Of a stretch of DNA of 64,000 bases, positions 1 to 64,000 are shown in pieces. Each line of letters begins with the position of its first letter. Position 1 is the stretch's first letter. The stretch is from the NCBI RefSeq assembly GCF_041053105.1, contig NZ_CP163444.1, positions 3,162,001 to 3,226,000 on the forward strand, written 5' to 3'. A program made the translations under genes and the position numbers. Source of the stretch: Streptomyces sp. R44 (GTDB lineage: Bacteria > Actinomycetota > Actinomycetes > Streptomycetales > Streptomycetaceae). Under the pieces are notes generated by a model. The model was given only the letters and a program-made list of their open reading frames with translations, was not told the origin of the DNA and did no database searches.

Positions 1-44
1 ACGGCGGGCGAGACGGTGGCGCGGGCACGGGGGGCGTGGCTCAT
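1..44 (-). CDS. possible 5' end of a gene cut by the window edge
   Basis: An ATG (44 to 42, minus strand) opens a frame that runs off the left edge without a stop; the first residues would be MSHAPRARATVSPAV. It begins just past the terminator hairpin of the ABC transporter gene, a sensible place for a new start, but the ribosome site is only a weak run of G. With under 15 codons visible nothing can be said about function, and the frame may be fortuitous. Confidence 0.25.
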   Translation of the reverse strand, partial: MSHAPRARATVSPA

Positions 45-73
45 GTCCCCGATTCAAGCCGGGCGGACGGGGG

Positions 74-112
74 CGGGGGATCCGCCGGGATACTCACCCG
101 GCGGATCCCCCG
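74..112 (-). terminator. intrinsic terminator of the ABC transporter gene
   Basis: A perfect 16-bp stem (74-89 with 97-112) closes a 7-nt loop, starting 15 nt past the stop codon of the minus-strand transporter gene. There is no long T tract, which is usual for Streptomyces terminators. Confidence 0.85.
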
Positions 113-127
113 TACTCAGGATCGGAC

Positions 128-3100
128 TCAGACCCGCTCCGGCTCCGCCTCCCCGATGAACGTGTTCCACAGCGTCGCGTACCGGCCGCCCAGGGCCAGG
201 AGTTCGTCGTGGGTGCCGTCCTCCGCCACCCGGCCGTGGTCCATCACGACCACCCGGTCCGCGCGCGCCGCCGTCGTCAGGCGGTGGGCGACGACGAGGG
301 TCGTGCGGCGGCCCGCGAGCCGGTCGGTGGCCTGGTTGACCTGGGCCTCGGTCGCCAGGTCCAGGGCCGCCGTGGCCTCGTCCAGGAGCAGGATGTCCGG
401 GTCGACGAGCTCGGCGCGGGCGAGGGCGATCAGCTGGCGCTGCCCGGCGGACAGGTTGCGGCCGCGCTCGGCGACCTCGTGGAGGTAGCCGCCGTCGAGC
501 GTGGCGATCATGTCGTGCGCGCCGACCGCGCGGGCCGCCGCCTCGACCTCGGCGTCGGTGGCGTCGGGGCGGCCGTACGCGATGGCGTCGCGGATCGTCC
601 CGGCGAAGAGGTACGCCTCCTGGGGGACGACGCCGAGCCGGTGGCGGTACGCGGTGAGGTCGAGGTCGCGCAGGTCGGCGCCGTCGGCGGTGACCCGGCC
701 GCCCGTCGGGTCGTAGAACCGGGCGACCAGCTTGACCAGGGTGGACTTGCCGGCGCCGGTCTCGCCGACGAAGGCGACGGTCTGCCCGGCGGGGATGCGC
801 AGGTCGATCCCGGTGAGGGCCTCCTCCTCGTCCCCGTACGCGAACGACACGTCCTCGAAGGCGATCTCGCCGCGCAGCGAGAGCACGTCCAGGGGCGCGT
901 CGGCGGCGGCCGTCGACGTCGGCTCCTGGAGGAGCTCCTGCATGCGCTTCAGCGAGACGGCGGCCTGCTGGTAGCCGTCGAAGACCTGCGAGAGCTGCTG
1001 CACGGGGGCGAAGAAGAGGTCGATGTAGAGGAGGTAGGCGACGAGGGCGCCGGTGGTGAGGGTGCCGGCCTCGATGCGGTTCGCGCCGACGATCATGACG
1101 GCGGCGGCCGCGACGGAGGACAGCAGGGTCACGAACGGGAAGTAGACCGAGATCAGCCACTGGCCCCGGACGCGCGCCTGGCGGTACGAGTCGCTGCGCT
1201 CCGCGAACCGGGCCGCGCCCGAGCGCTCGCGGCGGAAGGCCTGCACGATGCGGAGGCCGGAGACGGACTCCTGGAGGTCGGCGTTGACGACGCTGATCCG
1301 CTCGCGCGCCAGCTCGTACGCCTTCACGCTGGAGCGGCGGAAGTAGTACGTGGCGATCGCGAGCACCGGCAGGGTCGCGAAGACGACCAGGGCGAGCTGG
1401 AGGTCGAGCACGAGCAGCGCGACCATGATGCCGAAGAAGGTCACGACCGAGACGAAGGCGGTGACCAGGCCCGTCTGCAGGAACGTCGACAGGGCGTCGA
1501 CGTCCGTCGTCATCCGGGTCATGATCCGGCCGGTGAGCTCGCGCTCGTAGTAGTCGAGGCCGAGCCGCTGGAGCTGGGCGAAGATCTTCAGGCGCAGCGC
1601 GTACAGGACCCGTTCGCCGGTGCGGCCGGTCATCCGGGTCTCGGCGGTCTGCGCGACCCACTGCACGAGGACGGTGACGAGGGCGAGGGCGGAGGCCGCC
1701 CAGACGGCGCCGATCGCGAGCCGGTTCACGCCCTCGTCGATGCCGTGCCGGATCAGGACCGGAAGCAGCAGGCCCGCGCCCGCGTCGAGGGCGACCAGGC
1801 CGAGGCTGATGAGCAGCGGGACGCCGAAGCCGCGGAGCAGCCGGCGGAGGCCGTACGCGTCCTCGGGCGACACGGCGCGGGCCTCGTCGATGTCGGGGGT
1901 GTCGGTGGCGGGCGGAAGGGCCTCGACGGCGGCGAGGAGTTCGGGGGTGGCTCCGGGCGCCGGGCTCTCGCGGCCGGTGGTCTCGTCCCGTACCCACAGG
2001 GTGGGGGTGATGCCCCGCTCGGCGTCGAACTCGGCGTCCAGCTCGGCCCGCAGCGTGCGGTCCTCGGGGAGCTCGGGCGGCATGACGTGGCCGGGCGAGA
2101 CGGCGCCGAGCTCCTCGGGGTCGGTGAGGAGGCGGCGGAAGAGCGCGGAGCGCTGCTCCAGCTCGGCGTGGGTGCCGATGTCGGCGAGGCGGCCGTCGTC
2201 GAGGACGGCGATGCGGTCGGCCAGGCCGAGGGTGGAGCGGCGGTGGGCGATGAGCAGGGTCGTACGGCCCGCCATCACGGACTTCAGGGCCTCGTGGATC
2301 TCGTGCTCGACCTTGGCGTCGACGGCGGAGGTGGCGTCGTCGAGGAGGAGCAGCCGGGGGTCGGTGAGGATCGCGCGGGCGAGGGCGACGCGCTGGCGCT
2401 GGCCGCCGGAGAGGGTGAGGCCGTGCTCGCCGACCTTGGTGTCGTAGCCGTTGGGGAGCTCGGCGATGAAACGGTCCGCCTGGGCGGCGCGGGCGGCGGT
2501 CTCGATCTGCTCGCGGGTGGCGTCGGGGACGCCGTACGCGATGTTCGCGGCGACGGTGTCGGAGAAGAGGAAGGAGTCCTCGGGGACGAGGCCGACGGCG
2601 GCGCGCAGGGAGTCGAGGGTGAGCTCGCGGACGTCGTGGCCGCCGACGAGGACGGCGCCGTGGGTGACGTCGTAGAAGCGGGGCAGGAGGAGCGAGACGG
2701 TGGACTTGCCGGAGCCGGAGGCGCCGACGACGGCGACGGTCTCGCCGGGCCGGATCTCCAGCGAGAAGCCGTCGAGGACGGGCCGCCCGTCTTGGTAGGC
2801 GAAGGAGACGTCGTCGAACTCGACGGTGGCGGGGGCGTCGGCGGGCAGCTCCTTGGTGCCGTCCTTGATCACCGGCTCGGTGTCGATGAGGTCGTAGACC
2901 CGCTCGACGCCGGCGCGGGCCTGCTGGCCGACGGTGAGGACCATGGCGAGCATGCGGACCGGGCCGACGAGGGAGGCCAGATAGGAGGAGAAGGCGACGA
3001 AGGTGCCGAGGGTGATCTGGTGCCGGTAGGCGAGCCAGCCGCCGAGCGCGAGGACCGCGACCTGGCCGAGGGCGGGCACGGCCTGGAGGGCGGGGGTGTA

Positions 3101-3841
3101 CTTCGAGTTCAGCCGGATGGTCCGCAGGCGCCCCGCGAACAGCTTCCGCCCGGCCTCGCGGATCTTGCCGGTCTCCTGGTCCTCCTGGCCGAAGCCCTTG
3201 ACGACCCGGACGCCGGTCACGGCCCCGTCGACGACCCCGGCGACGACGGCGGCCTGCTGCTGCGCGTGCCAGGTGGCCGGGTGGAGACGGGTGCGGCTGC
3301 GCTTGGCGATCCACCAGAGGGCGGGGGCGACGGCGAGCGCGACGAGGGTGAGCGGGATCGACAGATAGGCCATGACGGCCAGCGAGATGAGGAAGAGCAG
3401 GATGTTCCCGATGGTCATCGGGAGCATGAAGAGGAGGCCCTGGATCAGCTGGAGGTCGCTGGTGGCCCGCCCGACGACCTGCCCCGTGGACAGCTCGTCC
3501 TGCCGCCGCCCGTCGAGCCGGGTGACGGTGGCGTACATGTCGGTCCGCAGATCGTGCTGGACGTCGAGGGCGAGCCGGCCGCCGTAGTAGCGGCGGACGT
3601 AGGTGAGGACGTAGACGAGGACGGCGGCGCCGATGAGCAGCCCCGTCCAGACGCCGAGGTCCCGGGTCTTCGTCCCGATGACGTCGTCGATGATCACCTT
3701 GGTGACGAGCGGAACGAGCGCGAGGACGGCCATGCCGGCCAGGGAGGACCCGAGCGCGAGCAGCGTGTTCGCCTTGTACCGCCACGCGTACCCGGCCAGC
3801 CTGCGCGCCCAGCCCTGCTGTTTCTCCCCGACCGCCGCCAC
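128..3841 (-). CDS. fused ABC exporter, two TMD-NBD halves in one chain
   Basis: A 1237-residue multidrug/lipid-type ABC exporter of the inner membrane in which two complete half-transporters are fused in tandem. Half 1 has its six-helix membrane domain in about residues 25-310, then an ATPase domain with Walker A GASGSGKST near residue 373 and signature LSGGQRQR. Half 2 repeats this with Walker A GETGAGKST and the variant signature LSAGQRQL. Most bacterial exporters of this class are two separate genes, so the fusion makes an obligate heterodimer. The GTG start at 3841 is preceded by GGGAGG at good spacing. It stands alone, divergent from the small gene at 3993, and the substrate cannot be told from sequence. 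Confidence 0.93.
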   Translation of the reverse strand: MAAVGEKQQGWARRLAGYAWRYKANTLLALGSSLAGMAVLALVPLVTKVIIDDVIGTKTRDLGVWTGLLIGAAVLVYVLTYVRRYYGGRLALDVQHDLRTDMYATVTRLDGRRQDELSTGQVVGRATSDLQLIQGLLFMLPMTIGNILLFLISLAVMAYLSIPLTLVALAVAPALWWIAKRSRTRLHPATWHAQQQAAVVAGVVDGAVTGVRVVKGFGQEDQETGKIREAGRKLFAGRLRTIRLNSKYTPALQAVPALGQVAVLALGGWLAYRHQITLGTFVAFSSYLASLVGPVRMLAMVLTVGQQARAGVERVYDLIDTEPVIKDGTKELPADAPATVEFDDVSFAYQDGRPVLDGFSLEIRPGETVAVVGASGSGKSTVSLLLPRFYDVTHGAVLVGGHDVRELTLDSLRAAVGLVPEDSFLFSDTVAANIAYGVPDATREQIETAARAAQADRFIAELPNGYDTKVGEHGLTLSGGQRQRVALARAILTDPRLLLLDDATSAVDAKVEHEIHEALKSVMAGRTTLLIAHRRSTLGLADRIAVLDDGRLADIGTHAELEQRSALFRRLLTDPEELGAVSPGHVMPPELPEDRTLRAELDAEFDAERGITPTLWVRDETTGRESPAPGATPELLAAVEALPPATDTPDIDEARAVSPEDAYGLRRLLRGFGVPLLISLGLVALDAGAGLLLPVLIRHGIDEGVNRLAIGAVWAASALALVTVLVQWVAQTAETRMTGRTGERVLYALRLKIFAQLQRLGLDYYERELTGRIMTRMTTDVDALSTFLQTGLVTAFVSVVTFFGIMVALLVLDLQLALVVFATLPVLAIATYYFRRSSVKAYELARERISVVNADLQESVSGLRIVQAFRRERSGAARFAERSDSYRQARVRGQWLISVYFPFVTLLSSVAAAAVMIVGANRIEAGTLTTGALVAYLLYIDLFFAPVQQLSQVFDGYQQAAVSLKRMQELLQEPTSTAAADAPLDVLSLRGEIAFEDVSFAYGDEEEALTGIDLRIPAGQTVAFVGETGAGKSTLVKLVARFYDPTGGRVTADGADLRDLDLTAYRHRLGVVPQEAYLFAGTIRDAIAYGRPDATDAEVEAAARAVGAHDMIATLDGGYLHEVAERGRNLSAGQRQLIALARAELVDPDILLLDEATAALDLATEAQVNQATDRLAGRRTTLVVAHRLTTAARADRVVVMDHGRVAEDGTHDELLALGGRYATLWNTFIGEAEPERV

Positions 3842-3992
3842 GAGTGGCCTCCCATCCGTCCTGCTCTACCGGAAGGCCCAACACGGCCGACGTGCGATTT
3901 CATCCCGCCGCAACAATTCCCTCCGGAGCGGGTATGCAGTCCCCGGGGCCGCCGGACGGGCGGTGCCGTGGACGGAGCGGGAGGGGAGACCG

Positions 3993-4364
3993 GTGGGGAA
4001 GGTCGAGGACGGGAAGCCGTATCAGTGGGGGCGGCTGTACGCGGCCTTGCGGGCGGTGCGGGGGTTCGCCTCGGCCGGGCGGGTGATCCCGGCCACGGAC
4101 CGGGAGCTGGAGGACACGGCGAGCCGACCGCGGTCGGTCTTCGAGGGCCTCCTGCGGACCACGGGCCTCGACGTCCTCGCCGCCCGGCAGCGGGGCGGGC
4201 CCGTCGCCGATGCGGCGGCGGGTGCCTTCGCGGACGTGGCCCGGCTGATACCTCCGCGGACCATGGACCGCAGGAACATCACACCCGAGGCGGAGCACTT
4301 CCGCCTCGGGTACGAGGCCCAGCACGCCGAGTACCGGAAGGCCTGGGAGGGGCTGGTCGACTGA
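3993..4364 (+). CDS. orphan small protein resembling the Cas8c/Csd1 C-terminal (Cas11c-like) domain
   Basis: A 123-residue protein from a GTG at 3993, preceded by GAGGGGA at 5-nt spacing. From memory, its pattern follows the C-terminal small-subunit region of type I-C Cas8c (Csd1): PYQWGRLYAALRAV near the start (compare AYxxGRLFAVLE), a DTASRPRSVFEGLLR segment (compare SAxxxPxSVFPxLL), and RLGYEAQHAEYRK near the end (compare LGYYHQxQxxYxK). In type I-C systems this region is also made as a separate protein, Cas11c, of about this length. No other cas gene or CRISPR array is visible in the window, so the role is unknown. Seen: the ORF and motifs. Inference: homology. It could be an unrelated helical family with chance similarity. 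Confidence 0.6.
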   Translation: MGKVEDGKPYQWGRLYAALRAVRGFASAGRVIPATDRELEDTASRPRSVFEGLLRTTGLDVLAARQRGGPVADAAAGAFADVARLIPPRTMDRRNITPEAEHFRLGYEAQHAEYRKAWEGLVD

Positions 4365-4396
4365 GCGGGGGGGCAGGGCCCGTGCGGGCCCTGCCG

Positions 4397-6079
4397 TCAC
4401 AGATGCGTCGGCTCGAACATCCTCAGGAGGGCCGGGAGGACCACCACGGACGGGCCCGGGGTGGCGAGGGCCTTCGCCAGGTCCGCCGTCAGGGACTCCG
4501 GGCTCGTCAGGGTCGCCGGGACGCCGAAGGACTCGGACAGGGCGACGAAGTCCGGGCGGGTGAGCTCGGTGGCCGTGGCCTCGCCGAACGCGCCCGTCAT
4601 GTACTCCCGCAGGATCCCGTACCCGCCGTCGTCGACGATCAGCCAGGTCACGTCGAGGCCGTACTGCTTCGCCGTCGCCAGCTCCGCGATCGAGTACATC
4701 GCGCCGCCGTCACCGGACACCGCCAGGACCGGCTGCGACGGGTCGGCGGCGGCCGCGCCGAGGGCGGCGGGGAAGCCGTAGCCGAGGCCGCCGGCGCCCT
4801 GGGCCGAGTGCATCGTGTTCGGGTGCCGCGCGTCGAAGGCCGACCACGCCCAGTACGCCAGGATCGTCATGTCCCAGAAGCTCGGCGCCCGGTCCGGCAG
4901 CGCCTCCCGCACCGCCGCGACGATCCGCTGCTCCAGGCCGAGGTCCTGGGCGGCGATCCGGTCCCGGACCTTCGTGAGGACGGCCGAGACCCGCTCGGGG
5001 GCCGTCGGGTCCGTGCGCTCCCCGACGGTCTCCAGGAGCGCCTGGAGCGCGAGGCGGGCGTCCGCGTGGATGCCGAGGGCCGGGTGGTTGGACTCCAGCT
5101 TGCCCGCGTCGGCCTCGATCTGGATCACCCGGCCGCGCGGGGCGAACGTGTGGTAGTTCGAGGACAGCTCGCCGAGGCCCGAGCCGACGACCAGGAGGAC
5201 GTCGGCGTCCTCCAGGAAGTCCGTCGTGTGCCGGTCCTCCAGCCACGACTGGAGCGACAGCGGGTGCTCCCAGGGGAAGGCGCCCTTGCCGCCGAAGGTG
5301 GTGACGACGGGCGCGTCGATCTTCTCGGCCAGCGCGAGGAGCTTGCCGGAGGCGTCGGAGCGGACGACACCGCCGCCCGCGATGATCGCGGGCCGCTCGG
5401 CGTTCGCCAGGAGGTGCGCGGCGACCGCCGTCAGCTCGGGCCGCGGGACGACCTCCTCGGGCGTCGCGTCCATGGCCGTGACCACCGGCAGGCTCGTCTC
5501 GGCGAGGAGCACGTCCTGCGGGATCTCCACCCAGACGGGGCCGTGCGGGGCGGTGAGCGCCGACTCCCAGGCCGCGGCGATCGCGGAGGGGATCTGGGAC
5601 TGCGTACGGACCGTGTGGACGGACTTCACGACGTCCCGGAACGAGGCCTGCTGGTCGCGGAGCTCGTGGAGGTAGCCGTGCCGGCCGCCGCCGAGCCCGG
5701 CCACCGGGATCTGGCTGCCGATCGCGAGGACCGGGGCGGAGGCGGCGGCCGCCTCCTGGAGCGCCGCGAGCGACATGAGGGCGCCGGGGCCGGTGGAGAG
5801 CAGCAGGGGGGCGGCCTCGCCGGTGATGCGGCCGTAGGCGTCGGCGGCGAAGCCGGCGTTGTTCTCGACGCGGAGGCCGACGTAGCGGAGGTCGGAGCGG
5901 CGGAGGGCGTCGAACATGCCGAGGGCGTGCTGGCCGGGGAGGCCGAAGACGGTGGTGGCGCCGAGGCCGGTGAGGGTCTCTACGACGAGGTCGCCGCCGT
6001 TGCGCCCCTCGGGCGGGTTCAGGGCCGCCTCGGTCTGGGCGACCGTGGGCCGCAGCACGAGGTCGTGGTCGTGGGTCAT
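4397..6079 (-). CDS. thiamine pyrophosphate-dependent enzyme, acetolactate synthase-like
   Basis: A 560-residue ThDP enzyme of the acetohydroxyacid synthase/benzoylformate decarboxylase superfamily. The N-terminal pyrimidine-binding domain carries the catalytic Glu in VENNAGFAADAYGR (E72), a central domain follows, and the C-terminal pyrophosphate domain has the Mg/ThDP motif beginning SGDGGAMYS. It has the three-domain length typical of the family. An upstream in-frame start at 6238 would add a low-complexity Pro/Arg tail, so the ATG at 6079 is preferred. It lies downstream of agmatinase and a solute:sodium symporter on the same strand, suggesting catabolism of a guanidino compound or its keto acid, but the substrate is not determined by sequence. 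Confidence 0.85.
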   Translation of the reverse strand: MTHDHDLVLRPTVAQTEAALNPPEGRNGGDLVVETLTGLGATTVFGLPGQHALGMFDALRRSDLRYVGLRVENNAGFAADAYGRITGEAAPLLLSTGPGALMSLAALQEAAAASAPVLAIGSQIPVAGLGGGRHGYLHELRDQQASFRDVVKSVHTVRTQSQIPSAIAAAWESALTAPHGPVWVEIPQDVLLAETSLPVVTAMDATPEEVVPRPELTAVAAHLLANAERPAIIAGGGVVRSDASGKLLALAEKIDAPVVTTFGGKGAFPWEHPLSLQSWLEDRHTTDFLEDADVLLVVGSGLGELSSNYHTFAPRGRVIQIEADAGKLESNHPALGIHADARLALQALLETVGERTDPTAPERVSAVLTKVRDRIAAQDLGLEQRIVAAVREALPDRAPSFWDMTILAYWAWSAFDARHPNTMHSAQGAGGLGYGFPAALGAAAADPSQPVLAVSGDGGAMYSIAELATAKQYGLDVTWLIVDDGGYGILREYMTGAFGEATATELTRPDFVALSESFGVPATLTSPESLTADLAKALATPGPSVVVLPALLRMFEPTHL

Positions 6080-6128
6080 GGTCGTCCCTTGGCGTGGCTC
6101 GGGGGTCGGGGGTCGGGTGCGGGCGGTG

Positions 6129-6212
6129 GTCGGGTGGTGCCCACCCGTTCCTCCCCCTACGCCTTGGGGGCGTGGGGGGACCCCCACGCGGAACGTATGC
6201 CCACCACCCGAC
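6129..6212. repeat. nested inverted repeats, likely terminator / REP-like element
   Basis: An 11-bp perfect outer stem (6129-6139 with 6202-6212) encloses a second G/C-rich stem (6170-6178 with 6181-6189). The element lies just past the agmatinase stop on the minus strand, so it probably ends that transcript. The inner CTCCCCCTACGCC...CCCCCAC pattern resembles short repeats scattered in Streptomyces intergenic regions. Confidence 0.6.
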
Positions 6213-6252
6213 GGCGGCGCGGGCGGGCGAAGCCCCACCCGCGCCGAGGGAA

Positions 6253-7230
6253 CTACTTCGCGTCGCGCGCCGCGGCGATCTGGCGGGACATGATCGTCGT
6301 CAGTTCGTACGCCGTGTGCGACGCCGCGACCGCCGTGATCTCCGCGTGGTCGTACGCCGGCGCGACCTCGACGACGTCGGCGGAGACCAGGTTGCAGGAG
6401 GAGAGGCCGCGGAGGATCTCCAGGAGCTCGCGGGACGTCATGCCGCCGGCCTCGGGGGTGCCGGTGCCGGGGGCGTGGGCCGGGTCGAGGCAGTCGATGT
6501 CGATCGAGATGTACAGCGGGCGGTCGCCGATGCGCTGGCGCAGCTGGTCGGCGACCTCGTCGGCGCCGCGGCGGTAGACGTCGGAGGACGTCACGATGCC
6601 GAAGCCGAGCTTCTCGTCGTCGGTGAGGTCCTGCTTGCCGTAGAGCGGGCCGCGGGTGCCGACGTGGGAGAGCGCGGAGGTGTCGAGGATGCCCTCCTCG
6701 ACGGCGCGGCGGAACGGGGTGCCGTGGGTGTACTCGGCGCCGAAGTAGGTGTCCCAGGTGTCGAGGTGCGCGTCGAAGTGGAGCAGGGCGACGGGGCCGT
6801 GCTTCTTGGCGACGGAGCGGAGCAGCGGCAGGGCGATGGTGTGGTCGCCGCCGAGGGTCATCATGCGGGCGCCGGTGCCGAGGAGGTCGTCGGCGGCGGC
6901 CTCGATGGTCTCGACGGCCTCGTTGATGTTGAACGGGTTGGCGGCGATGTCACCGGCGTCCGCGACCTGGGCGAGGGCGAACGGGGAGGCGTCCTGCGCG
7001 GGGTTGTAGGGGCGCAGCAGGCGGGAGGCCTCGCGGATGGCGTTGCCGCCGAAGCGGGCGCCGGGGCGGTAGGAGACGCCGGTGTCGAAGGGGACGCCGA
7101 CCACGGCGACGTCGGCGGTGCCGACCTCGTCGAGGCGCGGCAGCCGGGCGAACGTCGCGGGACCGGCGTACCGCGGGATGCGGGACGAGTCGATCGGGCC
7201 GCGGAAGGCGTTCTGGTCGCTGCTGCTCAT
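6253..7230 (-). CDS. speB: agmatinase (ureohydrolase family)
   Basis: A 325-residue Mn-dependent ureohydrolase, predicted to split agmatine (or a related guanidino compound) into a diamine and urea in the cytosol. The metal-binding motifs of the arginase/agmatinase family are present in order: [22 protein letters not shown] and [19 protein letters not shown]. It lies between the symporter gene upstream (72-bp gap) and the ThDP enzyme downstream, all minus strand. A hairpin in the gap after the symporter suggests partial transcription uncoupling. True substrate (agmatine, guanidinobutyrate or guanidinopropionate) is open, because this family is often misassigned. Confidence 0.88.
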
Positions 7231-7262
7231 GGTCGGGGTCCTCCTGGGTGCTTCTCGGTGGG

Positions 7263-7287
7263 CCGGGCGTCGGGTCGCGACGCCCGG
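7263..7287 (-). terminator. hairpin after the symporter gene
   Basis: A perfect 10-bp stem (7263-7272 with 7278-7287) with a 5-nt loop lies 16 nt past the symporter stop and before agmatinase. It may act as an attenuating terminator or an mRNA-stabilising hairpin inside the operon. Confidence 0.6.
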
Positions 7288-7302
7288 GGCGTGGGGCCGC
7301 CG

Positions 7303-8775
7303 TCAGGCGGTGACGGGCGCCCGGTCCGGGGACTCGGGCTCGGTCGGGGTCTCCTGGCCGGCCAGCCGGGCGCGCCAGTTCGCGAGCACGGCGGCGTCCG
7401 TCGGGCGGGTCGCCAGGGAAACGATCACATATGCGGCGAGCGAGGCCAACAAACCATAGTAAACAGGCTCATTTGCCAAGATTCCGTAAGTCCACATCAG
7501 GCCAATGACGGTCAGGCCGCCGACGGTGACCGCGGCGAGCGCGCCCTGGACGGTGCCGCGGCGCCAGAGCAGGCCGCCGAGGATGGGCACGAGGAGCCCG
7601 CCGACCAGCAGGTTGTAGGCGACGGTGAGGGCCTGGACGACGTCGTTGAGGGCGATGGCGATGAGGATGACGGCGACGCCCATGATGAGGATGAAGAGGC
7701 GGTTGCCCTTCACCTCGTCGTGGTCGTTCTCGTCCTTCCTCGCGACGGCGCCGCGCAGGCGTGACCAGATGTCGTTGTTGGCGACGGTGGCGCAGGCGAT
7801 GAGGGCGCCGGAGGAGGTGGACATCACGGCGGCGAGCGCGGCGGCGAGGACGAGGCCCCGGACGCCCATCGGCAGCTCGTCCTTGACGATGGTGGCGAAG
7901 GCGTCGTCGGCGCTGGGCAGCTTCGGGTAGAGCACCTTGGCCGCCGTGCCGATGACGGCTCCGGCGAGCGCGTACGCCAGACAGTAGGTGCCGGCGACGG
8001 TGCCGCCCCACTTGGCGACCTTGTCGGTGCGCGCGGTGAAGACCCGCTGCCAGATGTCCTGGCCGATGAGCATGCCGAAGGTGTAGATCAGCACGTACGT
8101 GAAGATCGTCTCGCCGCCGATGCCGAGCGGCTCGAAGTACGAGGTGGGCAGCGCCTCGCGCATGCCCTCGAAGCCGCCGGCCTTGATCACGGCGATCGGC
8201 AGCAGCAGGAGCAGCACGCCGATGGTCTTCACCACGAACTGCACCATGTCGGTGATGGTGATGGACCACATGCCGCCGAGCGTCGAGTAGGCGACGACGA
8301 TGGTGCCGCCGAGGACGATCGCGAGGGTCCGGGGCAGGTCGAAGAGGACGTCGAAGATCGTGGCGTACGCGATGGTCGAGGTGACGGCGAGCATCAGCGT
8401 GTACGCCCACATCACGACGCCCGAGATGACGCCGGCCTTGCCGCCGTAGCGCAGGTCGAGCATCTCGGAGACGGTGTAGACCTTCAGCCGGGCGATGCGG
8501 GCGGAGAAGAAGACGCTCAGCGCGAGCAGGCCGAGGCCGATGGCGAAGACCATCCAGGCGCCGGAGAGGCCGTACTTGTAGCCGAGGCCGACGCCGCCGA
8601 TGGTGGAGGCGCCGCCGAGGACGATGGCGGCCATCGTCCCGGAGTACATCCAGGGCCCGAGGCGGCGGCCGGCCACCAGGAACTCGCTCTTGGACCTGGC
8701 GCGGCGCATGCCCCACCAGCCCATCGCGAGCATGCCGGCCAGGTACAGGACGATCACTGTGTAGTCGACGGCCAT
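7303..8775 (-). CDS. solute:sodium symporter (SSS/PutP family)
   Basis: A 490-residue inner-membrane transporter of the sodium:solute symporter family (LeuT fold, about 13 helices). It opens with a hydrophobic helix (MAVDYTVIVLYLAGMLAMGW) and continues with RSKSEFLVAGRRLGPW, the typical segment after helix 1. Start ATG at 8775 follows GGAGG at good spacing. Context with agmatinase, a ThDP enzyme and a PucR regulator suggests uptake of a nitrogenous nutrient. Codons for WTYGILANEPVYYGLL (about 7445-7498) are unusually AT-rich compared with the rest of the gene. Confidence 0.9.
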   Translation of the reverse strand: MAVDYTVIVLYLAGMLAMGWWGMRRARSKSEFLVAGRRLGPWMYSGTMAAIVLGGASTIGGVGLGYKYGLSGAWMVFAIGLGLLALSVFFSARIARLKVYTVSEMLDLRYGGKAGVISGVVMWAYTLMLAVTSTIAYATIFDVLFDLPRTLAIVLGGTIVVAYSTLGGMWSITITDMVQFVVKTIGVLLLLLPIAVIKAGGFEGMREALPTSYFEPLGIGGETIFTYVLIYTFGMLIGQDIWQRVFTARTDKVAKWGGTVAGTYCLAYALAGAVIGTAAKVLYPKLPSADDAFATIVKDELPMGVRGLVLAAALAAVMSTSSGALIACATVANNDIWSRLRGAVARKDENDHDEVKGNRLFILIMGVAVILIAIALNDVVQALTVAYNLLVGGLLVPILGGLLWRRGTVQGALAAVTVGGLTVIGLMWTYGILANEPVYYGLLASLAAYVIVSLATRPTDAAVLANWRARLAGQETPTEPESPDRAPVTA

Positions 8776-8873
8776 GGGGCCCTCCTTCTCACCTCGGTGG
8801 CGTGTCGTGCGGGGGAGTGCCCAGGTGCTGATCGCGGGGACATCCGCCCGTACCCGCGGCCCTGGGATGCATC

Positions 8874-8924
8874 GACAGTAGGTGGCCGGAAAGCGACGTT
8901 GAAGTGTACGTTTCCTCCACTGTC
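8874..8924. promoter_or_regulatory. imperfect inverted repeats between symporter and PucR genes
   Basis: GACAGT (8874-8879) is matched by ACTGTC (8919-8924), and GGAAA (8888-8892) by TTTCC (8911-8915). The two pairs are not exactly concentric. The site lies in the divergent gap, so it is a reasonable place for PucR or another regulator to bind. Confidence 0.4.
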
Positions 8925-8949
8925 CGGGCGGGGGATGTACGAAGGGACC

Positions 8950-10479
8950 ATGCCGATGACCCCGATGCCCCCAACGGAGACGGGCTCCACTCCCCCGGCG
9001 CCGCCGGTGTCGCTCGCCGCGCTGCTCGCCCGCCCCGACCTGGGCCTGCGGCTGCTCGCCGGGCCCGAGGACGTGCCGCTGCACTGGGTGCACACCTCGG
9101 AGATGGCCGACCCCCACCCGTATCTGCTCGGCGGCGAGCTGCTGATGACGGCGGGCGTGCAGCTCACCGATCCGGCGCACTACGTCGAGCGGGTCGTGGA
9201 GGCGGGGGCGGCGGCGCTCGCCTTCGGAGTGACCCCGGTCTACGACACGGTGCCGCCGGAACTCGTCGCCGCGTGCGAACGGCACGGCCTGCCGCTCGTG
9301 GAGGTCCCTCCCCGGACCCCGTTCACGGCGGTGGCGCGGGCGCTGTGGCGGCTGATGGCGGAGGCCCGGCTGCACGAGCTGCGCCGGGTGACGGAGGCCC
9401 AGCAGTCCCTGGCGGCGGCCGCGGCCCGGCCGGCCCCGGTCCCGGCGGTGCTCGGCGCGCTCGCCTCGCGGCTCGGCGGGCGGACGGTGCTGTTCGGGGC
9501 GGACGGTACGGAGTCGGCGGCGGCCGGCCGGGAGGTCCCGGCGGAGGCGGCGCGGGCCCTGCGGGACCTGGCGGGGGTGCTCGGTCCGCGCCCGGGCGGC
9601 CCGGCCTCGGCGAGCGGGGACGGCGGCGGGCTGCGGCTCGCGGCGTACGCGCTGGGCGGCGGGGACGGGCTGACGCTCGGGGTGGCGACGGAGCGGCGCG
9701 GCCCGGGCGACCACACGATCGCGGGCGTGGCGGTGGTCCTGCTCTCCCTGCTCACGGCCCCGCACCGGGGCGCGGACGTGACGGTACGGGACGGGGCCCT
9801 GGTCCGGCTGCTGCTCGGCGCACCCCCGGCGGAGGTCGCGGACAGCCTGGGCCCGGGCCCGTGGACGGTGGTCCACGCACGGGGCGGCGACGGCACCCCG
9901 TTCGCGACGGCGAGCCTGGCGGCGGCCCTGGGGACACCACTGGTGGACGCGGGGACGGGCGGGGGCGGGGGTACGCGTACGGGTACGAGTACGGATACGG
10001 ATACGGAGACGAGTACGACACCAGCCACGGCACCGGCAGGCCCCGGCACCGTACGGCTCCTCCTCCCCTCCTCCGCCCCCGTCGCCGCCCAGCAGGGATG
10101 GACTCTCGGAGCGAGCGCCCCCGTCGCGGCCTCGGAACTCGCCGCCGGGGAGGCCCAGGCAGCGCGGGCGCTGCGCAGGGCGGAGGCCTCGCGGGCGGCG
10201 CTCGTCCGGCACCGCGCCGGCGGGATGGCCGCGCTCGTCGACCGCGACGAGGCCGCCGCGTACGCCCGTACCGTCCTCGCCCCGCTCACCGAACCGCTCA
10301 CCGAGACGCTCCGCGTCTGGATCTCCCTGCACGGCAGCTGGGACCGGACGGCGGTGGCCCTGGAGATCCACCGGAACACGGTCCGCCAGCGCATCGCCCG
10401 CTGCGCCGCACTCCTCGAACGGGACCTGGACGACCCGGACGTACGGATGGAGCTGTGGTTCGCGCTCACGTCCCGGTGA
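8950..10479 (+). CDS. PucR-family transcriptional regulator
   Basis: A 509-residue cytoplasmic regulator. The N-terminal PucR ligand domain (about residues 12-140, with HWVHTSEMADPHPYLLGGE) is followed by a GGDEF-like middle region, a low-complexity Thr-rich linker, and the C-terminal PucR helix-turn-helix (GSWDRTAVALEIHRNTVRQR). It is divergent from the symporter-agmatinase-ThDP enzyme genes and probably controls them in response to the transported nitrogen compound. Start is uncertain: ATG 8950 follows GAAGGGA closely, and an in-frame ATG at 8935 would add five residues. It ends only 5 bp from the convergent STAND gene. Confidence 0.88.
   Translation: MPMTPMPPTETGSTPPAPPVSLAALLARPDLGLRLLAGPEDVPLHWVHTSEMADPHPYLLGGELLMTAGVQLTDPAHYVERVVEAGAAALAFGVTPVYDTVPPELVAACERHGLPLVEVPPRTPFTAVARALWRLMAEARLHELRRVTEAQQSLAAAAARPAPVPAVLGALASRLGGRTVLFGADGTESAAAGREVPAEAARALRDLAGVLGPRPGGPASASGDGGGLRLAAYALGGGDGLTLGVATERRGPGDHTIAGVAVVLLSLLTAPHRGADVTVRDGALVRLLLGAPPAEVADSLGPGPWTVVHARGGDGTPFATASLAAALGTPLVDAGTGGGGGTRTGTSTDTDTETSTTPATAPAGPGTVRLLLPSSAPVAAQQGWTLGASAPVAASELAAGEAQAARALRRAEASRAALVRHRAGGMAALVDRDEAAAYARTVLAPLTEPLTETLRVWISLHGSWDRTAVALEIHRNTVRQRIARCAALLERDLDDPDVRMELWFALTSR
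9971..10020. repeat. short tandem TACGxx repeats inside the PucR linker
   Basis: A run of degenerate hexanucleotides of type GTACGx/ATACGG encodes alternating Thr-Arg/Gly/Ser/Asp residues linking the sensor and HTH parts of the PucR protein. Copy number could vary by slippage. Confidence 0.6.
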
Positions 10480-10484
10480 GGCCC

Positions 10485-13400
10485 TCAGCCGAGCCCTTTC
10501 AGGAGAATCCGGTGCGCGTCGTCCCAGCGGGCGAAGGCACGGCCGAGGGCGGCGAGCCGCGGGTCGGGACGCAGCTTCACCGCATCGCGCAGGAAGGCCC
10601 TCGTGACCCGTGAGCGGTCGACGTACTCCACGAGCGACACGAACGCGGTGCGCGCGCCGGAATCGCTCACGAGCGGCAGAGCGTCCGGGCGCAGGTCGAC
10701 CACCGGAATCGGCAGCAGCGCGGTCGCCAGCTCCCCGAGCGACTTCAGCCACGCGTCGTCGGGTGCGACGGCGTGGAGCACGTTCCGGATCGCCGGCCGC
10801 AGCTCGGGGTTGTCGCCGCGCAGGGCCGTCAGGGCCTCGGGCCTCAGCCGGCCGCCGAACGCCACTGCCTTGTAGCTCCGCCTCGCGGTACGCCCGGCGA
10901 ACTCGCCGAGGACGTCGTGCGAGCGCGGGGCGTCGCGATCCCCGGGGCGCGCCGCGCGCGCCCGTTCGGCGAGCCTGTCGAGCTCCTGCGCCACGTCGGT
11001 GAAGGCGTGATCGCGCGTGAGGAGTCCGAAAGCCCTCATGACCTCGGGGTCCGGGGCGAGCACGCCGGCGATGTCCGGGAGGAAGGGGCCGCCTCTGCGC
11101 CAGGGGAGCCTGGCTCCGGTCAGGAGAAGCGCGACGTACTGCCGCAACTGGTCGACCGGGAACCCCGGGGAGGGCTCCGCCTTCCGCTCCGGTAGGGACC
11201 GAGGCCGTGCGTCCGGCGTCGCACGGCCGGTCGCCACCTGCCCGAGGGCGGTGAAGAAGGTCCTGAGCATCTCGTCGGCCTGATCGGGAAGGGTGGGCAA
11301 CGTGGAGTGGAGCACCCGCTGCCGGGCCGGCTCGTCGTCCGACACGATGAGGTTCACGAACTCGTGGCGACCCGACGGACGGAGCTGCGACGCACGGGCC
11401 TGCCCCGCGAAGTCGTTCCAGCGGGCGCTGTCGCAGAACGCCTGCGCGACCCATTCCGGCCGCCTCGCCTCCGACGGCCACCGCCGGTCGAGGAGGAGGT
11501 CGACGGCCGCCTCCGGCTCGCCCAGTGCGACGAACGACGCACCGGTGCCGTCGACGTGCTGTGCCCAGAGGCCGTCGGGGAGCAGCGCGGCCTGCGCGGG
11601 TTCCAGCCGGTCGCCGCGCAGCACCCGGAGCTGGGCCTCGATGCGCGGGGCCAGGTCGGACACGCTCTCGCCGAGCTCGCGCGCGAAGCGGACGTGGTAG
11701 AGCCGGTCCTCCACGGACCACATCTGCACGTTCCACGGGTCGATGGCCGGCGTCAGGTTCTCCGTCTGCAGCATCAGCCGGTGGTAGTAGGCCTCGACGT
11801 TCTCCGTCGTCGCCGGTTCCCGGACGTCGACGTCCTGGGGGTGGTACCAGGCGGCCGCCCGCTCGTGGACGGTCGGGATCCGGTCGCGTACGGCGGGGTC
11901 TCGGGCCATGAGGGCGAGCATCGGACGCCGCACCTCGGGCAGGTGCTGCAGACTGCCGTCGGCCGCCCGCCGCACCAGCCAGACCTCGTCGGCGAGCCGG
12001 TCGACGAGACCGTCCGCCTCCTCTCTCGTCATCTCCGTGAACCCGCACGGCTCGGCCAGGACCTCCTGGACGAGCTCCGGTGTGACGCGCCGCAGGACCA
12101 GGCCGGGGTGGGCGAGCTTCCGCACCTCGGGGTCGCCGATGTGGCCGAGGAACCGGTCGTACAGCACCGCGCGACGCAGGTCCTCGTCCAGCTCGGGAGC
12201 CGTGGCGCCGTCGGCGAGGAAGCCCGCGCGCTCCTCGGGGTCGAGGCGGCCGACGCATCGCGCCGCGACGTGCAGGGTGAGGGGGTTGCCGCCGACCTGG
12301 GCGGCGAGTCGGGGCGCGATGTCCCGGCCCACGCAGAGCCGGCCCAGGAGCTCCGCGGCGGGAGCGGCGTCCAGCTCGCGGAGTTCGATGCTCGCCCCGG
12401 GGACGAGGGAGAAGGCCGCCCGTCCCGACACGACGACGCGGAGGCCGGAGATCCCCATGGAACGGCGGAGTTTGTCGAGCCACTCCGCCATGACGGCCTC
12501 CGGATCGTTCCAGGTCTCCCGGGGGCCGGCGAAGGGCCGTGCCCGCTGCCATTCCTCGAAGGTGTCGAGGACGAGCAGCACCGGCTCGACGCCCCTCGGC
12601 GAGCTTCTCAGCAGGTCGCCGACGCTCCATTCGAGGGAGGTGGTGCTGCGGACGAGCGATTCGACGTACTGGCCGGAGTCCGAGCCCAACTCCCTGCGGC
12701 CGGACCGGGACCGGGTCTCCGCCACCCTCGCCTCGGCCAGGCCGGCGGCGAGTTCGGGCCAGGCGACCTCCAGTTGACGTGTGACGTCGAAGCTCAGCTC
12801 GACCTCCGCGTCCGGGCGGAACGCGACCCGGTCGAGGTCGATCACGACCACCGCCGGCACGTCCCCTCCCGCCACCAAGGCCTGGAGACGGGGCCGCAGG
12901 GCCTCGCCGAGGAGCGTCGACTTCCCGCTGCCCCCGATGCCGGTCAGCGTCAGGAGGGGCAGGCCCCCGTCCGGGTTCGGTGTCGGAGCGTCGATGAACT
13001 GCTCCAGCAGGTCGCGCTCGCGGTCCCGTCCGACGACTCCATGGGCCAACAGGCCCTCGTAGCTCTTGAGGACCGACTCGACGTGCGCCACCGCGGAGGT
13101 GCGCGCGAGGACGGGGCCGACGTCCTTGGCGCTCATCGCCCACAGGAGGGCCTGCGCCACCTCGGCGGTCGAGGCCTCACCGACGACGTGGTCGGGGAGC
13201 CGGGCGGCATGCGGGTGGCCGGGGACCCCTTCGGCGAGCACCCTCCGCAGCACCTGACCGGCCGGATCCGTCTTCACGTCAACGGCCCGCCGCAGCGCGT
13301 CGGCGAGCCCGGCCTCGGTGGAGGCGAGCCGCTCCAGCGTGCCGGCCCGGTGCGTCGAGCGCATCGTCCACGTCATCGTGCCGTCCACGACGGCTCGATC

Positions 13401-13676
13401 GAACTCGGCCGCGATCCCGCCGAGCGTCTCCGCGCGACGGTCCGCGTCGGCCTGCCGCCCGACGAGGTCCGCGGGTCGCACGGCGCCGCTGACGGCCGCG
13501 ACCTCGCGGATCGCCTCGACGTCCGGCCGGACGCGGTGCGGGACCGGCTCCTCCTGCGCGAGTCTCCGGGCGAACGCCGCCACCTCCGAGGCCGGACGTG
13601 CCGCCCATGCTTCTCGGAGCGCCCGCAGGGACCGATCGACCTCGGGCCGTCCCGTACCTCCTGGCGATCCGTTCAC
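10485..13676 (-). CDS. STAND-type NTPase, last gene of the protease operon
   Basis: A 1063-residue cytosolic protein. The N-terminal 210 residues are a helical region of unknown type. A STAND/NACHT-like NTPase follows: VVGRDRERDLLEQFI before Walker A GIGGSGKST (246-254), Walker B LLVLDTFEEW (367-376), a VVVSGRAAF sensor segment and GGNPLTLHVAARCV in the helical lid. The C-terminal half is helical and may sense a ligand. STAND proteins act as switch-and-oligomerise sensors, often in phage defence. The GTG start at 13676 overlaps the upstream stop by 4 bp (GTGA), implying translational coupling with the protease-NTPase gene. No transmembrane segment or nuclease motif was seen. Confidence 0.85.
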   Translation of the reverse strand: MNGSPGGTGRPEVDRSLRALREAWAARPASEVAAFARRLAQEEPVPHRVRPDVEAIREVAAVSGAVRPADLVGRQADADRRAETLGGIAAEFDRAVVDGTMTWTMRSTHRAGTLERLASTEAGLADALRRAVDVKTDPAGQVLRRVLAEGVPGHPHAARLPDHVVGEASTAEVAQALLWAMSAKDVGPVLARTSAVAHVESVLKSYEGLLAHGVVGRDRERDLLEQFIDAPTPNPDGGLPLLTLTGIGGSGKSTLLGEALRPRLQALVAGGDVPAVVVIDLDRVAFRPDAEVELSFDVTRQLEVAWPELAAGLAEARVAETRSRSGRRELGSDSGQYVESLVRSTTSLEWSVGDLLRSSPRGVEPVLLVLDTFEEWQRARPFAGPRETWNDPEAVMAEWLDKLRRSMGISGLRVVVSGRAAFSLVPGASIELRELDAAPAAELLGRLCVGRDIAPRLAAQVGGNPLTLHVAARCVGRLDPEERAGFLADGATAPELDEDLRRAVLYDRFLGHIGDPEVRKLAHPGLVLRRVTPELVQEVLAEPCGFTEMTREEADGLVDRLADEVWLVRRAADGSLQHLPEVRRPMLALMARDPAVRDRIPTVHERAAAWYHPQDVDVREPATTENVEAYYHRLMLQTENLTPAIDPWNVQMWSVEDRLYHVRFARELGESVSDLAPRIEAQLRVLRGDRLEPAQAALLPDGLWAQHVDGTGASFVALGEPEAAVDLLLDRRWPSEARRPEWVAQAFCDSARWNDFAGQARASQLRPSGRHEFVNLIVSDDEPARQRVLHSTLPTLPDQADEMLRTFFTALGQVATGRATPDARPRSLPERKAEPSPGFPVDQLRQYVALLLTGARLPWRRGGPFLPDIAGVLAPDPEVMRAFGLLTRDHAFTDVAQELDRLAERARAARPGDRDAPRSHDVLGEFAGRTARRSYKAVAFGGRLRPEALTALRGDNPELRPAIRNVLHAVAPDDAWLKSLGELATALLPIPVVDLRPDALPLVSDSGARTAFVSLVEYVDRSRVTRAFLRDAVKLRPDPRLAALGRAFARWDDAHRILLKGLG

Positions 13677-15538
13677 GGTCCACCGCCGCGGTCCGCCAGC
13701 AGGGCTCTGATGAGGCGCCCGACGTCGCCCTCCATCGTGGAGCGGGCGCGTTCCGCGATCGGGTAGGGGCACGGGCCGCGCAGCGACGGCTCGTCGTCGC
13801 CCAGCGCCTCCCGCACCATCGGCACCAGAGCCGCGAGTACCGACGGCGGGGGATCCGGCGGCACGAAGGTGCGCGCGATGTCCTCCACCGTCGGGGCTTC
13901 GAGATAGTCGACGCTCGGCTGGAACTCGCTCGGGAGGGTCTCCTGCCATCCGGCGAGCACGAGCCGGACGCCGGGCGACCGCGGCAGTTCCAGGATGAGC
14001 CGGCGCACGAGGTCCACGACCGCGGCCGACGGGCTTGCGACCGTGCTGTCGAAGCCTTCGAGGACGAGCCACGCCCCTCCGGCCCTCGCCACCTCCACGA
14101 GAGTCTCCGACAAGGCGGGCGCGGTGCGGCTGCGTACCTCGCGCTGCCGGGTGGTGAGGCCGGTCGCCGGACGCTCGCCGGTCGCGGCGGCGAAGGCGCC
14201 CGCCACCTTGTCGGCGAAGCTCGTGGCGTCGTCACGCTGGCAGTTCGCGACGTCGATCGCCGCGTACGCGCCGCCGTACCGGGTGACGACGGCGTGCACG
14301 AGGTGGTGCGTGAACCGGAGGCCGAGCCCCGGCTCCCCGACGACCACGATGAGGCGCTGCGGCGCGGTGGCGTCGGGGAACCGGCTTCGCCAGATCCGCT
14401 CCACCGTTCCGAGCCGGCCGATGACGGTACGGGTCACGGGGTTGCCCCGCTCGTCGAGCTTCTCGACCGTCGTCACGCTCGGCGCGGTCTCGGGAAGCTC
14501 AAGCGACGCCAGTTTCGACGACCAGGGCGACATGGGGACGGCGCGGTTGAAGGCGGCACCGCCCCTGGCCGGCCCCTGTCCGAGTCCCGCCTGATGGAGC
14601 CCGACGACGCGGAACTCCGCGTCGACGACCGGCGCACCCGAAGAGCCGCCGGACGTGTTCGCGGAATGCAGGAGCCGCACCGGCGGATCTCCGAGGGGCT
14701 TCTCGACCGTGCCGACCGACCATTGCAGCGGGAGGACCCCGCCCGTGCCGTTGTCGGGATGGTGCAGCACGTGGATCTGGAAGGGCTTGCGGGGAAGGAC
14801 TCCGCACGGGGGCATGGGCCGGAACGGGCGCGCCTCGGCCAGCCTCAGGATCGCGAGGTCCCAGGGCCCCTCCGCGCCGATGTCGGTGACGCTGTCGAGG
14901 ACGAAGCCGTCGCCCTCGGTCTCCTCGGCGGTCGGGGGACTGTAGAACGCGAGCCACGAAGCGGCGAGCGGTGCGGTCGTCGGCGTCAGACGCGTGGGCG
15001 ACGTCTCGTCGTCGAGCAGGTCCGTCATGTCCCCGAAGACCACGTGGATGCGGCTCGTCGAGCCGGCCTGTGGTGCGGCGGCCCCGGCAGCCGTCGCGTC
15101 GACGAGCTCGGACACCAGGTGGGCGGCGGTCGCGACCAGGGTCGGGGTGACGAGAAGGCCGGTTCCGTGTCGGGCGCCCGCGTCGATCCGGCACACGAGG
15201 TCGGAGGCGCGGAGGAAGCGCCGTGCGGCCACTCGGGCGTCGACGTGCGGGTGGGCGGACGCGACGAAGGAGTGCAGTACGGCGAGGCGTTCGAACACGT
15301 TCCGGCCGATGTCGACCGGCCCGTCGGTGATCAGGTCCGCCTTGGCCAGAGCGGCCTGGAACGCGACGAGCTTCCCTCTGCCCATCGCGTTGGTGATCGC
15401 ACTCGGCACGTAGTCGGCGGGATCCTCGTAGTCGGCGTTGCGGATCCCGAGCTGATCGAGAATGGCCCGGATGCGCGGGATGTCGCACCTGATGGAACTC
15501 GCCATGCGGAGGATGTCGGGGGACCAGGACTGCGTCAC
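13673..15538 (-). CDS. trypsin-like protease fused to a degenerate NTPase-like region
   Basis: A 621-residue protein without signal peptide. Residues about 8-70 form a small helical domain resembling the effector-associated (EAD) adaptor domains of bacterial conflict systems (inference). Residues 115-345 are a trypsin-fold protease with triad His140 (VATAAH), Asp227 (WDLAIL) and Ser300 (SGGSSGAP). Residues about 365-621 look like a P-loop NTPase, but the Walker A position reads GEPGLGLRFT (401-410), with Leu-Arg where GK[ST] is expected, so nucleotide hydrolysis is doubtful. The segment RLVLAGWQETLP resembles a STAND sensor strand. It starts 4 bp after the upstream protease stop and overlaps the STAND gene by 4 bp. 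Likely an intracellular, adaptor-recruited protease effector. Confidence 0.82.
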   Translation of the reverse strand: MTQSWSPDILRMASSIRCDIPRIRAILDQLGIRNADYEDPADYVPSAITNAMGRGKLVAFQAALAKADLITDGPVDIGRNVFERLAVLHSFVASAHPHVDARVAARRFLRASDLVCRIDAGARHGTGLLVTPTLVATAAHLVSELVDATAAGAAAPQAGSTSRIHVVFGDMTDLLDDETSPTRLTPTTAPLAASWLAFYSPPTAEETEGDGFVLDSVTDIGAEGPWDLAILRLAEARPFRPMPPCGVLPRKPFQIHVLHHPDNGTGGVLPLQWSVGTVEKPLGDPPVRLLHSANTSGGSSGAPVVDAEFRVVGLHQAGLGQGPARGGAAFNRAVPMSPWSSKLASLELPETAPSVTTVEKLDERGNPVTRTVIGRLGTVERIWRSRFPDATAPQRLIVVVGEPGLGLRFTHHLVHAVVTRYGGAYAAIDVANCQRDDATSFADKVAGAFAAATGERPATGLTTRQREVRSRTAPALSETLVEVARAGGAWLVLEGFDSTVASPSAAVVDLVRRLILELPRSPGVRLVLAGWQETLPSEFQPSVDYLEAPTVEDIARTFVPPDPPPSVLAALVPMVREALGDDEPSLRGPCPYPIAERARSTMEGDVGRLIRALLADRGGGP

Positions 15539-15542
15539 GCGC

Positions 15543-16703
15543 TCACCACCCCGGTATCACGGCGGCCAGTTCGGGTGTCGCCCCTTCGAGGCCGTGGGCC
15601 CAGTTCACGCGGTCGGGGACGCCGGCGAAGTGCAGGCCGAGGACCTTCCGGCCCTCGGCTTCGAGGTCGACGACGAGCGAGCCGGAGCTGCCGCCGAGCG
15701 TGCTGGCGTCGTGGCTGATGATCCAGTGCCGGGCGTCGTCGGCCACCTCGCCCCGGCCCTCGGTGAGCACTCCGGGAGTGAGGCGCTTCACGCCCTTGAC
15801 CCCGGCGAACAGTTCGGCGAAGACGTCCGGGCTCGTCGACGCCGAGCTGCCGGGGAAGCCGACGATGTAGACGCTGCGGCCGCGGGAGGCGAGCCCTCCG
15901 TGCGTCGCCGGGTCGTCGCCGCGGGCCACCTGGACCGGGGCGGGGAAAGGTCGTCCGTTCACCCGGTCGAGTTCGAGTACGGCCAGGTCGAGGCCGTCGA
16001 AGTTGACCCCCGGAATGGTCGGGTGCGCGTGCTCGGGTGCTCCCGCGCGCCCCACGCCCAGGACACGGCCGATCCGGAAGGCGCGGTTCGACGGGCCACC
16101 ACCGACCTCCGCGCCGAAGTCGACCGCCACATCGGGCTTGAGTTCCCCGCCGAACTCCCCGTCGGTACGGGACGGATGCGTGGAGATGGCCTGCAGGACG
16201 TGGTAGTTGGTCACGACGACGCCGTCGTCGATCGCCCACGCCGTGCCCTGGTAGCCGAGGAGCGCGCTGGGGTCGTCGACCCGGCCGACCGCCCGGCAGA
16301 CGGTGCGGAGTTCGGCCTGGATCCGCGACAGGGAGGGCGCCCAGTTCGCCGCCGCCGGGGCCGTGACGTCGACGAAGTCGTCTTCGACGAAGAGCACCGG
16401 GCGCGTTCCGTCGCTGTGGACGACGGCCTCCAGCCGCGCCATGTCCCGCATGTCGAGCCGGGCATCGTCGCCGTCGTCGACGACCTTCCGCAGCGCGTGT
16501 TCGGCCCCGCGCATGAGTCGCTCGCGCGCCACCGGGTCGGCTCTCCTCCCCAGGCGCTCCTCAAGTCGCCCGACTTCGTCGGAGAGTTGCGCGACCAGGC
16601 GTTCGGGATCCGGCGGACTCGGCGCGCCGCCCCCGTCGGCGTGCTCGAGTCCTCCGTTCCGCGACTCGCCGAGGAGCCGCTCGTACGTGCTGCCCGCGGA
16701 CAT
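15543..16703 (-). CDS. intracellular trypsin-like serine protease with N-terminal helical region
   Basis: A 386-residue protease with no signal peptide or membrane helix, so probably cytosolic. Residues 32-140 are helical and partly coiled-coil-like (PERLVAQLSDEVGRLEERLG). The peptidase domain has His168 (VVTNYHVL), Asp239 (GLDLAVL) and Ser340 (LGGSSGSL), an intact triad. It is the second gene of a four-gene minus-strand operon, 51 bp after the metalloprotease and 4 bp before the protease-NTPase gene. A second protease with the same fold directly downstream suggests a zymogen-activation cascade (inference). Confidence 0.87.
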   Translation of the reverse strand: MSAGSTYERLLGESRNGGLEHADGGGAPSPPDPERLVAQLSDEVGRLEERLGRRADPVARERLMRGAEHALRKVVDDGDDARLDMRDMARLEAVVHSDGTRPVLFVEDDFVDVTAPAAANWAPSLSRIQAELRTVCRAVGRVDDPSALLGYQGTAWAIDDGVVVTNYHVLQAISTHPSRTDGEFGGELKPDVAVDFGAEVGGGPSNRAFRIGRVLGVGRAGAPEHAHPTIPGVNFDGLDLAVLELDRVNGRPFPAPVQVARGDDPATHGGLASRGRSVYIVGFPGSSASTSPDVFAELFAGVKGVKRLTPGVLTEGRGEVADDARHWIISHDASTLGGSSGSLVVDLEAEGRKVLGLHFAGVPDRVNWAHGLEGATPELAAVIPGW

Positions 16704-16754
16704 GGCGTCCCCTGCTCGGCTCGGTCCTCGACCCGGGTCCCGGCCCGGCCCCGC

Positions 16755-17777
16755 TCAGTGGACGCCCGCGGCCTGGGCGGAGGCCAGCTCCGCGACCCGG
16801 CTGCGGTACACCTCGGCCAGGCCGCCGCCGTTCGCTGCGGGAATTCCTTCCGGACCGGCCCCGAGCGACTGCAGGACGGCGTCGGCACGGGCCTGGAGGT
16901 CCGCCATCCCGCTCACGGTGTGCGGGTACAGCAGGTCGAGCCCGCGCTTGTCGCCGTCCGACAGGTTCTGCCCGTTGCCGGTCGGCGCGCAGCTGCTGGG
17001 GGTGGACTTGTAGAAGAACGCCGGGAACCGGTACAGCATCACGGACTTCGTGTCGAAGGGCCCGGCGACGACGTCCGGGTCGTCCACGGTGCGCAGGTTG
17101 TGATCCACCTTCGCGCGCGGCCATCGGTTCGGCGCGCCCGCGAGGAAGGTGTAGATGCCGGGTTGCCGGCCCTGGGCGTCCGCCACGAAGACACCGGACG
17201 GGTCCTGCGTGGGGACGTACCCGACCTCGTCCTCCCAGCGGAACTCGCCCTCGCAGGTGCCGCGCATGTTCTGGTGGGAGTGGTGGAACCCAAGTGCGTG
17301 CAGGAACTCGTGACGCACGGTGCCCTCCCACTGGACGGGCCTGTTGGTCACGAACCGCCCGAGGTTGAGGCTGCGCTGGTTGGGGTTGCCCCCGACCGGG
17401 CCGCCTCCCGCGCCGATGGCACTGTCCGTGCTGTCGGTGCCCACCAGGGAGAAGAAGCCCTGCTGGTCGAAGCTGACCCGGATCTCGGCGGCCAGAACGG
17501 TGTCGGCCGTCGTCCACCGCCGGAACGATCCGGCCGCGGTCTGCCCGAAGTCGAGCGTCAGGTTGCAGGAGTCGGTGATCTGCTTGGTCGCACCCGCGAT
17601 GTCCGCGTGCAACTGGTCGTTCCCGTCGAGGAACGCGACCCGCACGGTCTTGCCCAGGGGCCACTTCCCGATGTCGGTGATGAGGAACTCCAGGCCACCG
17701 GCGGCCGTTGCGCGCCTCCAGCGGTCCCGTACCTCGATCTCGGCGATGACCTCATCAGGGAGAGATTCGAGTTCCAT
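16755..17777 (-). CDS. zinc metalloprotease of the metzincin (astacin/matrixin) type
   Basis: A 340-residue protein without signal peptide. The zinc site HEFLHALGFHH (156-166) fits HExxHxxGxxH of metzincins, and SVMLYR (245-250) fits the Met-turn. Astacin-like features are the Arg-Trp stretch before the zinc site and the family length. Metzincins are normally secreted, so a leaderless one at the head of an operon of intracellular proteases and a STAND NTPase is notable. ATG at 17777 follows AAAGGA at 6 nt. A perfect 18-bp palindrome lies 36 bp upstream and could hold the operon off. Confidence 0.85.
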   Translation of the reverse strand: MELESLPDEVIAEIEVRDRWRRATAAGGLEFLITDIGKWPLGKTVRVAFLDGNDQLHADIAGATKQITDSCNLTLDFGQTAAGSFRRWTTADTVLAAEIRVSFDQQGFFSLVGTDSTDSAIGAGGGPVGGNPNQRSLNLGRFVTNRPVQWEGTVRHEFLHALGFHHSHQNMRGTCEGEFRWEDEVGYVPTQDPSGVFVADAQGRQPGIYTFLAGAPNRWPRAKVDHNLRTVDDPDVVAGPFDTKSVMLYRFPAFFYKSTPSSCAPTGNGQNLSDGDKRGLDLLYPHTVSGMADLQARADAVLQSLGAGPEGIPAANGGGLAEVYRSRVAELASAQAAGVH

Positions 17778-17812
17778 GACGCGTCCTTTCGCATCACATT
17801 CGAAAAGCCCCC

Positions 17813-17830
17813 CAGACCGGTACCGGTCTG
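17813..17830. promoter_or_regulatory. 18-bp perfect palindrome upstream of the protease operon
   Basis: CAGACCGGTACCGGTCTG reads the same on both strands and sits 36-53 bp upstream of the metalloprotease start, where a repressor would block transcription of the four-gene operon. No regulator gene is adjacent. It has no loop, so it is an operator candidate rather than a terminator. Confidence 0.6.
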
Positions 17831-17967
17831 ATGACGGATGGACTGCCCGGCTCTAGGCGCGAGCGTGCCGACGTCGGAATCTCACGTCCCAGTATCACCC
17901 GAATGGCGGTACTGTGCGACTTCACCCTCACTCTGAGTAGTTCGGCATTCGCCACGATGACGCTGCG

Positions 17968-18576
17968 TCAGGACCAGAGCTTGTTCACGGCGGTACGGGT
18001 CGTCCCCTGGAAGGCCGTCAGCGGGGCGTCCTGCAGATCACCCATCTGGCCCCACCTGACGTAGGTGACGGTCCGGCCGTCCCGGCCGACCGAGAAGAGG
18101 TGGATGTCGGTGTTGCCGACCTCCGGGTCGGCGGTGTCCAGGCTGTAGACCCAGGCGCCCTCCTCCACGGCGATCTTGCCGTGGTAGGCGCTGACGGCGT
18201 GCAGGCCCGGGTTCTGCCGCTCCAGGAGGGCGCCGCAGCCGGCGAGGGCCTTGCGAAGGGTGTCGACCAGCTTCACCGCGTCGGCCTCGGTGCGGGCGAC
18301 GGTGGTGATCTGGACGCCGTTGGTGTCGAGCTCGGTGGTGAACTCGCGGTAGCGGGTGTTCTGCGCCGGGATCTTGTACGGGGCGCAGAGGGCGCCGCCG
18401 TTCTCCGGTACGCCGGTGAAGACCTGGGTCGCGGTCCACGGCGTCGACGACGCGGGCATCTGCGCGGCGGAGAGGAAGGCGGGCTGGGCGGCGGCCTGCG
18501 CCGGGGCGGCGGCGAGGGCGGCGAGGCCCAGGGCGGCAGCGGCGCCGGCGGCGAGCGCGGTGCGGAGCTTGTGCAT
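17968..18576 (-). CDS. secreted protein of unknown function
   Basis: A 202-residue protein with a clear Sec signal peptide (MHKLRTALAAGAAAALGLAA... ending near AQA-A, about residue 29). The mature part has two Cys (CAPYKIP and AGCGALL), a pattern like the extracellular sensor domains of mycobacterial PknH and related lipoproteins. It contains EADAVKLVDTLRKALAGC, typical of that fold's second helix (family impression only). It is divergent from the HTH-membrane protein at 18739, with an inverted repeat in the gap, so the two may be co-regulated. No catalytic motif was seen. Confidence 0.75.
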   Translation of the reverse strand: MHKLRTALAAGAAAALGLAALAAAPAQAAAQPAFLSAAQMPASSTPWTATQVFTGVPENGGALCAPYKIPAQNTRYREFTTELDTNGVQITTVARTEADAVKLVDTLRKALAGCGALLERQNPGLHAVSAYHGKIAVEEGAWVYSLDTADPEVGNTDIHLFSVGRDGRTVTYVRWGQMGDLQDAPLTAFQGTTRTAVNKLWS

Positions 18577-18679
18577 GGTGGTGGATCCCCCGTCGGGTCG
18601 TTCGGTCAGTGCTCCACCAGCGTCGGGCTCCCGCCCGCCCCGGGCAACGGCGACGCGCCCTCCCTCCGTCCCGGAACCA

Positions 18680-18720
18680 TTCCACCCCCTCTGACGTGGG
18701 AGAACGCAAGAGGGGTGGAA
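18680..18720. promoter_or_regulatory. inverted repeat in a divergent promoter region
   Basis: TTCCACCCC-C-TCT (18680-18692) is mirrored by AGAGGGGTGGAA (18709-18720), differing by one extra C. It lies 18 bp upstream of the HTH-membrane protein and about 100 bp upstream of the divergent secreted protein, so it may be a shared operator or a transcript hairpin. Confidence 0.5.
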
Positions 18721-18738
18721 CGAGCGGGGGATGGGCCG

Positions 18739-19860
18739 ATGGGTGAGGTCGAGGAGTTCGCGGCGCGGGTGCGCGCGCTGAAGACGCGCGACGGGCGCAG
18801 TTACGAGGCGCTGGGGCGGCGCCTCGGCGTCAGTGCCTCCACGCTGCACCGCTACTGCTCCGGTGCGGCCGTCCCTGAGTCCTTCGCCGTCGTCGAACGC
18901 CTGGCCCGGCTGTGCGGGGCCGCCGCGGACGACATCCGCGAGCTGGAAGAGCACTGGCGACGCGCCGACCTCGTCCGCAGGCCCCCGGCGCAGCCGGCCG
19001 TACCGGTCACGGCCGTGGTGACCGCGCCGAGGCCGGAGCCCGCACCCGGGCCGGCGCCCGCACCCGGGGCCGCGCCTGCCGGGCCCCGCCGGAAGGCCAC
19101 GGCCTGGCTCGTCGCCAGTGCCGTGGCCGGCGTCGTGGCGCTCGTGCTCGGGGCCGCCCTGCTGCCCGGACCCGGCCGGGAGCCGCGGCACCGCGCGGAG
19201 ACCCGGACGGCGCCCCCGTTCACGTACACCGTCGCCTCCCTCTGGGAGAACGGCTGCGGGCACACCTACCTCGCCGACCGGCCCCCGGCGCGGGTCCCCG
19301 CTCCCCCGGAGCCCGCCGACGCCGCACGGTGGGCCGGGGCGCTCGGCGCCGTGGACGGCGGGCAGACGCTCGTACGGCTCACGGTGCAGGGGAAGGGGGC
19401 CGCCGCCGTCGTCCTGCACAGCCTGCGCGTGCGCGTGGTGGGACGGGCGAAGCCGCTGCCCTGGGGGGCGTTCCGCATGGACGACGGCTGCGGCGGAGCC
19501 GTCACCCCCCGCCGGTTCGCCGTGGACCTCGACGCGCCGCGCCCGCCGGCCCGGCCGGTCGACGGGTACGACGCCTCGGGGGAGGAGGGCCGGACGATCC
19601 CGGCCGTCTCGTTCCCCTACGCCGTCACCGCGGCCGACCCCGAGGAGCTGCTGGTCTCCGCCCGCACGGTCGGCTGCGACTGCCGCTGGTTCCTGGAGCT
19701 GGAGTGGAGCTCGGAGGGCCGGAGCGGTGTGGTGAGGATCGCCGATCCGAAAGGGCAGGCCTTCCGTACGAGCGGGCGGGCGAAAGGGAGCCCGGTCCAC
19801 GCCTACGACGCGTCGAAGGGGCTCTGGATCACAGGCGCGGAGTCTGGACAGGGTGGGTGA
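18739..19860 (+). CDS. membrane-anchored HTH protein
   Basis: A 373-residue protein. The N-terminal XRE-type helix-turn-helix (about residues 5-75, SYEALGRRLGVSASTLHRYC) is followed by a Pro/Ala linker (82-117), one transmembrane helix (121-142), and an extracytoplasmic domain of about 225 residues with Cys pairs GCGHTY, DGCGG and GCDCRW. Such one-component proteins are common in Streptomyces; whether the HTH still binds DNA is unknown. ATG 18739 is preceded by a GGGGATGGG ribosome site. The divergent neighbour is a secreted protein. No enzyme motif is visible outside. Confidence 0.8.
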   Translation: MGEVEEFAARVRALKTRDGRSYEALGRRLGVSASTLHRYCSGAAVPESFAVVERLARLCGAAADDIRELEEHWRRADLVRRPPAQPAVPVTAVVTAPRPEPAPGPAPAPGAAPAGPRRKATAWLVASAVAGVVALVLGAALLPGPGREPRHRAETRTAPPFTYTVASLWENGCGHTYLADRPPARVPAPPEPADAARWAGALGAVDGGQTLVRLTVQGKGAAAVVLHSLRVRVVGRAKPLPWGAFRMDDGCGGAVTPRRFAVDLDAPRPPARPVDGYDASGEEGRTIPAVSFPYAVTAADPEELLVSARTVGCDCRWFLELEWSSEGRSGVVRIADPKGQAFRTSGRAKGSPVHAYDASKGLWITGAESGQGG

Positions 19861-19889
19861 CTGCTGGGTAACTTCGAACAGAACACCCT

Positions 19890-19905
19890 GAGCAAGCGCT
19901 TAGAC
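19890..19905. promoter_or_regulatory. palindromic site upstream of the acyl-CoA dehydrogenase
   Basis: GAGCAAGCGCTTAGAC contains the perfect 8-bp AAGCGCTT. Sites of the form CTAAGCGCTTGCTC often precede fatty-acid genes in actinomycetes and are bound by TetR regulators (recalled, not checked). It lies 27 bp before the start codon. Confidence 0.45.
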
Positions 19906-19931
19906 AACCGGCAGCGACAAGGAGGCGGCTC

Positions 19932-21089
<1,158 letters not shown>

Positions 21090-21962
21090 GTGCCGGACGC
21101 GCACACGGCCCTGGATGACCTGCTCGATCTCCTCGACCTGGAGCGGATCGAGCAGGACATCTTCCGGGGCGAGTCCCGCCCCTCGATCGTCCCCCGCGTC
21201 TTCGGCGGCCAGGTGGCCGCCCAGGCGCTGGTGGCGGCGGGGCGGACCGTCCCGGCGGACCGGCTCCCCCACTCGCTCCACGCGTACTTCCTGCGCGCGG
21301 GCGACCCGGGCGCGCCGATCGTCTACACGGTCGACCGCATCCGCGACGGCCGTTCCTTCACCACCCGCCGGGTGGTCGCCGTCCAGCACGGCCAGCCGAT
21401 CTTCCACCTCTCGGCGTCCTTCCAGACGTACGAGGACGGGCTCGACCACCAGGTCGACATGCCGCCCGCGCCGGACCCGGAGTCGCTCCCCACGCCGGCC
21501 GAGATGCTCCCCCGCCACCTCCCCCGCGAGGTCGCGGACCGGCTGATCGAGGCGAGGGCCGCGGTGGACCTGCGGTACGCCGAGACGCCCCCGTGGGGGA
21601 CGGTCGGGACGCCGCGCGAGCCGCGCTCCCAGGTCTGGTTCCGCACCAACGGCAAGCTGGCCGACGACCCGCTGCTGCACGTCGTGCTCGCCACGTACGT
21701 CTCCGACATGACCCTGCTCGACTCGGTCCTCCTCGCTCACGGGCGGGGCGGCTGGGCGGTGGGCGACGTCGTGGGCGCCTCGCTCGACCACGCCATGTGG
21801 TTCCACCGCCCCTTCCGGGCCGACGAGTGGCTCCTGTACGACCAGGAGTCCCCGACCTCGTCCGGCGGGCGCGGCCTCGGGCAGGCCAGGATCTTCACGC
21901 AGGACGGACGGCTCGCGATCTCCGTCATCCAGGAGGGTGTCGTTCGCGTCCCGCGCGGATAA
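21090..21962 (+). CDS. acyl-CoA thioesterase II (TesB-like)
   Basis: A 290-residue double-hotdog thioesterase that hydrolyses acyl-CoA to free acid and CoA. The sequence DIFRGESRPSIVPRVFGGQVAAQAL and the later SLDHAMWFHRPFRADEWLLY are characteristic of TesB. The GTG start directly follows the stop codon of the acyl-CoA dehydrogenase, so translation is coupled and the pair probably handles the same acyl-CoA pool. Confidence 0.9.
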   Translation: MPDAHTALDDLLDLLDLERIEQDIFRGESRPSIVPRVFGGQVAAQALVAAGRTVPADRLPHSLHAYFLRAGDPGAPIVYTVDRIRDGRSFTTRRVVAVQHGQPIFHLSASFQTYEDGLDHQVDMPPAPDPESLPTPAEMLPRHLPREVADRLIEARAAVDLRYAETPPWGTVGTPREPRSQVWFRTNGKLADDPLLHVVLATYVSDMTLLDSVLLAHGRGGWAVGDVVGASLDHAMWFHRPFRADEWLLYDQESPTSSGGRGLGQARIFTQDGRLAISVIQEGVVRVPRG

Positions 21963-21979
21963 TCGGACATAACGTCCGA
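21963..21979. promoter_or_regulatory. short perfect dyad just before the CDF transporter start
   Basis: TCGGAC, ATAAC loop, GTCCGA lies 3 nt before the ATG and right after the thioesterase stop. No Shine-Dalgarno sequence is present. It could be an operator, or a hairpin presenting the start codon. Confidence 0.4.
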
Positions 21980-21982
21980 CGC

Positions 21983-22921
21983 ATGGAGCAGAACGGCGAA
22001 AGCACGTTCACGGTGATCGTGGCGGCGGCGGCGAACCTCGGGATCGCCGTCGCCAAGGCCGTCGCGGGCGTGGTCAGCGGATCGAGCGCGATGCTGTCGG
22101 AGGCGGCCCACTCGGTCGCCGACACCGTCACCGAGGTCATGCTGCTCACCGCGCTGAAGCGGAGCGACAGGCCGGCCGACGAGGACCATCCCGTCGGCTA
22201 CGCGGGCGAGCGCTACGTCTGGGCCCTGCTGGCCGCGGTCGCCACCTTCGTCGGCGGCGCGGTCTTCTCGATCTACGACGGGATCCACACGCTCACCCAC
22301 GGCGAGGAACTCGGCGACCCGCTGGTCTCGTACATCGTCCTGGGCATCGCCTTCGTCCTGGAGGGCTTCTCGCTCCGCACCGGCGTCAAGCAGATCAGGG
22401 CGGAGGCGGAGCGGATGAAGGCCCCCTTCGCCCAGTACCTCCGCCGGACGCCCGACACCACCGTCAAGGCGGTCGTGATGGAGGACTCGGCCGCCCTCGC
22501 CGGCCTCATGCTCGCGGCGGGCGGCCTGCTCGGCGTCCAGATCACCGGCTCCGACGTCTGGGACGGCGTCGCCTCGATCCTCATCGGCGTCCTGCTCGTG
22601 TACGTGGCCTGGGTCCTGGGCCGCTCCAACGCCGAACTCCTCATCGGCCGCCCGGCCCCGCGCGGCATGCGCGACGGCATCCGCGAGGAGCTCCTCTCGG
22701 TCCCGCACGTCATCGACGTCCTCGACCTGATCACCCTGATCCAGGGCCCCGGCGAGGTCCTGGTCGCGGCGAAGATCGACTTCAGGGACGTGTCGTCGGC
22801 GGAGCAGGTGGAATGGGCGTGCGAGGACGCGGAGTCCCAGCTCCGCGAGCGGTACCCGGCGATCCGCCGCGTCTACCTGGACCCGACGCCGGGGGTGACC
22901 CAGCGCCGGACCGAGCCGTGA
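21983..22921 (+). CDS. cation diffusion facilitator family transporter
   Basis: A 312-residue inner-membrane divalent-metal/proton antiporter. The first half has the CDF pattern: SGSSAMLSEAAHSVADTVTEVMLL carries the HxxxD metal residues of helix 2, DHPVGYAGERYVW follows, and VMEDSAALAGL is the helix-5 half of the site, though with ED rather than the more usual HxxxD spacing. The C-terminal 90 residues form the cytosolic domain. It is on the same strand 20 bp after the thioesterase, but has no obvious ribosome site, so it may use its own short or leaderless transcript. Metal specificity is unknown. Confidence 0.88.
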   Translation: MEQNGESTFTVIVAAAANLGIAVAKAVAGVVSGSSAMLSEAAHSVADTVTEVMLLTALKRSDRPADEDHPVGYAGERYVWALLAAVATFVGGAVFSIYDGIHTLTHGEELGDPLVSYIVLGIAFVLEGFSLRTGVKQIRAEAERMKAPFAQYLRRTPDTTVKAVVMEDSAALAGLMLAAGGLLGVQITGSDVWDGVASILIGVLLVYVAWVLGRSNAELLIGRPAPRGMRDGIREELLSVPHVIDVLDLITLIQGPGEVLVAAKIDFRDVSSAEQVEWACEDAESQLRERYPAIRRVYLDPTPGVTQRRTEP

Positions 22922-22955
22922 CGGCCAGCCCGAACGGCGCCCCGCCGCCAGCGGG

Positions 22956-23807
22956 CTAGCGGGGGCCCAGCGCGCGCCGCGCCGAGTTGATGACGGTGTT
23001 GGCTTCCGCCCCGAACACCGCCGACTCGCGCAGGGTCTTCCAGACCTTGCCGTACAGGACGATGTTGTCGGCGTCGTCCAACCACAGTTCGGCGTGCCAG
23101 TCCTCCGCGACGACCAAGCGGTCGTCCAGGACCCAGAAGCCGTTGGCGGGCACGATCTTCATCGACGCCGTGAACGGCACGACGCCCAGCTCGACCGTGT
23201 CCATGCCGACCATGCCGGTCAGGCGGTCGAGCTGGGCGGCCAGCACGGACGGTGGGCAGATCAGCGAACGCAACGCGGCCTCCCACATCAGCACGCGCAG
23301 CTTCCGCCCCGGCTGGTACAGCCACTCCTGACGCTGTGCCCGAACGCGCACGGCGTCCTCCACGCCCTTGGTGACGTTCAGCAGGTCCGCGTACCGCTGG
23401 ACCACGTGGCGTGCGTACTCCGGTGTCTGCATCAGCCCGGGGACCACGGCCTCTTCCCACACCCAGATTTCCGAGGACCGCTTGATCTCGGCGGTCAGCC
23501 CCTCGTTCATCGGCTTGAAGCCGTTCGCCAGCGCCCTACGCCATGACCTGATGTGCGACTCGAACCCGGCCAGCCGGGCGGCCAGCTCCGGGTACGCGTC
23601 CGGCTGCTCGGTCGCGTCGGCCCACGCCCGCAGGTCCTCGGGCGAGGCCGTCTGCTTCCCGTTCTCCAGCTTGCTGACCTTGGACCCCTGCCAGCCGAGC
23701 CGGTGGGCGAGCTGCTGGCCCGTCAGCCGACCACCAGGGCACGACAAGCGCAGTTCACGCAGCCTCGCACCCAACGCCTCCCGTGCCTGCTGGTAGTCGG
23801 TCGCCAC
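22956..23807 (-). CDS. XRE-family regulator with DUF5753-type C-terminal domain
   Basis: A 283-residue DNA-binding protein. The HTH (about residues 10-70, TGQQLAHRLGWQGSKVSKLENGKQ) is followed by the large C-terminal domain common in Streptomyces (EEAVVPGLMQTPEYARHVV, VPANGFWVLDDRLVVAEDW). These proteins often pair with small DUF397 or DUF6879 partners, and here the DUF6879-type gene lies directly upstream with a one-base stop/start overlap (TAGTG). The start codon is GTG. Expected target: its own promoter and the divergent mini-ORFs at 24731-25343. Confidence 0.87.
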   Translation of the reverse strand: MATDYQQAREALGARLRELRLSCPGGRLTGQQLAHRLGWQGSKVSKLENGKQTASPEDLRAWADATEQPDAYPELAARLAGFESHIRSWRRALANGFKPMNEGLTAEIKRSSEIWVWEEAVVPGLMQTPEYARHVVQRYADLLNVTKGVEDAVRVRAQRQEWLYQPGRKLRVLMWEAALRSLICPPSVLAAQLDRLTGMVGMDTVELGVVPFTASMKIVPANGFWVLDDRLVVAEDWHAELWLDDADNIVLYGKVWKTLRESAVFGAEANTVINSARRALGPR

Positions 23808-24553
23808 TAGTCGGCCGCAGCCACCTGCACGGCGAACCGGTCGTACGGCACGGCGTGGTGCATGGCCGCGTCACGGGCGACGCAGTATGGGACAACCCGA
23901 GCCGGCTCGGTGATCAGCTCGATGTCAAGCATGTTGTCTTCGTCGTCGAAGTGGAGCAGAGCGACGATCCGCGAGTCGAAGATCCAGAAGTCCTCGGCGG
24001 GCAGACCGGCCGCGTCATCGCGCCACAGGTAGCGGATGTCCTCGCCGGAGGCCGCGTTGTGCCGGGCGTAGTCGAGCAGAAACAACTGCTCGGTGGTCGG
24101 CGGGCGGTCGGCGATGCGGACCCGGCCGACGGTCTTGCCCGCGTCCACCTGGGCCCGGATGTTGACGAACCAGGGCTCGGTGGGGTCGCAGGGCGAGGAG
24201 CCGGTGGCCAGGAACGCTTGATAGTCGGGGTCCTGTCGGTCCGACGCATAACCGCGCCGTGTCTCCAGCCGCCAGGCGGTGTGCTTGAAGGTCTCGAAGA
24301 GACGCCGGAAGGTGTCTCGGTCGACCAGCTCCGGCACTCGCTCCATCTCCTTCGGTCCCCAGTTCACGAGCAGTTCGCGCGGCACGGCCACCGCTGCCTC
24401 GTCCGGCCCGAAGTGCTGGAGCTGAGCGAGGTCCGCCCGGTCGGTGATCGGCGAGCCCTGAACGATGATCTCGCCGGTCTCCTCGTCCGTGTGCAGGGCG
24501 GGGCAGCCGTCGATCTTGCTGTCGGTACCGATGAAGCGCAACTGACGTGCCAT
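23807..24553 (-). CDS. DUF6879-type protein, partner of the XRE regulator
   Basis: A 248-residue soluble protein. The second half matches the DUF6879 pattern I know from Streptomyces XRE partners: LFETFKHTAWRLETRRGYASD, then DFWIFDSRIVALLHFDDEDNM. The first 70 residues (MARQLRFIGTDSKIDGCPAL) form an extra N-terminal domain with a possible regulatory role. It is co-transcribed with the XRE gene, overlapping by one base. Function is unproven; toxin-antitoxin-like and regulator-partner roles have been suggested for such pairs. Confidence 0.75.
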   Translation of the reverse strand: MARQLRFIGTDSKIDGCPALHTDEETGEIIVQGSPITDRADLAQLQHFGPDEAAVAVPRELLVNWGPKEMERVPELVDRDTFRRLFETFKHTAWRLETRRGYASDRQDPDYQAFLATGSSPCDPTEPWFVNIRAQVDAGKTVGRVRIADRPPTTEQLFLLDYARHNAASGEDIRYLWRDDAAGLPAEDFWIFDSRIVALLHFDDEDNMLDIELITEPARVVPYCVARDAAMHHAVPYDRFAVQVAAAD

Positions 24554-24640
24554 GGACGCTCTCCCTTCCCTCCCAGGGGTGTTGATCCAACAGCTTGGTC
24601 GGCGATCCGGCGCGGTTCTACGGGTTCAGCTGGGGCACAG

Positions 24641-24723
24641 GAGAAAACACGAGCAATCTGGTCCACCCGTCGAGCAAATTCGAGAAAACAGCGTACCGCC
24701 GCGCAACACCCCGTCCCTAGCGT
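24641..24723 (+). promoter_or_regulatory. direct repeats and -10-like box before leaderless mini-ORF
   Basis: GAGAAAACA occurs at 24641-24649 and 24682-24690, 41 bp apart (about four helical turns), in a locally AT-richer gap. TAGCGT (24718-24723) is a -10-like hexamer 7 nt before the ATG at 24731, which would put the transcript start at the ATG; there is no ribosome site. Confidence 0.45.
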
Positions 24724-24730
24724 CGAGTTC

Positions 24731-24934
24731 ATGACGACGAAGGAACTCAACGAGGTGGACCCGTTCGTAGCGATGGAGTCCCTGCGGGAAGCGCTGGCCG
24801 GGGTCGGGATCGTCCTGCCATCGCTGGGAGTCGACCCCGGGTCCCCGGCTTTGAGGCTCGTGGAGCTGGGCCGGGTCCGCGCCGACGTGGCCGTCCGGCT
24901 GGCCGAAGCACTCCGGCGGGGGGCCGAGCAGTGA
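24731..24934 (+). CDS. small protein of unknown function
   Basis: A 67-residue protein (MTTKELNEVDPFVAMESLRE...), probably two or three helices, with no motif I recognise. It overlaps the next small gene by 4 bp (GTGA) and is divergent from the DUF6879/XRE pair, an arrangement seen repeatedly in Streptomyces. Lack of a Shine-Dalgarno sequence and a -10-like box 7 nt upstream suggest a leaderless message. Confidence 0.65.
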   Translation: MTTKELNEVDPFVAMESLREALAGVGIVLPSLGVDPGSPALRLVELGRVRADVAVRLAEALRRGAEQ

Positions 24935-25155
24935 CGGCCGAAGTCGGGGCGCTGGTGGTCGACGACCGGACCAACAAGCTCGGATACGTCGTGGGCCACG
25001 TCGGTCCGGCTATGCAGCTCCGGCCGGTGGCTGGCGGACGAGAGTGGGACGCCGACCCTGCTCATGTCCGCCCCGCCACCAGCCAGGAGCGGCTCAGGGC
25101 CATAAGGGAGCGGACCCGCGCCCTGAACTCGGCCAGCAGCGGCGGAGTCCTCTGA
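24931..25155 (+). CDS. small protein of unknown function
   Basis: A 74-residue protein starting with GTG inside the preceding stop (GTGA overlap). The sequence GALVVDDRTNKLGYVVGHVGP followed by LRPVAGGREWDADPAHVRPA suggests a small beta-barrel (SH3-like) domain, then a helical tail. Similar mini-proteins accompany XRE/DUF6879 genes in Streptomyces. No function can be assigned. Confidence 0.7.
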   Translation: MTAEVGALVVDDRTNKLGYVVGHVGPAMQLRPVAGGREWDADPAHVRPATSQERLRAIRERTRALNSASSGGVL

Positions 25156-25343
25156 TGCCGGCGGCGGCCATGTCCCCCGAATGCAGACTCGCCCAGAGCC
25201 CCGGATATGAGGACCTGCACCGCGAGTGCCGACAGGCCAAGGACGTGCCGCTGCCGTACGGCGCAGGGATTCTCCTCGTACGCCGCTGCACCTGCTCCCA
25301 TCACCCCTACAACCGCAGGCCGCAGCCCCGCGCCCCCGCTTAG
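25155..25343 (+). CDS. small Cys/His-containing protein of unknown function
   Basis: A 62-residue protein whose ATG overlaps the previous stop by one base (TGATG). It contains C-x(16)-C and a later RRCTCSHHPYNRR segment; the two clustered Cys, two His and upstream Cys could bind a metal (inference). Third member of the overlapping mini-ORF set; transcription ends at the strong hairpin at 25360. Confidence 0.6.
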   Translation: MPAAAMSPECRLAQSPGYEDLHRECRQAKDVPLPYGAGILLVRRCTCSHHPYNRRPQPRAPA

Positions 25344-25359
25344 GAGGCAGCACACGAAC

Positions 25360-25396
25360 CTGAGCCCCGTCCCAACCTCACTGGGACGGGGCTCAG
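25360..25396 (+). terminator. strong intrinsic terminator after the mini-ORFs
   Basis: A perfect 15-bp stem (25360-25374 with 25382-25396) with a 7-nt loop is followed by TTGT. It ends the 24731-25343 transcript. Confidence 0.9.
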
Positions 25397-25447
25397 TTGT
25401 CCTTGAGACCTCCGGCCGGAGAGCACCGCTGCGCTACCATGGTCCGC

Positions 25448-25551
25448 AGCGGGATGACTACCCGCTCGCACCTGGGCGGCCCGACCTCAACAGCCGGGAA
25501 CCAGGACGCAATAGCCCCGTTGGAGCTTCGGGGCCCCAGTAGGAGGGGCCC
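25448..25551 (+). other. structured non-coding stretch upstream of unit A
   Basis: Hairpins follow each other: AGCGGG/CCCGCT (25448-25453 with 25461-25466), CCTGG/CCAGG (25471-25475 with 25501-25505), GCCCCG/CGGGGC (25514-25519 with 25529-25534). The last competes with GGGCCCC/GGGGCCC (25531-25537 with 25545-25551). No gene is apparent in 25344-25743, so this is a candidate small RNA or the 5' part of the unit A leader. Confidence 0.45.
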
Positions 25552-25628
25552 AGACGCACAAAGCAGTGAAGACGGGGCTTGCGCCGAAGGATGTACTACC
25601 TGCTTGACCTGGGCTGACGATCAGCCCA

Positions 25629-25743
25629 CCCGAGAACATTTACGTGCTGTGCGTCGGCGTAGGTGTCTCGGTCCGAACCGTAGGGTTCGGATCGAGGCTG
25701 CCTGCGCACCCGATCCGACCCATGACAGGGAAGGTAAGGATCG
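25629..25743 (+). promoter_or_regulatory. structured leader of unit A with competing hairpins
   Basis: The leader shares with unit B a CCCGAGAACAT box (25629-25639) and GCGTCGGCGTAGGTGTCTCG (25651-25670), where CGAGA and TCTCG can pair. Four segments follow: 1 CCGAACC (25673-25679), 2 GGTTCGGATCG (25684-25694), 3 CGATCCGACC (25711-25720), 4 ending GGATCG (25738-25743). 1 pairs with 2, 2 with 3 (8 bp plus 2), 3 with 4 (6 bp), so the pairings exclude one another. Segment 4 touches the GTG start. Pairing 3:4 would cover the translation-initiation region. Confidence 0.7.
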
Positions 25744-25944
25744 GTGGACGGCACCGCCATCATCATCATTCTCGCCATCGCTGGCGTGGCTTCTGTGCTG
25801 CTCTTCGCGCTGAAGGGTCTTCTGGACCAGGTCCCGGACGTCATCGACTCGGCCGGGCGTGCCCGCGACTCCTGGCAGCGCTTCCGGAAGCCCGAGCAGC
25901 AGCCCGCACGTGATGACGAGCAGGAGCCGCCCATGGCCGCATAG
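25744..25944 (+). CDS. single-pass membrane mini-protein, unit A
   Basis: A 66-residue protein from GTG 25744. Residues 4-25 form one transmembrane helix (TAIIIILAIAGVASVLLFAL), followed by a conserved amphipathic stretch LDQVPDVIDSAGRARDSWQRF and an acidic, Pro-rich tail ending PPMAA. A paralogue with the same layout lies 660 bp downstream (26403), with a matching leader and trailer. Size, single helix and RNA-structured leader resemble type I toxins or small membrane effectors, but nothing in the sequence proves toxicity. The start is fixed by alignment with the paralogue (MDG[TA]AI). Confidence 0.78.
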   Translation: MDGTAIIIILAIAGVASVLLFALKGLLDQVPDVIDSAGRARDSWQRFRKPEQQPARDDEQEPPMAA

Positions 25945-26016
25945 CCCCGCCACGGGGTCTTCCTGACTCCACCTGGGCATGAAGACGCCCCGCCGACCCA
26001 ACTCCGGCGGGGCGTC
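25945..26016 (+). terminator. conserved trailer and terminator of unit A
   Basis: A CCCCG/CGGGG hairpin starts directly after the stop codon. The stretch GGGGTCTTCCTG is shared with unit B, and a perfect 12-bp stem (25984-25995 with 26005-26016) ends the transcript. Confidence 0.82.
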
Positions 26017-26022
26017 GCCTGC

Positions 26023-26049
26023 TTGACGCCACGGCAGGCGTGGTACAGT
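26023..26049 (+). promoter_or_regulatory. possible promoter upstream of unit B
   Basis: TTGACG (26023-26028) and TACAGT (26044-26049) resemble -35 and -10 boxes, but are only 15 bp apart. A transcript from here would carry the AT-rich tracts, the GAAA-loop hairpin and the unit B leader. Confidence 0.4.
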
Positions 26050-26067
26050 CGTAGCGCAGCACTACAT

Positions 26068-26265
26068 CTTCTTAAATTTCTTGCGTTTCTGTGTTTTCTG
26101 TATTTCTTAGCGCGAACCTGATCGTCCCCTCACGGGGAAGTCAGGACCATCCAGGCGCGGTAGGCCCGGAGGCGAAAGCCTCAGACGCGCGGCCAATCCA
26201 GCTCAGATGGCGCGAATATTCTTCCTCTTCTTAATTTCTGCGTTTAGCTTTCATGATCTTCTTTG
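26068..26265 (+). ncRNA. AT-rich pyrimidine tracts flanking a structured block, candidate RNA
   Basis: Two similar tracts, CTTCTTAAATTTCTTGCGTTT (near 26078) and CTTCTTAATTTCTGCGTTTA (near 26228), stand out in a high-GC genome. Between them are CCTGA...TCAGG enclosing TCCCC/GGGGA (about 26117-26146), and GCGCG (26155-26159) paired with CGCGC (26186-26190) enclosing GAGGC-GAAA-GCCTC, a GNRA-capped hairpin. No ORF fits. With the flanking leader, this fills the 458 bp between the two mini-protein genes. Confidence 0.45.
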
Positions 26266-26290
26266 AGTGGCGACCCCGCACGGGTCGCAC

Positions 26291-26402
26291 CCCGAGAACA
26301 TCCGCGTAACGCGTCGGCGCAGGTGTCTCGACCCGAACCCACTGGGTTTGGATCGAGCCCTGCGTGCTGCGATCCAAACCCTTAACCCGAAAGGTTTGGA
26401 TC
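26291..26402 (+). promoter_or_regulatory. structured leader of unit B with four competing segments
   Basis: The shared CCCGAGAACAT box (26291-26301) and GCGTCGGCGCAGGTGTCTCG (26311-26330) precede four segments: 1 CCGAACCC (26333-26340), 2 GGGTTTGGATCG (26344-26355), 3 CGATCCAAACCC (26370-26381), 4 GGTTTGGATC (26393-26402). 1:2 makes 8 bp with one G-U, 2:3 a perfect 12 bp, 3:4 a perfect 10 bp. Segment 4 abuts the ATG at 26403 and includes the GG of the GAAAGG ribosome-binding candidate. Relative to unit A, a C-G pair in 2:3 has become U-A, a compensatory change that supports the pairing. Confidence 0.78.
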
Positions 26403-26630
26403 ATGGACGGCGCAGCCATCCTCCTCATTCTTGCCGTTACCGGTGTGGCGTCGATCATCTTGTTCAGTCTCAAGGGGCTTCTTGACCAGCTTCCGGACGT
26501 GATCGACTCGGCCGGACGTGCAAGAGATGCCTGGCAGCGCTTCAGGGCACTGAAGCCGCCGCCATCGCTGGCGAGCGAAGAGGGACAGCCCGCCCTGGAG
26601 AGCGACGAGGAGCCCCCCGTGGCCGCGTAA
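26403..26630 (+). CDS. single-pass membrane mini-protein, unit B
   Basis: A 75-residue paralogue of the protein at 25744: MDGAAILLILAVTGVASIIL forms the transmembrane helix (about residues 4-24), then KGLLDQLPDVIDSAGRARDA with a longer acidic tail ending EEPPVAA. The amphipathic core (LLDQxPDVIDSAGRARDxWQRF) is almost unchanged between copies while the tail varies, so the core is likely functional. Controlled, by inference, by the competing hairpins in its leader. No closer family was recognised; alternatives include a type I toxin, a small membrane anchor, or a phage-derived membrane peptide. Confidence 0.78.
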   Translation: MDGAAILLILAVTGVASIILFSLKGLLDQLPDVIDSAGRARDAWQRFRALKPPPSLASEEGQPALESDEEPPVAA

Positions 26631-26706
26631 CCCCGTCGTGGGGTCTTCCTGGCTCTCCCTGGACATGAGAACGCCCCGCCCGGGCCCCGAGGACCGGGCG
26701 GGGCGT
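26631..26706 (+). terminator. conserved trailer and terminator of unit B
   Basis: As in unit A, a CCCC/GGGG hairpin follows the stop codon, then the shared GGGGTCTTCCTG stretch and a perfect 13-bp stem (26671-26683 with 26694-26706). Confidence 0.82.
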
Positions 26707-26803
26707 CTCTGTGCGACGGGAGGGCCGTCCGTGGGCTCAGGCGGTCACGGCCGGCCGGAACCGGACGCCCATGGTGTGGCGGCCGAGCCGGGCGGCGGCA
26801 GGC

Positions 26804-27589
26804 TCAGGCCACCAGGCCCGCCGCGTTCAGCGTGTACGTCGTCAGGGGTTCGTAGAAGCGGGGGTCCAGGACGTGGTCGTCCAGGGGGATCGTGACCTGC
26901 ATCGTGCCCTCCGCCTCGCCGATGAAGAGCGCGGGGTCGTTGCAGTCCGCGTAGCCGACGGAGTCCACGCCCCGCTGGCCCGCGCGCCCGGCCCAGCCGT
27001 GGTCGGCGATGACGAGGTCCGGGCGTCCGGACTCGCCGAGCGCGTCGAGGATCGCGTTCATCGGCTCCGGGGAGTGGGTGTGCCACAGGCTCGCGCCGCG
27101 CTCGAAGACGGCGACGTCGGCGAACTGCACGACGTACCCCTCGTCGGCGACGAGCCCGCCCGGGATCCGGACGATGTCGCAGCCCTGGGCGCGCAGCGCG
27201 GCCGCGACCCGGCTGTGCACGTCGATGAGCGCGCCGGGGTGCCCGGTCGCGAAGAGGACCCGCTCACGGCTGGCGGCGGCCTTGCGGAGGCGGGCGGCCA
27301 TCCGGTCGAGGCCGTCGACGGTGAGTTCGGGGTCGATGGTGTCCTGGCCGGCCCGGTGCGCCGGGTCGTCGACGACGCCGCACCGCTCGGCCATGACGGC
27401 GAGCACGTCCTGCTCGTCGGTCCAGCGGTCGCCGAGTTCGAGGCCGAGCCAGTAGTGCCGGTCGCCGTTGGCGAGCTTGCGGTAGTGGGAGAGGTTGTTG
27501 TCGCGCGGGGTGGCGACGTCTCCCGCGATCCGGGTGCGGACGAGGTGCTCGACGAGGGCGGGGCGGCTGAGTATCGGCATGAGGTTCAT
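26804..27589 (-). CDS. phosphatase-like protein
   Basis: A 261-residue cytosolic protein often annotated simply as phosphatase in Streptomyces. It contains VLFATGHPGALIDVHSRVAA and LVIADHGWAGRAGQRG, with acidic and His residues that could form an active site, but no classical HAD or phosphoesterase signature is clear. It follows the TetR gene on the same strand (47-bp gap) next to the leucine-catabolism operon. Function should be regarded as unproven. Confidence 0.7.
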   Translation of the reverse strand: MNLMPILSRPALVEHLVRTRIAGDVATPRDNNLSHYRKLANGDRHYWLGLELGDRWTDEQDVLAVMAERCGVVDDPAHRAGQDTIDPELTVDGLDRMAARLRKAAASRERVLFATGHPGALIDVHSRVAAALRAQGCDIVRIPGGLVADEGYVVQFADVAVFERGASLWHTHSPEPMNAILDALGESGRPDLVIADHGWAGRAGQRGVDSVGYADCNDPALFIGEAEGTMQVTIPLDDHVLDPRFYEPLTTYTLNAAGLVA

Positions 27590-27636
27590 TCTGGCCGAGC
27601 CCCGGAGGCGAAGAGCAACCCGTTCCGGCCCGTGGA

Positions 27637-28224
27637 CTACGCGCCCAGCGCCCCGAACGCCCCGTGCGCCAGCTTCCGCAGCAGGTCCTCCATGGGCCCG
27701 CGGCCGAGTGCGGCCAGGTGGGGGGTCGAGTTGAGGAGGCCGAAGACGGCGTGGACAGCCGTGCGGGACTCGGACTCCCCCGCGTCGGGGTACAGCTCGC
27801 GGACGACGGCGACCCAGAGTTCGACGTACTGCCGCTGGAGCTGCCGGACCCGCTTGCGGTCCTCGTCCTTGAGCCGGTCGAGCTCGCGGTCGTGGAGGGT
27901 GATGAGCGGCCGGTCGTCGAGGGCGAAGTCGATGTGCCCGTCGATGAGGGAGCCGAGGAGGACGACCGGGTCCCCGTCGGCCTCGGCCACGCGCAGCTGT
28001 CCGCCGGAGAGCAGCCGCTCGCTGATGCCCACCAGGAGCTCGGCGAGCATCGCGTCCTTGCCGGGGAAGTGGCGGTAGAGGCCGGGGCCGCTGATGCCGA
28101 CCGCCGCTCCTATCTCGTCCACGCCCACGCCGTGGAACCCACGCTCGGCGAAGAGGCGGGCGGCCTCCTTGAGGATCTGCTCGCGGCGGGTCGGCGCGTC
28201 CATCCGCGTCGGGCTGGTGGTCAT
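27637..28224 (-). CDS. TetR-family regulator, probable repressor of the divergent carboxylase operon
   Basis: A 195-residue TetR protein: HTH in residues about 10-60 (REQILKEAARLFAERGFHGVGVDEIGAAVGISGPGLYRHFPGK read across the motif), with a ligand-binding helical C-terminus. It is divergent from the acyl-CoA carboxylase operon, and two 16-bp sites of consensus GTTARCGSTCRTTAAC lie in the gap. The usual arrangement is autoregulation and repression, relieved by an acyl-CoA intermediate. Start ATG 28224 chosen over a TTG at 28242 and an ATG at 28203; ribosome sites are weak for all. Confidence 0.86.
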   Translation of the reverse strand: MTTSPTRMDAPTRREQILKEAARLFAERGFHGVGVDEIGAAVGISGPGLYRHFPGKDAMLAELLVGISERLLSGGQLRVAEADGDPVVLLGSLIDGHIDFALDDRPLITLHDRELDRLKDEDRKRVRQLQRQYVELWVAVVRELYPDAGESESRTAVHAVFGLLNSTPHLAALGRGPMEDLLRKLAHGAFGALGA

Positions 28225-28246
28225 GGATTCGATTCTAGACAACCCG

Positions 28247-28291
28247 GTTAGCGGTCGTTAACCTGGGCGACATACGTTAACGCTCATTAAC
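28247..28291. promoter_or_regulatory. two 16-bp TetR operator candidates
   Basis: GTTAGCGGTCGTTAAC (28247-28262) and GTTAACGCTCATTAAC (28276-28291) share the pattern GTTARCGSTCRTTAAC with partly symmetric ends, 29 bp centre to centre, in the divergent gap between the TetR gene and the carboxylase gene. Confidence 0.7.
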
Positions 28292-28311
28292 CGAGCAAGG
28301 GAGCTCGAGGG

Positions 28312-29919
28312 ATGCAGCAGGCACCTGTGCTGACGAGCGCGGCGGATCCCGCGTCCGCGGCCTGGCAGGCCAATGAGGCGGCCCATCACGAGCTGGCGGC
28401 GACCCTGCGCGCCAAGCTCGCGGCGGCCGCCCTGGGTGGCGGTGAGAAGTCCAGGGCCCGGCACACCGCGCGCGGCAAGCTGCTGCCGCGGGACCGGGTG
28501 GACACGCTCCTCGACCCGGGCTCGCCCTTCCTGGAGCTGGCCCCGCTCGCGGCGAACGGCATGTACGGCGACCAGGCCCCGGCCGCCGGCGTCATCGCGG
28601 GCATCGGCCGGGTCTCCGGCCGCGAGTGCGTGATCGTCGCCAACGACGCGACCGTCAAGGGCGGCACGTACTACCCGATGACGGTGAAGAAGCACCTGCG
28701 CGCCCAGGAGGTGGCACTGGAGAACCGTCTCCCCTGCCTCTACCTGGTCGACTCGGGCGGCGCGTTCCTGCCGATGCAGGACGAGGTCTTCCCGGACCGG
28801 GAGCACTTCGGCCGGATCTTCTACAACCAGGCCCGGATGTCCGGCGCGGGCATCCCGCAGATCGCGGCGGTCCTCGGCTCGTGTACGGCCGGCGGCGCGT
28901 ACGTCCCGGCGATGAGCGACGAGGCCGTGATCGTACGGAACCAGGGCACGATCTTCCTGGGCGGTCCGCCGCTGGTGAAGGCGGCGACCGGCGAGGTCGT
29001 CACGGCCGAGGAGCTCGGCGGCGGCGAGGTCCACTCGCGGATCTCCGGCGTCACCGACCACCTCGCCGAGGACGACGCCCACGCGCTGCGCATCGTCCGG
29101 AACATCGTGGCCACGCTCCCCGACCGCGGCCCGCTGCCCTGGAAGGTCGAGCCGGCCGAGGAGCCGAAGGTCGACCCGTACGGTCTGTACGGCGCGGTGC
29201 CGGTGGACTCCCGCACCCCGTACGACGTGCGCGAGGTGATCGCCCGGGTCGTGGACGGCTCCCGCTTCCAGGAGTTCAAGTCCGAGTACGGGCAGACGCT
29301 GATCACCGGCTTCGCCCGGATCCACGGCCACCCGGTCGGCATCGTCGCCAACAACGGCATCCTGTTCGCCGAGTCCGCCCAGAAGGGCGCGCACTTCATC
29401 GAGCTGTGCGACCAGCGCGGGATCCCGCTGGTGTTCCTGCAGAACATCACCGGCTTCATGGTCGGCAAGGCGTACGAGCACGGCGGCATCGCCAAGCACG
29501 GCGCGAAGATGGTGACGGCGGTCGCCACGACCCGCGTCCCGAAGCTGACGGTCGTCGTCGGCGGTTCGTACGGCGCGGGCAACTACTCGATGTGCGGCAG
29601 GGCGTACTCCCCCCGCTTCCTGTGGATGTGGCCCAACGCCAAGATCTCGGTCATGGGCGGCGAGCAGGCCGCGTCCGTCCTCGCGACGGTCAAGCGCGAC
29701 CAGCTCGGCGACGAGTGGAGCGCCGAGGACGAGGAGGCCTTCAAGGCCCCGATCCGCGAGCAGTACGAGACGCAGGGCAGCGCCTACTACGCGACCGCCC
29801 GGCTGTGGGACGACGGGGTCATCGACCCACTGGAGACCCGGCAGGTCCTCGGCCTCGCCCTGACCGCCTGTGCCAACGCGCCCCTGGGTGACCCCCAGTT
29901 CGGCGTCTTCCGGATGTGA
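28312..29919 (+). CDS. acyl-CoA carboxylase carboxyltransferase (methylcrotonyl-CoA type)
   Basis: A 535-residue beta subunit that moves the carboxyl from biotin to an acyl-CoA. Its start ([20 protein letters not shown]) and core ([58 protein letters not shown]) match the methylcrotonyl-CoA carboxylase beta type. Neighbours encode the biotin carboxylase subunit, HMG-CoA lyase and an acyl-CoA dehydrogenase, so the substrate is most likely 3-methylcrotonyl-CoA from leucine. The stop overlaps the next start (GTGA). Confidence 0.92.
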
Positions 29920-31868
29920 AGGGCTCCCAGAAGATGCAGAGCATGTTCGACACCGTCCTCGTGGCCAACCGGGGCGAGATCGCCGTCCGCGTCATCCGCA
30001 CCCTGCGGGAGCTCGGCGTGCGCTCGGTGGCCGTCTACAGCGACGCGGACGCCGACGCCCGGCACGTACGGGAGGCGGACACCGCGGTACGGATCGGTCC
30101 GCCGCCGGCCGCCGAGTCCTATCTGGCCGTCCCCGCGCTGCTCGACGCGGCGAAGCGGACCGGCGCGCAGGCCGTCCACCCCGGCTACGGGTTCCTCGCG
30201 GAGAACGCCGGCTTCGCGCAGGCCTGCGCGGACGCGGGCCTCGTCTTCATCGGGCCCTCCGCCGAGGCGATCGCCCTCATGGGCGACAAGATCCGGGCGA
30301 AGGCGACCGTGAAGGCCGCCGGCGTGCCGGTCGTGCCCGGCGCGGCCGACCCGGAGATCGCCGCCGCGGCCCGCGAACTGGGGGCGCCCGTCCTGCTGAA
30401 GCCCAGCGCGGGCGGCGGCGGCAAGGGCATGCGCCTGGTGCGGGACCTGGCGGTCCTGGACGAGGAGATCGCGGCGGCCCGCCGGGAGGCGCGGGCGTCC
30501 TTCGGCGACGACACGCTGCTCGTGGAGCGGTGGATCGACCGGCCCCGGCACATCGAGATCCAGGTCCTGGCGGACGCCCACGGGAACGTGGTGCACCTGG
30601 GCGAGCGCGAGTGCTCGCTCCAGCGCCGCCACCAGAAGATCATCGAGGAGGCGCCGAGCGTCCTCCTCGACGAGACGACCCGCGCGGCGATGGGCGCGGC
30701 GGCCGTGGAGGCCGCCCGGTCCTGCGGCTATGTCGGCGCGGGAACGGTCGAGTTCATCGTCCCGGGCGGTGACCCGTCCGCGTACTACTTCATGGAGATG
30801 AACACCCGTCTCCAGGTCGAGCACCCCGTGACCGAACTGATCACCGGGCTCGACCTGGTGGAGTGGCAGCTGCGGGTCGCCGCCGGTGAGCCGCTCGGCT
30901 TCGGCCAGGACGACGTCCGGCTGGACGGCTGGGCGGTCGAGGCCCGGATCTGCGCCGAGGACCCCTCTCGCGGGTTCCTGCCCTCGGGCGGCACGGTCCT
31001 CGCCCTGGACGAGCCGCAGGGGGACGGTGTACGGACGGACTCGGGTCTGCTCGAAGGCAGCGAGGTCTCCTCCCTCTACGACCCGATGCTGTCGAAGGTC
31101 ATCGTCCACGCGGCCGACCGGCCGACGGCCCTGCGGAAGCTCCGCGCGGCCCTCGCCGACCTGGTCACCCTGGGCGTCCCCACGAATGCCGGCTTCCTCC
31201 GCCGCCTCCTCGCCCACCCGGACGTGGTGTCCGGGGCGATGGACACGGGCCTGGTCGAGCGGGACGCGGAGAGCCTGGTCCCCCAGGGCGTACCGGACGA
31301 GGTGTACGCGGCGGCGGCCGCCGTACGGCTCGCGGGGCTGGCCCCGGCGCCCCGGGACGGCTGGACCGATCCGTTCGACGTGCCGAGCGGGTGGCGCCTC
31401 GGCGGCGCCCCGAAGCCGCTCGCCTTCCCGTTCCGGGTACCGGGACTCGAACCGGTGACGGCGGAGGCCCCGGCCGGCTCCCGGGTCACGGCTACCGAGG
31501 TGACCGTCACCGTGGACGGCATCACCCACGCCTTCCGCCGCGCGGGCGAATGGCTCGGCCGGGACGGCGATTCCTGGCACGTCCTGGACCACGACCCCGT
31601 CGAGGCCGCGCTCTCCGGCGCCCGGCACGGCGGTGCCGACACGCTCGCCGCGCCCATGCCCGGCACCGTCACCGTCGTGAAGGTGGCCGTCGGGGACGAG
31701 GTGGAGGCCGGGCAGAGTCTGCTCGTCGTCGAGGCGATGAAGATGGAGCACGTCATCTCCGCCCCGCACGCCGGCACCGTCACCGAGCTGGACGTCACGC
31801 CCGGCACCACCGTCGCCATGGACCAGATCCTGGCCGTCGTCGCGCCCCGCGAGGAGGAAGAGGCATGA
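29916..31868 (+). CDS. biotin carboxylase / biotin carrier alpha subunit
   Basis: A 650-residue subunit that carboxylates biotin with ATP. The N-terminal biotin carboxylase has [19 protein letters not shown], the ATP-grasp Gly loop [12 protein letters not shown] and the [15 protein letters not shown] signature. The C-terminal biotinyl domain carries VVEAMKMEH, where Lys is biotinylated. With the carboxyltransferase it makes a methylcrotonyl-CoA carboxylase. The GTG at 29916 overlaps the upstream stop, but ATGs at 29934 or 29943 fit the family start ([12 protein letters not shown]) better, so the first residues are uncertain. Confidence 0.92.
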
Positions 31869-32800
31869 GCACCGGACTGCCCATGACCGTCCCCGACCCC
31901 GCGCTCCCCGCCCGGGTCCGGATCCACGAGGTCGGTGCCCGGGACGGGCTGCAGAACGAGAAGACGGCCGTCCCGACCGAGGTGAAGGCCGAGTTCGTGC
32001 GGCGGCTCGCCGCCGCGGGCCTGACGACCATCGAGGCGACCAGCTTCGTGCACCCGAAGTGGGTGCCCCAGCTCGCCGACGCCGAGGAGCTGTTCCCGCA
32101 GGTCCGTGACCTTCCGGTACGGCTCCCGGTGCTGGTGCCGAACGAGCGCGGTCTCGACCGGGCCCTCGCCCTCGGCGCCCGTGAGGTCGCCGTGTTCGCC
32201 TCGGCGACCGAGTCCTTCGCGAAGGCCAACCTGAACCGGACCGTCGACGAGGCGCTCGCGATGTTCGCGCCGACCGTCACCCGGGCCATAGAGGCCGGTC
32301 TGAAGGTCCGCGGCTACCTCTCGATGTGCTTCGGCGACCCCTGGGAGGGCGCCGTCCCCGTCGAGCAGGTCGTCCGGGTGACGAAGGCCCTCGCCGACAT
32401 GGGCTGCGACGAGCTGAGCCTCGGGGACACGATCGGCGTCGCGACCCCGGGCCACGTCCAGGCCCTCCTCACCGCCCTGAACGAGGGCGGGGTGCCCACC
32501 TCCCGTATCGCCGTGCACTTCCACGACACGTACGGGCAGGCCCTGTCCAACACCCTCGCGGCCCTGCGCCACGGGGTGACCACGGTCGACGCCTCCGCGG
32601 GCGGCCTCGGCGGCTGCCCGTACGCGAAGAGCGCGACCGGCAATCTCGCCACCGAGGACCTCGTGTGGATGCTCGACGGTCTCGGCATCGAGACCGGGGT
32701 CGATCTGGCCGCCCTCACCGCCACAAGCGTGTGGATGGCCGAACAGCTGGGCCGGCCCAGCCCCTCCCGTACCGTCCGCGCCCTCTCCCACAAGGAGTGA
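31865..32800 (+). CDS. hydroxymethylglutaryl-CoA lyase
   Basis: A 311-residue TIM-barrel lyase that cleaves 3-hydroxy-3-methylglutaryl-CoA to acetoacetate and acetyl-CoA, the last step of leucine breakdown. It shows [18 protein letters not shown] at the start of the barrel, [12 protein letters not shown] with metal-binding His, and the active-site Cys loop [17 protein letters not shown]. The ATG overlaps the preceding stop (ATGA). An enoyl-CoA hydratase for the intermediate step is not in this window. Confidence 0.93.
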
Positions 32801-32808
32801 CGAAAGAC

Positions 32809-33969
32809 ATGTCCCTCGACCACCGGCTCACCGAAGAGCACGAGGAACTCCGCCGTACCGTCGAGGAGTTCGCCCACGACGTCGTGGCGCCGAAGATCGG
32901 CGACTTCTACGAGCGGCACGAGTTCCCGTACGAGATCGTCCGCGAGATGGGCCGCATGGGCCTGTTCGGGCTGCCGTTCCCCGAGGAGTACGGCGGCATG
33001 GGCGGCGACTACCTGGCGCTCGGCATCGCCCTGGAGGAGCTGGCCCGGGTCGACTCCTCCGTGGCCATCACCCTGGAGGCGGGCGTCTCGCTGGGCGCCA
33101 TGCCGGTCTTCCGCTTCGGTACGGAGGAGCAGAAGCGCGAGTGGCTGCCGAAGCTGTGCGCCGGCGAGATGCTCGGCGCGTTCGGCCTGACCGAGCCCGG
33201 CGCCGGCAGTGACGCGGGCGGCACCCGGACGACGGCGGTCCGCGACGGCGACGAGTGGGTCATCAACGGCTCGAAGTGCTTCATCACCAACTCCGGTACG
33301 GACATCACGGGTCTGGTGACGGTCACCGCGGTCACCGGCCGCAAGCCCGACGGGCGTCCGCTGATCTCCTCGATCATCGTGCCGTCCGGCACCCCGGGCT
33401 TCACGGTCGCCGCCCCGTACTCCAAGGTCGGCTGGAACGCCTCGGACACCCGCGAGCTCTCCTTCGACGACGTCCGCGTCCCGGTGGAGAACCTCCTCGG
33501 CGAGGAGGGCCGGGGGTACGCGCAGTTCCTGCGGATCCTGGACGAGGGCCGGGTCGCGATCGCGGCGCTCGCGACGGGCCTCGCGCAGGGCTGTGTGGAC
33601 GAGTCGGTGAAGTACGCGAAGGAACGTCACGCCTTCGGATCGCCGATCAGCACCTACCAGGCCGTCCAGTTCAAGATCGCCGACATGGAGATGAAGGCCC
33701 ACATGGCCCGCATCGGCTGGCGGGACGCGGCTTCCCGGCTGGTCCTCGGCGAGTCGTTCAAGAAGGAGGCGGCGATCGCGAAGCTGTACTCCTCCACGGT
33801 GGCGGTGGACAACGCCCGCGAGGCGACCCAGATCCACGGCGGCTACGGCTTCATGAACGAGTACCCGGTGGCCCGCATGTGGCGCGACTCGAAGATCCTG
33901 GAGATCGGCGAGGGCACCAGCGAGGTCCAGCGGATGCTGATCGCCCGCGAGCTCGGCCTGCCCGCCTGA
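32809..33969 (+). CDS. acyl-CoA dehydrogenase (isovaleryl-CoA type by context)
   Basis: A 386-residue flavoprotein dehydrogenase: FGLTEPGAGSDAGGTRTTA at the flavin loop, KCFITNSGTDIT, and IHGGYGFMNEYPVARMWRDS with the C-terminal EIGEGTSEVQRMLIAREL. It is the fourth gene of the leucine-type operon, so isovaleryl-CoA (or a related branched-chain acyl-CoA) is the likely substrate; related Streptomyces enzymes have broad specificity. It starts 8 nt after the lyase stop and is followed by a strong terminator. Confidence 0.92.
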   Translation: MSLDHRLTEEHEELRRTVEEFAHDVVAPKIGDFYERHEFPYEIVREMGRMGLFGLPFPEEYGGMGGDYLALGIALEELARVDSSVAITLEAGVSLGAMPVFRFGTEEQKREWLPKLCAGEMLGAFGLTEPGAGSDAGGTRTTAVRDGDEWVINGSKCFITNSGTDITGLVTVTAVTGRKPDGRPLISSIIVPSGTPGFTVAAPYSKVGWNASDTRELSFDDVRVPVENLLGEEGRGYAQFLRILDEGRVAIAALATGLAQGCVDESVKYAKERHAFGSPISTYQAVQFKIADMEMKAHMARIGWRDAASRLVLGESFKKEAAIAKLYSSTVAVDNAREATQIHGGYGFMNEYPVARMWRDSKILEIGEGTSEVQRMLIARELGLPA

Positions 33970-33986
33970 CGGGGCAGGTGAGAGAG

Positions 33987-34018
33987 AAGGGGCGCGCGGC
34001 TCAGGCCGCGCGCCCCTT
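33987..34018 (+). terminator. terminator of the leucine-catabolism operon
   Basis: A perfect 14-bp stem (33987-34000 with 34005-34018) closed by a TCAG loop, 17 nt after the stop. TTGTCGTTCTGC is repeated just after it. The next gene is convergent. Confidence 0.9.
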
Positions 34019-34042
34019 GTCGTTCTGCCAGTTGTCGTTCTG

Positions 34043-34711
34043 CTAGCCGGCCGTCACTCCGGCACCCCGGCCGGGCGTGTCGTTCCAGTCCCGGATCCGG
34101 GCCGCGAGGTCCGCGAGCCGCGTGTCGAGCGGGCCGACGGCGATGTAGAAGAGGGACTCGTCCACGGGCTTGTCGTCACCGCCCCACCGGACCACGCCGC
34201 CGCATTCCGCGAGGACGGCGCGGACGGCGTCGAGCTGGAGCGGGAACAGCGAGCCCTGCGTGGCCCCGATCCCCGGGCGGATCCGCACGGCGGTGCCGGA
34301 GGCGAGGTTCGACTCCGGATGGCGGCGGCGCACCTCCTTGGCGGGGCGCCAGCCGACGAGGTCGCCGGTGTGCAGCTCCTCCACCTCGTAGTGGAAGCGG
34401 CGCACGACGTGGAGCAGGACGGTCTCGACGTCGCCGATCCACACCGGCACGTCGAGGCCGGTGCCGGACACCGAGCGCGTCCACACCTGGGAGTCGCGGT
34501 CGACGTTGGTCTGGATCGTCCAGCCGTTCGCGGACGTCGCCGGACGCTTGGGCTTCCGGGTCCCCGCGACGGCGGCCGTGGCGGCCCCCGTGCCGGCTCC
34601 CGTGCCCGGCGCGGCCGTGGCGGTGGCGGACAGGACCGGGCTCAGGGCGGCGGCCGCGCCCACGACGGCGGCGGTCCGGACGACCGTACGCCGCGTCATC
34701 TTCTGCTGCAT
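34043..34711 (-). CDS. Tat-exported protein with degenerate M15-peptidase-like domain
   Basis: A 222-residue protein with a Tat signal (TRRTVVRTAAVVGAAAALSP, cleavage near residue 33). The mature part resembles VanY/M15 D,D-peptidases: SNLASGTAVRIRPG aligns with the zinc motif SxHxxGxAxD, and VVRWGGDDKPVDESLFYIAV with the later GGDW...HFE motif. The zinc ligands (His, Asp, His) appear replaced, by Leu, Arg and Tyr/Phe. It is therefore probably a non-catalytic cell-wall-binding pseudoenzyme (inference). It lies near a peptidoglycan-binding DUF1906 protein on the same strand. Confidence 0.65.
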   Translation of the reverse strand: MQQKMTRRTVVRTAAVVGAAAALSPVLSATATAAPGTGAGTGAATAAVAGTRKPKRPATSANGWTIQTNVDRDSQVWTRSVSGTGLDVPVWIGDVETVLLHVVRRFHYEVEELHTGDLVGWRPAKEVRRRHPESNLASGTAVRIRPGIGATQGSLFPLQLDAVRAVLAECGGVVRWGGDDKPVDESLFYIAVGPLDTRLADLAARIRDWNDTPGRGAGVTAG

Positions 34712-34737
34712 GTGCTTCGTTCTCCTCTCAAGTCTTC

Positions 34738-35052
34738 TCAGAACAGCCCGATCGCGAAGAAAGGCGCCAGGGAAGCCACCGCGCACACCGTCCAGAACAC
34801 GGCCCTCGGCACCGGCGTCCGGCGCCTCAGGCGCACGTTCACCAGGCCCCAGACGAGGCCGTAGAGCCCGACGACCGGTACGACGATGACCAGCCACAGC
34901 CACATGCCGTCGTTCTCGTTCGGGTCCCGCTCCGTCCACCCGAGGGCGGCGAGCGGTCCGTTGGCCAGGACGTACCAGACCAGGAAGACCGGAACGATTC
35001 CCGGCACGCCGAGCAGCAGGTTCACCCCGGCCGGCACGAGCAGCTTCCTCAT
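34738..35052 (-). CDS. small membrane protein
   Basis: A 104-residue protein with three predicted transmembrane helices: about 5-30 (LLLGVPGIVPVFLVWYVLA), 50-72 (LWLVIVVPVVGLYGLVWGL) and 83-103. Linker residues TERDPNENDG are on one side. No family recognised. It sits between the DUF1906 gene and the Tat-exported M15-like gene, all minus strand with short gaps, so the three may be co-expressed in a cell-envelope function. An in-frame GTG at 35058 is an alternative start. Confidence 0.65.
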   Translation of the reverse strand: MRKLLVPAGVNLLLGVPGIVPVFLVWYVLANGPLAALGWTERDPNENDGMWLWLVIVVPVVGLYGLVWGLVNVRLRRRTPVPRAVFWTVCAVASLAPFFAIGLF

Positions 35053-35082
35053 GTGCACATTCTTCGCGATCGGTGGGGGCCG

Positions 35083-37281
35083 CTAGACGCGGCAGAGCGC
35101 GTTGTAGTTCTCCAGGACCTGGTACAGGCCGACGAGCTCCTGCCCGTACTTCTGCGCGTCGGGGCCGGTGCCGTTGTACCGGGCCAGCAGCGCCTGCGTG
35201 TCGGCGAGGCTGGTGGTCAGCGACGGCGAGGGAATGCTCAGCTGATAGGAGTTGTACATCGTGAGGTACGCGACGGAGCGGATGTTGTACTCGACGTCCT
35301 GGTTGAGCTGGTCCCAGACCGCCTTCTTGTCGGCGGTTGTCAGCGGGGGCGTGTTGAGGTAGCCCTGCTGGATGCAGTAGTTCCGGGCATCGATGGTCAC
35401 CCAGGCGAAGATCTGGCCCCAGCCCGTGCTGCAGTCGTCGTCCAGGCCGGCCTTCACGGCCTCGTCGGCGACCACGTCGCCCGCGTTCAGCTTGCGCAGC
35501 TCCCACAGGACGGGGGCCTGGATGAGCGCCTTGCGGATCTTGAGCGTCCTGGCGAGGTTGGTGAACAGCCAGTCGTAGCTGAGGACCGCGTCGAAGGCCT
35601 CGGTGGTGGTGTTGACGCCGTAGGTGACCCAGTCGTCGTCGACCCAGCCCTCGCCGCCCGTCTCCGGGACGCCGATGGAGGTGAGGTAGGACTGGACGTC
35701 CGCGAGCATGGACGCCCGGTACTTGGTCTTGTCGAAGTCCCGGTCCAGGCCGGAGACGATGCCCGCCGGCGGGTAGAAGTCGTTCTGACCCTGGTCCCGG
35801 CCGGAGGCCATGTCGTTGTCGATGTTGATGGCGCCGGTGCCGGAGCCGACCGTGATCGTGGAGATCTGGTCGAAGGCCCACTTCGTCGGCAGCGGGTAGC
35901 CGAGGTTTCCGGAGAAGCCGGCCGACATGTCGGAGACGAAGGCGGTCTCGGCGTAGCCGGCGTCGGTGACGCGCTGGCAGATGTTGCGCGGGCCGTAGAC
36001 GCCGACCCGGTAGCCCGAGTTCTCCGCGACGGTGCGGGAGATGCCGCGGAAGTGCGGGAGGATGAAGTCGGTGACCTCGCCGTCCATGGCGTCGTAGTCG
36101 ACGGCGAAGTAGATGATCGTGCCCGGCTTGAAGCCGTGCGCCTTGGCCCATTCGACGGCGTTGGACGCGTCGACGCAGCCCTGGCCGTACTTGAAGTAGC
36201 TCGCCGAGTCGGAGAACGTCTGGTAGATCGGGAAGCAGCGCAGCCCGGCCCCCCTGATCGTCTCCAGCTCGCCCGGCTGGATCTGCTTCTCCGGCAGGCT
36301 GGTCTTCGAGGGGTTGTAGAGGTACCGGCCCACGTAGGCGTACCCCGCGTTGACGAGGGTCTGGGCGCGCTCCGGCGTGATCTTGGTGACGCAGTCGCAG
36401 GCGCTGCCCTTGCGGGTCTGGTCGCCGTACGAGACGAGGAGCGAGGACCAGGTGGCGTAGTCGCCGACGCCGGTGACCGGCAGCATGGAGAAGGCCTGGA
36501 AGCTCTCGACCTCGCTCTGGACCCCGCCGGTGAACTCGCCGAAGATGACGTTGCGCTTGTTCAGGACCATGGCGGCCGTGAACAGGTACGCCCAGGTGCT
36601 GCTGTTGCCCTGGCCGACGGTGTGGGACTTCAGGCCGGACTGGGTGCCGGGGCCGAAGTTGCCGTTGGCGACGCCGTCCGCCATGCCCAGCTCGTACTGG
36701 ATGGCGAACAGCATGGACTTGGCGACGTCGCGGGAGTGGTGACCGTCGCAGGGGATGATGTAGAAGTCCCGGCGGTTCACGTAGCGCGCGTTCAGCCACC
36801 GCTGGACGGTGCGGATCTGCTCGTTGGCGCCCGCGGTGCTGACGTAGGCGTCCATGTTGAGCAGGCCCTTGACGACCTTCGGCTCGAGGGAGGTGCCCGG
36901 GTAGGCGCCGTCGACGCCCATGTGCAGCTTGAGCTGGGCCACGGCGCTCTGGACCCGGCTGTTGTAGATGCCGTCGATCTCGCCGCCGTCGTAGCCCTTG
37001 CAGTACAGGGCGGACTGGATGATGCGGCAGAAGTTCGCCGACGGCATCGTGGAGGCGTTGAGGCTCGGGTACTTCGACTGCAGCGTCGACAGCGTGGTGG
37101 GGCCGAAAGCGTTCGACAGGCTGGTGAGGCCCATCTCGTACTGGAGGGCCCGGGTGAGGGCGTACATGACCGTCCAGCCGGTCTTGCCGTCCTCTTCCAG
37201 CTTGGATATGCCCAGCATCGCCCCGTTGTTGTAGGTCGAGTTGATGAAGCGCTGGGCCCTCTCGACCATAGCGTCGGCCAT
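35083..37281 (-). CDS. DUF1906 glycoside-hydrolase-like protein with peptidoglycan-binding repeats
   Basis: A 732-residue protein. Two peptidoglycan-binding-like repeats lie in about residues 5-150 and 155-290 (ANEQIRTVQRWLNARYVNRR marks the second). A DUF1906/Rv2525c-like TIM-barrel domain of about 220 residues follows (NAGYAYVGRYLYNPSKTS, IIYFAVDYDAMDGEVTDFI, YRVGVYGPRNICQRV, ISTITVGSGTGAINIDNDMA), with acidic residues suited to a glycosidase. A C-terminal region of about 200 residues is unassigned. No signal peptide is visible, unusual for a wall-active enzyme, so export may need another route or partner. ATG 37281 follows AAGGAGAT. Confidence 0.8.
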   Translation of the reverse strand: MADAMVERAQRFINSTYNNGAMLGISKLEEDGKTGWTVMYALTRALQYEMGLTSLSNAFGPTTLSTLQSKYPSLNASTMPSANFCRIIQSALYCKGYDGGEIDGIYNSRVQSAVAQLKLHMGVDGAYPGTSLEPKVVKGLLNMDAYVSTAGANEQIRTVQRWLNARYVNRRDFYIIPCDGHHSRDVAKSMLFAIQYELGMADGVANGNFGPGTQSGLKSHTVGQGNSSTWAYLFTAAMVLNKRNVIFGEFTGGVQSEVESFQAFSMLPVTGVGDYATWSSLLVSYGDQTRKGSACDCVTKITPERAQTLVNAGYAYVGRYLYNPSKTSLPEKQIQPGELETIRGAGLRCFPIYQTFSDSASYFKYGQGCVDASNAVEWAKAHGFKPGTIIYFAVDYDAMDGEVTDFILPHFRGISRTVAENSGYRVGVYGPRNICQRVTDAGYAETAFVSDMSAGFSGNLGYPLPTKWAFDQISTITVGSGTGAINIDNDMASGRDQGQNDFYPPAGIVSGLDRDFDKTKYRASMLADVQSYLTSIGVPETGGEGWVDDDWVTYGVNTTTEAFDAVLSYDWLFTNLARTLKIRKALIQAPVLWELRKLNAGDVVADEAVKAGLDDDCSTGWGQIFAWVTIDARNYCIQQGYLNTPPLTTADKKAVWDQLNQDVEYNIRSVAYLTMYNSYQLSIPSPSLTTSLADTQALLARYNGTGPDAQKYGQELVGLYQVLENYNALCRV

Positions 37282-37401
37282 GGATCTCCTTCGTTCTGTG
37301 GCAACGCACGCGGAGAGGCGTCACGCCGTCGCCGAAACGAGGAGCCCCCTCTCCTGAAATCAGCCAGACCCTAGCAGCGAATTCCCCTCTATTGATCAAG
37401 A

Positions 37402-37420
37402 TGAGGTTAGGCTAACCTCA
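37402..37420 (+). promoter_or_regulatory. iron box (DmdR/IdeR-type) before the siderophore-interacting protein
   Basis: TGAGGTTAGGCTAACCTCA is a perfect 9-1-9 palindrome matching the actinobacterial iron-box consensus. It ends only 5 nt before the ATG, so the promoter core overlaps it, and the message is probably leaderless or nearly so. Confidence 0.88.
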
Positions 37421-37425
37421 GTTCC

Positions 37426-38304
37426 ATGACGCATGCCGAGACCGCCCCCTTCCAGTTCTTCTCCCTCCAGGTCGACCGGACACGGCGACTCGGCCCTTCC
37501 CTGGTCCGGATCACCTTCACCGGGGACGACTTGAAGAACTTCGCCGCCGGGGGCCGCGATCAGTCGCTCTCCCTCTTCCTGCCGCACCCTGGCCAGAAAG
37601 CGCCGGTCCTGCCACCCCTGGACAACCCGGACATGTACGCCATCCTGGGCGCCTGGCGCGCGATGCCCGACGACGAGCGGGCCGTGATGCGCTCGTACAC
37701 CGTCCGCGAGCAGCGCACGACCCCCGTGAACGAGGTCGACATCGACTTCGCCCTCCACGCTGAGACATCAGCCGCCGGCACGGCGGGCGTCGGACCGGCC
37801 TGCCGCTGGGCGAGCCGCGCCGAGCCCGGCGACCGGGTGGTCGTCCTGGGCCCGGCGGTCGCCGAGAACACCGGTGTCCGCTTCCAACTGCCCGAGGACG
37901 CCGACTCCGTACTGATCTGGGCCGACGAGACGGCCCTCCCCGCCACCTCCGCGATCCTGGAGTGGCTGCCGGCCGAGACCCGCGCCCAAGTGTTCCTCGA
38001 AGTGCCGTTCTCCGGCGACCGGACGGAGCTCGCTACCGAGGCGGACGCCACGGTCACCTGGCTCGTACGGGAGGAGGGGGCGCCGTCCGCCGTGGACGCG
38101 GTGTCCGGCGCCGAGCTGCCCGGGAAGGCCCCGTACGTCTGGATCGCGGGCGAGTCCGGCTCGGTGAAGGCGCTGCGCCGCCACTTCGTACGGGAGCGGG
38201 GGCTCGACCGACGCCGGGTCACGTTCGTCGGCTACTGGCGCAAGGGCCTGTCCGAGGACGCCCTGCGCGAGGTGCCGGACGAGACGGCGCAGGACGAGGC
38301 GTAA
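37426..38304 (+). CDS. siderophore-interacting protein (ferric-siderophore reductase)
   Basis: A 292-residue flavoprotein of the SIP/ViuB family that reduces ferric siderophores in the cytosol to release iron. The FAD motif MRSYTVREQR, the N-terminal barrel (LVRITFTGDDLKNFA), and the C-terminal NAD(P)H-domain motif VWIAGESGSVKALRRHFVRE are all present. An iron box overlaps its promoter and desABCD follows, so it presumably recycles iron from desferrioxamine. No ribosome site stands before the ATG, supporting a leaderless transcript. Confidence 0.9.
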   Translation: MTHAETAPFQFFSLQVDRTRRLGPSLVRITFTGDDLKNFAAGGRDQSLSLFLPHPGQKAPVLPPLDNPDMYAILGAWRAMPDDERAVMRSYTVREQRTTPVNEVDIDFALHAETSAAGTAGVGPACRWASRAEPGDRVVVLGPAVAENTGVRFQLPEDADSVLIWADETALPATSAILEWLPAETRAQVFLEVPFSGDRTELATEADATVTWLVREEGAPSAVDAVSGAELPGKAPYVWIAGESGSVKALRRHFVRERGLDRRRVTFVGYWRKGLSEDALREVPDETAQDEA

Positions 38305-38309
38305 CTCCT

Positions 38310-38400
38310 GACGGGTCCCCCCGGGGACCCCTTCCGACCCCCAGGGACCCCTTCCGACCCCTGGGGACCCGTTGACGGGCCCCCAGGGACCCCTCCAGCC
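38310..38400. repeat. short degenerate direct repeats in the gap before desA
   Basis: The unit GGGACCCCTTCCGACCCC occurs twice in tandem, followed by further GGGACCC variants. It has no ORF and lies between the SIP stop and its terminator; it looks like slippage-prone low-complexity DNA. Confidence 0.5.
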
Positions 38401-38413
38401 CCCACAGGGCCGG

Positions 38414-38445
38414 CGGCCCCCCAACCTCGACGGGTTGGGGGGCCG
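38414..38445 (+). terminator. terminator of the siderophore-interacting protein gene
   Basis: A perfect 13-bp stem (38414-38426 with 38433-38445) with a 6-nt loop is followed by TTGTGCGTCTT. It separates the SIP gene from the desA promoter 12 bp further on. Confidence 0.87.
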
Positions 38446-38456
38446 TTGTGCGTCTT

Positions 38457-38479
38457 AGTTAGGTTAGGCTAACCTAACT
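38457..38479 (+). promoter_or_regulatory. iron box of the desferrioxamine operon
   Basis: A perfect 23-bp palindrome centred on G38468 (arm AGTTAGGTTAG), the extended DmdR1/IdeR iron box expected upstream of desA in Streptomyces. It lies 36 bp before the desA ATG and should repress the operon when iron is plentiful. Confidence 0.93.
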
Positions 38480-38515
38480 GAGACCGACCGAGTCCGCTCC
38501 CGGAAGGGCCCCCAC

Positions 38516-39952
38516 ATGCGCTCCCACCTGCTCAACGACACGACGGCGGAGTCATACCGACGCTCCGTCACCGAAGGAGTCGAGCGGGTGGCGAGGAAAC
38601 TCGCCACGGCACACGGACCGTTCACCGGCATCACCCCCGCCCAGCTCGCCCCCGTCGTCGACGCCGTCGACCTCGACCGTCCGCTCGGCGACGCCTCCGC
38701 CGCCCTCGACGAGCTGGAGAGCGTCTACCTCCGCGACGCCGTCTACTTCCACCACCCCCGCTACCTCGGGCACCTCAACTGCCCGGTGGTCATCCCCGCC
38801 GTCCTCGGCGAGGCCGTCCTCTCCGCCGTCAACTCCTCCCTCGACACCTGGGACCAGAGCGCCGGCGGCACCCTCATCGAGCGGAAACTGATCGACTGGA
38901 CCACCGGCCGCATCGGCCTCGGCCCGCTCGCCGACGGCGTCTTCACCAGCGGCGGCACCCAGTCCAACCTCCAGGCCCTGCTCCTCGCCCGCGAGGAAGC
39001 CGGCAGCACCGACCTGTCGAAGCTGCGGATCTTCTCCTCCGAGTGCAGCCACTTCAGCGTCCAGAAGTCCGCCCAGCTGCTCGGCCTGGGCCGCGACGCG
39101 GTCGTCGCCGTCCCGGTCGACCGGAACAAGCGGATGCAGTCCGTCGTCCTCGCCGCCGAGCTGGAGGCCTGCCGCGCCGAGGGCCTCATCCCGATGGCGA
39201 TCGTCGCCACCGCCGGCACCACCGACTTCGGCTCCATCGACCCGCTGCCCGAGATCGCGGCCCTCGCCGCCGAGTACGGCGCCTGGATGCACGTCGACGC
39301 CGCCTACGGCTGCGGGCTGCTCGCCTCCCGGACCCGCCGCCACCTCCTGGACGGCATCGAGCACGCCGACTCCGTCACCGTCGACTACCACAAGTCCTTC
39401 TTCCAGCCGGTGAGTTCCTCCGCCGTCCTGGTCCGCGACGGCGCCACCCTGCGCCACGCGACCTACCACGCGGACTACCTCAACCCGCGGCTCCCCCAAG
39501 CTCAGATCCCCAACCAGGTCGACAAATCCCTCCAGACCACCCGCCGCTTCGACGCGCTCAAGCTCTGGATGACCCTGCGCGTGATGGGCGCCGACGGCGT
39601 CGGCGAGCTCTTCGACGAGGTCTGCGACCTGGCCCGCGAGGGCCACGCGCTGCTCGCCGCCGACCCGCGCTACGACGTCGTGGTCGAGCCGCAGCTCTCC
39701 ACCCTCGTCTACCGCTACGTCCCCGGGGCCGACGCCTCCCCCGAGGACGTCGACCGGGCCAACCTGCACGCCCGCAAGGCCCTGTTCGCCTCCGGCGAGG
39801 CCGTCGTCGCCGGCACGAAGGTCGACGGCCGCCAGTACCTGAAGTTCACCTTGCTCAACCCCGAGACCACCGCGGCCGACATCGCCGCCGTCCTCGATCT
39901 GATAGCCGGCCACGCCGAGCAGTACCTGGGAGAGAACCTTGTCCACGCCTGA
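38516..39952 (+). CDS. desA: lysine decarboxylase of desferrioxamine biosynthesis
   Basis: A 478-residue PLP-dependent decarboxylase that turns lysine into cadaverine, the first step to desferrioxamine E/B. The PLP Lys is in [15 protein letters not shown], with the Asp that binds the pyridine nitrogen in [10 protein letters not shown] and [16 protein letters not shown] near the phosphate site. Regulated through the iron box at 38457. ATG 38516 follows GGAAGGG. The next gene, desB, starts within its last codons. Confidence 0.95.
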
Positions 39953-41222
39953 GACGACCGAGACGTACGACTTCATCGGTATCGGGCTCGGTCCGTTCAA
40001 CCTGGGCCTCGCCTGCCTGACCGAGCCGATCGCCGAACTGAACGGCCTCTTCCTGGAGTCGAAGCCGGACTTCGAGTGGCACTCGGGGATGTTCCTCGAA
40101 GGCGCCCACCTCCAGACCCCGTTCATGTCGGACCTGGTCACCCTCGCGGACCCGACCTCGCCGTACTCCTTCCTCAACTACCTGAAGGAGAAGGGCCGGC
40201 TCTACTCGTTCTACATCCGGGAGAACTTCTACCCGCTGCGGACCGAGTACAACGACTACTGCCGCTGGGCGGCCGGAAAGCTCACGTCGATCCGCTTCTC
40301 GACGACGGTGACGTCGGTCGCGTACGAGGAGCCGGAAGAGCTCTACGTGGTGACCACGGCCGGCGGCGAAACGTTCCGCTCGCGCCGCGTCGTCCTCGGC
40401 ACGGGCACCCCGCCGTACGTCCCCGAGACCTGCCGGGACCTGGGCGGCGACCTGATCCACAACTCGCGCTACCTCCCGCACAAGGAGGAACTGCAGAGGA
40501 AGAAGTCGATCACCCTGGTCGGCAGCGGACAGAGCGCGGCGGAGATCTACTACGACCTCCTGAGCGAGATCGACACCCACGGCTACCGGCTGAACTGGGT
40601 GACCCGCTCCCCCCGCTTCTTCCCCCTCGAATACACCAAGCTCACCCTGGAGATGACCTCCCCGGAGTACGTGGACTACTTCCACGCGCTGCCCGAGCGC
40701 ACCCGGTACCGCCTGGAGACGGAACAGAAGGGCCTGTTCAAGGGCATCGACGGCGAGCTCATCGACGCCATCTTCGACCTGCTCTACCAGAAGAACCTGA
40801 GCGGCCCGGTCCCCACGCGCCTCCTGACCAACGCGTCCCTGAACTCGGCCTCGTACGAGGAGACGACGGGCACGTACACGCTCGGCTTCCGCCAGGAGGA
40901 GCAGGAGAAGGACTTCACGGTCGAGACGGAGGGCCTGATCCTCGCGACCGGCTACAAGTACACCGTCCCGGCCTTCCTCCAGCCCGTCGAGGACCGTCTC
41001 CGCTTCGACGGCCAGGGCCGCTTCGACCTGGCCCGCAACTACGCGATCGACATCACCGGCCGCGGGATCTTCCTGCAGAACGCCGGCGTGCACACGCACT
41101 CGATCACGTCCCCGGACCTGGGCATGGGCCCGTACCGCAACGCGTACATCATCGGGGAGATGCTGGGTTCCGAGTACTACCCCGTAGAGAAGACCATCGC
41201 GTTCCAGGAGTTCTCCGTTTGA
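39939..41222 (+). CDS. desB: cadaverine N-hydroxylase of desferrioxamine biosynthesis
   Basis: A 427-residue FAD- and NADPH-dependent N-monooxygenase of the lysine/ornithine hydroxylase family, hydroxylating cadaverine. The FAD motif [14 protein letters not shown], the NADPH motif [18 protein letters not shown] and the C-terminal [11 protein letters not shown] are present. The TTG start overlaps the end of desA and is supported by GGAGAG and by the family N-terminus ([10 protein letters not shown]). A TnpB-only transposon is inserted exactly at the TGA stop codon, leaving the protein intact but separating desB from desC. Confidence 0.95.
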
Positions 41223-42481
41223 CCCTCCCCGGGCCCTGCGAGGCCCGGGATGCCCGCCATCACTGGCTGGGTTTTCTGTTTCGTCGACCGCGGCCCGCCC
41301 GGAGAGTTCCGTTGAGGTCTTACACCGTCTCCACAGACTGTCACCGCCAGCCCGGCGGCCAGAATGTTGCGTGCGGCATTCACGTCCCGGTCCAGGACCA
41401 GGCCACACGCGGGACTGTCACACCGAAAGGTGCGTTCCTTCAGCGCGAGGTGCGCTTTCTTCGTTCCGCAGGCCGAACAGATCTTGCTGCTCGGGTGCCA
41501 TCGGTCGACAACGACCAGCCTGCGTCCGTACCACTGGCACTTGTACTCCAGCAGGGTGCGGAGATCCGCCCAGGACGCGTCGGCGATCGCCCGTGCGAGC
41601 CTGTGATTGCGAGCCATGTTCCGTACGGCCAGATCTTCGATCACGATCGTTTGGTTGTCACGAACGAGTCGAGTGGTCAGTCGGTGCAGAAAGTCGCGCC
41701 TCCGATCGGTGATCCGAGCATGAACCCGTCCAACACGTCGAGCCGCCCTGGCGTGGTTCTTCGACCCCGCTGTCTTCTTGGCAAGCCGACGCTGAAACTT
41801 GGCCAGCCGTTCCCGGTCCCTCTCCGCATGCCTCGGGTTGGGCACCTTCCCCTGTTCGTCGGTCAGCCCCGGGACCGGGTGCGAGAGAGTGAGCAGCGAG
41901 GAAAGACCCATGTCGATGCCGACCGCCGCGTCCACGACGGAGAGGGCCCTCACCGAGGCATCTTCACAGAGCAACGACACGAACCAGCGGCCGGCTCCAT
42001 CCTGGGAGACGGTCACCGTCGAGGGCTCCGCCCCGGCAGGAAGGGGTCGCGACCAGACGATGTCCAGCGGCTCGGCCATCTTCGCCAACGACAGCTGACC
42101 GTCGCGGTACACAAACGCCGAGCGGGTGTACTCGGCAGAGGCCCGCGACCTCCTCTTCGACTTGAACCGCGGGTACTTCGACCGCTTGGCGAAGAAGCCG
42201 GTGAACGCGGCCTGCAGGTGCCGCAACGCCTGTTGCAGCGGAACGCAGGACACCTCTCGGAGGTAGGCGTACTCCTCGGTTCGCTTCCACTTCGTCAGCA
42301 GGGCCGAAGTGTCTCCGTACGTCAGCCGTCTCTGCTCATCACGCCACACACGGTCGCGTTCTGCCAGGGCAAGGTTGTAGACCTTCCGGGCGCAACCGAA
42401 GGTGCGCGAGAGCAGCGCCGCCTGCTCGTCGGTCGGAAAGAAGCGGTACTTGAACGCCCGCTTCACCACCCCCTGTGCCAT
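41177..42481 (-). CDS. tnpB: TnpB, RNA-guided nuclease of an IS200/IS605-type element
   Basis: A 434-residue TnpB. The N-terminal HTH/wedge region has [20 protein letters not shown] and YNLALAERD. The RuvC catalytic residues are complete: D190 ([10 protein letters not shown]), E282 ([11 protein letters not shown]) and D366 (DRDVNAARN), and the zinc-ribbon CSAC (336-339) with C354-x4-C359 is intact, so it is probably active. TnpB uses an omega RNA from the element's right end to cut DNA next to a short TAM. No tnpA is present. Its last 15 codons run antisense into desB because the right end provides no stop. Confidence 0.93.
41219..41400 (-). ncRNA. predicted omega RNA region at the right end of the tnpB element
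   Basis: TnpB guide RNAs derive from the 3' part of tnpB plus the right end, with the guide being the host DNA just beyond TCAA. Here the guide would begin ACGGAGAACTCCTGG, antisense to the last codons of desB. The subterminal hairpin is visible; the exact 5' end of the RNA is not. Confidence 0.4.
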
Positions 42482-42575
42482 ACATCCCAGGCTGACGCCC
42501 CAACCAGCACGACTTCAAGCCTCGGACACCATGAAACGCATGTTCGACACGAACTCCGTGGCGCTCACCCGTCCC
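41219..42575 (-). mobile_element. TnpB-only IS200/IS605-type (IS1341-like) insertion between desB and desC
   Basis: On the minus strand the element starts after ATCAA (plus TTGAT, 42576-42580) and ends in TCAA (plus TTGA, 41219-41222), preceded by a subterminal hairpin CCCGGGCC/GGCCCGGG (41228-41235 with 41242-41249), the usual right-end layout. Joining the flanks gives TTCTCCGTTTGATTGCC, which restores the desB stop. About 1.36 kb long; termini are inferred from the repeat of TTGA and the hairpin. Without TnpA it would need a transposase supplied from elsewhere to move. Confidence 0.75.
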
Positions 42576-42631
42576 TTGATTGCCTACCCTCACCCAGGCC
42601 CGGATTCGGCCCACCCTCGAAGGAAGATCGC

Positions 42632-43186
42632 ATGTCCCGCACCACCACGTCCTCAGGTGGCGTCCAGATCCGTCCCCTCAACCCTCTGAAGGACACGGAG
42701 CTGATCCACCCCTGGGTCACGCACCCGAAGGCCGCGTTCTGGATGATGCAGGACGCGAAGCTCCAGGACGTCGAGCGCGAGTACATGGCGATCGCCGCGC
42801 ACCCGCACCACGACGCCTTCATCGGTCTGGTCGACGGCGAGCCGGCCTTCCTGATGGAGCGGTACGACCCGTCGAAGCTGGAACTGGTCGGCCTGTACGA
42901 GCCGCGGCCCGGCGACGTGGGCATGCACTTCCTGGTCGCCCCGAGCGACACCCCCGTGCACGGCTTCACCCGCCGGGTGATCACCGCCGTGATGGCGGAA
43001 CTGTTCGCCGACCCGGCGACGGCCCGCGTGGTCGTCGAGCCCGACGTCCGCAACAAGGCCGTCCACGCGCTCAACGAGGCCGTCGGCTTCGTGCCCGAGC
43101 GGGAGATCCAGAAGCCGGAGAAGAAGGCCCTGCTGAGCTTCTGCACCCGCGCCCAGTTCGAGACCGCCGTCGGAGCCTCCATATGA
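42632..43186 (+). CDS. desC: acyltransferase of desferrioxamine biosynthesis
   Basis: A 184-residue GNAT-fold enzyme of the siderophore acyltransferase (RhbD/IucB) type that acylates N-hydroxycadaverine with succinyl-CoA or acetyl-CoA. HPWVTHPKAAFWMMQDA, the core GMHFLVAPSDTPVHGFTRRVITAVM and RVVVEPDVRNKAVHALNEAVGF fit the family. ATG 42632 follows AAGGAAG. It overlaps desD by 4 bp. Because the transposon lies upstream, expression depends on read-through across it or on a promoter inside it. Confidence 0.93.
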   Translation: MSRTTTSSGGVQIRPLNPLKDTELIHPWVTHPKAAFWMMQDAKLQDVEREYMAIAAHPHHDAFIGLVDGEPAFLMERYDPSKLELVGLYEPRPGDVGMHFLVAPSDTPVHGFTRRVITAVMAELFADPATARVVVEPDVRNKAVHALNEAVGFVPEREIQKPEKKALLSFCTRAQFETAVGASI

Positions 43187-44952
43187 ATCCCGTCGCACAC
43201 CTCACGCCCGAGCGCTGGGCGGACGCCAACCGCGCCCTGATCCGCAAGGGCCTCGCCGAGTTCGCCCACGAGCGGCTGCTGAACCCGAAGGAGCTGGGCG
43301 AGAGCCGCTACCAGGTCCTCAGCGACGACGGCGGCACCGAGTACCGCTTCACCGCCGACCGCTTCGCGCTCGACCACTGGCAGGTCTACCCGGACTCGAT
43401 CAGCCGCCACCGCGGCGACGAGCAGCTCCCGCTCGACGCGCTCCAGTTCATCACCGAGCTGCGCGGCTCCCTCGGGCTGAGCGACGAGATCCTGCCGGTC
43501 TACCTGGAGGAGATCTCCTCCACCCTGGCCGGGACGGCGTACAAGGCGACCAAGCCGGCCGTGACCTCCGCCGAGCTGGCCCGCGCGGGCTTCCAGGCGA
43601 TCGAGACGGGGATGACCGAGGGCCACCCCTGCTTCGTCGCCAACAACGGCCGGCTGGGCTTCGGAGTCGACGAGTACCGCGCGTACGCCCCCGAGGCCGC
43701 GAGCGGGATCCACCTGATCTGGCTGGCGGCGCACCGCGACCGCGCCACCTTCACCGCCGGGGCGGGCATCGAGTACGAGACGTTCATCCGCGCGGAACTG
43801 GGCGACGCGGCGGTGGACGGCTTCGCGGCGACCCTGGCCGCCCAGGGCCTGGACCTGGCGGACTACCTCCTGATGCCGGCCCACCCGTGGCAGTGGTGGA
43901 ACAAGCTGTCCGTCACCTTCGCGGCCGAGGTCGCGCAGCAGCGCCTGGTGTACCTGGGCGAGGGCGACGACGCGTACCTGGCGCAGCAGTCGATCCGTAC
44001 GTTCTTCAACAGCGCGGACCCGGCGAAGCACTACGTGAAGACGGCCCTCTCGGTCCTCAACATGGGCTTCATGCGGGGTCTTTCGGCCGCGTACATGGAG
44101 GCGACGCCGGCGATCAACGACTGGCTGCACGGCCTGATCGCCTCCGACTCCACCCTGAGGTCGGCCCGCTTCTCGATCATCCGCGAGCGGGCGGCGATCG
44201 GCTACCGGCACCTGGAGTACGAGGCGGCCACGGACCGCTACTCGCCCTACCGCAAGATGCTGGCGGCGCTCTGGCGCGAGTCCCCGGTGCCGGCCCTGGC
44301 CGAGGGCGAGCGCCTGGCGACGATGGCCTCCCTCCTCCATGTGGACCGCGCGGGCGCGTCGTTGGCGGGCGCGCTGATCAAGGAGTCGGGCGAGGAGCCG
44401 ACGGTCTGGCTCCGCCGGTACCTGGACGCCTACCTCCTCCCGATCCTGCACTGCTTCTACGCCTACGACCTGGTCTACATGCCGCACGGCGAGAACGTGA
44501 TCCTCGTCCTGGACGAGCGGGGCGCGGTGGCCCGGGCGATCTTCAAGGACATCGCCGAGGAGATCTGCGTGATGGACCCGACGGCGGTCCTCCCGCCGGC
44601 GGTGGAGCGCATCCGCGCCGAGGTCCCGGAGGACATGAAGCTCCTCTCGGTCTTCACGGACGTCTTCGACTGCTTCTTCCGCTTCCTGGGCGCGACCCTG
44701 GCGGCGGAGGGCGTCCTGGCCGAGGAGGACTTCTGGCGGACGGTGGCGGCGTGCGTGAAGGACTACCAGCGCGCGCACCCGGCCCTGTCGGACCGCTTCA
44801 GCCAGTACGACATGTTCGCGGAGACCTTCGCCCTGTCGGCCCTGAACCGCCTCCAGCTCCGCAACAACAAGCAGATGGTCGACCTCGCGGACCCGTCGGC
44901 GGCCCTCCAGCTGGTCGGCGACCTGGCGAACCCGATCGCCCGCTTCGCCTGA
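43183..44952 (+). CDS. desD: desferrioxamine synthetase (NIS synthetase)
   Basis: A 589-residue NRPS-independent siderophore synthetase that uses ATP to oligomerise and cyclise N-hydroxy-N-succinylcadaverine into desferrioxamine E. IucA/IucC-family motifs include GHPCFVANNGRLGFG, LMPAHPWQWWN, LAQQSIRTFFN and YAYDLVYMPHGENVILVLDE. The ATG overlaps the desC stop (ATGA). A long hairpin terminator follows. Confidence 0.95.
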   Translation: MNPVAHLTPERWADANRALIRKGLAEFAHERLLNPKELGESRYQVLSDDGGTEYRFTADRFALDHWQVYPDSISRHRGDEQLPLDALQFITELRGSLGLSDEILPVYLEEISSTLAGTAYKATKPAVTSAELARAGFQAIETGMTEGHPCFVANNGRLGFGVDEYRAYAPEAASGIHLIWLAAHRDRATFTAGAGIEYETFIRAELGDAAVDGFAATLAAQGLDLADYLLMPAHPWQWWNKLSVTFAAEVAQQRLVYLGEGDDAYLAQQSIRTFFNSADPAKHYVKTALSVLNMGFMRGLSAAYMEATPAINDWLHGLIASDSTLRSARFSIIRERAAIGYRHLEYEAATDRYSPYRKMLAALWRESPVPALAEGERLATMASLLHVDRAGASLAGALIKESGEEPTVWLRRYLDAYLLPILHCFYAYDLVYMPHGENVILVLDERGAVARAIFKDIAEEICVMDPTAVLPPAVERIRAEVPEDMKLLSVFTDVFDCFFRFLGATLAAEGVLAEEDFWRTVAACVKDYQRAHPALSDRFSQYDMFAETFALSALNRLQLRNNKQMVDLADPSAALQLVGDLANPIARFA

Positions 44953-44965
44953 CCTTCCCCGAACC

Positions 44966-45010
44966 GATGTGAGCCCCGCCGGAGTACGGTCCTCCGACGG
45001 GGCTCACATC
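44966..45010 (+). terminator. terminator of the des operon
   Basis: A 13-bp perfect outer stem (44966-44978 with 44998-45010) plus a CGGAG/CTCCG inner stem around a short loop, 14 nt after the desD stop. Confidence 0.9.
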
Positions 45011-45224
45011 CGTGCACGCTCAGTCCGGTGCGGGCCTGGCCGGGAGGCAGGCGGCACGGCCCCGCGCTACCGTGAAGTGGTGACCTGACAAGGCACATTC
45101 CAGGGGATTCCCCCATCGATTCGGCGATTCGACGATTCGGCAGCGAGCAGAGCGAGCCATCCGGGCGACCGGTCTTCGTCGGCCTTCCGTGGCGCCGCCC
45201 GTGCCGAACGCACCAGGAGCCACC

Positions 45225-45758
45225 ATGGCCAGCTACGACAGCGCCCGAACGAAAGCCTTCACCCACGCGACCACGACGACCCTGACCGGCGTGCCTCTCG
45301 ACGTCTCCGACGACCACCCGCTCCGCCGGCTGGGCCAGGTCCCGATCCAGCCGATCGTCTGCGTGACGGATCCCTGCCCCGACGAAGACCGACCGATCCT
45401 CTGGGTGAACGAGTCCGCCCTCCGCTCCCGGACCGCAACAGGCCGTCACACCACGGACGGTGACGAGATCTACGAGTTCGCGGTGGCGACGGACGCCATC
45501 GTGGTCGTCGAGTCCTTCCGCCGGGTCCGCGCCTCCGACAGCACCGCCCTCCACGCCCCCACGGCCGCACCGCCCTTCATCGTGCGCCACCGCCCGAACG
45601 CCGCCCGGTCCACCACGAAGGACCACCCCTGCCATGGCGGCGATTCCCCGACCCTCCGCGCGGACCCGGGCTGCAACGACATCGAGATCACCGAGAACGG
45701 CGTGACGTACTGCTTCGTCGAGAGCAGCGAGCACTACTGCATCTACGTCCTCTGCTGA
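45225..45758 (+). CDS. Cys-rich protein of unknown function
   Basis: A 177-residue protein without signal peptide or known domain. The N-terminal part (about 30-120) looks like a small beta domain. The C-terminus is Cys-rich: HPCHGG, then CNDIEITENGVTYCFVESS, EHYCIYVLC at the very end, with two earlier Cys in VCVTDPC. A Cys-dense tail after a leader-like domain can mean a modified peptide, a metal site or a disulfide toxin. ATG 45225 follows AGGAG. It converges on the 45743 gene, overlapping it by 16 bp. Confidence 0.65.
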   Translation: MASYDSARTKAFTHATTTTLTGVPLDVSDDHPLRRLGQVPIQPIVCVTDPCPDEDRPILWVNESALRSRTATGRHTTDGDEIYEFAVATDAIVVVESFRRVRASDSTALHAPTAAPPFIVRHRPNAARSTTKDHPCHGGDSPTLRADPGCNDIEITENGVTYCFVESSEHYCIYVLC

Positions 45759-46189
45759 CCAACAGCCGGCTCGCGTTCCGTGATGCCGTAGGGGCAGTGC
45801 TCCCCCACCCCACGCGGACACGTGATGAGCGCGCGGGACACGTACTGCTGGGCCTTGGAGTAGTACCCCTGGACCACATCGCACCCTGCCGCCAGCCGCA
45901 GCGATTCCCGGACTCGCAGCAGGCGGTCCCAGACCGGGAAGTGCTCCTGGTCCACGGGAGGGTTCTGTGTCAGCTCCCCCTCGATCCAGGAGACCGCCGC
46001 TTCCACGTCCGTGTACGTCGCCACGACCTGGCCGGCGGGCCTCCGCAGCCAGTCCTTGATCTCGATCGGCGGGTAGTCGGCCGGCACTTCACCACGCCTG
46101 ATCGCCGAGTCCGGATAGGACCGGCCGGTGTACGCGTACGCGTGCCAGTGCCGTTTCCCGCCGCCGTCACCGTCCTCACTGTCCGGCAC
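45743..46189 (-). CDS. protein of unknown function downstream of the JmjC oxygenase
   Basis: A 148-residue soluble protein. Start GTG 46189 (VPDSEDGDGGG) overlaps the JmjC gene by 14 bp, indicating coupled expression. Visible stretches are HWHAYAYTGRSYPDS and DWLRRPAGQVVATYTDVEAAVSWIEGEL, with two Cys near the end in TCPRGVGEHCPYG. No family recognised. Part of the minus-strand set with the JmjC protein and the DUF397-like small protein. Confidence 0.65.
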   Translation of the reverse strand: MPDSEDGDGGGKRHWHAYAYTGRSYPDSAIRRGEVPADYPPIEIKDWLRRPAGQVVATYTDVEAAVSWIEGELTQNPPVDQEHFPVWDRLLRVRESLRLAAGCDVVQGYYSKAQQYVSRALITCPRGVGEHCPYGITEREPAVGQQRT

Positions 46190-47069
46190 GGGCGGCCGCC
46201 TTCCGTGCGACCTCGGCCACGTGCCCGGACTCCAGGAGCAGGAGCGCACCGATCAGGTACTCCCGGGTCCACCGAATCGCCGCGTCGGGCGTGGACAACA
46301 GGTCCGACGGCGGGATCTCTGCCCGCAGAGCGGGGTCCACGAGTGCCTGGGACAAGACCTCGCGCGTCATCTCGGACGCGAGCCAGTGGAAGGTGCGCTC
46401 CTTGAGCGCGAACGTCAGATGCAGTGAGGGCTCGTCCCCCTCGGTGTACGGCGAGTGGACGTAGCCGCGCGGCAGCCAGAAGACGTCGCCGGGTTCGAGC
46501 GTGAACGTCTGGGCAGGAGCGGTGTGGGCGAGGTAGCGCCGCTCGTCCAGGGTGAATCCTCGTTCCAGGAAGTTTCCGTGTTCCGTCATCGGGTGCTCGA
46601 CGAAGGGCGGTTGCAGCGGCCAGGCCTTCCGCCCGGAGAGCTGGACGATCAGCGTCACGTACGGGTCGTAGTGGTACTTGAGCCCCTGTGCTCCCGGCGG
46701 CGTCAGGTACGCGTTCACGTGCACCAGGCAGCCCGTCTCGTCCTGGATCTCGCGTCGCAGCACGCTCAGGGACGGCTTGACCGTCTGAAGCTGCCGGACG
46801 GAGACCGTGCCCCCGACGTCGAGGTGGGCGCGGATCGTACCCGGGCGGGGCATCTCGCCGTCGATGTACGTGTACCGCTCCAGGACCTTCCCGTCCTTGA
46901 GGAGGACGACGTTCCGGGCGGGGAGGCACTCGGCGTCCACCAGTTCCTCGACCTCGTCGAGAGACCACAGGCGGGCCAGGGCGGCGGGATCACGGTGGAA
47001 GAGCTTCGGCCGGTCGGGCCAGTTCTTGAGGATCTCCGGGACATCGTCCACGAGATCGGCCAGCGCCAT
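46176..47069 (-). CDS. JmjC/cupin-type Fe(II)/2-oxoglutarate oxygenase
   Basis: A 297-residue protein resembling ribosomal-oxygenase-type JmjC enzymes (YcfD, MINA53, NO66): VNAYLTPPGAQGLKYHYDPY followed by TLIVQLSGRKAWPL is the family signature, with iron ligands H133, D135 and H205 (PRGYVHSP). These enzymes hydroxylate residues in ribosomal proteins. A copy beside a small DUF397-like protein and an unknown partner suggests a dedicated peptide or protein substrate. ATG 47069 follows AAGGAG. Confidence 0.82.
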   Translation of the reverse strand: MALADLVDDVPEILKNWPDRPKLFHRDPAALARLWSLDEVEELVDAECLPARNVVLLKDGKVLERYTYIDGEMPRPGTIRAHLDVGGTVSVRQLQTVKPSLSVLRREIQDETGCLVHVNAYLTPPGAQGLKYHYDPYVTLIVQLSGRKAWPLQPPFVEHPMTEHGNFLERGFTLDERRYLAHTAPAQTFTLEPGDVFWLPRGYVHSPYTEGDEPSLHLTFALKERTFHWLASEMTREVLSQALVDPALRAEIPPSDLLSTPDAAIRWTREYLIGALLLLESGHVAEVARKAAARAGQ

Positions 47070-47137
47070 GCTGACTCCTTCGGGGTGGGTGAGGAGAGCG
47101 AACGAGCCCCGCGCGCGTGGCGGGGCCCTGTCCCGGG

Positions 47138-47371
47138 TCAGCCGGCCGCGTCGACCTTGGCGATCCAGCCGCGCGCGAAGGCGGTGATCTCGTCCGCGCT
47201 CATCCGCAGCTCCCGGCCGGCCCCCTCGGGCTTCGTGTCACCGAGCGCGTACCCGCCCCCGCGCAGCTCGGCGAGGCTGATGCAGCTCTCCATGTTTCCG
47301 TCGTTGTCCGTTCCGCCCCCGCAGAGCGCGGCGAACTCGCCGGACAACTCCCGCTCGTACAGATCACTCAT
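47138..47371 (-). CDS. small DUF397-like protein, possible substrate of the JmjC oxygenase
   Basis: A 77-residue protein: MSDLYERELSGEFAALCGG, then ESCISLAELRGGGYALGDTK and GRELRMSADEITAFARGW. The second half follows the DUF397 layout (a C-x-E/S start, a VRDSK-like GDTK turn, a final W/F-rich helix). It lies 68 bp upstream of the JmjC gene on the same strand, like a precursor before its modifying enzyme, but could be a regulator partner of the nearby XRE protein. The start is supported by AGGAGAT. Confidence 0.65.
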   Translation of the reverse strand: MSDLYERELSGEFAALCGGGTDNDGNMESCISLAELRGGGYALGDTKPEGAGRELRMSADEITAFARGWIAKVDAAG

Positions 47372-47407
47372 TACCGTGGATCTCCTGTCTCTCTTCGAAG
47401 GGACTGG

Positions 47408-47481
47408 GTCCCGCCCCCGGACGGTCTTGCCGGACATCACCGGGGGCGGGACATGACCGCTCCCCCCTTAACGAGGGGGCG
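47408..47481 (-). terminator. two hairpins between the 47530 gene and the DUF397-like gene
   Basis: A perfect 13-bp stem (47408-47420 with 47440-47452, 19-nt loop) and a second G/C-rich stem with one bulge (about 47457-47466 with 47474-47481) lie just past the 47530 stop in its transcription direction. They probably terminate that transcript; the first may also fold in the 5' UTR of the 47371 gene. Confidence 0.6.
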
Positions 47482-47529
47482 GAGTCGTGGGGCATCGCCC
47501 GCCTGGGGGCGTGCGGAGTTGTTCGCAGG

Positions 47530-47970
47530 TCACGGCTTCACGATGCGCATCTTCGGCGGGTCGTGCGGGTGGTTGCGGATCTCCACCACGCAGTCCACGG
47601 CGGCGGATTCGTCGTGCTGCGGGCCCGCGCCCATGCTGAGGTCGAACCGCTGAGCCAGGTGCGCACACGGCGTGCAGCCGGGGACCGGCTCGGGCCGGGG
47701 CCGGAGCTCGTGGTCGGCGGAGAGGACGAGTTTCGGCACGGGGGTGGTGAGGACACGGATCCTCGACCACTCGTCCTCGGTCGGTGCGCGCAGGTCCTCG
47801 GGCGCCGTGACCCACTCGGCCCCGCCGCCCGGTGGGTGCAGGTAGACGCTCCCGGCCTGGGTGCGCGACACCCTGCCGAGTCGGGTCAGGCCACCGCCGG
47901 TGTCGACCACGAAGTCGCCGGCGGCGGGTGGGGGTTGATCGGGGGTCGGGGGAACGCTCTGAGCGGGCAC
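47530..47970 (-). CDS. protein of unknown function next to an XRE/DUF397 pair
   Basis: A 146-residue soluble protein. The first half (AGDFVVDTGGGLTRLGRVSRTQAGSVYLHPPGG, read as a beta-barrel) looks SH3-like. The second half has CTPCAHLAQRF and DCVVEIRNHPHDPP, with three Cys and two His that could bind metal. Such genes are commonly divergent from XRE regulators in Streptomyces, as here (103 bp from 48074). Function unknown. Confidence 0.68.
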   Translation of the reverse strand: MPAQSVPPTPDQPPPAAGDFVVDTGGGLTRLGRVSRTQAGSVYLHPPGGGAEWVTAPEDLRAPTEDEWSRIRVLTTPVPKLVLSADHELRPRPEPVPGCTPCAHLAQRFDLSMGAGPQHDESAAVDCVVEIRNHPHDPPKMRIVKP

Positions 47971-48073
47971 CTTGACTCCTCTCCGTAGCCGATTCGCTAC
48001 CGGGGTGCCTCAGGGTGGCCTACAGTCAGGAGCCGTTCAACTTGCCAGCACAGCACAGAAAGTTGGTGGCGGC

Positions 48074-48913
48074 TTGGTCAACCTCAAGGAGCTGAACCCG
48101 GAGAGCAGCCCGCAAGCAGCGTTCGGGGCGCGGTTACGCACGGCACGGGAAGCCCGGGGGTGGAACCAGGAGGAACTGGGTGCCCACATGGGCTATTCCG
48201 GCACCCATGTCTCGGCTGTCGAAACTGGCCGCAAGATGCCGACTCTTCGCTTTGCGCGCAGTGTGGACAGAGCCTTCGGTACGGGCGAAACGACCGACAC
48301 CTTCGAGAAGCAGTGGCGCGAGATCCGAAACGGCAGCCTGCTGGAGGGCTTCCCGGAGTACGTCGGCTACGAGGGTCGCGCGGCGGAGATCCGGTTGTAC
48401 GAGGTGGGCGTCATCCCCGGCTTGCTCCAGACGCCGAAGTACACAGCGCTGATCAACGAGAGCGCGGTCAAACTGGGAATGATCACCGCCGACCAGGCGA
48501 ACGAGCGGATAGCACTCGTCGCAGAGCGTCAAGCGGCACTGACGCGAAACCCCTCGCCGTTGATCTTCGTCGTGCTGGATGAGAGCTGTCTCAGGCGCCC
48601 CATCGGGGACAGGACAGTCATGGACGCACAGTGGGCACGACTGCTCGAGTTTGCCGACCTGCCCAATACCGTGCTCCAAATCGCGCCGTTCGACATGGGT
48701 GTTCGCCGTCCCCTCAGCCTGCCGCTCACTGTGCTCACCATGCCTGACCGGTCGCTGATGTCGTACGCTGAGTCCGCACAGCGGGGTCATCTCGAACGGG
48801 AAAGCATCTCCGTCCTGCCCATGCTGACGATCTACCATCAACTACAGGCCGAAGCGGAGTCACAGGCGTCTTCCGTGGCCCTGATCAGCCAGTTGCGAAA
48901 GGGCATCTCGTGA
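48074..48913 (+). CDS. XRE-family regulator with DUF5753-type domain
   Basis: A 279-residue regulator with an HTH (GARLRTAREARGWNQEELGAHMGYSGTHVSAVETGRKMP across residues about 17-55) and the C-terminal domain (YEVGVIPGLLQTPKYTALI, FVVLDESCLRRPIGD). The TTG start at 48074 is chosen because NLKELNPESSPQAAFGARLR is the usual family start; GGTGG lies upstream, and longer frames exist. Its stop overlaps the DUF397 gene (GTGA), the standard pair in Streptomyces, some of which (BldB-related, WhiJ-like) affect development. Confidence 0.85.
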   Translation: MVNLKELNPESSPQAAFGARLRTAREARGWNQEELGAHMGYSGTHVSAVETGRKMPTLRFARSVDRAFGTGETTDTFEKQWREIRNGSLLEGFPEYVGYEGRAAEIRLYEVGVIPGLLQTPKYTALINESAVKLGMITADQANERIALVAERQAALTRNPSPLIFVVLDESCLRRPIGDRTVMDAQWARLLEFADLPNTVLQIAPFDMGVRRPLSLPLTVLTMPDRSLMSYAESAQRGHLERESISVLPMLTIYHQLQAEAESQASSVALISQLRKGIS

Positions 48914-49110
48914 CGAGCGAATCACTGCGCTGGTTCAAGTCCTCCTACAGCGAGAACGGCGGCCAGTGCATCGAGGTCGCTGCCGATCTCGCGGCCTCGC
49001 TCGGCACCGTCCCCGTCCGCGACTCCAAGCGTCCCGACGGCCCTGTTCTCACTGTCCCCACCGCCGCGTTCGTCGCCTTCGTGGCCGGCGTCAAGGACGG
49101 CACCGTCTGA
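48910..49110 (+). CDS. DUF397 protein
   Basis: A 66-residue protein with the full DUF397 pattern: LRWFKSSYSENGGQCIEVA, VPVRDSKRPDGPVLTVP and AFVAFVAGVKDG. It is translated from GTG within the stop of the XRE gene. In known pairs the DUF397 protein is thought to modulate the XRE partner. Confidence 0.9.
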   Translation: MTSESLRWFKSSYSENGGQCIEVAADLAASLGTVPVRDSKRPDGPVLTVPTAAFVAFVAGVKDGTV

Positions 49111-49128
49111 CCGGCCGCACTCACGCGA

Positions 49129-49160
49129 AACGCCCGGCCAGGTCTCCCCGGCCGGGCGTT
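49129..49160. terminator. bidirectional terminator between DUF397 and hexosaminidase genes
   Basis: A perfect 11-bp stem (49129-49139 with 49150-49160) lies in the convergent gap, 18 nt from either stop codon. Confidence 0.8.
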
Positions 49161-49177
49161 CTGCGACTACGTACCGG

Positions 49178-50812
49178 CTATTCCCCCGGCCAGGGCACCT
49201 CCGGTGAGCGGTGGTACGGGATGCCGAGGGCGTCGAAGCGGGGGGCCTGTTCCGCGAGGCGTTCCTTGTAGGTGTCCCAGTCGTGGGTGGAGGCCGGGGA
49301 CCAGCCCAGTTCCGCGACGCCCGGGAGGCGGGGGAAGGCCATGACGTCGAGGTCTCCGGTGGAGGTGAGGGTCTCCGTCCACAGGGGGGCCTCGACGCCG
49401 CGGATCGCGGTCTCCGGGGCGCCCGCCAGGTAGGTCGCCGGGTTCCAGTCGTAGGAGCGCCGGACCTCCACGTAGCCCGCCCAGGCCAGGCCGAGGGGGG
49501 TGTCCTTGGTGTACTTCATGTCCAGGTAGGTGCGGTCCGCGGGCGAGAGGATCAGGCCCGTGCCGTTCCGGGCGGCGGCCGCCACCCGCTCCTTCTCCTC
49601 CGCAGGGGTGCGGTCCAGGCCCCAGTACTGGACGAGGGCGCCCTTCGCGGGGGTCGCGCCGGTCAGCTGGTGCCAGCCGACGACGGTCTTGCCGTACCTG
49701 GCGACGATCGGCTGGACCTTGTCCATGAAGGCCACGTAGTCCTCGTGGCTGGTCGAGTGGGCCTCGTCGCCGCCGATGTGGAGGTAGCGGCCGGGGGTGA
49801 GGGCGGCGATCTCGCGGATCACGTCGTCCACGAAGTCGTACGTGACCGCCTTGGGCACGCAGAGGGAGCTGAAGCCGACCTTGGTGCCCGTGTAGAGCGG
49901 CGGGGCGACGCCGTCGCAGGTCAGGTCGGCGTACGACGCGAGCGCGGCGTTCGTGTGGCCCGGCATGTCGATCTCGGGGACGACCTCCTGGTAGCGGGAG
50001 GCGGCGTACTCCACGATCTCGCGGTACTGGGCCTTGGTGTAGAAGCCGCCGGGGCCGCCGCCGACCTCGGTGGAGCCGCCGTAGGTGGTGAGCCGGGGCC
50101 GGGAGTCGACGGCGATGCGCCAGCCCTGGTCGTCGGTGAGGTGCAGGTGGAGGGTGTTCACCTTGTAGAGGGCGAGCTGGTCGATGTACCGCTTCACCTC
50201 GTCGACGGTGAAGAAGTGGCGGGCGACGTCGAGCATGGCGCCCCGGTAGGCGTAGCGCGGGGTGTCGGTGACGGTGCCGCCGGCGATCTTCCAGGGGCCG
50301 GGCTGGACGCTCTTGCGTTCGACGGCGGAGGGCAGCTGCTGGCGGAGGGTCTGGACGCCGCGGAAGAGGCCGGCGGGTTCGCGGGCGGTGAGGGTGAGGC
50401 CTTCGGGTGTGGAGCGCAGCCGGTAGCCCTCGTCGCCGAGGGCGGTCTCGTCGGGGTCGAGGCGGAGCCGGATGCCGGGGCCGGCGGCGCGGTCGTCGAC
50501 GACGGGCAGCGGGAAGCCGGTGGCGGGGCGGAGGAGTCCGGCGAGGTACTGGCCGATGGCCCGGGACTCGCCGGAGGTCTTGTCGATGCCGATGCGGGTG
50601 GTGGTGGTGAGGGTGTAGGGCTCGCCCTCGGGGGTGACGGAGGCGGGTACGGGAACGATCCGGCCGAGCGGGCGGACCTCGGGCTCGGCGGTGGCTCTGC
50701 CGGGCGCCTTGCCGTCGGCGCTGTCGGCGGCGGCCTCGCCGCAGCCGACGCCGGCGGTGGCGAACAGGAGCAGGGATCCGATCAGGCGCGGAATCGTCAG
50801 GCGCTGTCTCAC
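49178..50812 (-). CDS. exported beta-N-acetylhexosaminidase (GH20)
   Basis: A 544-residue glycoside hydrolase that removes terminal GlcNAc from chitobiose or wall fragments. The N-terminus (MRQRLTIPRLIGSLLLFATA) is a signal peptide ending in GVGC, an imperfect lipobox, so a lipoprotein is possible. The GH20b domain is followed by the catalytic barrel with RGAMLDVARHFFTVDEVK, LHLHLTDDQGWRIAVDS and the catalytic pair D349-E350 in YLHIGGDEAH. glmS, making glucosamine-6-phosphate, is nearby, and a chitinase is 12 kb downstream, consistent with amino-sugar use. Confidence 0.92.
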   Translation of the reverse strand: MRQRLTIPRLIGSLLLFATAGVGCGEAAADSADGKAPGRATAEPEVRPLGRIVPVPASVTPEGEPYTLTTTTRIGIDKTSGESRAIGQYLAGLLRPATGFPLPVVDDRAAGPGIRLRLDPDETALGDEGYRLRSTPEGLTLTAREPAGLFRGVQTLRQQLPSAVERKSVQPGPWKIAGGTVTDTPRYAYRGAMLDVARHFFTVDEVKRYIDQLALYKVNTLHLHLTDDQGWRIAVDSRPRLTTYGGSTEVGGGPGGFYTKAQYREIVEYAASRYQEVVPEIDMPGHTNAALASYADLTCDGVAPPLYTGTKVGFSSLCVPKAVTYDFVDDVIREIAALTPGRYLHIGGDEAHSTSHEDYVAFMDKVQPIVARYGKTVVGWHQLTGATPAKGALVQYWGLDRTPAEEKERVAAAARNGTGLILSPADRTYLDMKYTKDTPLGLAWAGYVEVRRSYDWNPATYLAGAPETAIRGVEAPLWTETLTSTGDLDVMAFPRLPGVAELGWSPASTHDWDTYKERLAEQAPRFDALGIPYHRSPEVPWPGE

Positions 50813-50947
50813 AGGCGGGCTCCCCTTCGGGTGAGATCTACACGTCCGTCGTTCTCTATATCCCTTCGGCCACCATGCGTACCGCCACGCCTACTCCGGG
50901 TCAAGGTCTGGACCAAGGAGCCGGCTCCTGGTGCGGATCAGGGCACC

Positions 50948-50967
50948 CCTGCCCGAATTCGGGCAGG
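50948..50967. promoter_or_regulatory. 20-bp perfect palindrome
   Basis: CCTGCCCGAATTCGGGCAGG, with no loop, lies 19 bp before the GTG at 50987 and 135 bp before the divergent hexosaminidase start. This is a position for a repressor acting on the small gene, on both genes, or on glmS read-through. Confidence 0.55.
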
Positions 50968-50986
50968 ATTCTTGCGGAGAGCGCGG

Positions 50987-51283
50987 GTGACCCCTCAGTA
51001 TTCACGGGTGCTCGAACGCCGCCCGTCGCACGACGACCTCATCGACCACCTGGTCCGCAGCACCGCGCTCCAGCGCGGTGAGGCCGCCCGGGTGGTGCTC
51101 GACGTGCTGGCGTACTTCGACGAGACGACCGAGGAGTTCGTCCGCCGCCGCCACCGCGAACTGCAGTCCGGCGGCGCCGTGAACGCCGAGATCTTCGAAC
51201 GGATCGCGGCGGAGCTGCCGCACCGGGCGGTGGCGCCACCGGAGCTCTCGCTCCGGCAGCTGCGCCGGATCGTCTACGGCTGA
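50987..51283 (+). CDS. small protein of unknown function upstream of glmS
   Basis: A 98-residue protein, highly charged and helical: SHDDLIDHLVRSTALQRGEAARVV, DETTEEFVRRRHRELQ and LSLRQLRRIVYG. No domain recognised. GTG 50987 is supported by GCGGAGAG. It precedes glmS by 37 bp on the same strand, suggesting one transcript, with a 20-bp palindrome upstream. Confidence 0.7.
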   Translation: MTPQYSRVLERRPSHDDLIDHLVRSTALQRGEAARVVLDVLAYFDETTEEFVRRRHRELQSGGAVNAEIFERIAAELPHRAVAPPELSLRQLRRIVYG

Positions 51284-51320
51284 GCAGCACCTGTCACTTA
51301 CCTGGAGGGGTTTCACCTTT

Positions 51321-53138
51321 ATGTGCGGAATTGTCGGTTACATCGGTAAGCGCGACGTTGCCCCGCTGCTGCTCGAAGGCCTCGCCCGCCTCGAGTACCG
51401 GGGTTACGACTCGGCCGGCATGGTCGTCACCAGCCCGAAGGCCTCCGGCCTGAAGATGGTGAAGGCCAAGGGCCGTGTCCGTGACCTGGAGGCCAAGGTC
51501 CCCAAGCGCTTCACCGGCACCACCGGCATCGCGCACACCCGCTGGGCCACCCACGGCGCCCCGAGCGACATCAACTCGCACCCGCACCTCGACCCCGAGA
51601 ACAAGGTCGCGGTCGTCCACAACGGCATCGTGGACAACGCCCAGGAGCTCCGCGCCAAGCTGGAGGCCGACGGCGTCGTCTTCGCCTCCGAGACGGACAC
51701 CGAGGTCATCACCCACCTCATCGCCCGCTCCCAGGCCGAGACCCTCGAGGAGAAGGTCCGCGAGGCGCTCAAGGTCATCGAGGGCACCTACGGCATCGCC
51801 GTGATGCACGCCGACTTCAACGACCGCATCGTGGTGGCCCGCAACGGCTCCCCGGTCATCCTCGGCATCGGCGAGAAGGAGATGCTCGTCGCCTCCGACG
51901 TCGCCGCCCTGATCGCCCACACCCGTCAGGTCGTCACCCTCGACGACGGCGAGATGGCCACCCTCAAGGCCGACGACTTCCGCACCTACACGACCTCGGG
52001 CGCCTCCACCACGGCCACGCCCGAGACCGTCGAGTGGGAGGCCGCCTCCTACGACATGGGCGGCCACGACACCTTCATGCACAAGGAGATCTCCGAGCAG
52101 CCCGACGCGGTCGACCGCGTGCTGCGCGGCCGGATCGACGACCGCTTCTCCACCGTGCACCTGGGCGGCCTGAACCTGGACCCGCGCGAGGCCCGCACCA
52201 TCCGCCGCATCAAGATCCTCGGCTGCGGCACCTCGTACCACGCCGGCCTCATCGGCGCCGGGCTCATCGAGTCCATGGCCCGCATCCCCGCCGACGCCGA
52301 GCCGGCCTCGGAGTTCCGCTACCGCAACCCGGTCGTGGACCCCGACACCCTCTACATCGCCGTCTCCCAGTCCGGTGAGACCTACGACGTGCTCGCCGCC
52401 GTCCAGGAGCTCAAGCGGAAGGGCGCCCGCGTCCTCGGCGTCGTCAACGTCGTCGGCTCCGCCATCGCCCGCGAGGCCGACGGCGGCGTGTACGTGCACG
52501 CCGGCCCCGAGGTCTGCGTCGTCTCCACCAAGTGCTTCACCAACACGGTCACCGCCTTCGCGCTGCTCGCCCTGCACCTGGGCCGCATCCGCGACCTGTC
52601 CGTCACCGACGGCAAGCGGATCATCGAGGGCCTGCGCAAGCTGCCCTCGCAGATCGAGGAGATCCTCAAGACCGAGGAGCAGATCAAGGAGATCGCCGCG
52701 GAGTACGCCGGCGCCCAGTCGATGATGTTCATCGGCCGTGTGCGCGGCTACCCCGTCGCGCTGGAGGCCTCCCTCAAGCTGAAGGAGATCTCCTACATCC
52801 ACGCCGAGGCGTACCCGGCCTCCGAGCTGAAGCACGGCCCGCTCGCCCTCATCGAGCCGGCCCTGCCGACCGTCGCGATCGTCCCCGACGACGACCTGCT
52901 GGAGAAGAACCGCGCCGCCCTGGAGGAGATCAAGGCCCGCAGCGGCCGCATCCTCGCGGTCGCGCACCAGCCGCAGGCCAAGGCCGACCACACCATCGTC
53001 GTCCCGAAGAACGAGGACGAGCTGGACCCGATCCTCATGGGCATCCCGCTCCAGCTCCTCGCCTACCACACGGCGCTCGCCATGGGCCGTGACATCGACA
53101 AGCCGCGCAACCTGGCGAAGTCCGTCACCGTCGAGTAG
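51321..53138 (+). CDS. glmS: glutamine-fructose-6-phosphate aminotransferase
   Basis: A 605-residue enzyme making glucosamine-6-phosphate from fructose-6-phosphate and glutamine, the entry to UDP-GlcNAc and the wall. Cys2 (MCGIVGYIG) is the glutaminase nucleophile, followed by GIAHTRWATHG; two SIS domains carry the isomerase site (CGTSYHAGL, VSQSGETYD), and the C-terminus ends KPRNLAKSVTVE. ATG 51321 follows GGAGGGG. A strong hairpin follows. Confidence 0.96.
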   Translation: MCGIVGYIGKRDVAPLLLEGLARLEYRGYDSAGMVVTSPKASGLKMVKAKGRVRDLEAKVPKRFTGTTGIAHTRWATHGAPSDINSHPHLDPENKVAVVHNGIVDNAQELRAKLEADGVVFASETDTEVITHLIARSQAETLEEKVREALKVIEGTYGIAVMHADFNDRIVVARNGSPVILGIGEKEMLVASDVAALIAHTRQVVTLDDGEMATLKADDFRTYTTSGASTTATPETVEWEAASYDMGGHDTFMHKEISEQPDAVDRVLRGRIDDRFSTVHLGGLNLDPREARTIRRIKILGCGTSYHAGLIGAGLIESMARIPADAEPASEFRYRNPVVDPDTLYIAVSQSGETYDVLAAVQELKRKGARVLGVVNVVGSAIAREADGGVYVHAGPEVCVVSTKCFTNTVTAFALLALHLGRIRDLSVTDGKRIIEGLRKLPSQIEEILKTEEQIKEIAAEYAGAQSMMFIGRVRGYPVALEASLKLKEISYIHAEAYPASELKHGPLALIEPALPTVAIVPDDDLLEKNRAALEEIKARSGRILAVAHQPQAKADHTIVVPKNEDELDPILMGIPLQLLAYHTALAMGRDIDKPRNLAKSVTVE

Positions 53139-53244
53139 GCCCACCCGGCCCCCTCAGCCGTCGCGGCCGAGGCGGGGCCGCCGGGCCTGTCCCCCGGCGC
53201 CCCGCCCCTCCGGGCCTGTCCCCCGGAGCCTCGGCCGGACACGG

Positions 53245-53285
53245 CAGCGGTCCCCGTGCACACCTCCCGTGCACGGGGACCGCTG
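53245..53285. terminator. strong terminator between glmS and the convergent transporter gene
   Basis: A perfect 17-bp stem (53245-53261 with 53269-53285) with a 7-nt loop, then TGTTTCC. Upstream, CCGGGCCTGTCCCCCGG-type sequence is repeated twice (53190-53227). Confidence 0.92.
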
Positions 53286-53309
53286 TGTTTCCTGTCGTAC
53301 GGGTGGACC

Positions 53310-53873
53310 TCAGCCCGCGGCCGGAGCACCGCCCGCCGCGCGGCGCAGGGCCGTCGGCCAGCCGGCGACCGCGGCCGTGGCGCCGTACCAGGCGACCAGA
53401 CCCGCGACGGCGGCCACCCAGCCGCCCGCCTTCCCGAGCCCGCCGTTGTCGGCGAGGGCGCCGATGCCGAGCAGCAGCAGCGCGACGAACAGCAGCCCGT
53501 ACACGCCCTGTCCGAAGAGTCCGCTGCCCGCGGCTGCCACGGTCAGCGTGAGCGCGAGGAGCGCCCACAGGAGCAGGAAGAGCCCCATGGCGTCGGCCGA
53601 GGCGTGTCCGCCGGCGCCGCTGCCCCAGGTGAACCAGAAGGCTCCGAGCGCCGCGTACGCCGTGCCTTCGCCCTTGTCGCCCGCGCGCAGCGCGAGCAGT
53701 CCGACGAGGAAGAGCGTCACGCCACCGACCCAGGTGGCGAGACCCGCGGCATCCGCTGCCGCGACGTTGTCGATGACACCGGTTCCGCCCAGGCCGAAGG
53801 CCAGCAGGGTCAGTCCGAGTGCCAGGTGGCCGAGCGTGGAGGTGGTGTTTCCCGCGGCGACTTCGTTGTTCAC
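53310..53873 (-). CDS. GPR1/FUN34/YaaH-family acetate/succinate transporter
   Basis: A 187-residue inner-membrane protein with six predicted helices. It keeps the family layout: an opening HLALGLTLLAFGL segment, a central LGAFWFTWGSGAG and LFLLLWALLALTLTVAA. Family members (SatP/YaaH) move acetate or succinate with protons. The usual N-terminal NPAPLGL motif is replaced by TSTLGHLALG, so transport specificity is uncertain. GTG start at 53873. Confidence 0.83.
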   Translation of the reverse strand: MNNEVAAGNTTSTLGHLALGLTLLAFGLGGTGVIDNVAAADAAGLATWVGGVTLFLVGLLALRAGDKGEGTAYAALGAFWFTWGSGAGGHASADAMGLFLLLWALLALTLTVAAAGSGLFGQGVYGLLFVALLLLGIGALADNGGLGKAGGWVAAVAGLVAWYGATAAVAGWPTALRRAAGGAPAAG

Positions 53874-54044
53874 GGCGGGCTCCCTTCAGGTGTGCAGTTG
53901 TCCTGCGTGAGCTGCTGCGTTCCGTGACCTTTATGTACCCTTCACAAGCACACAATTCACCTGAGGAAGGCCGAATTTATGGCCGGATGACGGCAGTTGA
54001 GGAAGCGACCTGACGGGCCGAAGGGTCGTACGGGGCGTGTCCGG

Positions 54045-54566
54045 CTACGGGATGACGATGACGGGCCGCTGCGCGCGGCGCGCGAGACGGCCGGCGACCG
54101 AGCCGAAGATCCGGCCGACGATCCCGTGCGTGGAGCCGACCACGATCGCGTCGGCCGAGTACTCCCGGCCGACCTCCTCCAGCTCGTGGCAGATGTCCCC
54201 GCCGCGCTCGACCAGGATCCACGGCACCTCGGAGAGGTGGTCGGCGCAGGCCAGCTCCAGGCCGAGGACCTCGGTGCGGTGGTCCGGGACGTCGACGAAG
54301 ACCGGGGGCTCGCAGCCGGCCCACACCGTGGTGGGCAGCCGGTTGGCCACGTGCACGATGATCAGGCCCGATCCGGAGCGGCGGGCCATGCCGATGGCGT
54401 ACGCGAGGGCGCGCTCACTGGACGTCGAGCCGTCGAAGCCGACGACCACCCCGTGCCGGAAGGCCGGGTCGCAGGCATGACGTGGCTGTTCTACCGCGAG
54501 GGGGTCGACCGTGGAATCGGCGACGCGCTTGCGGTCCGCGGGTTCGGGGAATTCGTGACCGGCCAT
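54045..54566 (-). CDS. universal stress protein
   Basis: A 173-residue cytosolic UspA-fold protein. After a 35-residue extension, GVVVGFDGSTSSERALAYAI opens the domain. The C-terminal ATP-binding motif VVGSTHGIVGRIFGSVAG (G-x2-G-x9-G-S/T type) is intact, so nucleotide binding is likely. It is divergent from the 54909 gene across a 342-bp gap; dormancy or stress promoters are plausible but not evident by eye. Confidence 0.9.
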   Translation of the reverse strand: MAGHEFPEPADRKRVADSTVDPLAVEQPRHACDPAFRHGVVVGFDGSTSSERALAYAIGMARRSGSGLIIVHVANRLPTTVWAGCEPPVFVDVPDHRTEVLGLELACADHLSEVPWILVERGGDICHELEEVGREYSADAIVVGSTHGIVGRIFGSVAGRLARRAQRPVIVIP

Positions 54567-54908
54567 CGGTGTCTCGGCGAAGAAGGTCCTCGTGGGAAGG
54601 GACGGGGAGAAAAGGGGACGAACGACGGGTGGCGGCGGAGCTGTGTCCGGGAATCATCTTCCCAAGCCCATACCCCCAAGGGTACGGCGACACTCCTCTC
54701 CTGCCCAGAGCCCGCCGTGCCACACCCGGCGTGCCCGCCGCTCGCGCGCGGCGTTCCAGGGAGCATGCACGAGGGGCTCGGGATCTGGCAATGCCGGATG
54801 TGCCCTACAGGCGTCCGTACGGGGGCCAAACGGACGTCGCCGAGAGTGACCGGAAGGTTCCGCTCCTCGTTGCCACAGGTCCAGCCCACCGTCGCAGGGA
54901 GACCGCCC
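54567..54908. other. divergent intergenic region, no gene seen
   Basis: 342 bp between the universal stress gene and the 54909 gene. It contains TACCCCCAAGGGTA (near 54667), a short dyad, and on the minus strand a GGGTAT that resembles a SigB-type -10 box, but no matching -35 element is convincing. No frame with a good start was found. Confidence 0.35.
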
Positions 54909-55328
54909 GTGCCCGCACCAACGACCGCCGCCGGCCAGACCACCGCCACCCCCTCCCCCGCGCTCGGCGGGCCCCGCGGCCGCCGCCGGGCACCCGCCCT
55001 CCCGCCGACCGCCGGCCCTGAGCCGGAGCCGGGGACAGCGGCGGGGAGAGCGGCGGGGACGGCGGCGGGCGGGGCGGCCGGCGGGGGCGCGGCGGCGGGG
55101 ACGGCGACCGGCGGGGGCGGGGCGGAGCAGGCCGGTGACGTCGTCCGCTGGGCGGCCTTCTGCTGTGTCCTCGTCCCCGTGGTGCTCGTCGGCTACGGCA
55201 CCTCCCTCGGCGGAGCCGCCGGGACCGCGCTCGGACTCGTGTCGGTGACGGCGGCCTGCCGGCTGCTGCTGCGCCGCTCGGAGCGCGGACTGCACGCGGA
55301 GACGGTCCGCCCGAGGCGCCGGAACTAG
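54909..55328 (+). CDS. small Ala/Gly-rich membrane protein
   Basis: A 139-residue protein. The first 75 residues are low-complexity Ala/Gly/Thr/Pro, then two predicted transmembrane helices (VRWAAFCCVLVPVVLVGYG and GTALGLVSVTAACRLLL) and a basic tail. GTG 54909 follows AGGGAG at 7 nt. It lies upstream of adpA on the same strand, separated by 421 bp. No function is suggested. Confidence 0.65.
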   Translation: MPAPTTAAGQTTATPSPALGGPRGRRRAPALPPTAGPEPEPGTAAGRAAGTAAGGAAGGGAAAGTATGGGGAEQAGDVVRWAAFCCVLVPVVLVGYGTSLGGAAGTALGLVSVTAACRLLLRRSERGLHAETVRPRRRN

Positions 55329-55749
55329 CCTCGGAGGGGCCTTGAGCCGGCCCCGCCCCCCTTCGAGTTGACAGGTTCGTACACCCGACCCCATATGTTT
55401 TCAGCCAACTTCCAGCCGTCGGCGAGTCCTTGGCGGAACGGTTGGCCAACCCCGGCGCCGGAGGCCGCGGAAGCCTTGCCCCAGGGGCCCACACCCCCCG
55501 CGTACGGGGGCGTTCGCCGCCCCGCCCTTCCCCTCGGGGGCCGTCGGACGCAAGACTTCGCGATCGATCGCTTCACGCCAAGTTGCCTTGTCGACAATCC
55601 ACCGGATGGAGAACTTGTCACGCCGGCGCCACGGGACACAGTAGATTCGATCATGGGTACCGAAGACTGGGGTCTCGTGCAAAACCGAGGGGAAACGTGC
55701 AGGAGCGACACGACCAGGGAGACGCGAACACCGAGGGGGGCTTAGCGTC
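55329..55749 (+). promoter_or_regulatory. long upstream region of adpA
   Basis: 421 bp without a convincing gene. It begins with a weak GGGGCC/GGCCCC hairpin (55336-55341 with 55349-55354) after the previous stop, and ends with a GAGGGGGG ribosome site 10 nt before the adpA ATG. adpA promoters in Streptomyces are typically long and bound by AdpA itself, BldD and gamma-butyrolactone receptors; specific sites were not resolved by eye. Confidence 0.6.
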
Positions 55750-56910
55750 ATGAGCCAGGACTCCGCCGCACCGGAGGTCGCACGGAAGCTGTCCGGGCGC
55801 CGCCGTCGCGAAGTCGTCGCGGTGCTGCTGTTCAGCGGCGGCCCCATCTTCGAGAGCTCCATCCCGCTCTCCGTGTTCGGCATCGACCGGCAGGACGCCG
55901 GGGTGCCCCGCTACCGGCTGCTCGTCTGCGCCGGCGAGGAGGGCCCGCTGCGGACCACCGGTGGGCTCGAACTCACCGCGCCGTACGGCCTGGAGGCCAT
56001 CAGCCGGGCGGGCACCGTCGTCGTCCCGGCCTGGCGGTCGATCACCTCGCCGCCGCCGCCGGAGGCGCTCGAAGCGCTGCGCCGTGCGCACGAGGAGGGG
56101 GCCAGGATCGTCGGGCTCTGCACCGGGGCGTTCGTCCTGGCCGCGGCCGGACTGCTCGACGGCCGCCCGGCGACCACGCACTGGATGTACGCGCCGACGC
56201 TCGCCAAGCGCTACCCGTCGGTCCACGTGGACCCGCGGGAGCTCTTCGTCGACGACGGGGACGTGCTGACCTCCGCCGGCACCGCGGCCGGAATCGATCT
56301 GTGTCTGCACATCGTGCGGACCGACCACGGCACCGAGGCCGCGGGCGCGCTCGCGCGCCGGCTGGTCGTCCCGCCGCGGCGCAGTGGCGGTCAGGAGCGC
56401 TACCTCGACAGGTCTTTACCTGAGGAGATCGGCGCCGACCCGCTGGCCGAGGTCGTCGCCTGGGCGCTGGAGCACCTCCACGAGCAGTTCGACGTGGAGA
56501 CGCTCGCCGCGCGCGCCTACATGTCACGGCGGACCTTCGACCGCCGGTTCCGCTCGCTGACGGGTTCCGCCCCGCTCCAGTGGCTGATCACCCAGCGGGT
56601 GCTGCAGGCGCAGCGGCTCCTGGAGACCTCCGACTACTCGGTCGACGAGGTCGCCGGCCGGTGCGGCTTCCGCTCCCCGGTGGCGCTGCGCGGCCACTTC
56701 CGGCGCCAGCTCGGCTCCTCGCCGGCCGCCTACCGGGCGGCGTACCGCGCGCGGCGGCCGCAGGGCGACTCCGGCACCGCGGTGCTGGAAGCGGCGGTGC
56801 CGGGCCAGGGCTCCGCGGGGCTCCGCAGGCCGCTGGAGCCGGGCAAGCCGCAGTCGGACGCGTACGCGCCGGGCCGCCCGGCCCTGCCGGGGCAGCGCAG
56901 CGCGCCGTAA
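55750..56910 (+). CDS. adpA: AdpA, pleiotropic developmental and antibiotic regulator
   Basis: A 386-residue AraC/XylS-family activator with an N-terminal DJ-1/PfpI-like dimerisation domain (about 22-195, with [19 protein letters not shown]) and a C-terminal two-HTH DNA-binding domain (about 235-335, [18 protein letters not shown] and [20 protein letters not shown]). A TTA leucine codon (56416-56418, in DRSLPEE between the domains) makes translation depend on the bldA tRNA, as in other Streptomyces adpA genes. It is followed by a terminator and orn, the conserved adpA-ornA arrangement. Confidence 0.96.
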
Positions 56911-56946
56911 CAAGACCGCCGCCGCCACAAGCGGTGCGACGCAGGA

Positions 56947-56987
56947 CCGACGGGCCCTCGGGGACACCTCCCCCGGGGGCCCGTCGG
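56947..56987 (+). terminator. terminator after adpA
   Basis: An 11-bp perfect stem (56947-56957 with 56977-56987) extended by an inner G/C stem, 36 nt after the adpA stop. Confidence 0.83.
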
Positions 56988-57082
56988 CCTGCCCGGGCTT
57001 GGGGCCGCCCTGTCGATCACGCCACGGGCCCGGCCTGATCGGCACGCCGCCCCCCGGGGCGGGAGCCCCTAAGGTAGGACGC

Positions 57083-57685
57083 ATGAACGATCGCATGGTG
57101 TGGATCGACTGCGAGATGACCGGGCTCTCGCTGACGGACGACGCACTCATCGAGGTGGCCGCGCTGGTCACCGACTCGGAACTGAACGTGCTCGGCGACG
57201 GGGTGGACATCGTGATCCGCCCGCCGGACGCGGCCCTGGAGACCATGCCCGAGATCGTGCGCCAGATGCACACGGCCTCGGGGCTGCTCGACGCGCTCGC
57301 CGACGGCACGACGCTCGCCGACGCAGAGGCCCAGGTCCTCGCGTACATCCGCGAGCACGTCAAGGAGCCGGGCAAGGCGCCGCTGTGCGGGAACTCGGTC
57401 TCCACGGACCGCGGCTTCCTCGCGCGCGACATGCCCGCCCTGGAGAGCCACCTGCACTACCGGATCGTCGATGTCTCCTCGGTCAAGGAGCTGGCCCGCC
57501 GCTGGTACCCGAGGGCGTACTTCAACAGTCCGGAGAAGAACGGCAACCACCGGGCGCTCGCCGACATCCGCGAGTCCATCGCCGAGCTGCGCTACTACCG
57601 CGAGGCGATCTTCGTCCCGCAGCCCGGCCCGGACTCGGAGACCGCGAAGCGGATCGCGGCGCGTCACGTCGTTCCCGCGCAGTGA
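57083..57685 (+). CDS. orn: oligoribonuclease
   Basis: A 200-residue DEDDh 3'-5' exoribonuclease that degrades 2-5-nt RNAs (and pGpG from c-di-GMP turnover). Motifs: [14 protein letters not shown] (D9, E11), [15 protein letters not shown], and [15 protein letters not shown] with the catalytic His and Asp. Called ornA in Streptomyces, where it is required for normal growth and aerial mycelium. Start ATG 57083 with a short AAGGTAGG upstream. Confidence 0.95.
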
Positions 57686-57813
57686 CCCCCCGCTCGCGCC
57701 CCCGGAAGCCCCCCGGAAGCCCCCGCGGAAAACGGTGGCGCGAGCACCCTCCAGAACCCTGTAGACTTCTTCTCGGCCGGTCGGGGAAACCTTCGGGAAA
57801 ACCGCCGGTCGTG

Positions 57814-57886
57814 GTGGGTATAGCTCAGCTGGTAGAGCACCTGGTTGTGGTCCAGGATGTCGCGGGTTCGAGTCCCGTTACTCACC
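57814..57886 (+). tRNA. tRNA-His (GTG)
   Basis: A full cloverleaf: acceptor GTGGGTA/TACTCAC with one G-U, D arm GCTC/GAGC, anticodon stem CCTGG/CCAGG around TTGTGGT with anticodon GTG at 57847-57849, and T arm GCGGG-TTCGAGT-CCCGT. The preceding G (57813) can serve as the -1 guanosine typical of tRNA-His. Confidence 0.96.
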
Positions 57887-57891
57887 CTGAT

Positions 57892-57929
57892 GACTCAGGC
57901 CCCGGTTCGAAAGAACCGGGGCCTGAGTC
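57892..57929 (+). terminator. terminator after tRNA-His
   Basis: A perfect 17-bp stem (57892-57908 with 57913-57929) capped by a GAAA tetraloop and followed by GTTTTC. Confidence 0.95.
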
Positions 57930-58049
57930 GTTTTCGCATGCCTTCACCCGTACGGACGCGACGGTGATCCACTCCTCCGGCCCCACTGTTAGCTTCCCCA
58001 TATGTCCCGAATCTCCACAATTCACACGTATTGGGCTGGGTGAGGCCGC

Positions 58050-59732
58050 GTGGGAGTCCTGCGTGACCACCCCGAACTCGCCCTCTTCCTCTGCCTCGCC
58101 GGCGGCTACCTCCTCGGCAAGGTCCGCGTCGGCCCCATCACGCTCGGCGGCATCTGCGGCACGCTGATCGTCGCGCTGCTCCTCGGCGCCTGGACGAAGG
58201 TCACCGTCTCCGACGACGTGAAGACGATCTTCTTCGCGCTCTTCATCTTCTCGCTCGGCTATCTGGCGGGTCCGCAGTTCTTCGCCAACCTCAACAAGAA
58301 GAGCCTGCGCTTCTTCACCCTCTGCCTCATCGAGGTCGTCTGCGTCGTCGGCATCGCCCTCGGTCTCGCCAAGGCCTTCGACCTCGACGTCGGCACCGCC
58401 GCCGGCATCCTCGCCGGCGCCGCCACCGAGTCCGCGGTCGTCGGCACGGCCACGGAGGCCATCGGCAAGCTCTCCGACCTGACGCAGCAGCAGATCACCG
58501 AGTACCAGGGGCACGTCGCCACCGCGTACACGGTCTGCTACCTCTTCGGCCTCGTCACCATCGTCATCTACACCAGCCAGATCATGCCGATGCTGCTGCG
58601 GATCAACCTCCGCGACGCCTCCCGCGCCCTGTGGGAGAAGATGCGCGGCTCCGGCGGCGGCCTGGAGTCCGACGAGCGCGAGGCGCTCCCCGGCATGGTG
58701 GGACGGACGTTCCTGGTCACGCTCGCGGACGGCGCCACCGTCTCCCAGGTGGAGCGGCAGAACGGCAGCCGGGTCACCGTCGAGGCGGTGAAGCGGGGCA
58801 CCAAGGTCCTCACCCCTCCCCCGCCGGACTTCGAGCTGACCCTCTCCGACCTGGTCCTGATGGTGGGCCGCCGGTCCAACATCATCGACGCGGGGCGGCA
58901 CGTCGGCCCCGAGACCCCGGCGATCCCCGGCCTCGACACCCCGCTCGCCACCACCCAGGTCTCCCTGACGGACAAGGCGGTGGCCGGCAAGTCCATCGAC
59001 ACCCTCACCAAGGAGCACCCGGAGTTCTCCTCCGGCGGGGTGTACGTGACGGACGTGCTCCGCAACGAGCAGCATCTGCCCGCCACCCCCGACACCGTCG
59101 TGCACCGCGGTGACGTGCTCACCCTGGTCGGCGCCCGCTCCGGCCTGGGCAAGCTGGCGGCCAAGGTCGGCGCGACGGTCAAGAACGACGCCACCGACTT
59201 CATCTACCTGGGCCTCGGCATCGTCTGCGGCAGCCTCATCGGTCAGATCTCGGTGACGTTCGGCGGCGTCCCGATGTCGCTCGGCACGGGCGGCGGCTGT
59301 CTGATCTCCGGACTGCTCTTCGGCTGGTTCCGCTCCCGGAGCCAGACCTTCGGCGCCTTCCCGCCGCAGGCCGCCACCACCCTCAAGGACATGGGCCTCG
59401 CCATCTTCATCGCCTGCACCGGTCTGGTGTCGGGCCCGCAGGCCTGGCCGCTGCTCAAGGAGTACGGAGCGCTGCTGCCGTTCGCGGGGATCGCGATGGT
59501 CCTGATCCCGGCGACGATCTCGCTGGTCGTCGGCCGCAAACTGCTGAACATCGAGAAGCCGCTGCTCATCGGCGCCATCGCGGGCCAGCAGTGCTCGACC
59601 CCGGCGATCACCTCGGTGACACAGGTCGCCCAGAGCTCGGTCCCGATGCTCGGCTACACGGTCACGTACACGCTCTCGAACTTCCTGCTCCCGCTGACCG
59701 GGCCGCTGCTCGTCGGCATTCTGGGGGCGTGA
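58050..59732 (+). CDS. aspartate:alanine exchanger family transporter (AspT-like)
   Basis: A 560-residue inner-membrane antiporter: about five helices, two cytosolic RCK_C/TrkA-C-like domains (about 205-285 and 300-375, with RGDVLTLVGARSGLGKL), then about five more helices. The repeated AspT motifs GATTESAVVGT-like (LAGAATESAVVGTATEAI) and GQQCSTPAITSV occur at matching places in the two halves. Paired with aspartate 4-decarboxylase it would swap aspartate for alanine and build a proton gradient. GTG 58050 start. Confidence 0.88.
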   Translation: MGVLRDHPELALFLCLAGGYLLGKVRVGPITLGGICGTLIVALLLGAWTKVTVSDDVKTIFFALFIFSLGYLAGPQFFANLNKKSLRFFTLCLIEVVCVVGIALGLAKAFDLDVGTAAGILAGAATESAVVGTATEAIGKLSDLTQQQITEYQGHVATAYTVCYLFGLVTIVIYTSQIMPMLLRINLRDASRALWEKMRGSGGGLESDEREALPGMVGRTFLVTLADGATVSQVERQNGSRVTVEAVKRGTKVLTPPPPDFELTLSDLVLMVGRRSNIIDAGRHVGPETPAIPGLDTPLATTQVSLTDKAVAGKSIDTLTKEHPEFSSGGVYVTDVLRNEQHLPATPDTVVHRGDVLTLVGARSGLGKLAAKVGATVKNDATDFIYLGLGIVCGSLIGQISVTFGGVPMSLGTGGGCLISGLLFGWFRSRSQTFGAFPPQAATTLKDMGLAIFIACTGLVSGPQAWPLLKEYGALLPFAGIAMVLIPATISLVVGRKLLNIEKPLLIGAIAGQQCSTPAITSVTQVAQSSVPMLGYTVTYTLSNFLLPLTGPLLVGILGA

Positions 59733-59741
59733 GGAGCCGCC

Positions 59742-60487
59742 GTGATCGATTTCCTCAACCGGAACATCTTCCAGCCCCACCCCGAGCTGCTGGTCTTCAT
59801 CACCGTCGCGCTCGGCTTCCTCTTCGGAAAGCTCCGCTACAAGGCGATCGCGCTCGGCGCCGTCACCGGCTGTCTGGTGGCGGGTCTGCTGCTCGGCGCC
59901 CAGTTCAAGATCACGATCGACGGCACGGTGAAGAACCTGTTCTTCACCATGTTCCTCTTCGCCCTCGGCTACAAGGTCGGCCCCCAGTTCTTCCGGGGAC
60001 TGAAGAAGGACGGCCTGCCGCAGGTCGTCAACGCCGTCGTGGTCTGCGTGACGGGCCTCCTCGTCTCCTGGGGCTTCGCGGTGATGCTCGGGTACGGCCC
60101 CGGGCTCTCCGCCGGCCTCCTCGGCGGCGCGCTCACCCAGTCCGCCGTCATCGGTGTCGCCCAGGACGCCATCGGGAACCTCCCGGGGCTCTCCGCCGAC
60201 CAGATGAAGACCGAGGAGAACCTGGTCGCGATCGGCTACGCCGTCACGTACCCGCTCGGCACGATCCTCTGCGCGATGCTCCTCGCCAACGTCCTGCCCA
60301 AGCTCTACAAGCGGGACCTGGCCGCCGAGTCGGCACAGATGGCGAAGGAGCTGGACGCGCCCGGCGACAACCCCGATCTGGCCGAGGGCTACTACGAGGT
60401 CGTCCTCCGCGCGTACGAGATGGACCCGCGGTGGGCAACGTCCTGCTGACCATCTGGGGCGCCGTGATCGTCATCCTCAACCACTGA
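59742..60487 (+). pseudogene. decayed second AspT-like exchanger with internal deletion
   Basis: An intact frame of 235 codons (59742-60449) encodes only the N-terminal helices of an AspT paralogue (LFGKLRYKAIALGAVTGCL, LGGALTQSAVIGVAQDAIGN) and stops at MDPRWATSC. In a different frame just beyond (about 60432-60487), VGNVLLTIWGAVIVILNH matches the last helix of such transporters (compare LSNFLLPLTGPLLVGILGA in the neighbour). The middle, about 300 codons with the RCK domains, is missing and the joint is out of frame. The N-terminal fragment might still be made; function as an exchanger is unlikely. Confidence 0.72.
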
Positions 60488-60521
60488 CCCACGTGATCGT
60501 CATCCTCACCCTCCGACCCAC
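60464..60521 (+). repeat. 29-bp tandem duplication before the decarboxylase gene
   Basis: GTGATCGTCATCCTCAACC...CCCAC (60464-60492) is repeated with four changes at 60493-60521. It covers the end of the exchanger remnant and the gap before the decarboxylase gene. Confidence 0.8.
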
Positions 60522-60535
60522 GTAAGGACGCCGTC

Positions 60536-62188
60536 ATGCCCAGGACCACGTTCACCCGTCAGGAGATCCAGTCCTTCGCGCAGCTCTCGCCGTTCGAGCT
60601 GAAGGACAAGTTCATCCAGCTCGCTCAGGCCGCGCAGGCGGACAAGCCGGGCCAGAAGGACAAGTCGCAGGCCCAGATGCTCAATGCCGGCCGCGGCAAC
60701 CCGAACTGGGTCGCCACCGGCCCCCGCGAGGCCTTCTACGCGCTCGGCTACTTCGCGCTCTCCGAGTCGCGCCGGGTCTGGACCGCCGACAACCTCGGCG
60801 GCATGCCCGAGCTCCCCGGCTCCGGCGGACGCTTCGACACCTTCGTACGCCGCCACCCGGACCTGCCGGGCATCGAGCTGCTGCAGAACTGCGTGGAGTA
60901 CGCGGTGGAGCGCTTCGGCTTCGACAAGGACGCGTTCGTGCACGAGCTGACCGACAGCACGATCGGCGACAACTACCCCGTACCGGACCGGATGCTCACC
61001 CACACCGAGCAGATCGTCCGCGGCTACGTCCACGACGAGATGTTCGACAAGCGGCCGCCGGCCGGGAACCTGTCGCTGTTCGCGACCGAGGGCGGCACGG
61101 CCGCGATGTGCTACGTCTTCGACTCCCTGATGAAGAACGGGATCCTGAAGAAGGGCGACAGGATCGCCCTCATGGTGCCGGTCTTCACCCCGTACATCGA
61201 GATCCCCGAGCTGGACACGTACGAGTTCGACGTCGTCACCGTCAACGCGAGCAGCTTCGCGGAGGCCGGCGTGCGCGAGTGGCGCTACCCGGCCGAGGAG
61301 GTCGAGAAGCTGGCCGACCCGTCGGTCAAGCTGGTCTGCGTCGTCAACCCGTCCAACCCGCCGTCGCTGGCGATGAGCGAGCGCGTCGCGCACCAGATCA
61401 AGGACATCGTCGCCGGGCCGAACCCGAACCTGCTGATCGTCACGGACGACGTGTACGGCACCTTCGTGGAGGGCTTCCGCTCGCTCGCCGCCGACATCCC
61501 GCGCAACACCCTCCTCGTGTACTCGTACTCCAAGCACTACGGCTGCACCGGCCACCGGCTCGGCGTCATCGGCCTCCACGACGACAACGTCATCGACGAG
61601 ATGCTCACGAGGCTGCCGCAGGCGGAGAAGGACCGGCTGAACAGGCGGTACGGGTCGCTGTCCCTGGAGCCGGAGAGGATCCGCTTCATCGACCGGCTCG
61701 TCGCCGACTCCCGCCAGGTCGCCCTCAACCACACCGCCGGGCTCTCCCTCCCCCAGCAGGTGATGATGGCGCTCTTCTCCCTCTTCGACATGCTGGAGGA
61801 GGGCCAGGCCTACAAGCACAGGATCCGCGCCATCGTGCGGCAGCGCCTCGACCTGCTCCTCGAAGGCGCCCAGATGAAGATCGCCGACGACCCGAAGCGG
61901 GCCGGGTACTACATCGAGCTCGACCTCCTCGCGGAGGCGGAGCGGGTGCACGGCAAGGACTTCGCGGACTTCCTGGAGAAGAACTACGAGCCGGTCGACC
62001 CGCTGTTCCGGCTCGCCGAGCAGACGAGCGTGGTGCTCCTGAACGGCGGCGGCTTCGACGGCCCCGAGTGGTCGGTCCGCGTCTCGCTCGCCAACCTCGA
62101 CGACCTGGACTACCTGAAGATCGGCCACCACCTGCGGGCGATCTTCAACGACTACGCGGAGGAGTGGAAGGCCACGCGGGTCGTCTGA
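60536..62188 (+). CDS. asdA: aspartate 4-decarboxylase
   Basis: A 550-residue PLP enzyme that beta-decarboxylates L-aspartate to L-alanine and CO2, a dodecamer in characterised members. The long N-terminal region (FAQLSPFELKDKFIQLAQAA, LNAGRGNPNWVATGPR) and the aminotransferase-like core are typical. The PLP Lys is in YSYSKHYGCTGHRLGVIG, and VVNPSNPPSLAMS marks the substrate loop. Together with the exchanger upstream it forms an aspartate decarboxylation cycle that consumes protons. ATG 60536 follows AAGGA. Confidence 0.93.
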   Translation: MPRTTFTRQEIQSFAQLSPFELKDKFIQLAQAAQADKPGQKDKSQAQMLNAGRGNPNWVATGPREAFYALGYFALSESRRVWTADNLGGMPELPGSGGRFDTFVRRHPDLPGIELLQNCVEYAVERFGFDKDAFVHELTDSTIGDNYPVPDRMLTHTEQIVRGYVHDEMFDKRPPAGNLSLFATEGGTAAMCYVFDSLMKNGILKKGDRIALMVPVFTPYIEIPELDTYEFDVVTVNASSFAEAGVREWRYPAEEVEKLADPSVKLVCVVNPSNPPSLAMSERVAHQIKDIVAGPNPNLLIVTDDVYGTFVEGFRSLAADIPRNTLLVYSYSKHYGCTGHRLGVIGLHDDNVIDEMLTRLPQAEKDRLNRRYGSLSLEPERIRFIDRLVADSRQVALNHTAGLSLPQQVMMALFSLFDMLEEGQAYKHRIRAIVRQRLDLLLEGAQMKIADDPKRAGYYIELDLLAEAERVHGKDFADFLEKNYEPVDPLFRLAEQTSVVLLNGGGFDGPEWSVRVSLANLDDLDYLKIGHHLRAIFNDYAEEWKATRVV

Positions 62189-62203
62189 CCGGTACGAAGG
62201 GGG

Positions 62204-62246
62204 GCGCGCCCCGGTCGGCGGTGGGGTGGAGCCGACCGGGGCGCGC
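62204..62246. terminator. bidirectional terminator between decarboxylase and chitinase genes
   Basis: A perfect 16-bp stem (62204-62219 with 62231-62246) with an 11-nt loop lies between two convergent stop codons. Confidence 0.92.
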
Positions 62247-62272
62247 GGTGTGGGGGGACACGGGGGTCCTGA

Positions 62273-63784
62273 TCACTTGTAGGCGCCGAAGGCCTTCGTG
62301 AAGGCGAGGGGCTGCTGGAGGATCGAGGAGCAGGTGGGGTCGGCGTAGGTCACGGCGCCGGCCGCGCACTGCTTGTCGCGGGTCGAGGACCACATGGAGA
62401 GCCAGCCGAGGCCCTTGGACTTCGCGAAGTCGACCAGCTGGGTGGCGTCGTCGACCTTGAAGACCTCGCTGCTGACGTCGTTGACGCCGATCATCGGGGT
62501 CACCGCGACGGCCTTCCAGGCGGCCGCGTCGGAGAGGCCGAGGACGCCCTTGATCTGGGCCTGCGTCGCGGTCGCGGCCTGGATGGCGTACGTGCCCATG
62601 TCGGCGCTGTACGCGGGGCCGTAGTCCATCGCCATGATGTTGACGGCGTCGACGCGGACCCCGTTCCGCCGGGCGTCGGCGATCAGGTCCACGCCGGGCT
62701 GGGTGAGGCCCTCGGGCATGACGGGGAGGGTGAAGGAGACGTTCAGGCCCGGGTGGGACTTCTGGAGCTGGGCGATCGCCTGGGAGCGGCGGGTGTTGGC
62801 GGCGGTGTCCGGCAGGGCCGCGCCCTCGATGTCGAAGTCGACCTTGGTGAGCTTGTACTGGTCGACGACCTTGCCGTACGCGGTGGCGAGCGCCGAGGAG
62901 GTCGAGCAGTTGAGGGCCAGTTCGTGCCCGGCGGCGCCGCCGAAGGAGACGCGGACGTCACCGCCCTTGGCGCGCAGGGCGCCGATCTGGGCGGCGACCT
63001 TGTCGTTCGCGAGGTCGGTGACGCCGCCCCACAGCGGGGCGCAGGAGCCGCCGGAGGTGATGAAGGCGAGGTTGAACTCCTTCACGCCGGTGGCGTCGGC
63101 GGTCGCGAGCAGGTCGTACGCGGGGTAGAGCGAGGTGTCGACGTACGGGGCGTACCGGGCGGCCGGGGCGGGGGCACCGGTCGTGGTGGGGGCCGGGGTC
63201 GGCGTGGGGGCCGTGGTCGCCGTGGCGGTCGGCTTCGGGCTGGTGGTGGCGGTCGGCGTGGGCTTCACGGTCGCGGTGGCCGTCGGCTTCGGGGTGGCCG
63301 TCGCGGTGGGCTGCTCGGTGGGGCGGCCGCTGGGGGTGGGGGCGGGGCCTCCGGCGGAGCAGACGGCCTTGTTGATGAGGCAGTTGGCGGGGTCGCCGGC
63401 CTGCCCGGTGGCGGAGGTGACGAAGCCGACGGTGACGGACTGGCCGGGCGCCAGCTGCTTGTTCCAGCTCGCGGGCTTCACGGTGACGTGGCTGCCGGAG
63501 ACGGTGTGCTCGCCGTTCCAGAGGGAGCCGATGGTGGTGCCGGCCGGGAGGTCGAACTCCAGGGTCCAGTCGGACTGGGTGGCGGTCGTCTCGTTGGTGA
63601 CGACGTACTGGCCGGTGTAGCCGCCGGTCCAGGAGCTGGTCCGGGTGTAGGCGGCGCCGACGGCGGCGGCCTGGGCGGTGCCGGTGAGCCAGAAGGCGGC
63701 GCCGCCGACGACGGCCGCCGTGACGACCGCTCCGACGGCCTTGGTCCGGGTGCTCGTCCTGCGCCGGTGCGAAGTGCTGCCCAT
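62273..63784 (-). CDS. secreted chitinase, CBM2-linker-GH18
   Basis: A 503-residue secreted enzyme: signal peptide (about 1-40, ending TAQAA), a CBM2 cellulose/chitin-binding domain (about 43-142, VGAAYTRTSSWTGGYTGQY), a Pro-Thr linker (about 148-205) of repeating PTATATPKPT-type units, and a GH18 domain (about 210-500). The catalytic motif is KVDFDIEG (E320 as acid); the first Asp of DxxDxDxE is Thr, seen in some bacterial GH18 enzymes. No clear chitin direct repeats or DasR site were found upstream. An in-frame start at 63856 is possible but would spoil the signal peptide. Confidence 0.92.
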   Translation of the reverse strand: MGSTSHRRRTSTRTKAVGAVVTAAVVGGAAFWLTGTAQAAAVGAAYTRTSSWTGGYTGQYVVTNETTATQSDWTLEFDLPAGTTIGSLWNGEHTVSGSHVTVKPASWNKQLAPGQSVTVGFVTSATGQAGDPANCLINKAVCSAGGPAPTPSGRPTEQPTATATPKPTATATVKPTPTATTSPKPTATATTAPTPTPAPTTTGAPAPAARYAPYVDTSLYPAYDLLATADATGVKEFNLAFITSGGSCAPLWGGVTDLANDKVAAQIGALRAKGGDVRVSFGGAAGHELALNCSTSSALATAYGKVVDQYKLTKVDFDIEGAALPDTAANTRRSQAIAQLQKSHPGLNVSFTLPVMPEGLTQPGVDLIADARRNGVRVDAVNIMAMDYGPAYSADMGTYAIQAATATQAQIKGVLGLSDAAAWKAVAVTPMIGVNDVSSEVFKVDDATQLVDFAKSKGLGWLSMWSSTRDKQCAAGAVTYADPTCSSILQQPLAFTKAFGAYK

Positions 63785-63934
63785 CGCGTGCCTGCCTCTG
63801 TGTGCCGGGGGTGGGAGTGGGGTGCGGCAGCACGCTAGCGAGCGGGAAACGGACAAATGCCGTGACGGGGAGCAGGGTTGGGATTCTTAGGCTCCGCTTA
63901 AGGAAGGCATCGGAACCACGAAAGGTTGGGCGCG

Positions 63935-64000
63935 GTGCGTCACGCCTTGCGGCGGCGGCCGCGGCGGCCCGCGCCCCCGCCCGTACCGGCTCCGCGTCCG
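63935..64000 (+). CDS. possible start of a gene cut by the window edge
   Basis: A GTG at 63935 opens a frame (MRHALRRRPRRPAPPPVPAPRP) that runs to the window end, after a GAAAGG about 10 nt upstream. The Arg/Pro-rich start is typical of the cytosolic head of a membrane protein or sensor kinase, but 22 codons do not allow a call. Confidence 0.35.
   Translation, partial: MRHALRRRPRRPAPPPVPAPRP

Follow-up and report, generated by a model that had tools for sequence, protein, structure and literature searches.

A candidate translational switch of five alternating RNA segments ahead of a predicted membrane mini-protein in Streptomyces

Two adjacent units in Streptomyces sp. R44 probably each encode a mini-protein, predicted to be a single membrane helix, behind a leader (predicted at about 300 bases) that carries five alternately pairing segments, likely a translational switch, and, in part of class I of such leaders, a folded domain called R. 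Most likely, the leader is a cis-acting translational switch that is predicted to be closed by default. Comparison of related leaders shows that two mutually exclusive, predicted pairing patterns are kept in the best-sampled classes, I and II. The DNA analysed here, referred to as the window, is a stretch of 64,000 nt (NZ_CP163444.1, positions 3,162,001-3,226,000, forward strand), and all coordinates below are window positions.

The central element of each leader is a ladder of five segments, numbered 0 to 4, that can form the pairings 0:1, 1:2, 2:3 and 3:4. An earlier note on this DNA had placed two tandem units at 25629..26706, and both are present there with the following features.

25430..25440, + strand: unit A promoter-like box TGCGCTACCAT, of the extended -10 type (pattern TGNRNTANNNT)
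25441..25578, + strand: unit A R domain, made up of the hairpins Sa, Sb (CCTGG..CCAGG) and Sc, with invariant letters among the unpaired ones (alignment A6, RNAalifold, pair counts with controls, model R2)
25611..25627, + strand: unit A hairpin P0 GGGCTGACGATCAGCCC (by eye, without a statistic)
25630..25644, + strand: unit A segment 0 (conservation of the 0:1 pairing)
25657..25679, + strand: unit A segment 1, can pair with either 0 or 2 (pair counts)
25684..25707, + strand: unit A segment 2, can pair with either 1 or 3 (pair counts)
25711..25721, + strand: unit A segment 3, can pair with either 2 or 4 (pair counts)
25728..25734, + strand: unit A Shine-Dalgarno-like GGGAAGG, lying within the 3:4 loop or at its edge (sequence)
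25733..25743, + strand: unit A segment 4, adjoining the GTG start; its core, 25738-25743, is conserved (core 3:4 pairing)
25744..25944, + strand: mini-protein A, 66 aa
25945..25957, + strand: unit A post-stop hairpin CCCCG-CCA-CGGGG (sequence)
25984..26016, + strand: unit A terminator-like inverted repeat (inverted-repeat listing)
26023..26049, + strand: unit B promoter-like TTGACG-15-TACAGT (by eye; the TGNRNTANNNT box is absent here)
26108..26215, + strand: unit B R-like folded region, flanked by two T-rich tracts (fold z -3.25)
26270..26288, + strand: unit B hairpin P0 GCGACCCCGCACGGGTCGC (sequence)
26292..26306, + strand: unit B segment 0
26317..26339, + strand: unit B segment 1
26344..26365, + strand: unit B segment 2 (perfect repeat with segment 3)
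26370..26381, + strand: unit B segment 3 (perfect repeat with segment 2)
26389-26394, + strand: unit B Shine-Dalgarno-like GAAAGG (sequence)
26393..26402, + strand: unit B segment 4, touches the ATG (sequence)
26403..26630, + strand: mini-protein B, 75 aa
26631..26643, + strand: unit B post-stop hairpin (sequence)
26671..26706, + strand: unit B terminator-like inverted repeat (inverted-repeat listing)
22919..26813, no strand: stretch absent between the same flanks in a relative; within it lie, in addition, an XRE/DUF5753 gene and a DUF6879 gene

Much of the layout that had been read by eye holds. The order of the segments and the 1:2 pairing agree with the sequence in both units, and the 12 bp claimed for 2:3 of unit B are indeed a perfect 12-bp repeat (26344-26355 with 26370-26381). 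The 3:4 arms of that unit are 92% complementary from 26371-26383 to 26390-26402, with a perfect 10 bp inside. Open reading frames of 66 and 75 aa were found within the proposed range of 66-75 aa, each followed by the expected post-stop hairpin, which can be read from the sequence, and a terminator-like inverted repeat. The four-segment ladder survives in its segments but not in its count: a fifth segment (segment 0; 25630-25644 in unit A, 26292-26306 in unit B) lies upstream and competes for segment 1, and there is an additional folded region upstream of the ladder in both units. The 8 bp described for 1:2 are the mere tip of a longer hairpin, which in unit A comprises 24 pairs. A pseudoknot b:c, taken at first as a kissing pair, is in fact the base of this long 1:2 hairpin. 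At the position of P0, many class I leaders have inverted repeats of differing letters, as judged by eye and without a statistic.

Other Streptomyces have the same ladder layout ahead of homologous mini-proteins. The collected set comprises 66 leaders (class I 26, II 19, IIb 2, III 10, IV 4, V 5); near-duplicates such as L045 were omitted, as were L041, L053, L054, L058 and L074, in which the leader, judged by eye, is missing or incomplete, and L153 was not added. Class V includes L024, the 3' part of an interrupted leader in G371, and L151, whose 5' part is apparently incomplete. Outside class I, the sequences upstream of the ladder differ by eye.

Homologous leaders preserve the alternating pairings, the point on which the earlier note had staked its reading: classes I and II do so by pair counts, and class V in single leaders. 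Among the 22 aligned leaders of class I, 95.8% of pair cells are kept in the closed state and 95.6% in the open state, compared to 17-49% in slid controls, while the 19 of class II keep 79.9% and 88.1%, respectively (slid controls 21-47%). For class I, the 0:1 pairing is kept in 94.4% of cells and the six-pair core of 3:4 in 95.5%. The compensated change from C-G to U-A proposed for 2:3 is likewise real, as 19 of 22 leaders have C-G, two U-A and one U-G.

These pairings suggest how such a switch could operate. The off state would consist of 1:2 plus 3:4 and the on state of 0:1 plus 2:3. In 3:4, the Shine-Dalgarno-like stretch lies in the loop or at its edge and the 3' arm at the start codon, an arrangement that would block the ribosome. 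Segment 0 is made first and could hold segment 1; segment 2, once made, could strip segment 1 from segment 0 by strand exchange, so that 3 would be left for 4. A trigger that holds 0:1 together would leave segment 2 for segment 3 and make the start accessible. The R domain, found only ahead of the ladder, would be the most likely site for reading the trigger, and the mini-protein would act in the membrane.

Energies were predicted for 52 of the 66 leaders (classes I, II, IIb and V; III and IV excluded) with a helix picker that looks for ladders and has no shuffle control; on these predictions, the closed state is favoured by class medians of 8.3-13.9 kcal/mol. At some 8-14 kcal/mol in its favour, the default would be closed. 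Within class I, the difference between the states spans -5.0 to +20.8; for at least one leader, the prediction therefore favours the open state. In 50 of these 52 leaders, the open state is predicted to expose the Shine-Dalgarno stretch and start more than the closed state does. Unit A itself runs opposite to the model, with a predicted openness of 0.44 in the closed and 0.28 in the open state, a contrary behaviour found in 2 of 26 class I leaders. The translational-switch layout proposed earlier is upheld in its alternating pairings, which are kept, but not in the predicted opening of the start in unit A.

Mini-proteins A and B are 71% identical and belong to a family of about 50-110 residues with a predicted membrane location. 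A hydrophobic stretch can be read at about residues 5-22. The AlphaFold2 prediction is one continuous helix over residues 2-48 (mean pLDDT 74.3, pTM 0.40) with a hydrophobic N-terminal half, in keeping with the single-helix membrane protein claimed before; a TatA-like bent shape, prompted by a few database names, was rejected on the same model. The earlier note knew of no named family, and none was matched in Rfam, Pfam, NCBIfam, PHROG or PADLOC. Nothing among the protein families (Pfam, NCBIfam, PHROGs, PADLOC) rose above the cut-off, the best being SecE (E 0.14), PHROG 30103 (E 0.17) and B12D (E 0.25), and Rfam at gathering score returned no leader match, its sole match being a tRNA elsewhere, with weak unrelated families below threshold. 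Class I proteins share a conserved acidic tail, and their first 16 codons are mostly fixed at synonymous sites (26 ORFs, a set slightly different from the 26 class I leaders). Pairing between ORF and leader was rejected as a general cause of this constraint, as the duplex of Shine-Dalgarno and ORF exceeded synonymous controls (p <= 0.01) in just 3 of 16 units, all of class I. Also rejected was the idea that RNA from the inter-unit region acts in trans on the leaders, as its duplex energies resemble those of shuffles (-79.9 and -79.3, shuffle means -83.1 and -79.3).

Relatives of the mini-protein occur in 44 of 392 Streptomyces genomes by single sequence and in 74 by profile, including distant ones without the leader (8 of 19 distant matches read by eye lack such a leader). 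Strong matches to the ladder number 17 (in 15 of 392 genomes), 11 of them training sequences of the model and 6 independent of training; all lie directly upstream of the mini-protein and zero elsewhere. Tandem copies are found in the window, G127, G178 and L037. Neither a conserved partner gene nor a phage origin could be retained: no gene is common to all, the largest shared neighbour clusters apart from the mini-protein covering 9 (mixed), 6 and 6 of 46 sources, and there was no match in 50,697 phage records, with matches in 2 plasmid records and 3 IMG/VR contigs.

A sporadic presence of this kind, together with tandem copies and a stretch missing from a relative, would also suit a type I toxin gene, whose leader keeps a membrane toxin untranslated during and after transcription while a hypothetical antisense RNA neutralises the open form. 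The small protein with one predicted helix fits, as do the alternative hairpins that hide the Shine-Dalgarno stretch, in the manner described for aapA3 (PMC6733600), and the fixed synonymous sites of codons 1-16 could be an overlapping antisense element. However, no antisense promoter or RNA was identified in the comparisons of synonymous sites and inter-unit duplexes. The conserved acidic tail of class I proteins also argues against a toxin, typical type I toxins are shorter than these mini-proteins, and the leader has a conserved R domain of 140 bases, a kind of element not known from type I toxin mRNAs. A toxin gene is a serious but somewhat unlikely alternative to a translational switch.

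The R domain spans about 140 bases in which covarying helices surround invariant unpaired letters. Its consensus fold reaches -49.5 kcal/mol (RNAalifold, alignment A6), and 14 of 42 pairs are changed on both sides, compared to 6.5 +/- 1.9 in shuffled alignments, with 1 of 500 shuffles as high. Across 382 genomes, every one of the six matches at E < 1e-3 is upstream of a unit, three of them being training sequences and one more scoring the same as a training sequence. R also stands ahead of the class V unit L023 (E 1.5e-5), so that a folded domain upstream of the alternating platform is present in part of class I and in one class V unit. At E < 0.01, model R2 gives R in only 8 of 27 class I units, 6 of which are its own training rows. 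R folds only modestly better than shuffles in unit A (z -1.96), and in L023 its folding does not stand out (z -0.98). The R-like region of unit B is not matched by model R2; 1 of 200 shuffles folds as well as this region. The promoter-like TGNRNTANNNT, a pattern derived from the same leaders in which it was counted, lies at -235..-165 of segment 0 in 16 of the 24 class I leaders, compared to a mean of 0.2 and a maximum of 3 in shuffles.

Such covarying helices around invariant letters, followed by alternating pairings that extend to the start codon, could also be the aptamer of a small-molecule riboswitch, with the ladder as its expression platform. A metabolite aptamer usually keeps its core across genes, however, whereas R at E < 1e-3 appears only ahead of this one mini-protein family. 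Other classes carry different upstream sequences by eye, and no described aptamer family is matched in Rfam at gathering score, which makes a riboswitch of this kind unlikely.

A more sceptical reading is that the leader serves stability, processing or transcription alone, and that the alternating pairings are by-products of similar repeated segments in a G+C-rich leader. Indeed, segments 1 and 3 are alike, as are 0, 2 and 4, so cross-pairing comes easily. Within a class, few pairs are doubly changed, and their counts are for the most part close to those in shuffles (closed state, class I 2 vs 2.0 and class II 5 vs 4.4; open state, 3 vs 1.7 and 6 vs 4.2), and certain class II arms favour class V partners; for instance, 2:3 of L149 reaches -22.7 with its own partner vs -27.5 for L149 segment 2 with L021 segment 3. 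On average, however, arms pair 1.6-2 times better with their own than with a cross-class partner (6-7 representatives, own/cross in kcal/mol: 0:1 -13.1/-6.4; 1:2 -34.2/-21.8; 2:3 -20.7/-11.5; 3:4 -11.3/-6.3), and in the displayed leaders of classes I, II and V, 3:4 reaches the start codon or stops a few bases from it. Folding of the ladder is also exceptional in both units (z = -5.1 in A and -4.9 in B; 0 of 200 shuffles equal either), and 0 of 100 dinucleotide shuffles produce the four-step ladder for unit A or for unit B. Of 13 leaders (from 66) put to the four-step test, with a 118-nt limit, seven stood at 0 of 100 shuffles and an eighth at 1 of 100. Class III fails this test (L056 95/100, L062 80/100), as do class IV (L064 13/100), IIb (L139 19/100) and the class V leader L021 (11/100, its segment 0 cut by the 118-nt limit), and the three-step ladders of class II are equalled by 6-14 of 100 shuffles. 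This sceptical reading appears quite improbable.

A leader-peptide attenuator of the erm type can hardly be right: in all 26 class I leaders, a frame that starts at the segment 1 core or upstream runs through this core, the start being a GTG at the core itself in 16, but its stop varies (-62 to -70, -17 to -21, +55 or none among the 30 rows listed), no Shine-Dalgarno stretch is seen by eye before the GTG, the GTG is not conserved by eye in classes II-V, and no conserved translated leader peptide over segment 1 was found.

If a translational switch is the correct reading, it would add an RNA-controlled family of membrane mini-proteins to Streptomyces, in which partner exchange within the leader could be traced across many diverged natural versions. 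The conserved letters of R would offer a direct route to a search for the trigger, and the leader classes would be ready-made tests of co-transcriptional folding. A bolder proposal, which we make tentatively, is that this is a new class of bacterial RNA machine, in which a sensor domain complete in itself sets off five steps of strand exchange and so frees a single, dedicated membrane mini-protein. An entire RNA-controlled membrane response would then fit into about 0.6 kb and would travel from one Streptomyces chromosome to another on variable islands.

Several known systems share parts of this design. Candidate motifs described in Streptomyces include dauA and livJ, and the dauA fold includes the Shine-Dalgarno sequence (PMC11109978). 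Like translational riboswitches, the units place a folded RNA upstream, near the start site; they differ in that the leader matches nothing in Rfam at gathering score and is tied to one uncharacterised mini-protein. The island also has an XRE/DUF5753 gene, reminiscent of XRE/WhiJ-BldB-AbaA loci (PMC10294661), but genes of the cluster to which this XRE/DUF5753 gene belongs are not constant neighbours (6 of 46 sources), and the small ORF at 24931-25155 has no Pfam match that would mark a BldB-type partner. With hok/sok, the units share a membrane mini-protein and a refolding mRNA, the refolding being predicted in Streptomyces; for hok, PMC8167048 describes a requirement for processing of the 3' end and for mok, a reading frame that overlaps it. 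In aapA3/IsoA3, successive mutually exclusive hairpins, supported by covariation, hide the Shine-Dalgarno sequence of a small-protein mRNA, and that account demonstrates an antisense RNA, a 5'-3' end interaction and toxicity (PMC6733600). Both systems have exclusive hairpins at the Shine-Dalgarno sequence, predicted ones in Streptomyces, and letters of the ORF, which take part in aapA3, are constrained in the Streptomyces units too; the latter differ in their ladder of five segments and in the folded domain that lies apart from it, further upstream.

The two tandem genes for predicted membrane mini-proteins, units A and B, lie on an 8.9-Mb chromosome, each behind a folded RNA leader, and in leaders of classes I (the group to which both belong) and II, alternative pairings between successive segments are conserved. 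The features concerned are as follows.

25430-26706: two tandem units, each comprising a leader, an ORF (66 residues in unit A, 75 in unit B), a short hairpin after the stop codon and a terminator-like repeat
25630-25644: segment 0 of unit A, an additional segment that pairs with the first part of segment 1
25657-25679: segment 1 of unit A in the lowest-energy folds
25684-25707: segment 2 of unit A in the lowest-energy folds

Since segment 0 pairs with segment 1, the chain, or ladder, reads 0:1, 1:2, 2:3, 3:4, in which a closed state (1:2 with 3:4) and an open state (0:1 with 2:3) are mutually exclusive. The 1:2 pairing with which the earlier note began its four-segment scheme is present, but in the lowest-energy folds it forms merely the tip of a long hairpin. 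All four helices rank among the first in a plain best-helix list for the class I, II and V representatives shown. A Shine-Dalgarno-like stretch falls inside or at the edge of the 3:4 loop, with the start codon at the foot of 3:4.

The 22 aligned class I leaders are 81% identical by mean column, and the proteins behind the fetched class I leaders share 42-92% identity with protein A over the best segment. By pair counts in these 22 leaders, 95.8% of cells pair in the closed state and 95.6% in the open state, compared to 17-49% when partners are slid by 1-3 columns; the corresponding values for 19 class II leaders are 79.9% and 88.1%, with 21-47% in the slid control. The covariation score, which kinship of the sequences can lift above shuffles without structure, was reached by none of 500 shuffles for the open state of either class, and by 10 (class I) and 36 (class II) of 500 for the closed state. 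Pairs changed on both sides are few, both in class I (open, 3 versus 1.7 expected; closed, 2 versus 2.0) and in class II (6 versus 4.2; 5 versus 4.4). Among arms hand-picked from 6-7 leaders, pairing with the own partner averages 1.6-2 times better than pairing across classes, but not in every case: L149 segment 2, for example, scores -27.5 with L021 segment 3 versus -22.7 with its own. A four-step ladder as strong as that observed arises in 0/100 dinucleotide shuffles for units A and B and for the relatives' loci L047, L050, L157, L149 and L145, in 1/100 for L057, 11/100 for L021 (its segment 0 cut short in the test) and 19/100 for L139; a three-step ladder discriminates less well in class II (6-14/100). 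As the four-step frequencies are 95/100 and 80/100 in class III (L056, L062) and 13/100 in class IV (L064), the layout is only suggested in these two classes.

Strong matches to the leader models are linked to a single gene. Across 392 genomes, searched with stricter filters that lose weak matches, the ladder model yielded 17 matches at E <= 2.3e-11 in 15 genomes, 11 of them model-building sequences matched by construction and six from outside. Every one of the 17 runs up to the start of a mini-protein located independently by protein search, and no strong match lies elsewhere in these genomes. Among the weak matches, one (G383, E 0.11) directly precedes a diverged mini-protein (L157), and another (G371, E 0.0072) consists of half a leader; this locus (L161) is an interrupted unit, with the leader's 5' half ~700 bases upstream of its protein. 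A third (G185) is repeat-like sequence, and the remaining seven fall on the strand opposite to real leaders. By eye, eight of 19 distant protein matches lack such a leader (L144, L148, L154-L156, L158-L160). Five of these, L154-L156, L158 and L160, are small proteins that begin approximately M-x-WD and have a similar helix.

Mini-proteins A and B are 71% identical and match no family in Pfam, NCBIfam, PHROGs or PADLOC. A profile search, with scoring limited to the 7993 candidates sharing most words, found 298 relatives at E <= 1e-3; of the 120 listed, those that carry a name are labelled hypothetical protein, bar a few 'secreted' or 'TatA' labels, and the named genome records are Streptomyces nearly throughout. 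Relatives occur in 44 (single-sequence search) or 74 (profile search) of 392 Streptomyces genomes and, class-wide, in 10/394 genomes and 3/137 genera. Phage records gave no match, plasmids two records and IMG/VR three contigs. LLDQ(L/V)PD is the most constant stretch, and M1, L10, G25, L27, D28, Q29 and P31 are invariant across 55 relatives. The predicted structure is one helix (residues 2-48) with a disordered tail (mean pLDDT 74.3).

Part of class I carries a further folded domain, R (25441-25578 in unit A), upstream of the ladder. It follows a box, TGNRNTANNNT, found in 16 of the 24 class I leaders from which the pattern was itself derived (shuffles, mean 0.2, maximum 3). The domain consists of hairpin Sa, a CCTGG..CCAGG stem enclosing another hairpin, and a long, bulged stem whose unpaired positions include invariant letters; its consensus fold over six leaders reaches -49.5 kcal/mol. 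In those same six leaders, which also supplied the structure, 90.0% of pair cells pair, 14/42 pairs changed on both sides (shuffles 6.5 +/- 1.9, 1/500) and the covariation score is 0.284 versus 0.170 +/- 0.021 in shuffles. Folding energy alone is modest (z -1.96 for unit A, -0.98 for L023, -1.70 for a 131-base piece upstream of L057). R2, a model built on the six R sequences, matches 8/27 class I units at E < 0.01 among 62 sources, namely the six training rows, L044 and the near-duplicate L045, as well as the class V unit L023, these three outsiders at E 1.5e-5 to 2.9e-5. In 382 genomes, under the same weak-match-losing filters, it gave six matches at E < 1e-3 (three training sequences, one equal in score to a training sequence and two outsiders), every one upstream of a unit, and nine at E 0.03-0.87 with no mini-protein motif nearby. 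In unit B the R position is occupied by a folded region (z -3.25) to which R2 gives no match, and class IIa loci show, by eye, a similar CCTGG..CCAGG stem. Flanking unit B's folded region are T-rich tracts with a common CTTCTTAA(A)TT repeat (26060-26107 and 26216-26262), unusual in this G+C-rich genome. Separately, class III loci (L056, L062, L073 and others) have a strongly conserved TGCGACGGGAAYGGGTCCGACGTCCCTTTCGGGCG-like stretch a few tens of bases upstream of their leader.

Constraint extends into the coding sequence. Over the first 16 codons (25744-25791 and 26403-26450 here), synonymous sites are mostly fixed across 26 class I ORFs; columns 11, 13 and 15 of the alignment (numbered from 0), for example, reach 1.00 versus ~0.5 expected from host codon use, and column 3 is less fixed (0.67 versus 0.51). 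From column 16 on, most sites are at or below expectation, columns 18 and 30 being among the exceptions. TTCT at codons 9-11 is seen by eye in most units of all classes. The constraint may reflect an overlapping feature, for instance an antisense promoter or cleavage site; leader-ORF pairing as its general cause was rejected by a pairing test.

Both units lie within an island that also holds another gene pair.

22919-26813: island
22956-24553: XRE/DUF5753 gene beside a DUF6879 gene

The island is absent in G015, where its flanks lie 17 bases apart, and is replaced by a different 2.4-kb stretch in G004. Fifteen relatives' loci, each extending 1.5 kb per side, match nothing inside it bar 1-3 bases at the right edge. 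The site (L187, L188) is an insertion hot spot. Genes clustering with the XRE/DUF5753 and DUF6879 genes occur in 6/46 and 5/46 sources and are thus not obligate partners; several class I units have such genes ~1-3.5 kb upstream. Class III units L062, L069, L071 and L072 lie near relatives of the window's genes at 38516-41222, and all except L071 also near a relative of that at 28312, although the units in the window itself are class I.

How the ladder might act is suggested by forced-state folding of 52 leaders, a nearest-neighbour prediction whose helices were chosen by a ladder-seeking routine without a shuffle control. By class median the closed state is the more stable one, by 8.9 (I), 8.9 (II), 13.9 (IIb) and 8.3 (V) kcal/mol, class I ranging from -5.0 to +20.8, and the open state exposes the Shine-Dalgarno and start more in 50/52 leaders of these classes. 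Unit B agrees with this model (predicted openness 0.25 closed, 0.55 open); the two leaders that do not include that of unit A (0.44 closed, 0.28 open). We infer a leader closed by default, in which 3:4 pairing would block ribosomes, a trigger holding 0:1 together would open the start, and the R domain may read that trigger. A type I toxin would use the same leader layout, as would a riboswitch, and both are therefore kept as rivals; an erm-type leader peptide is unlikely.

The open-licence literature yielded no description of the mini-protein/leader family, which does not prove its absence from print, and no match to the peptide letters KGLLDQLPD, KGLLDQVPD or LLDQVPDVI. The Streptomyces motifs named in PMC11109978 are others. 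The nearest described mechanism is that of aapA3 (PMC6733600).
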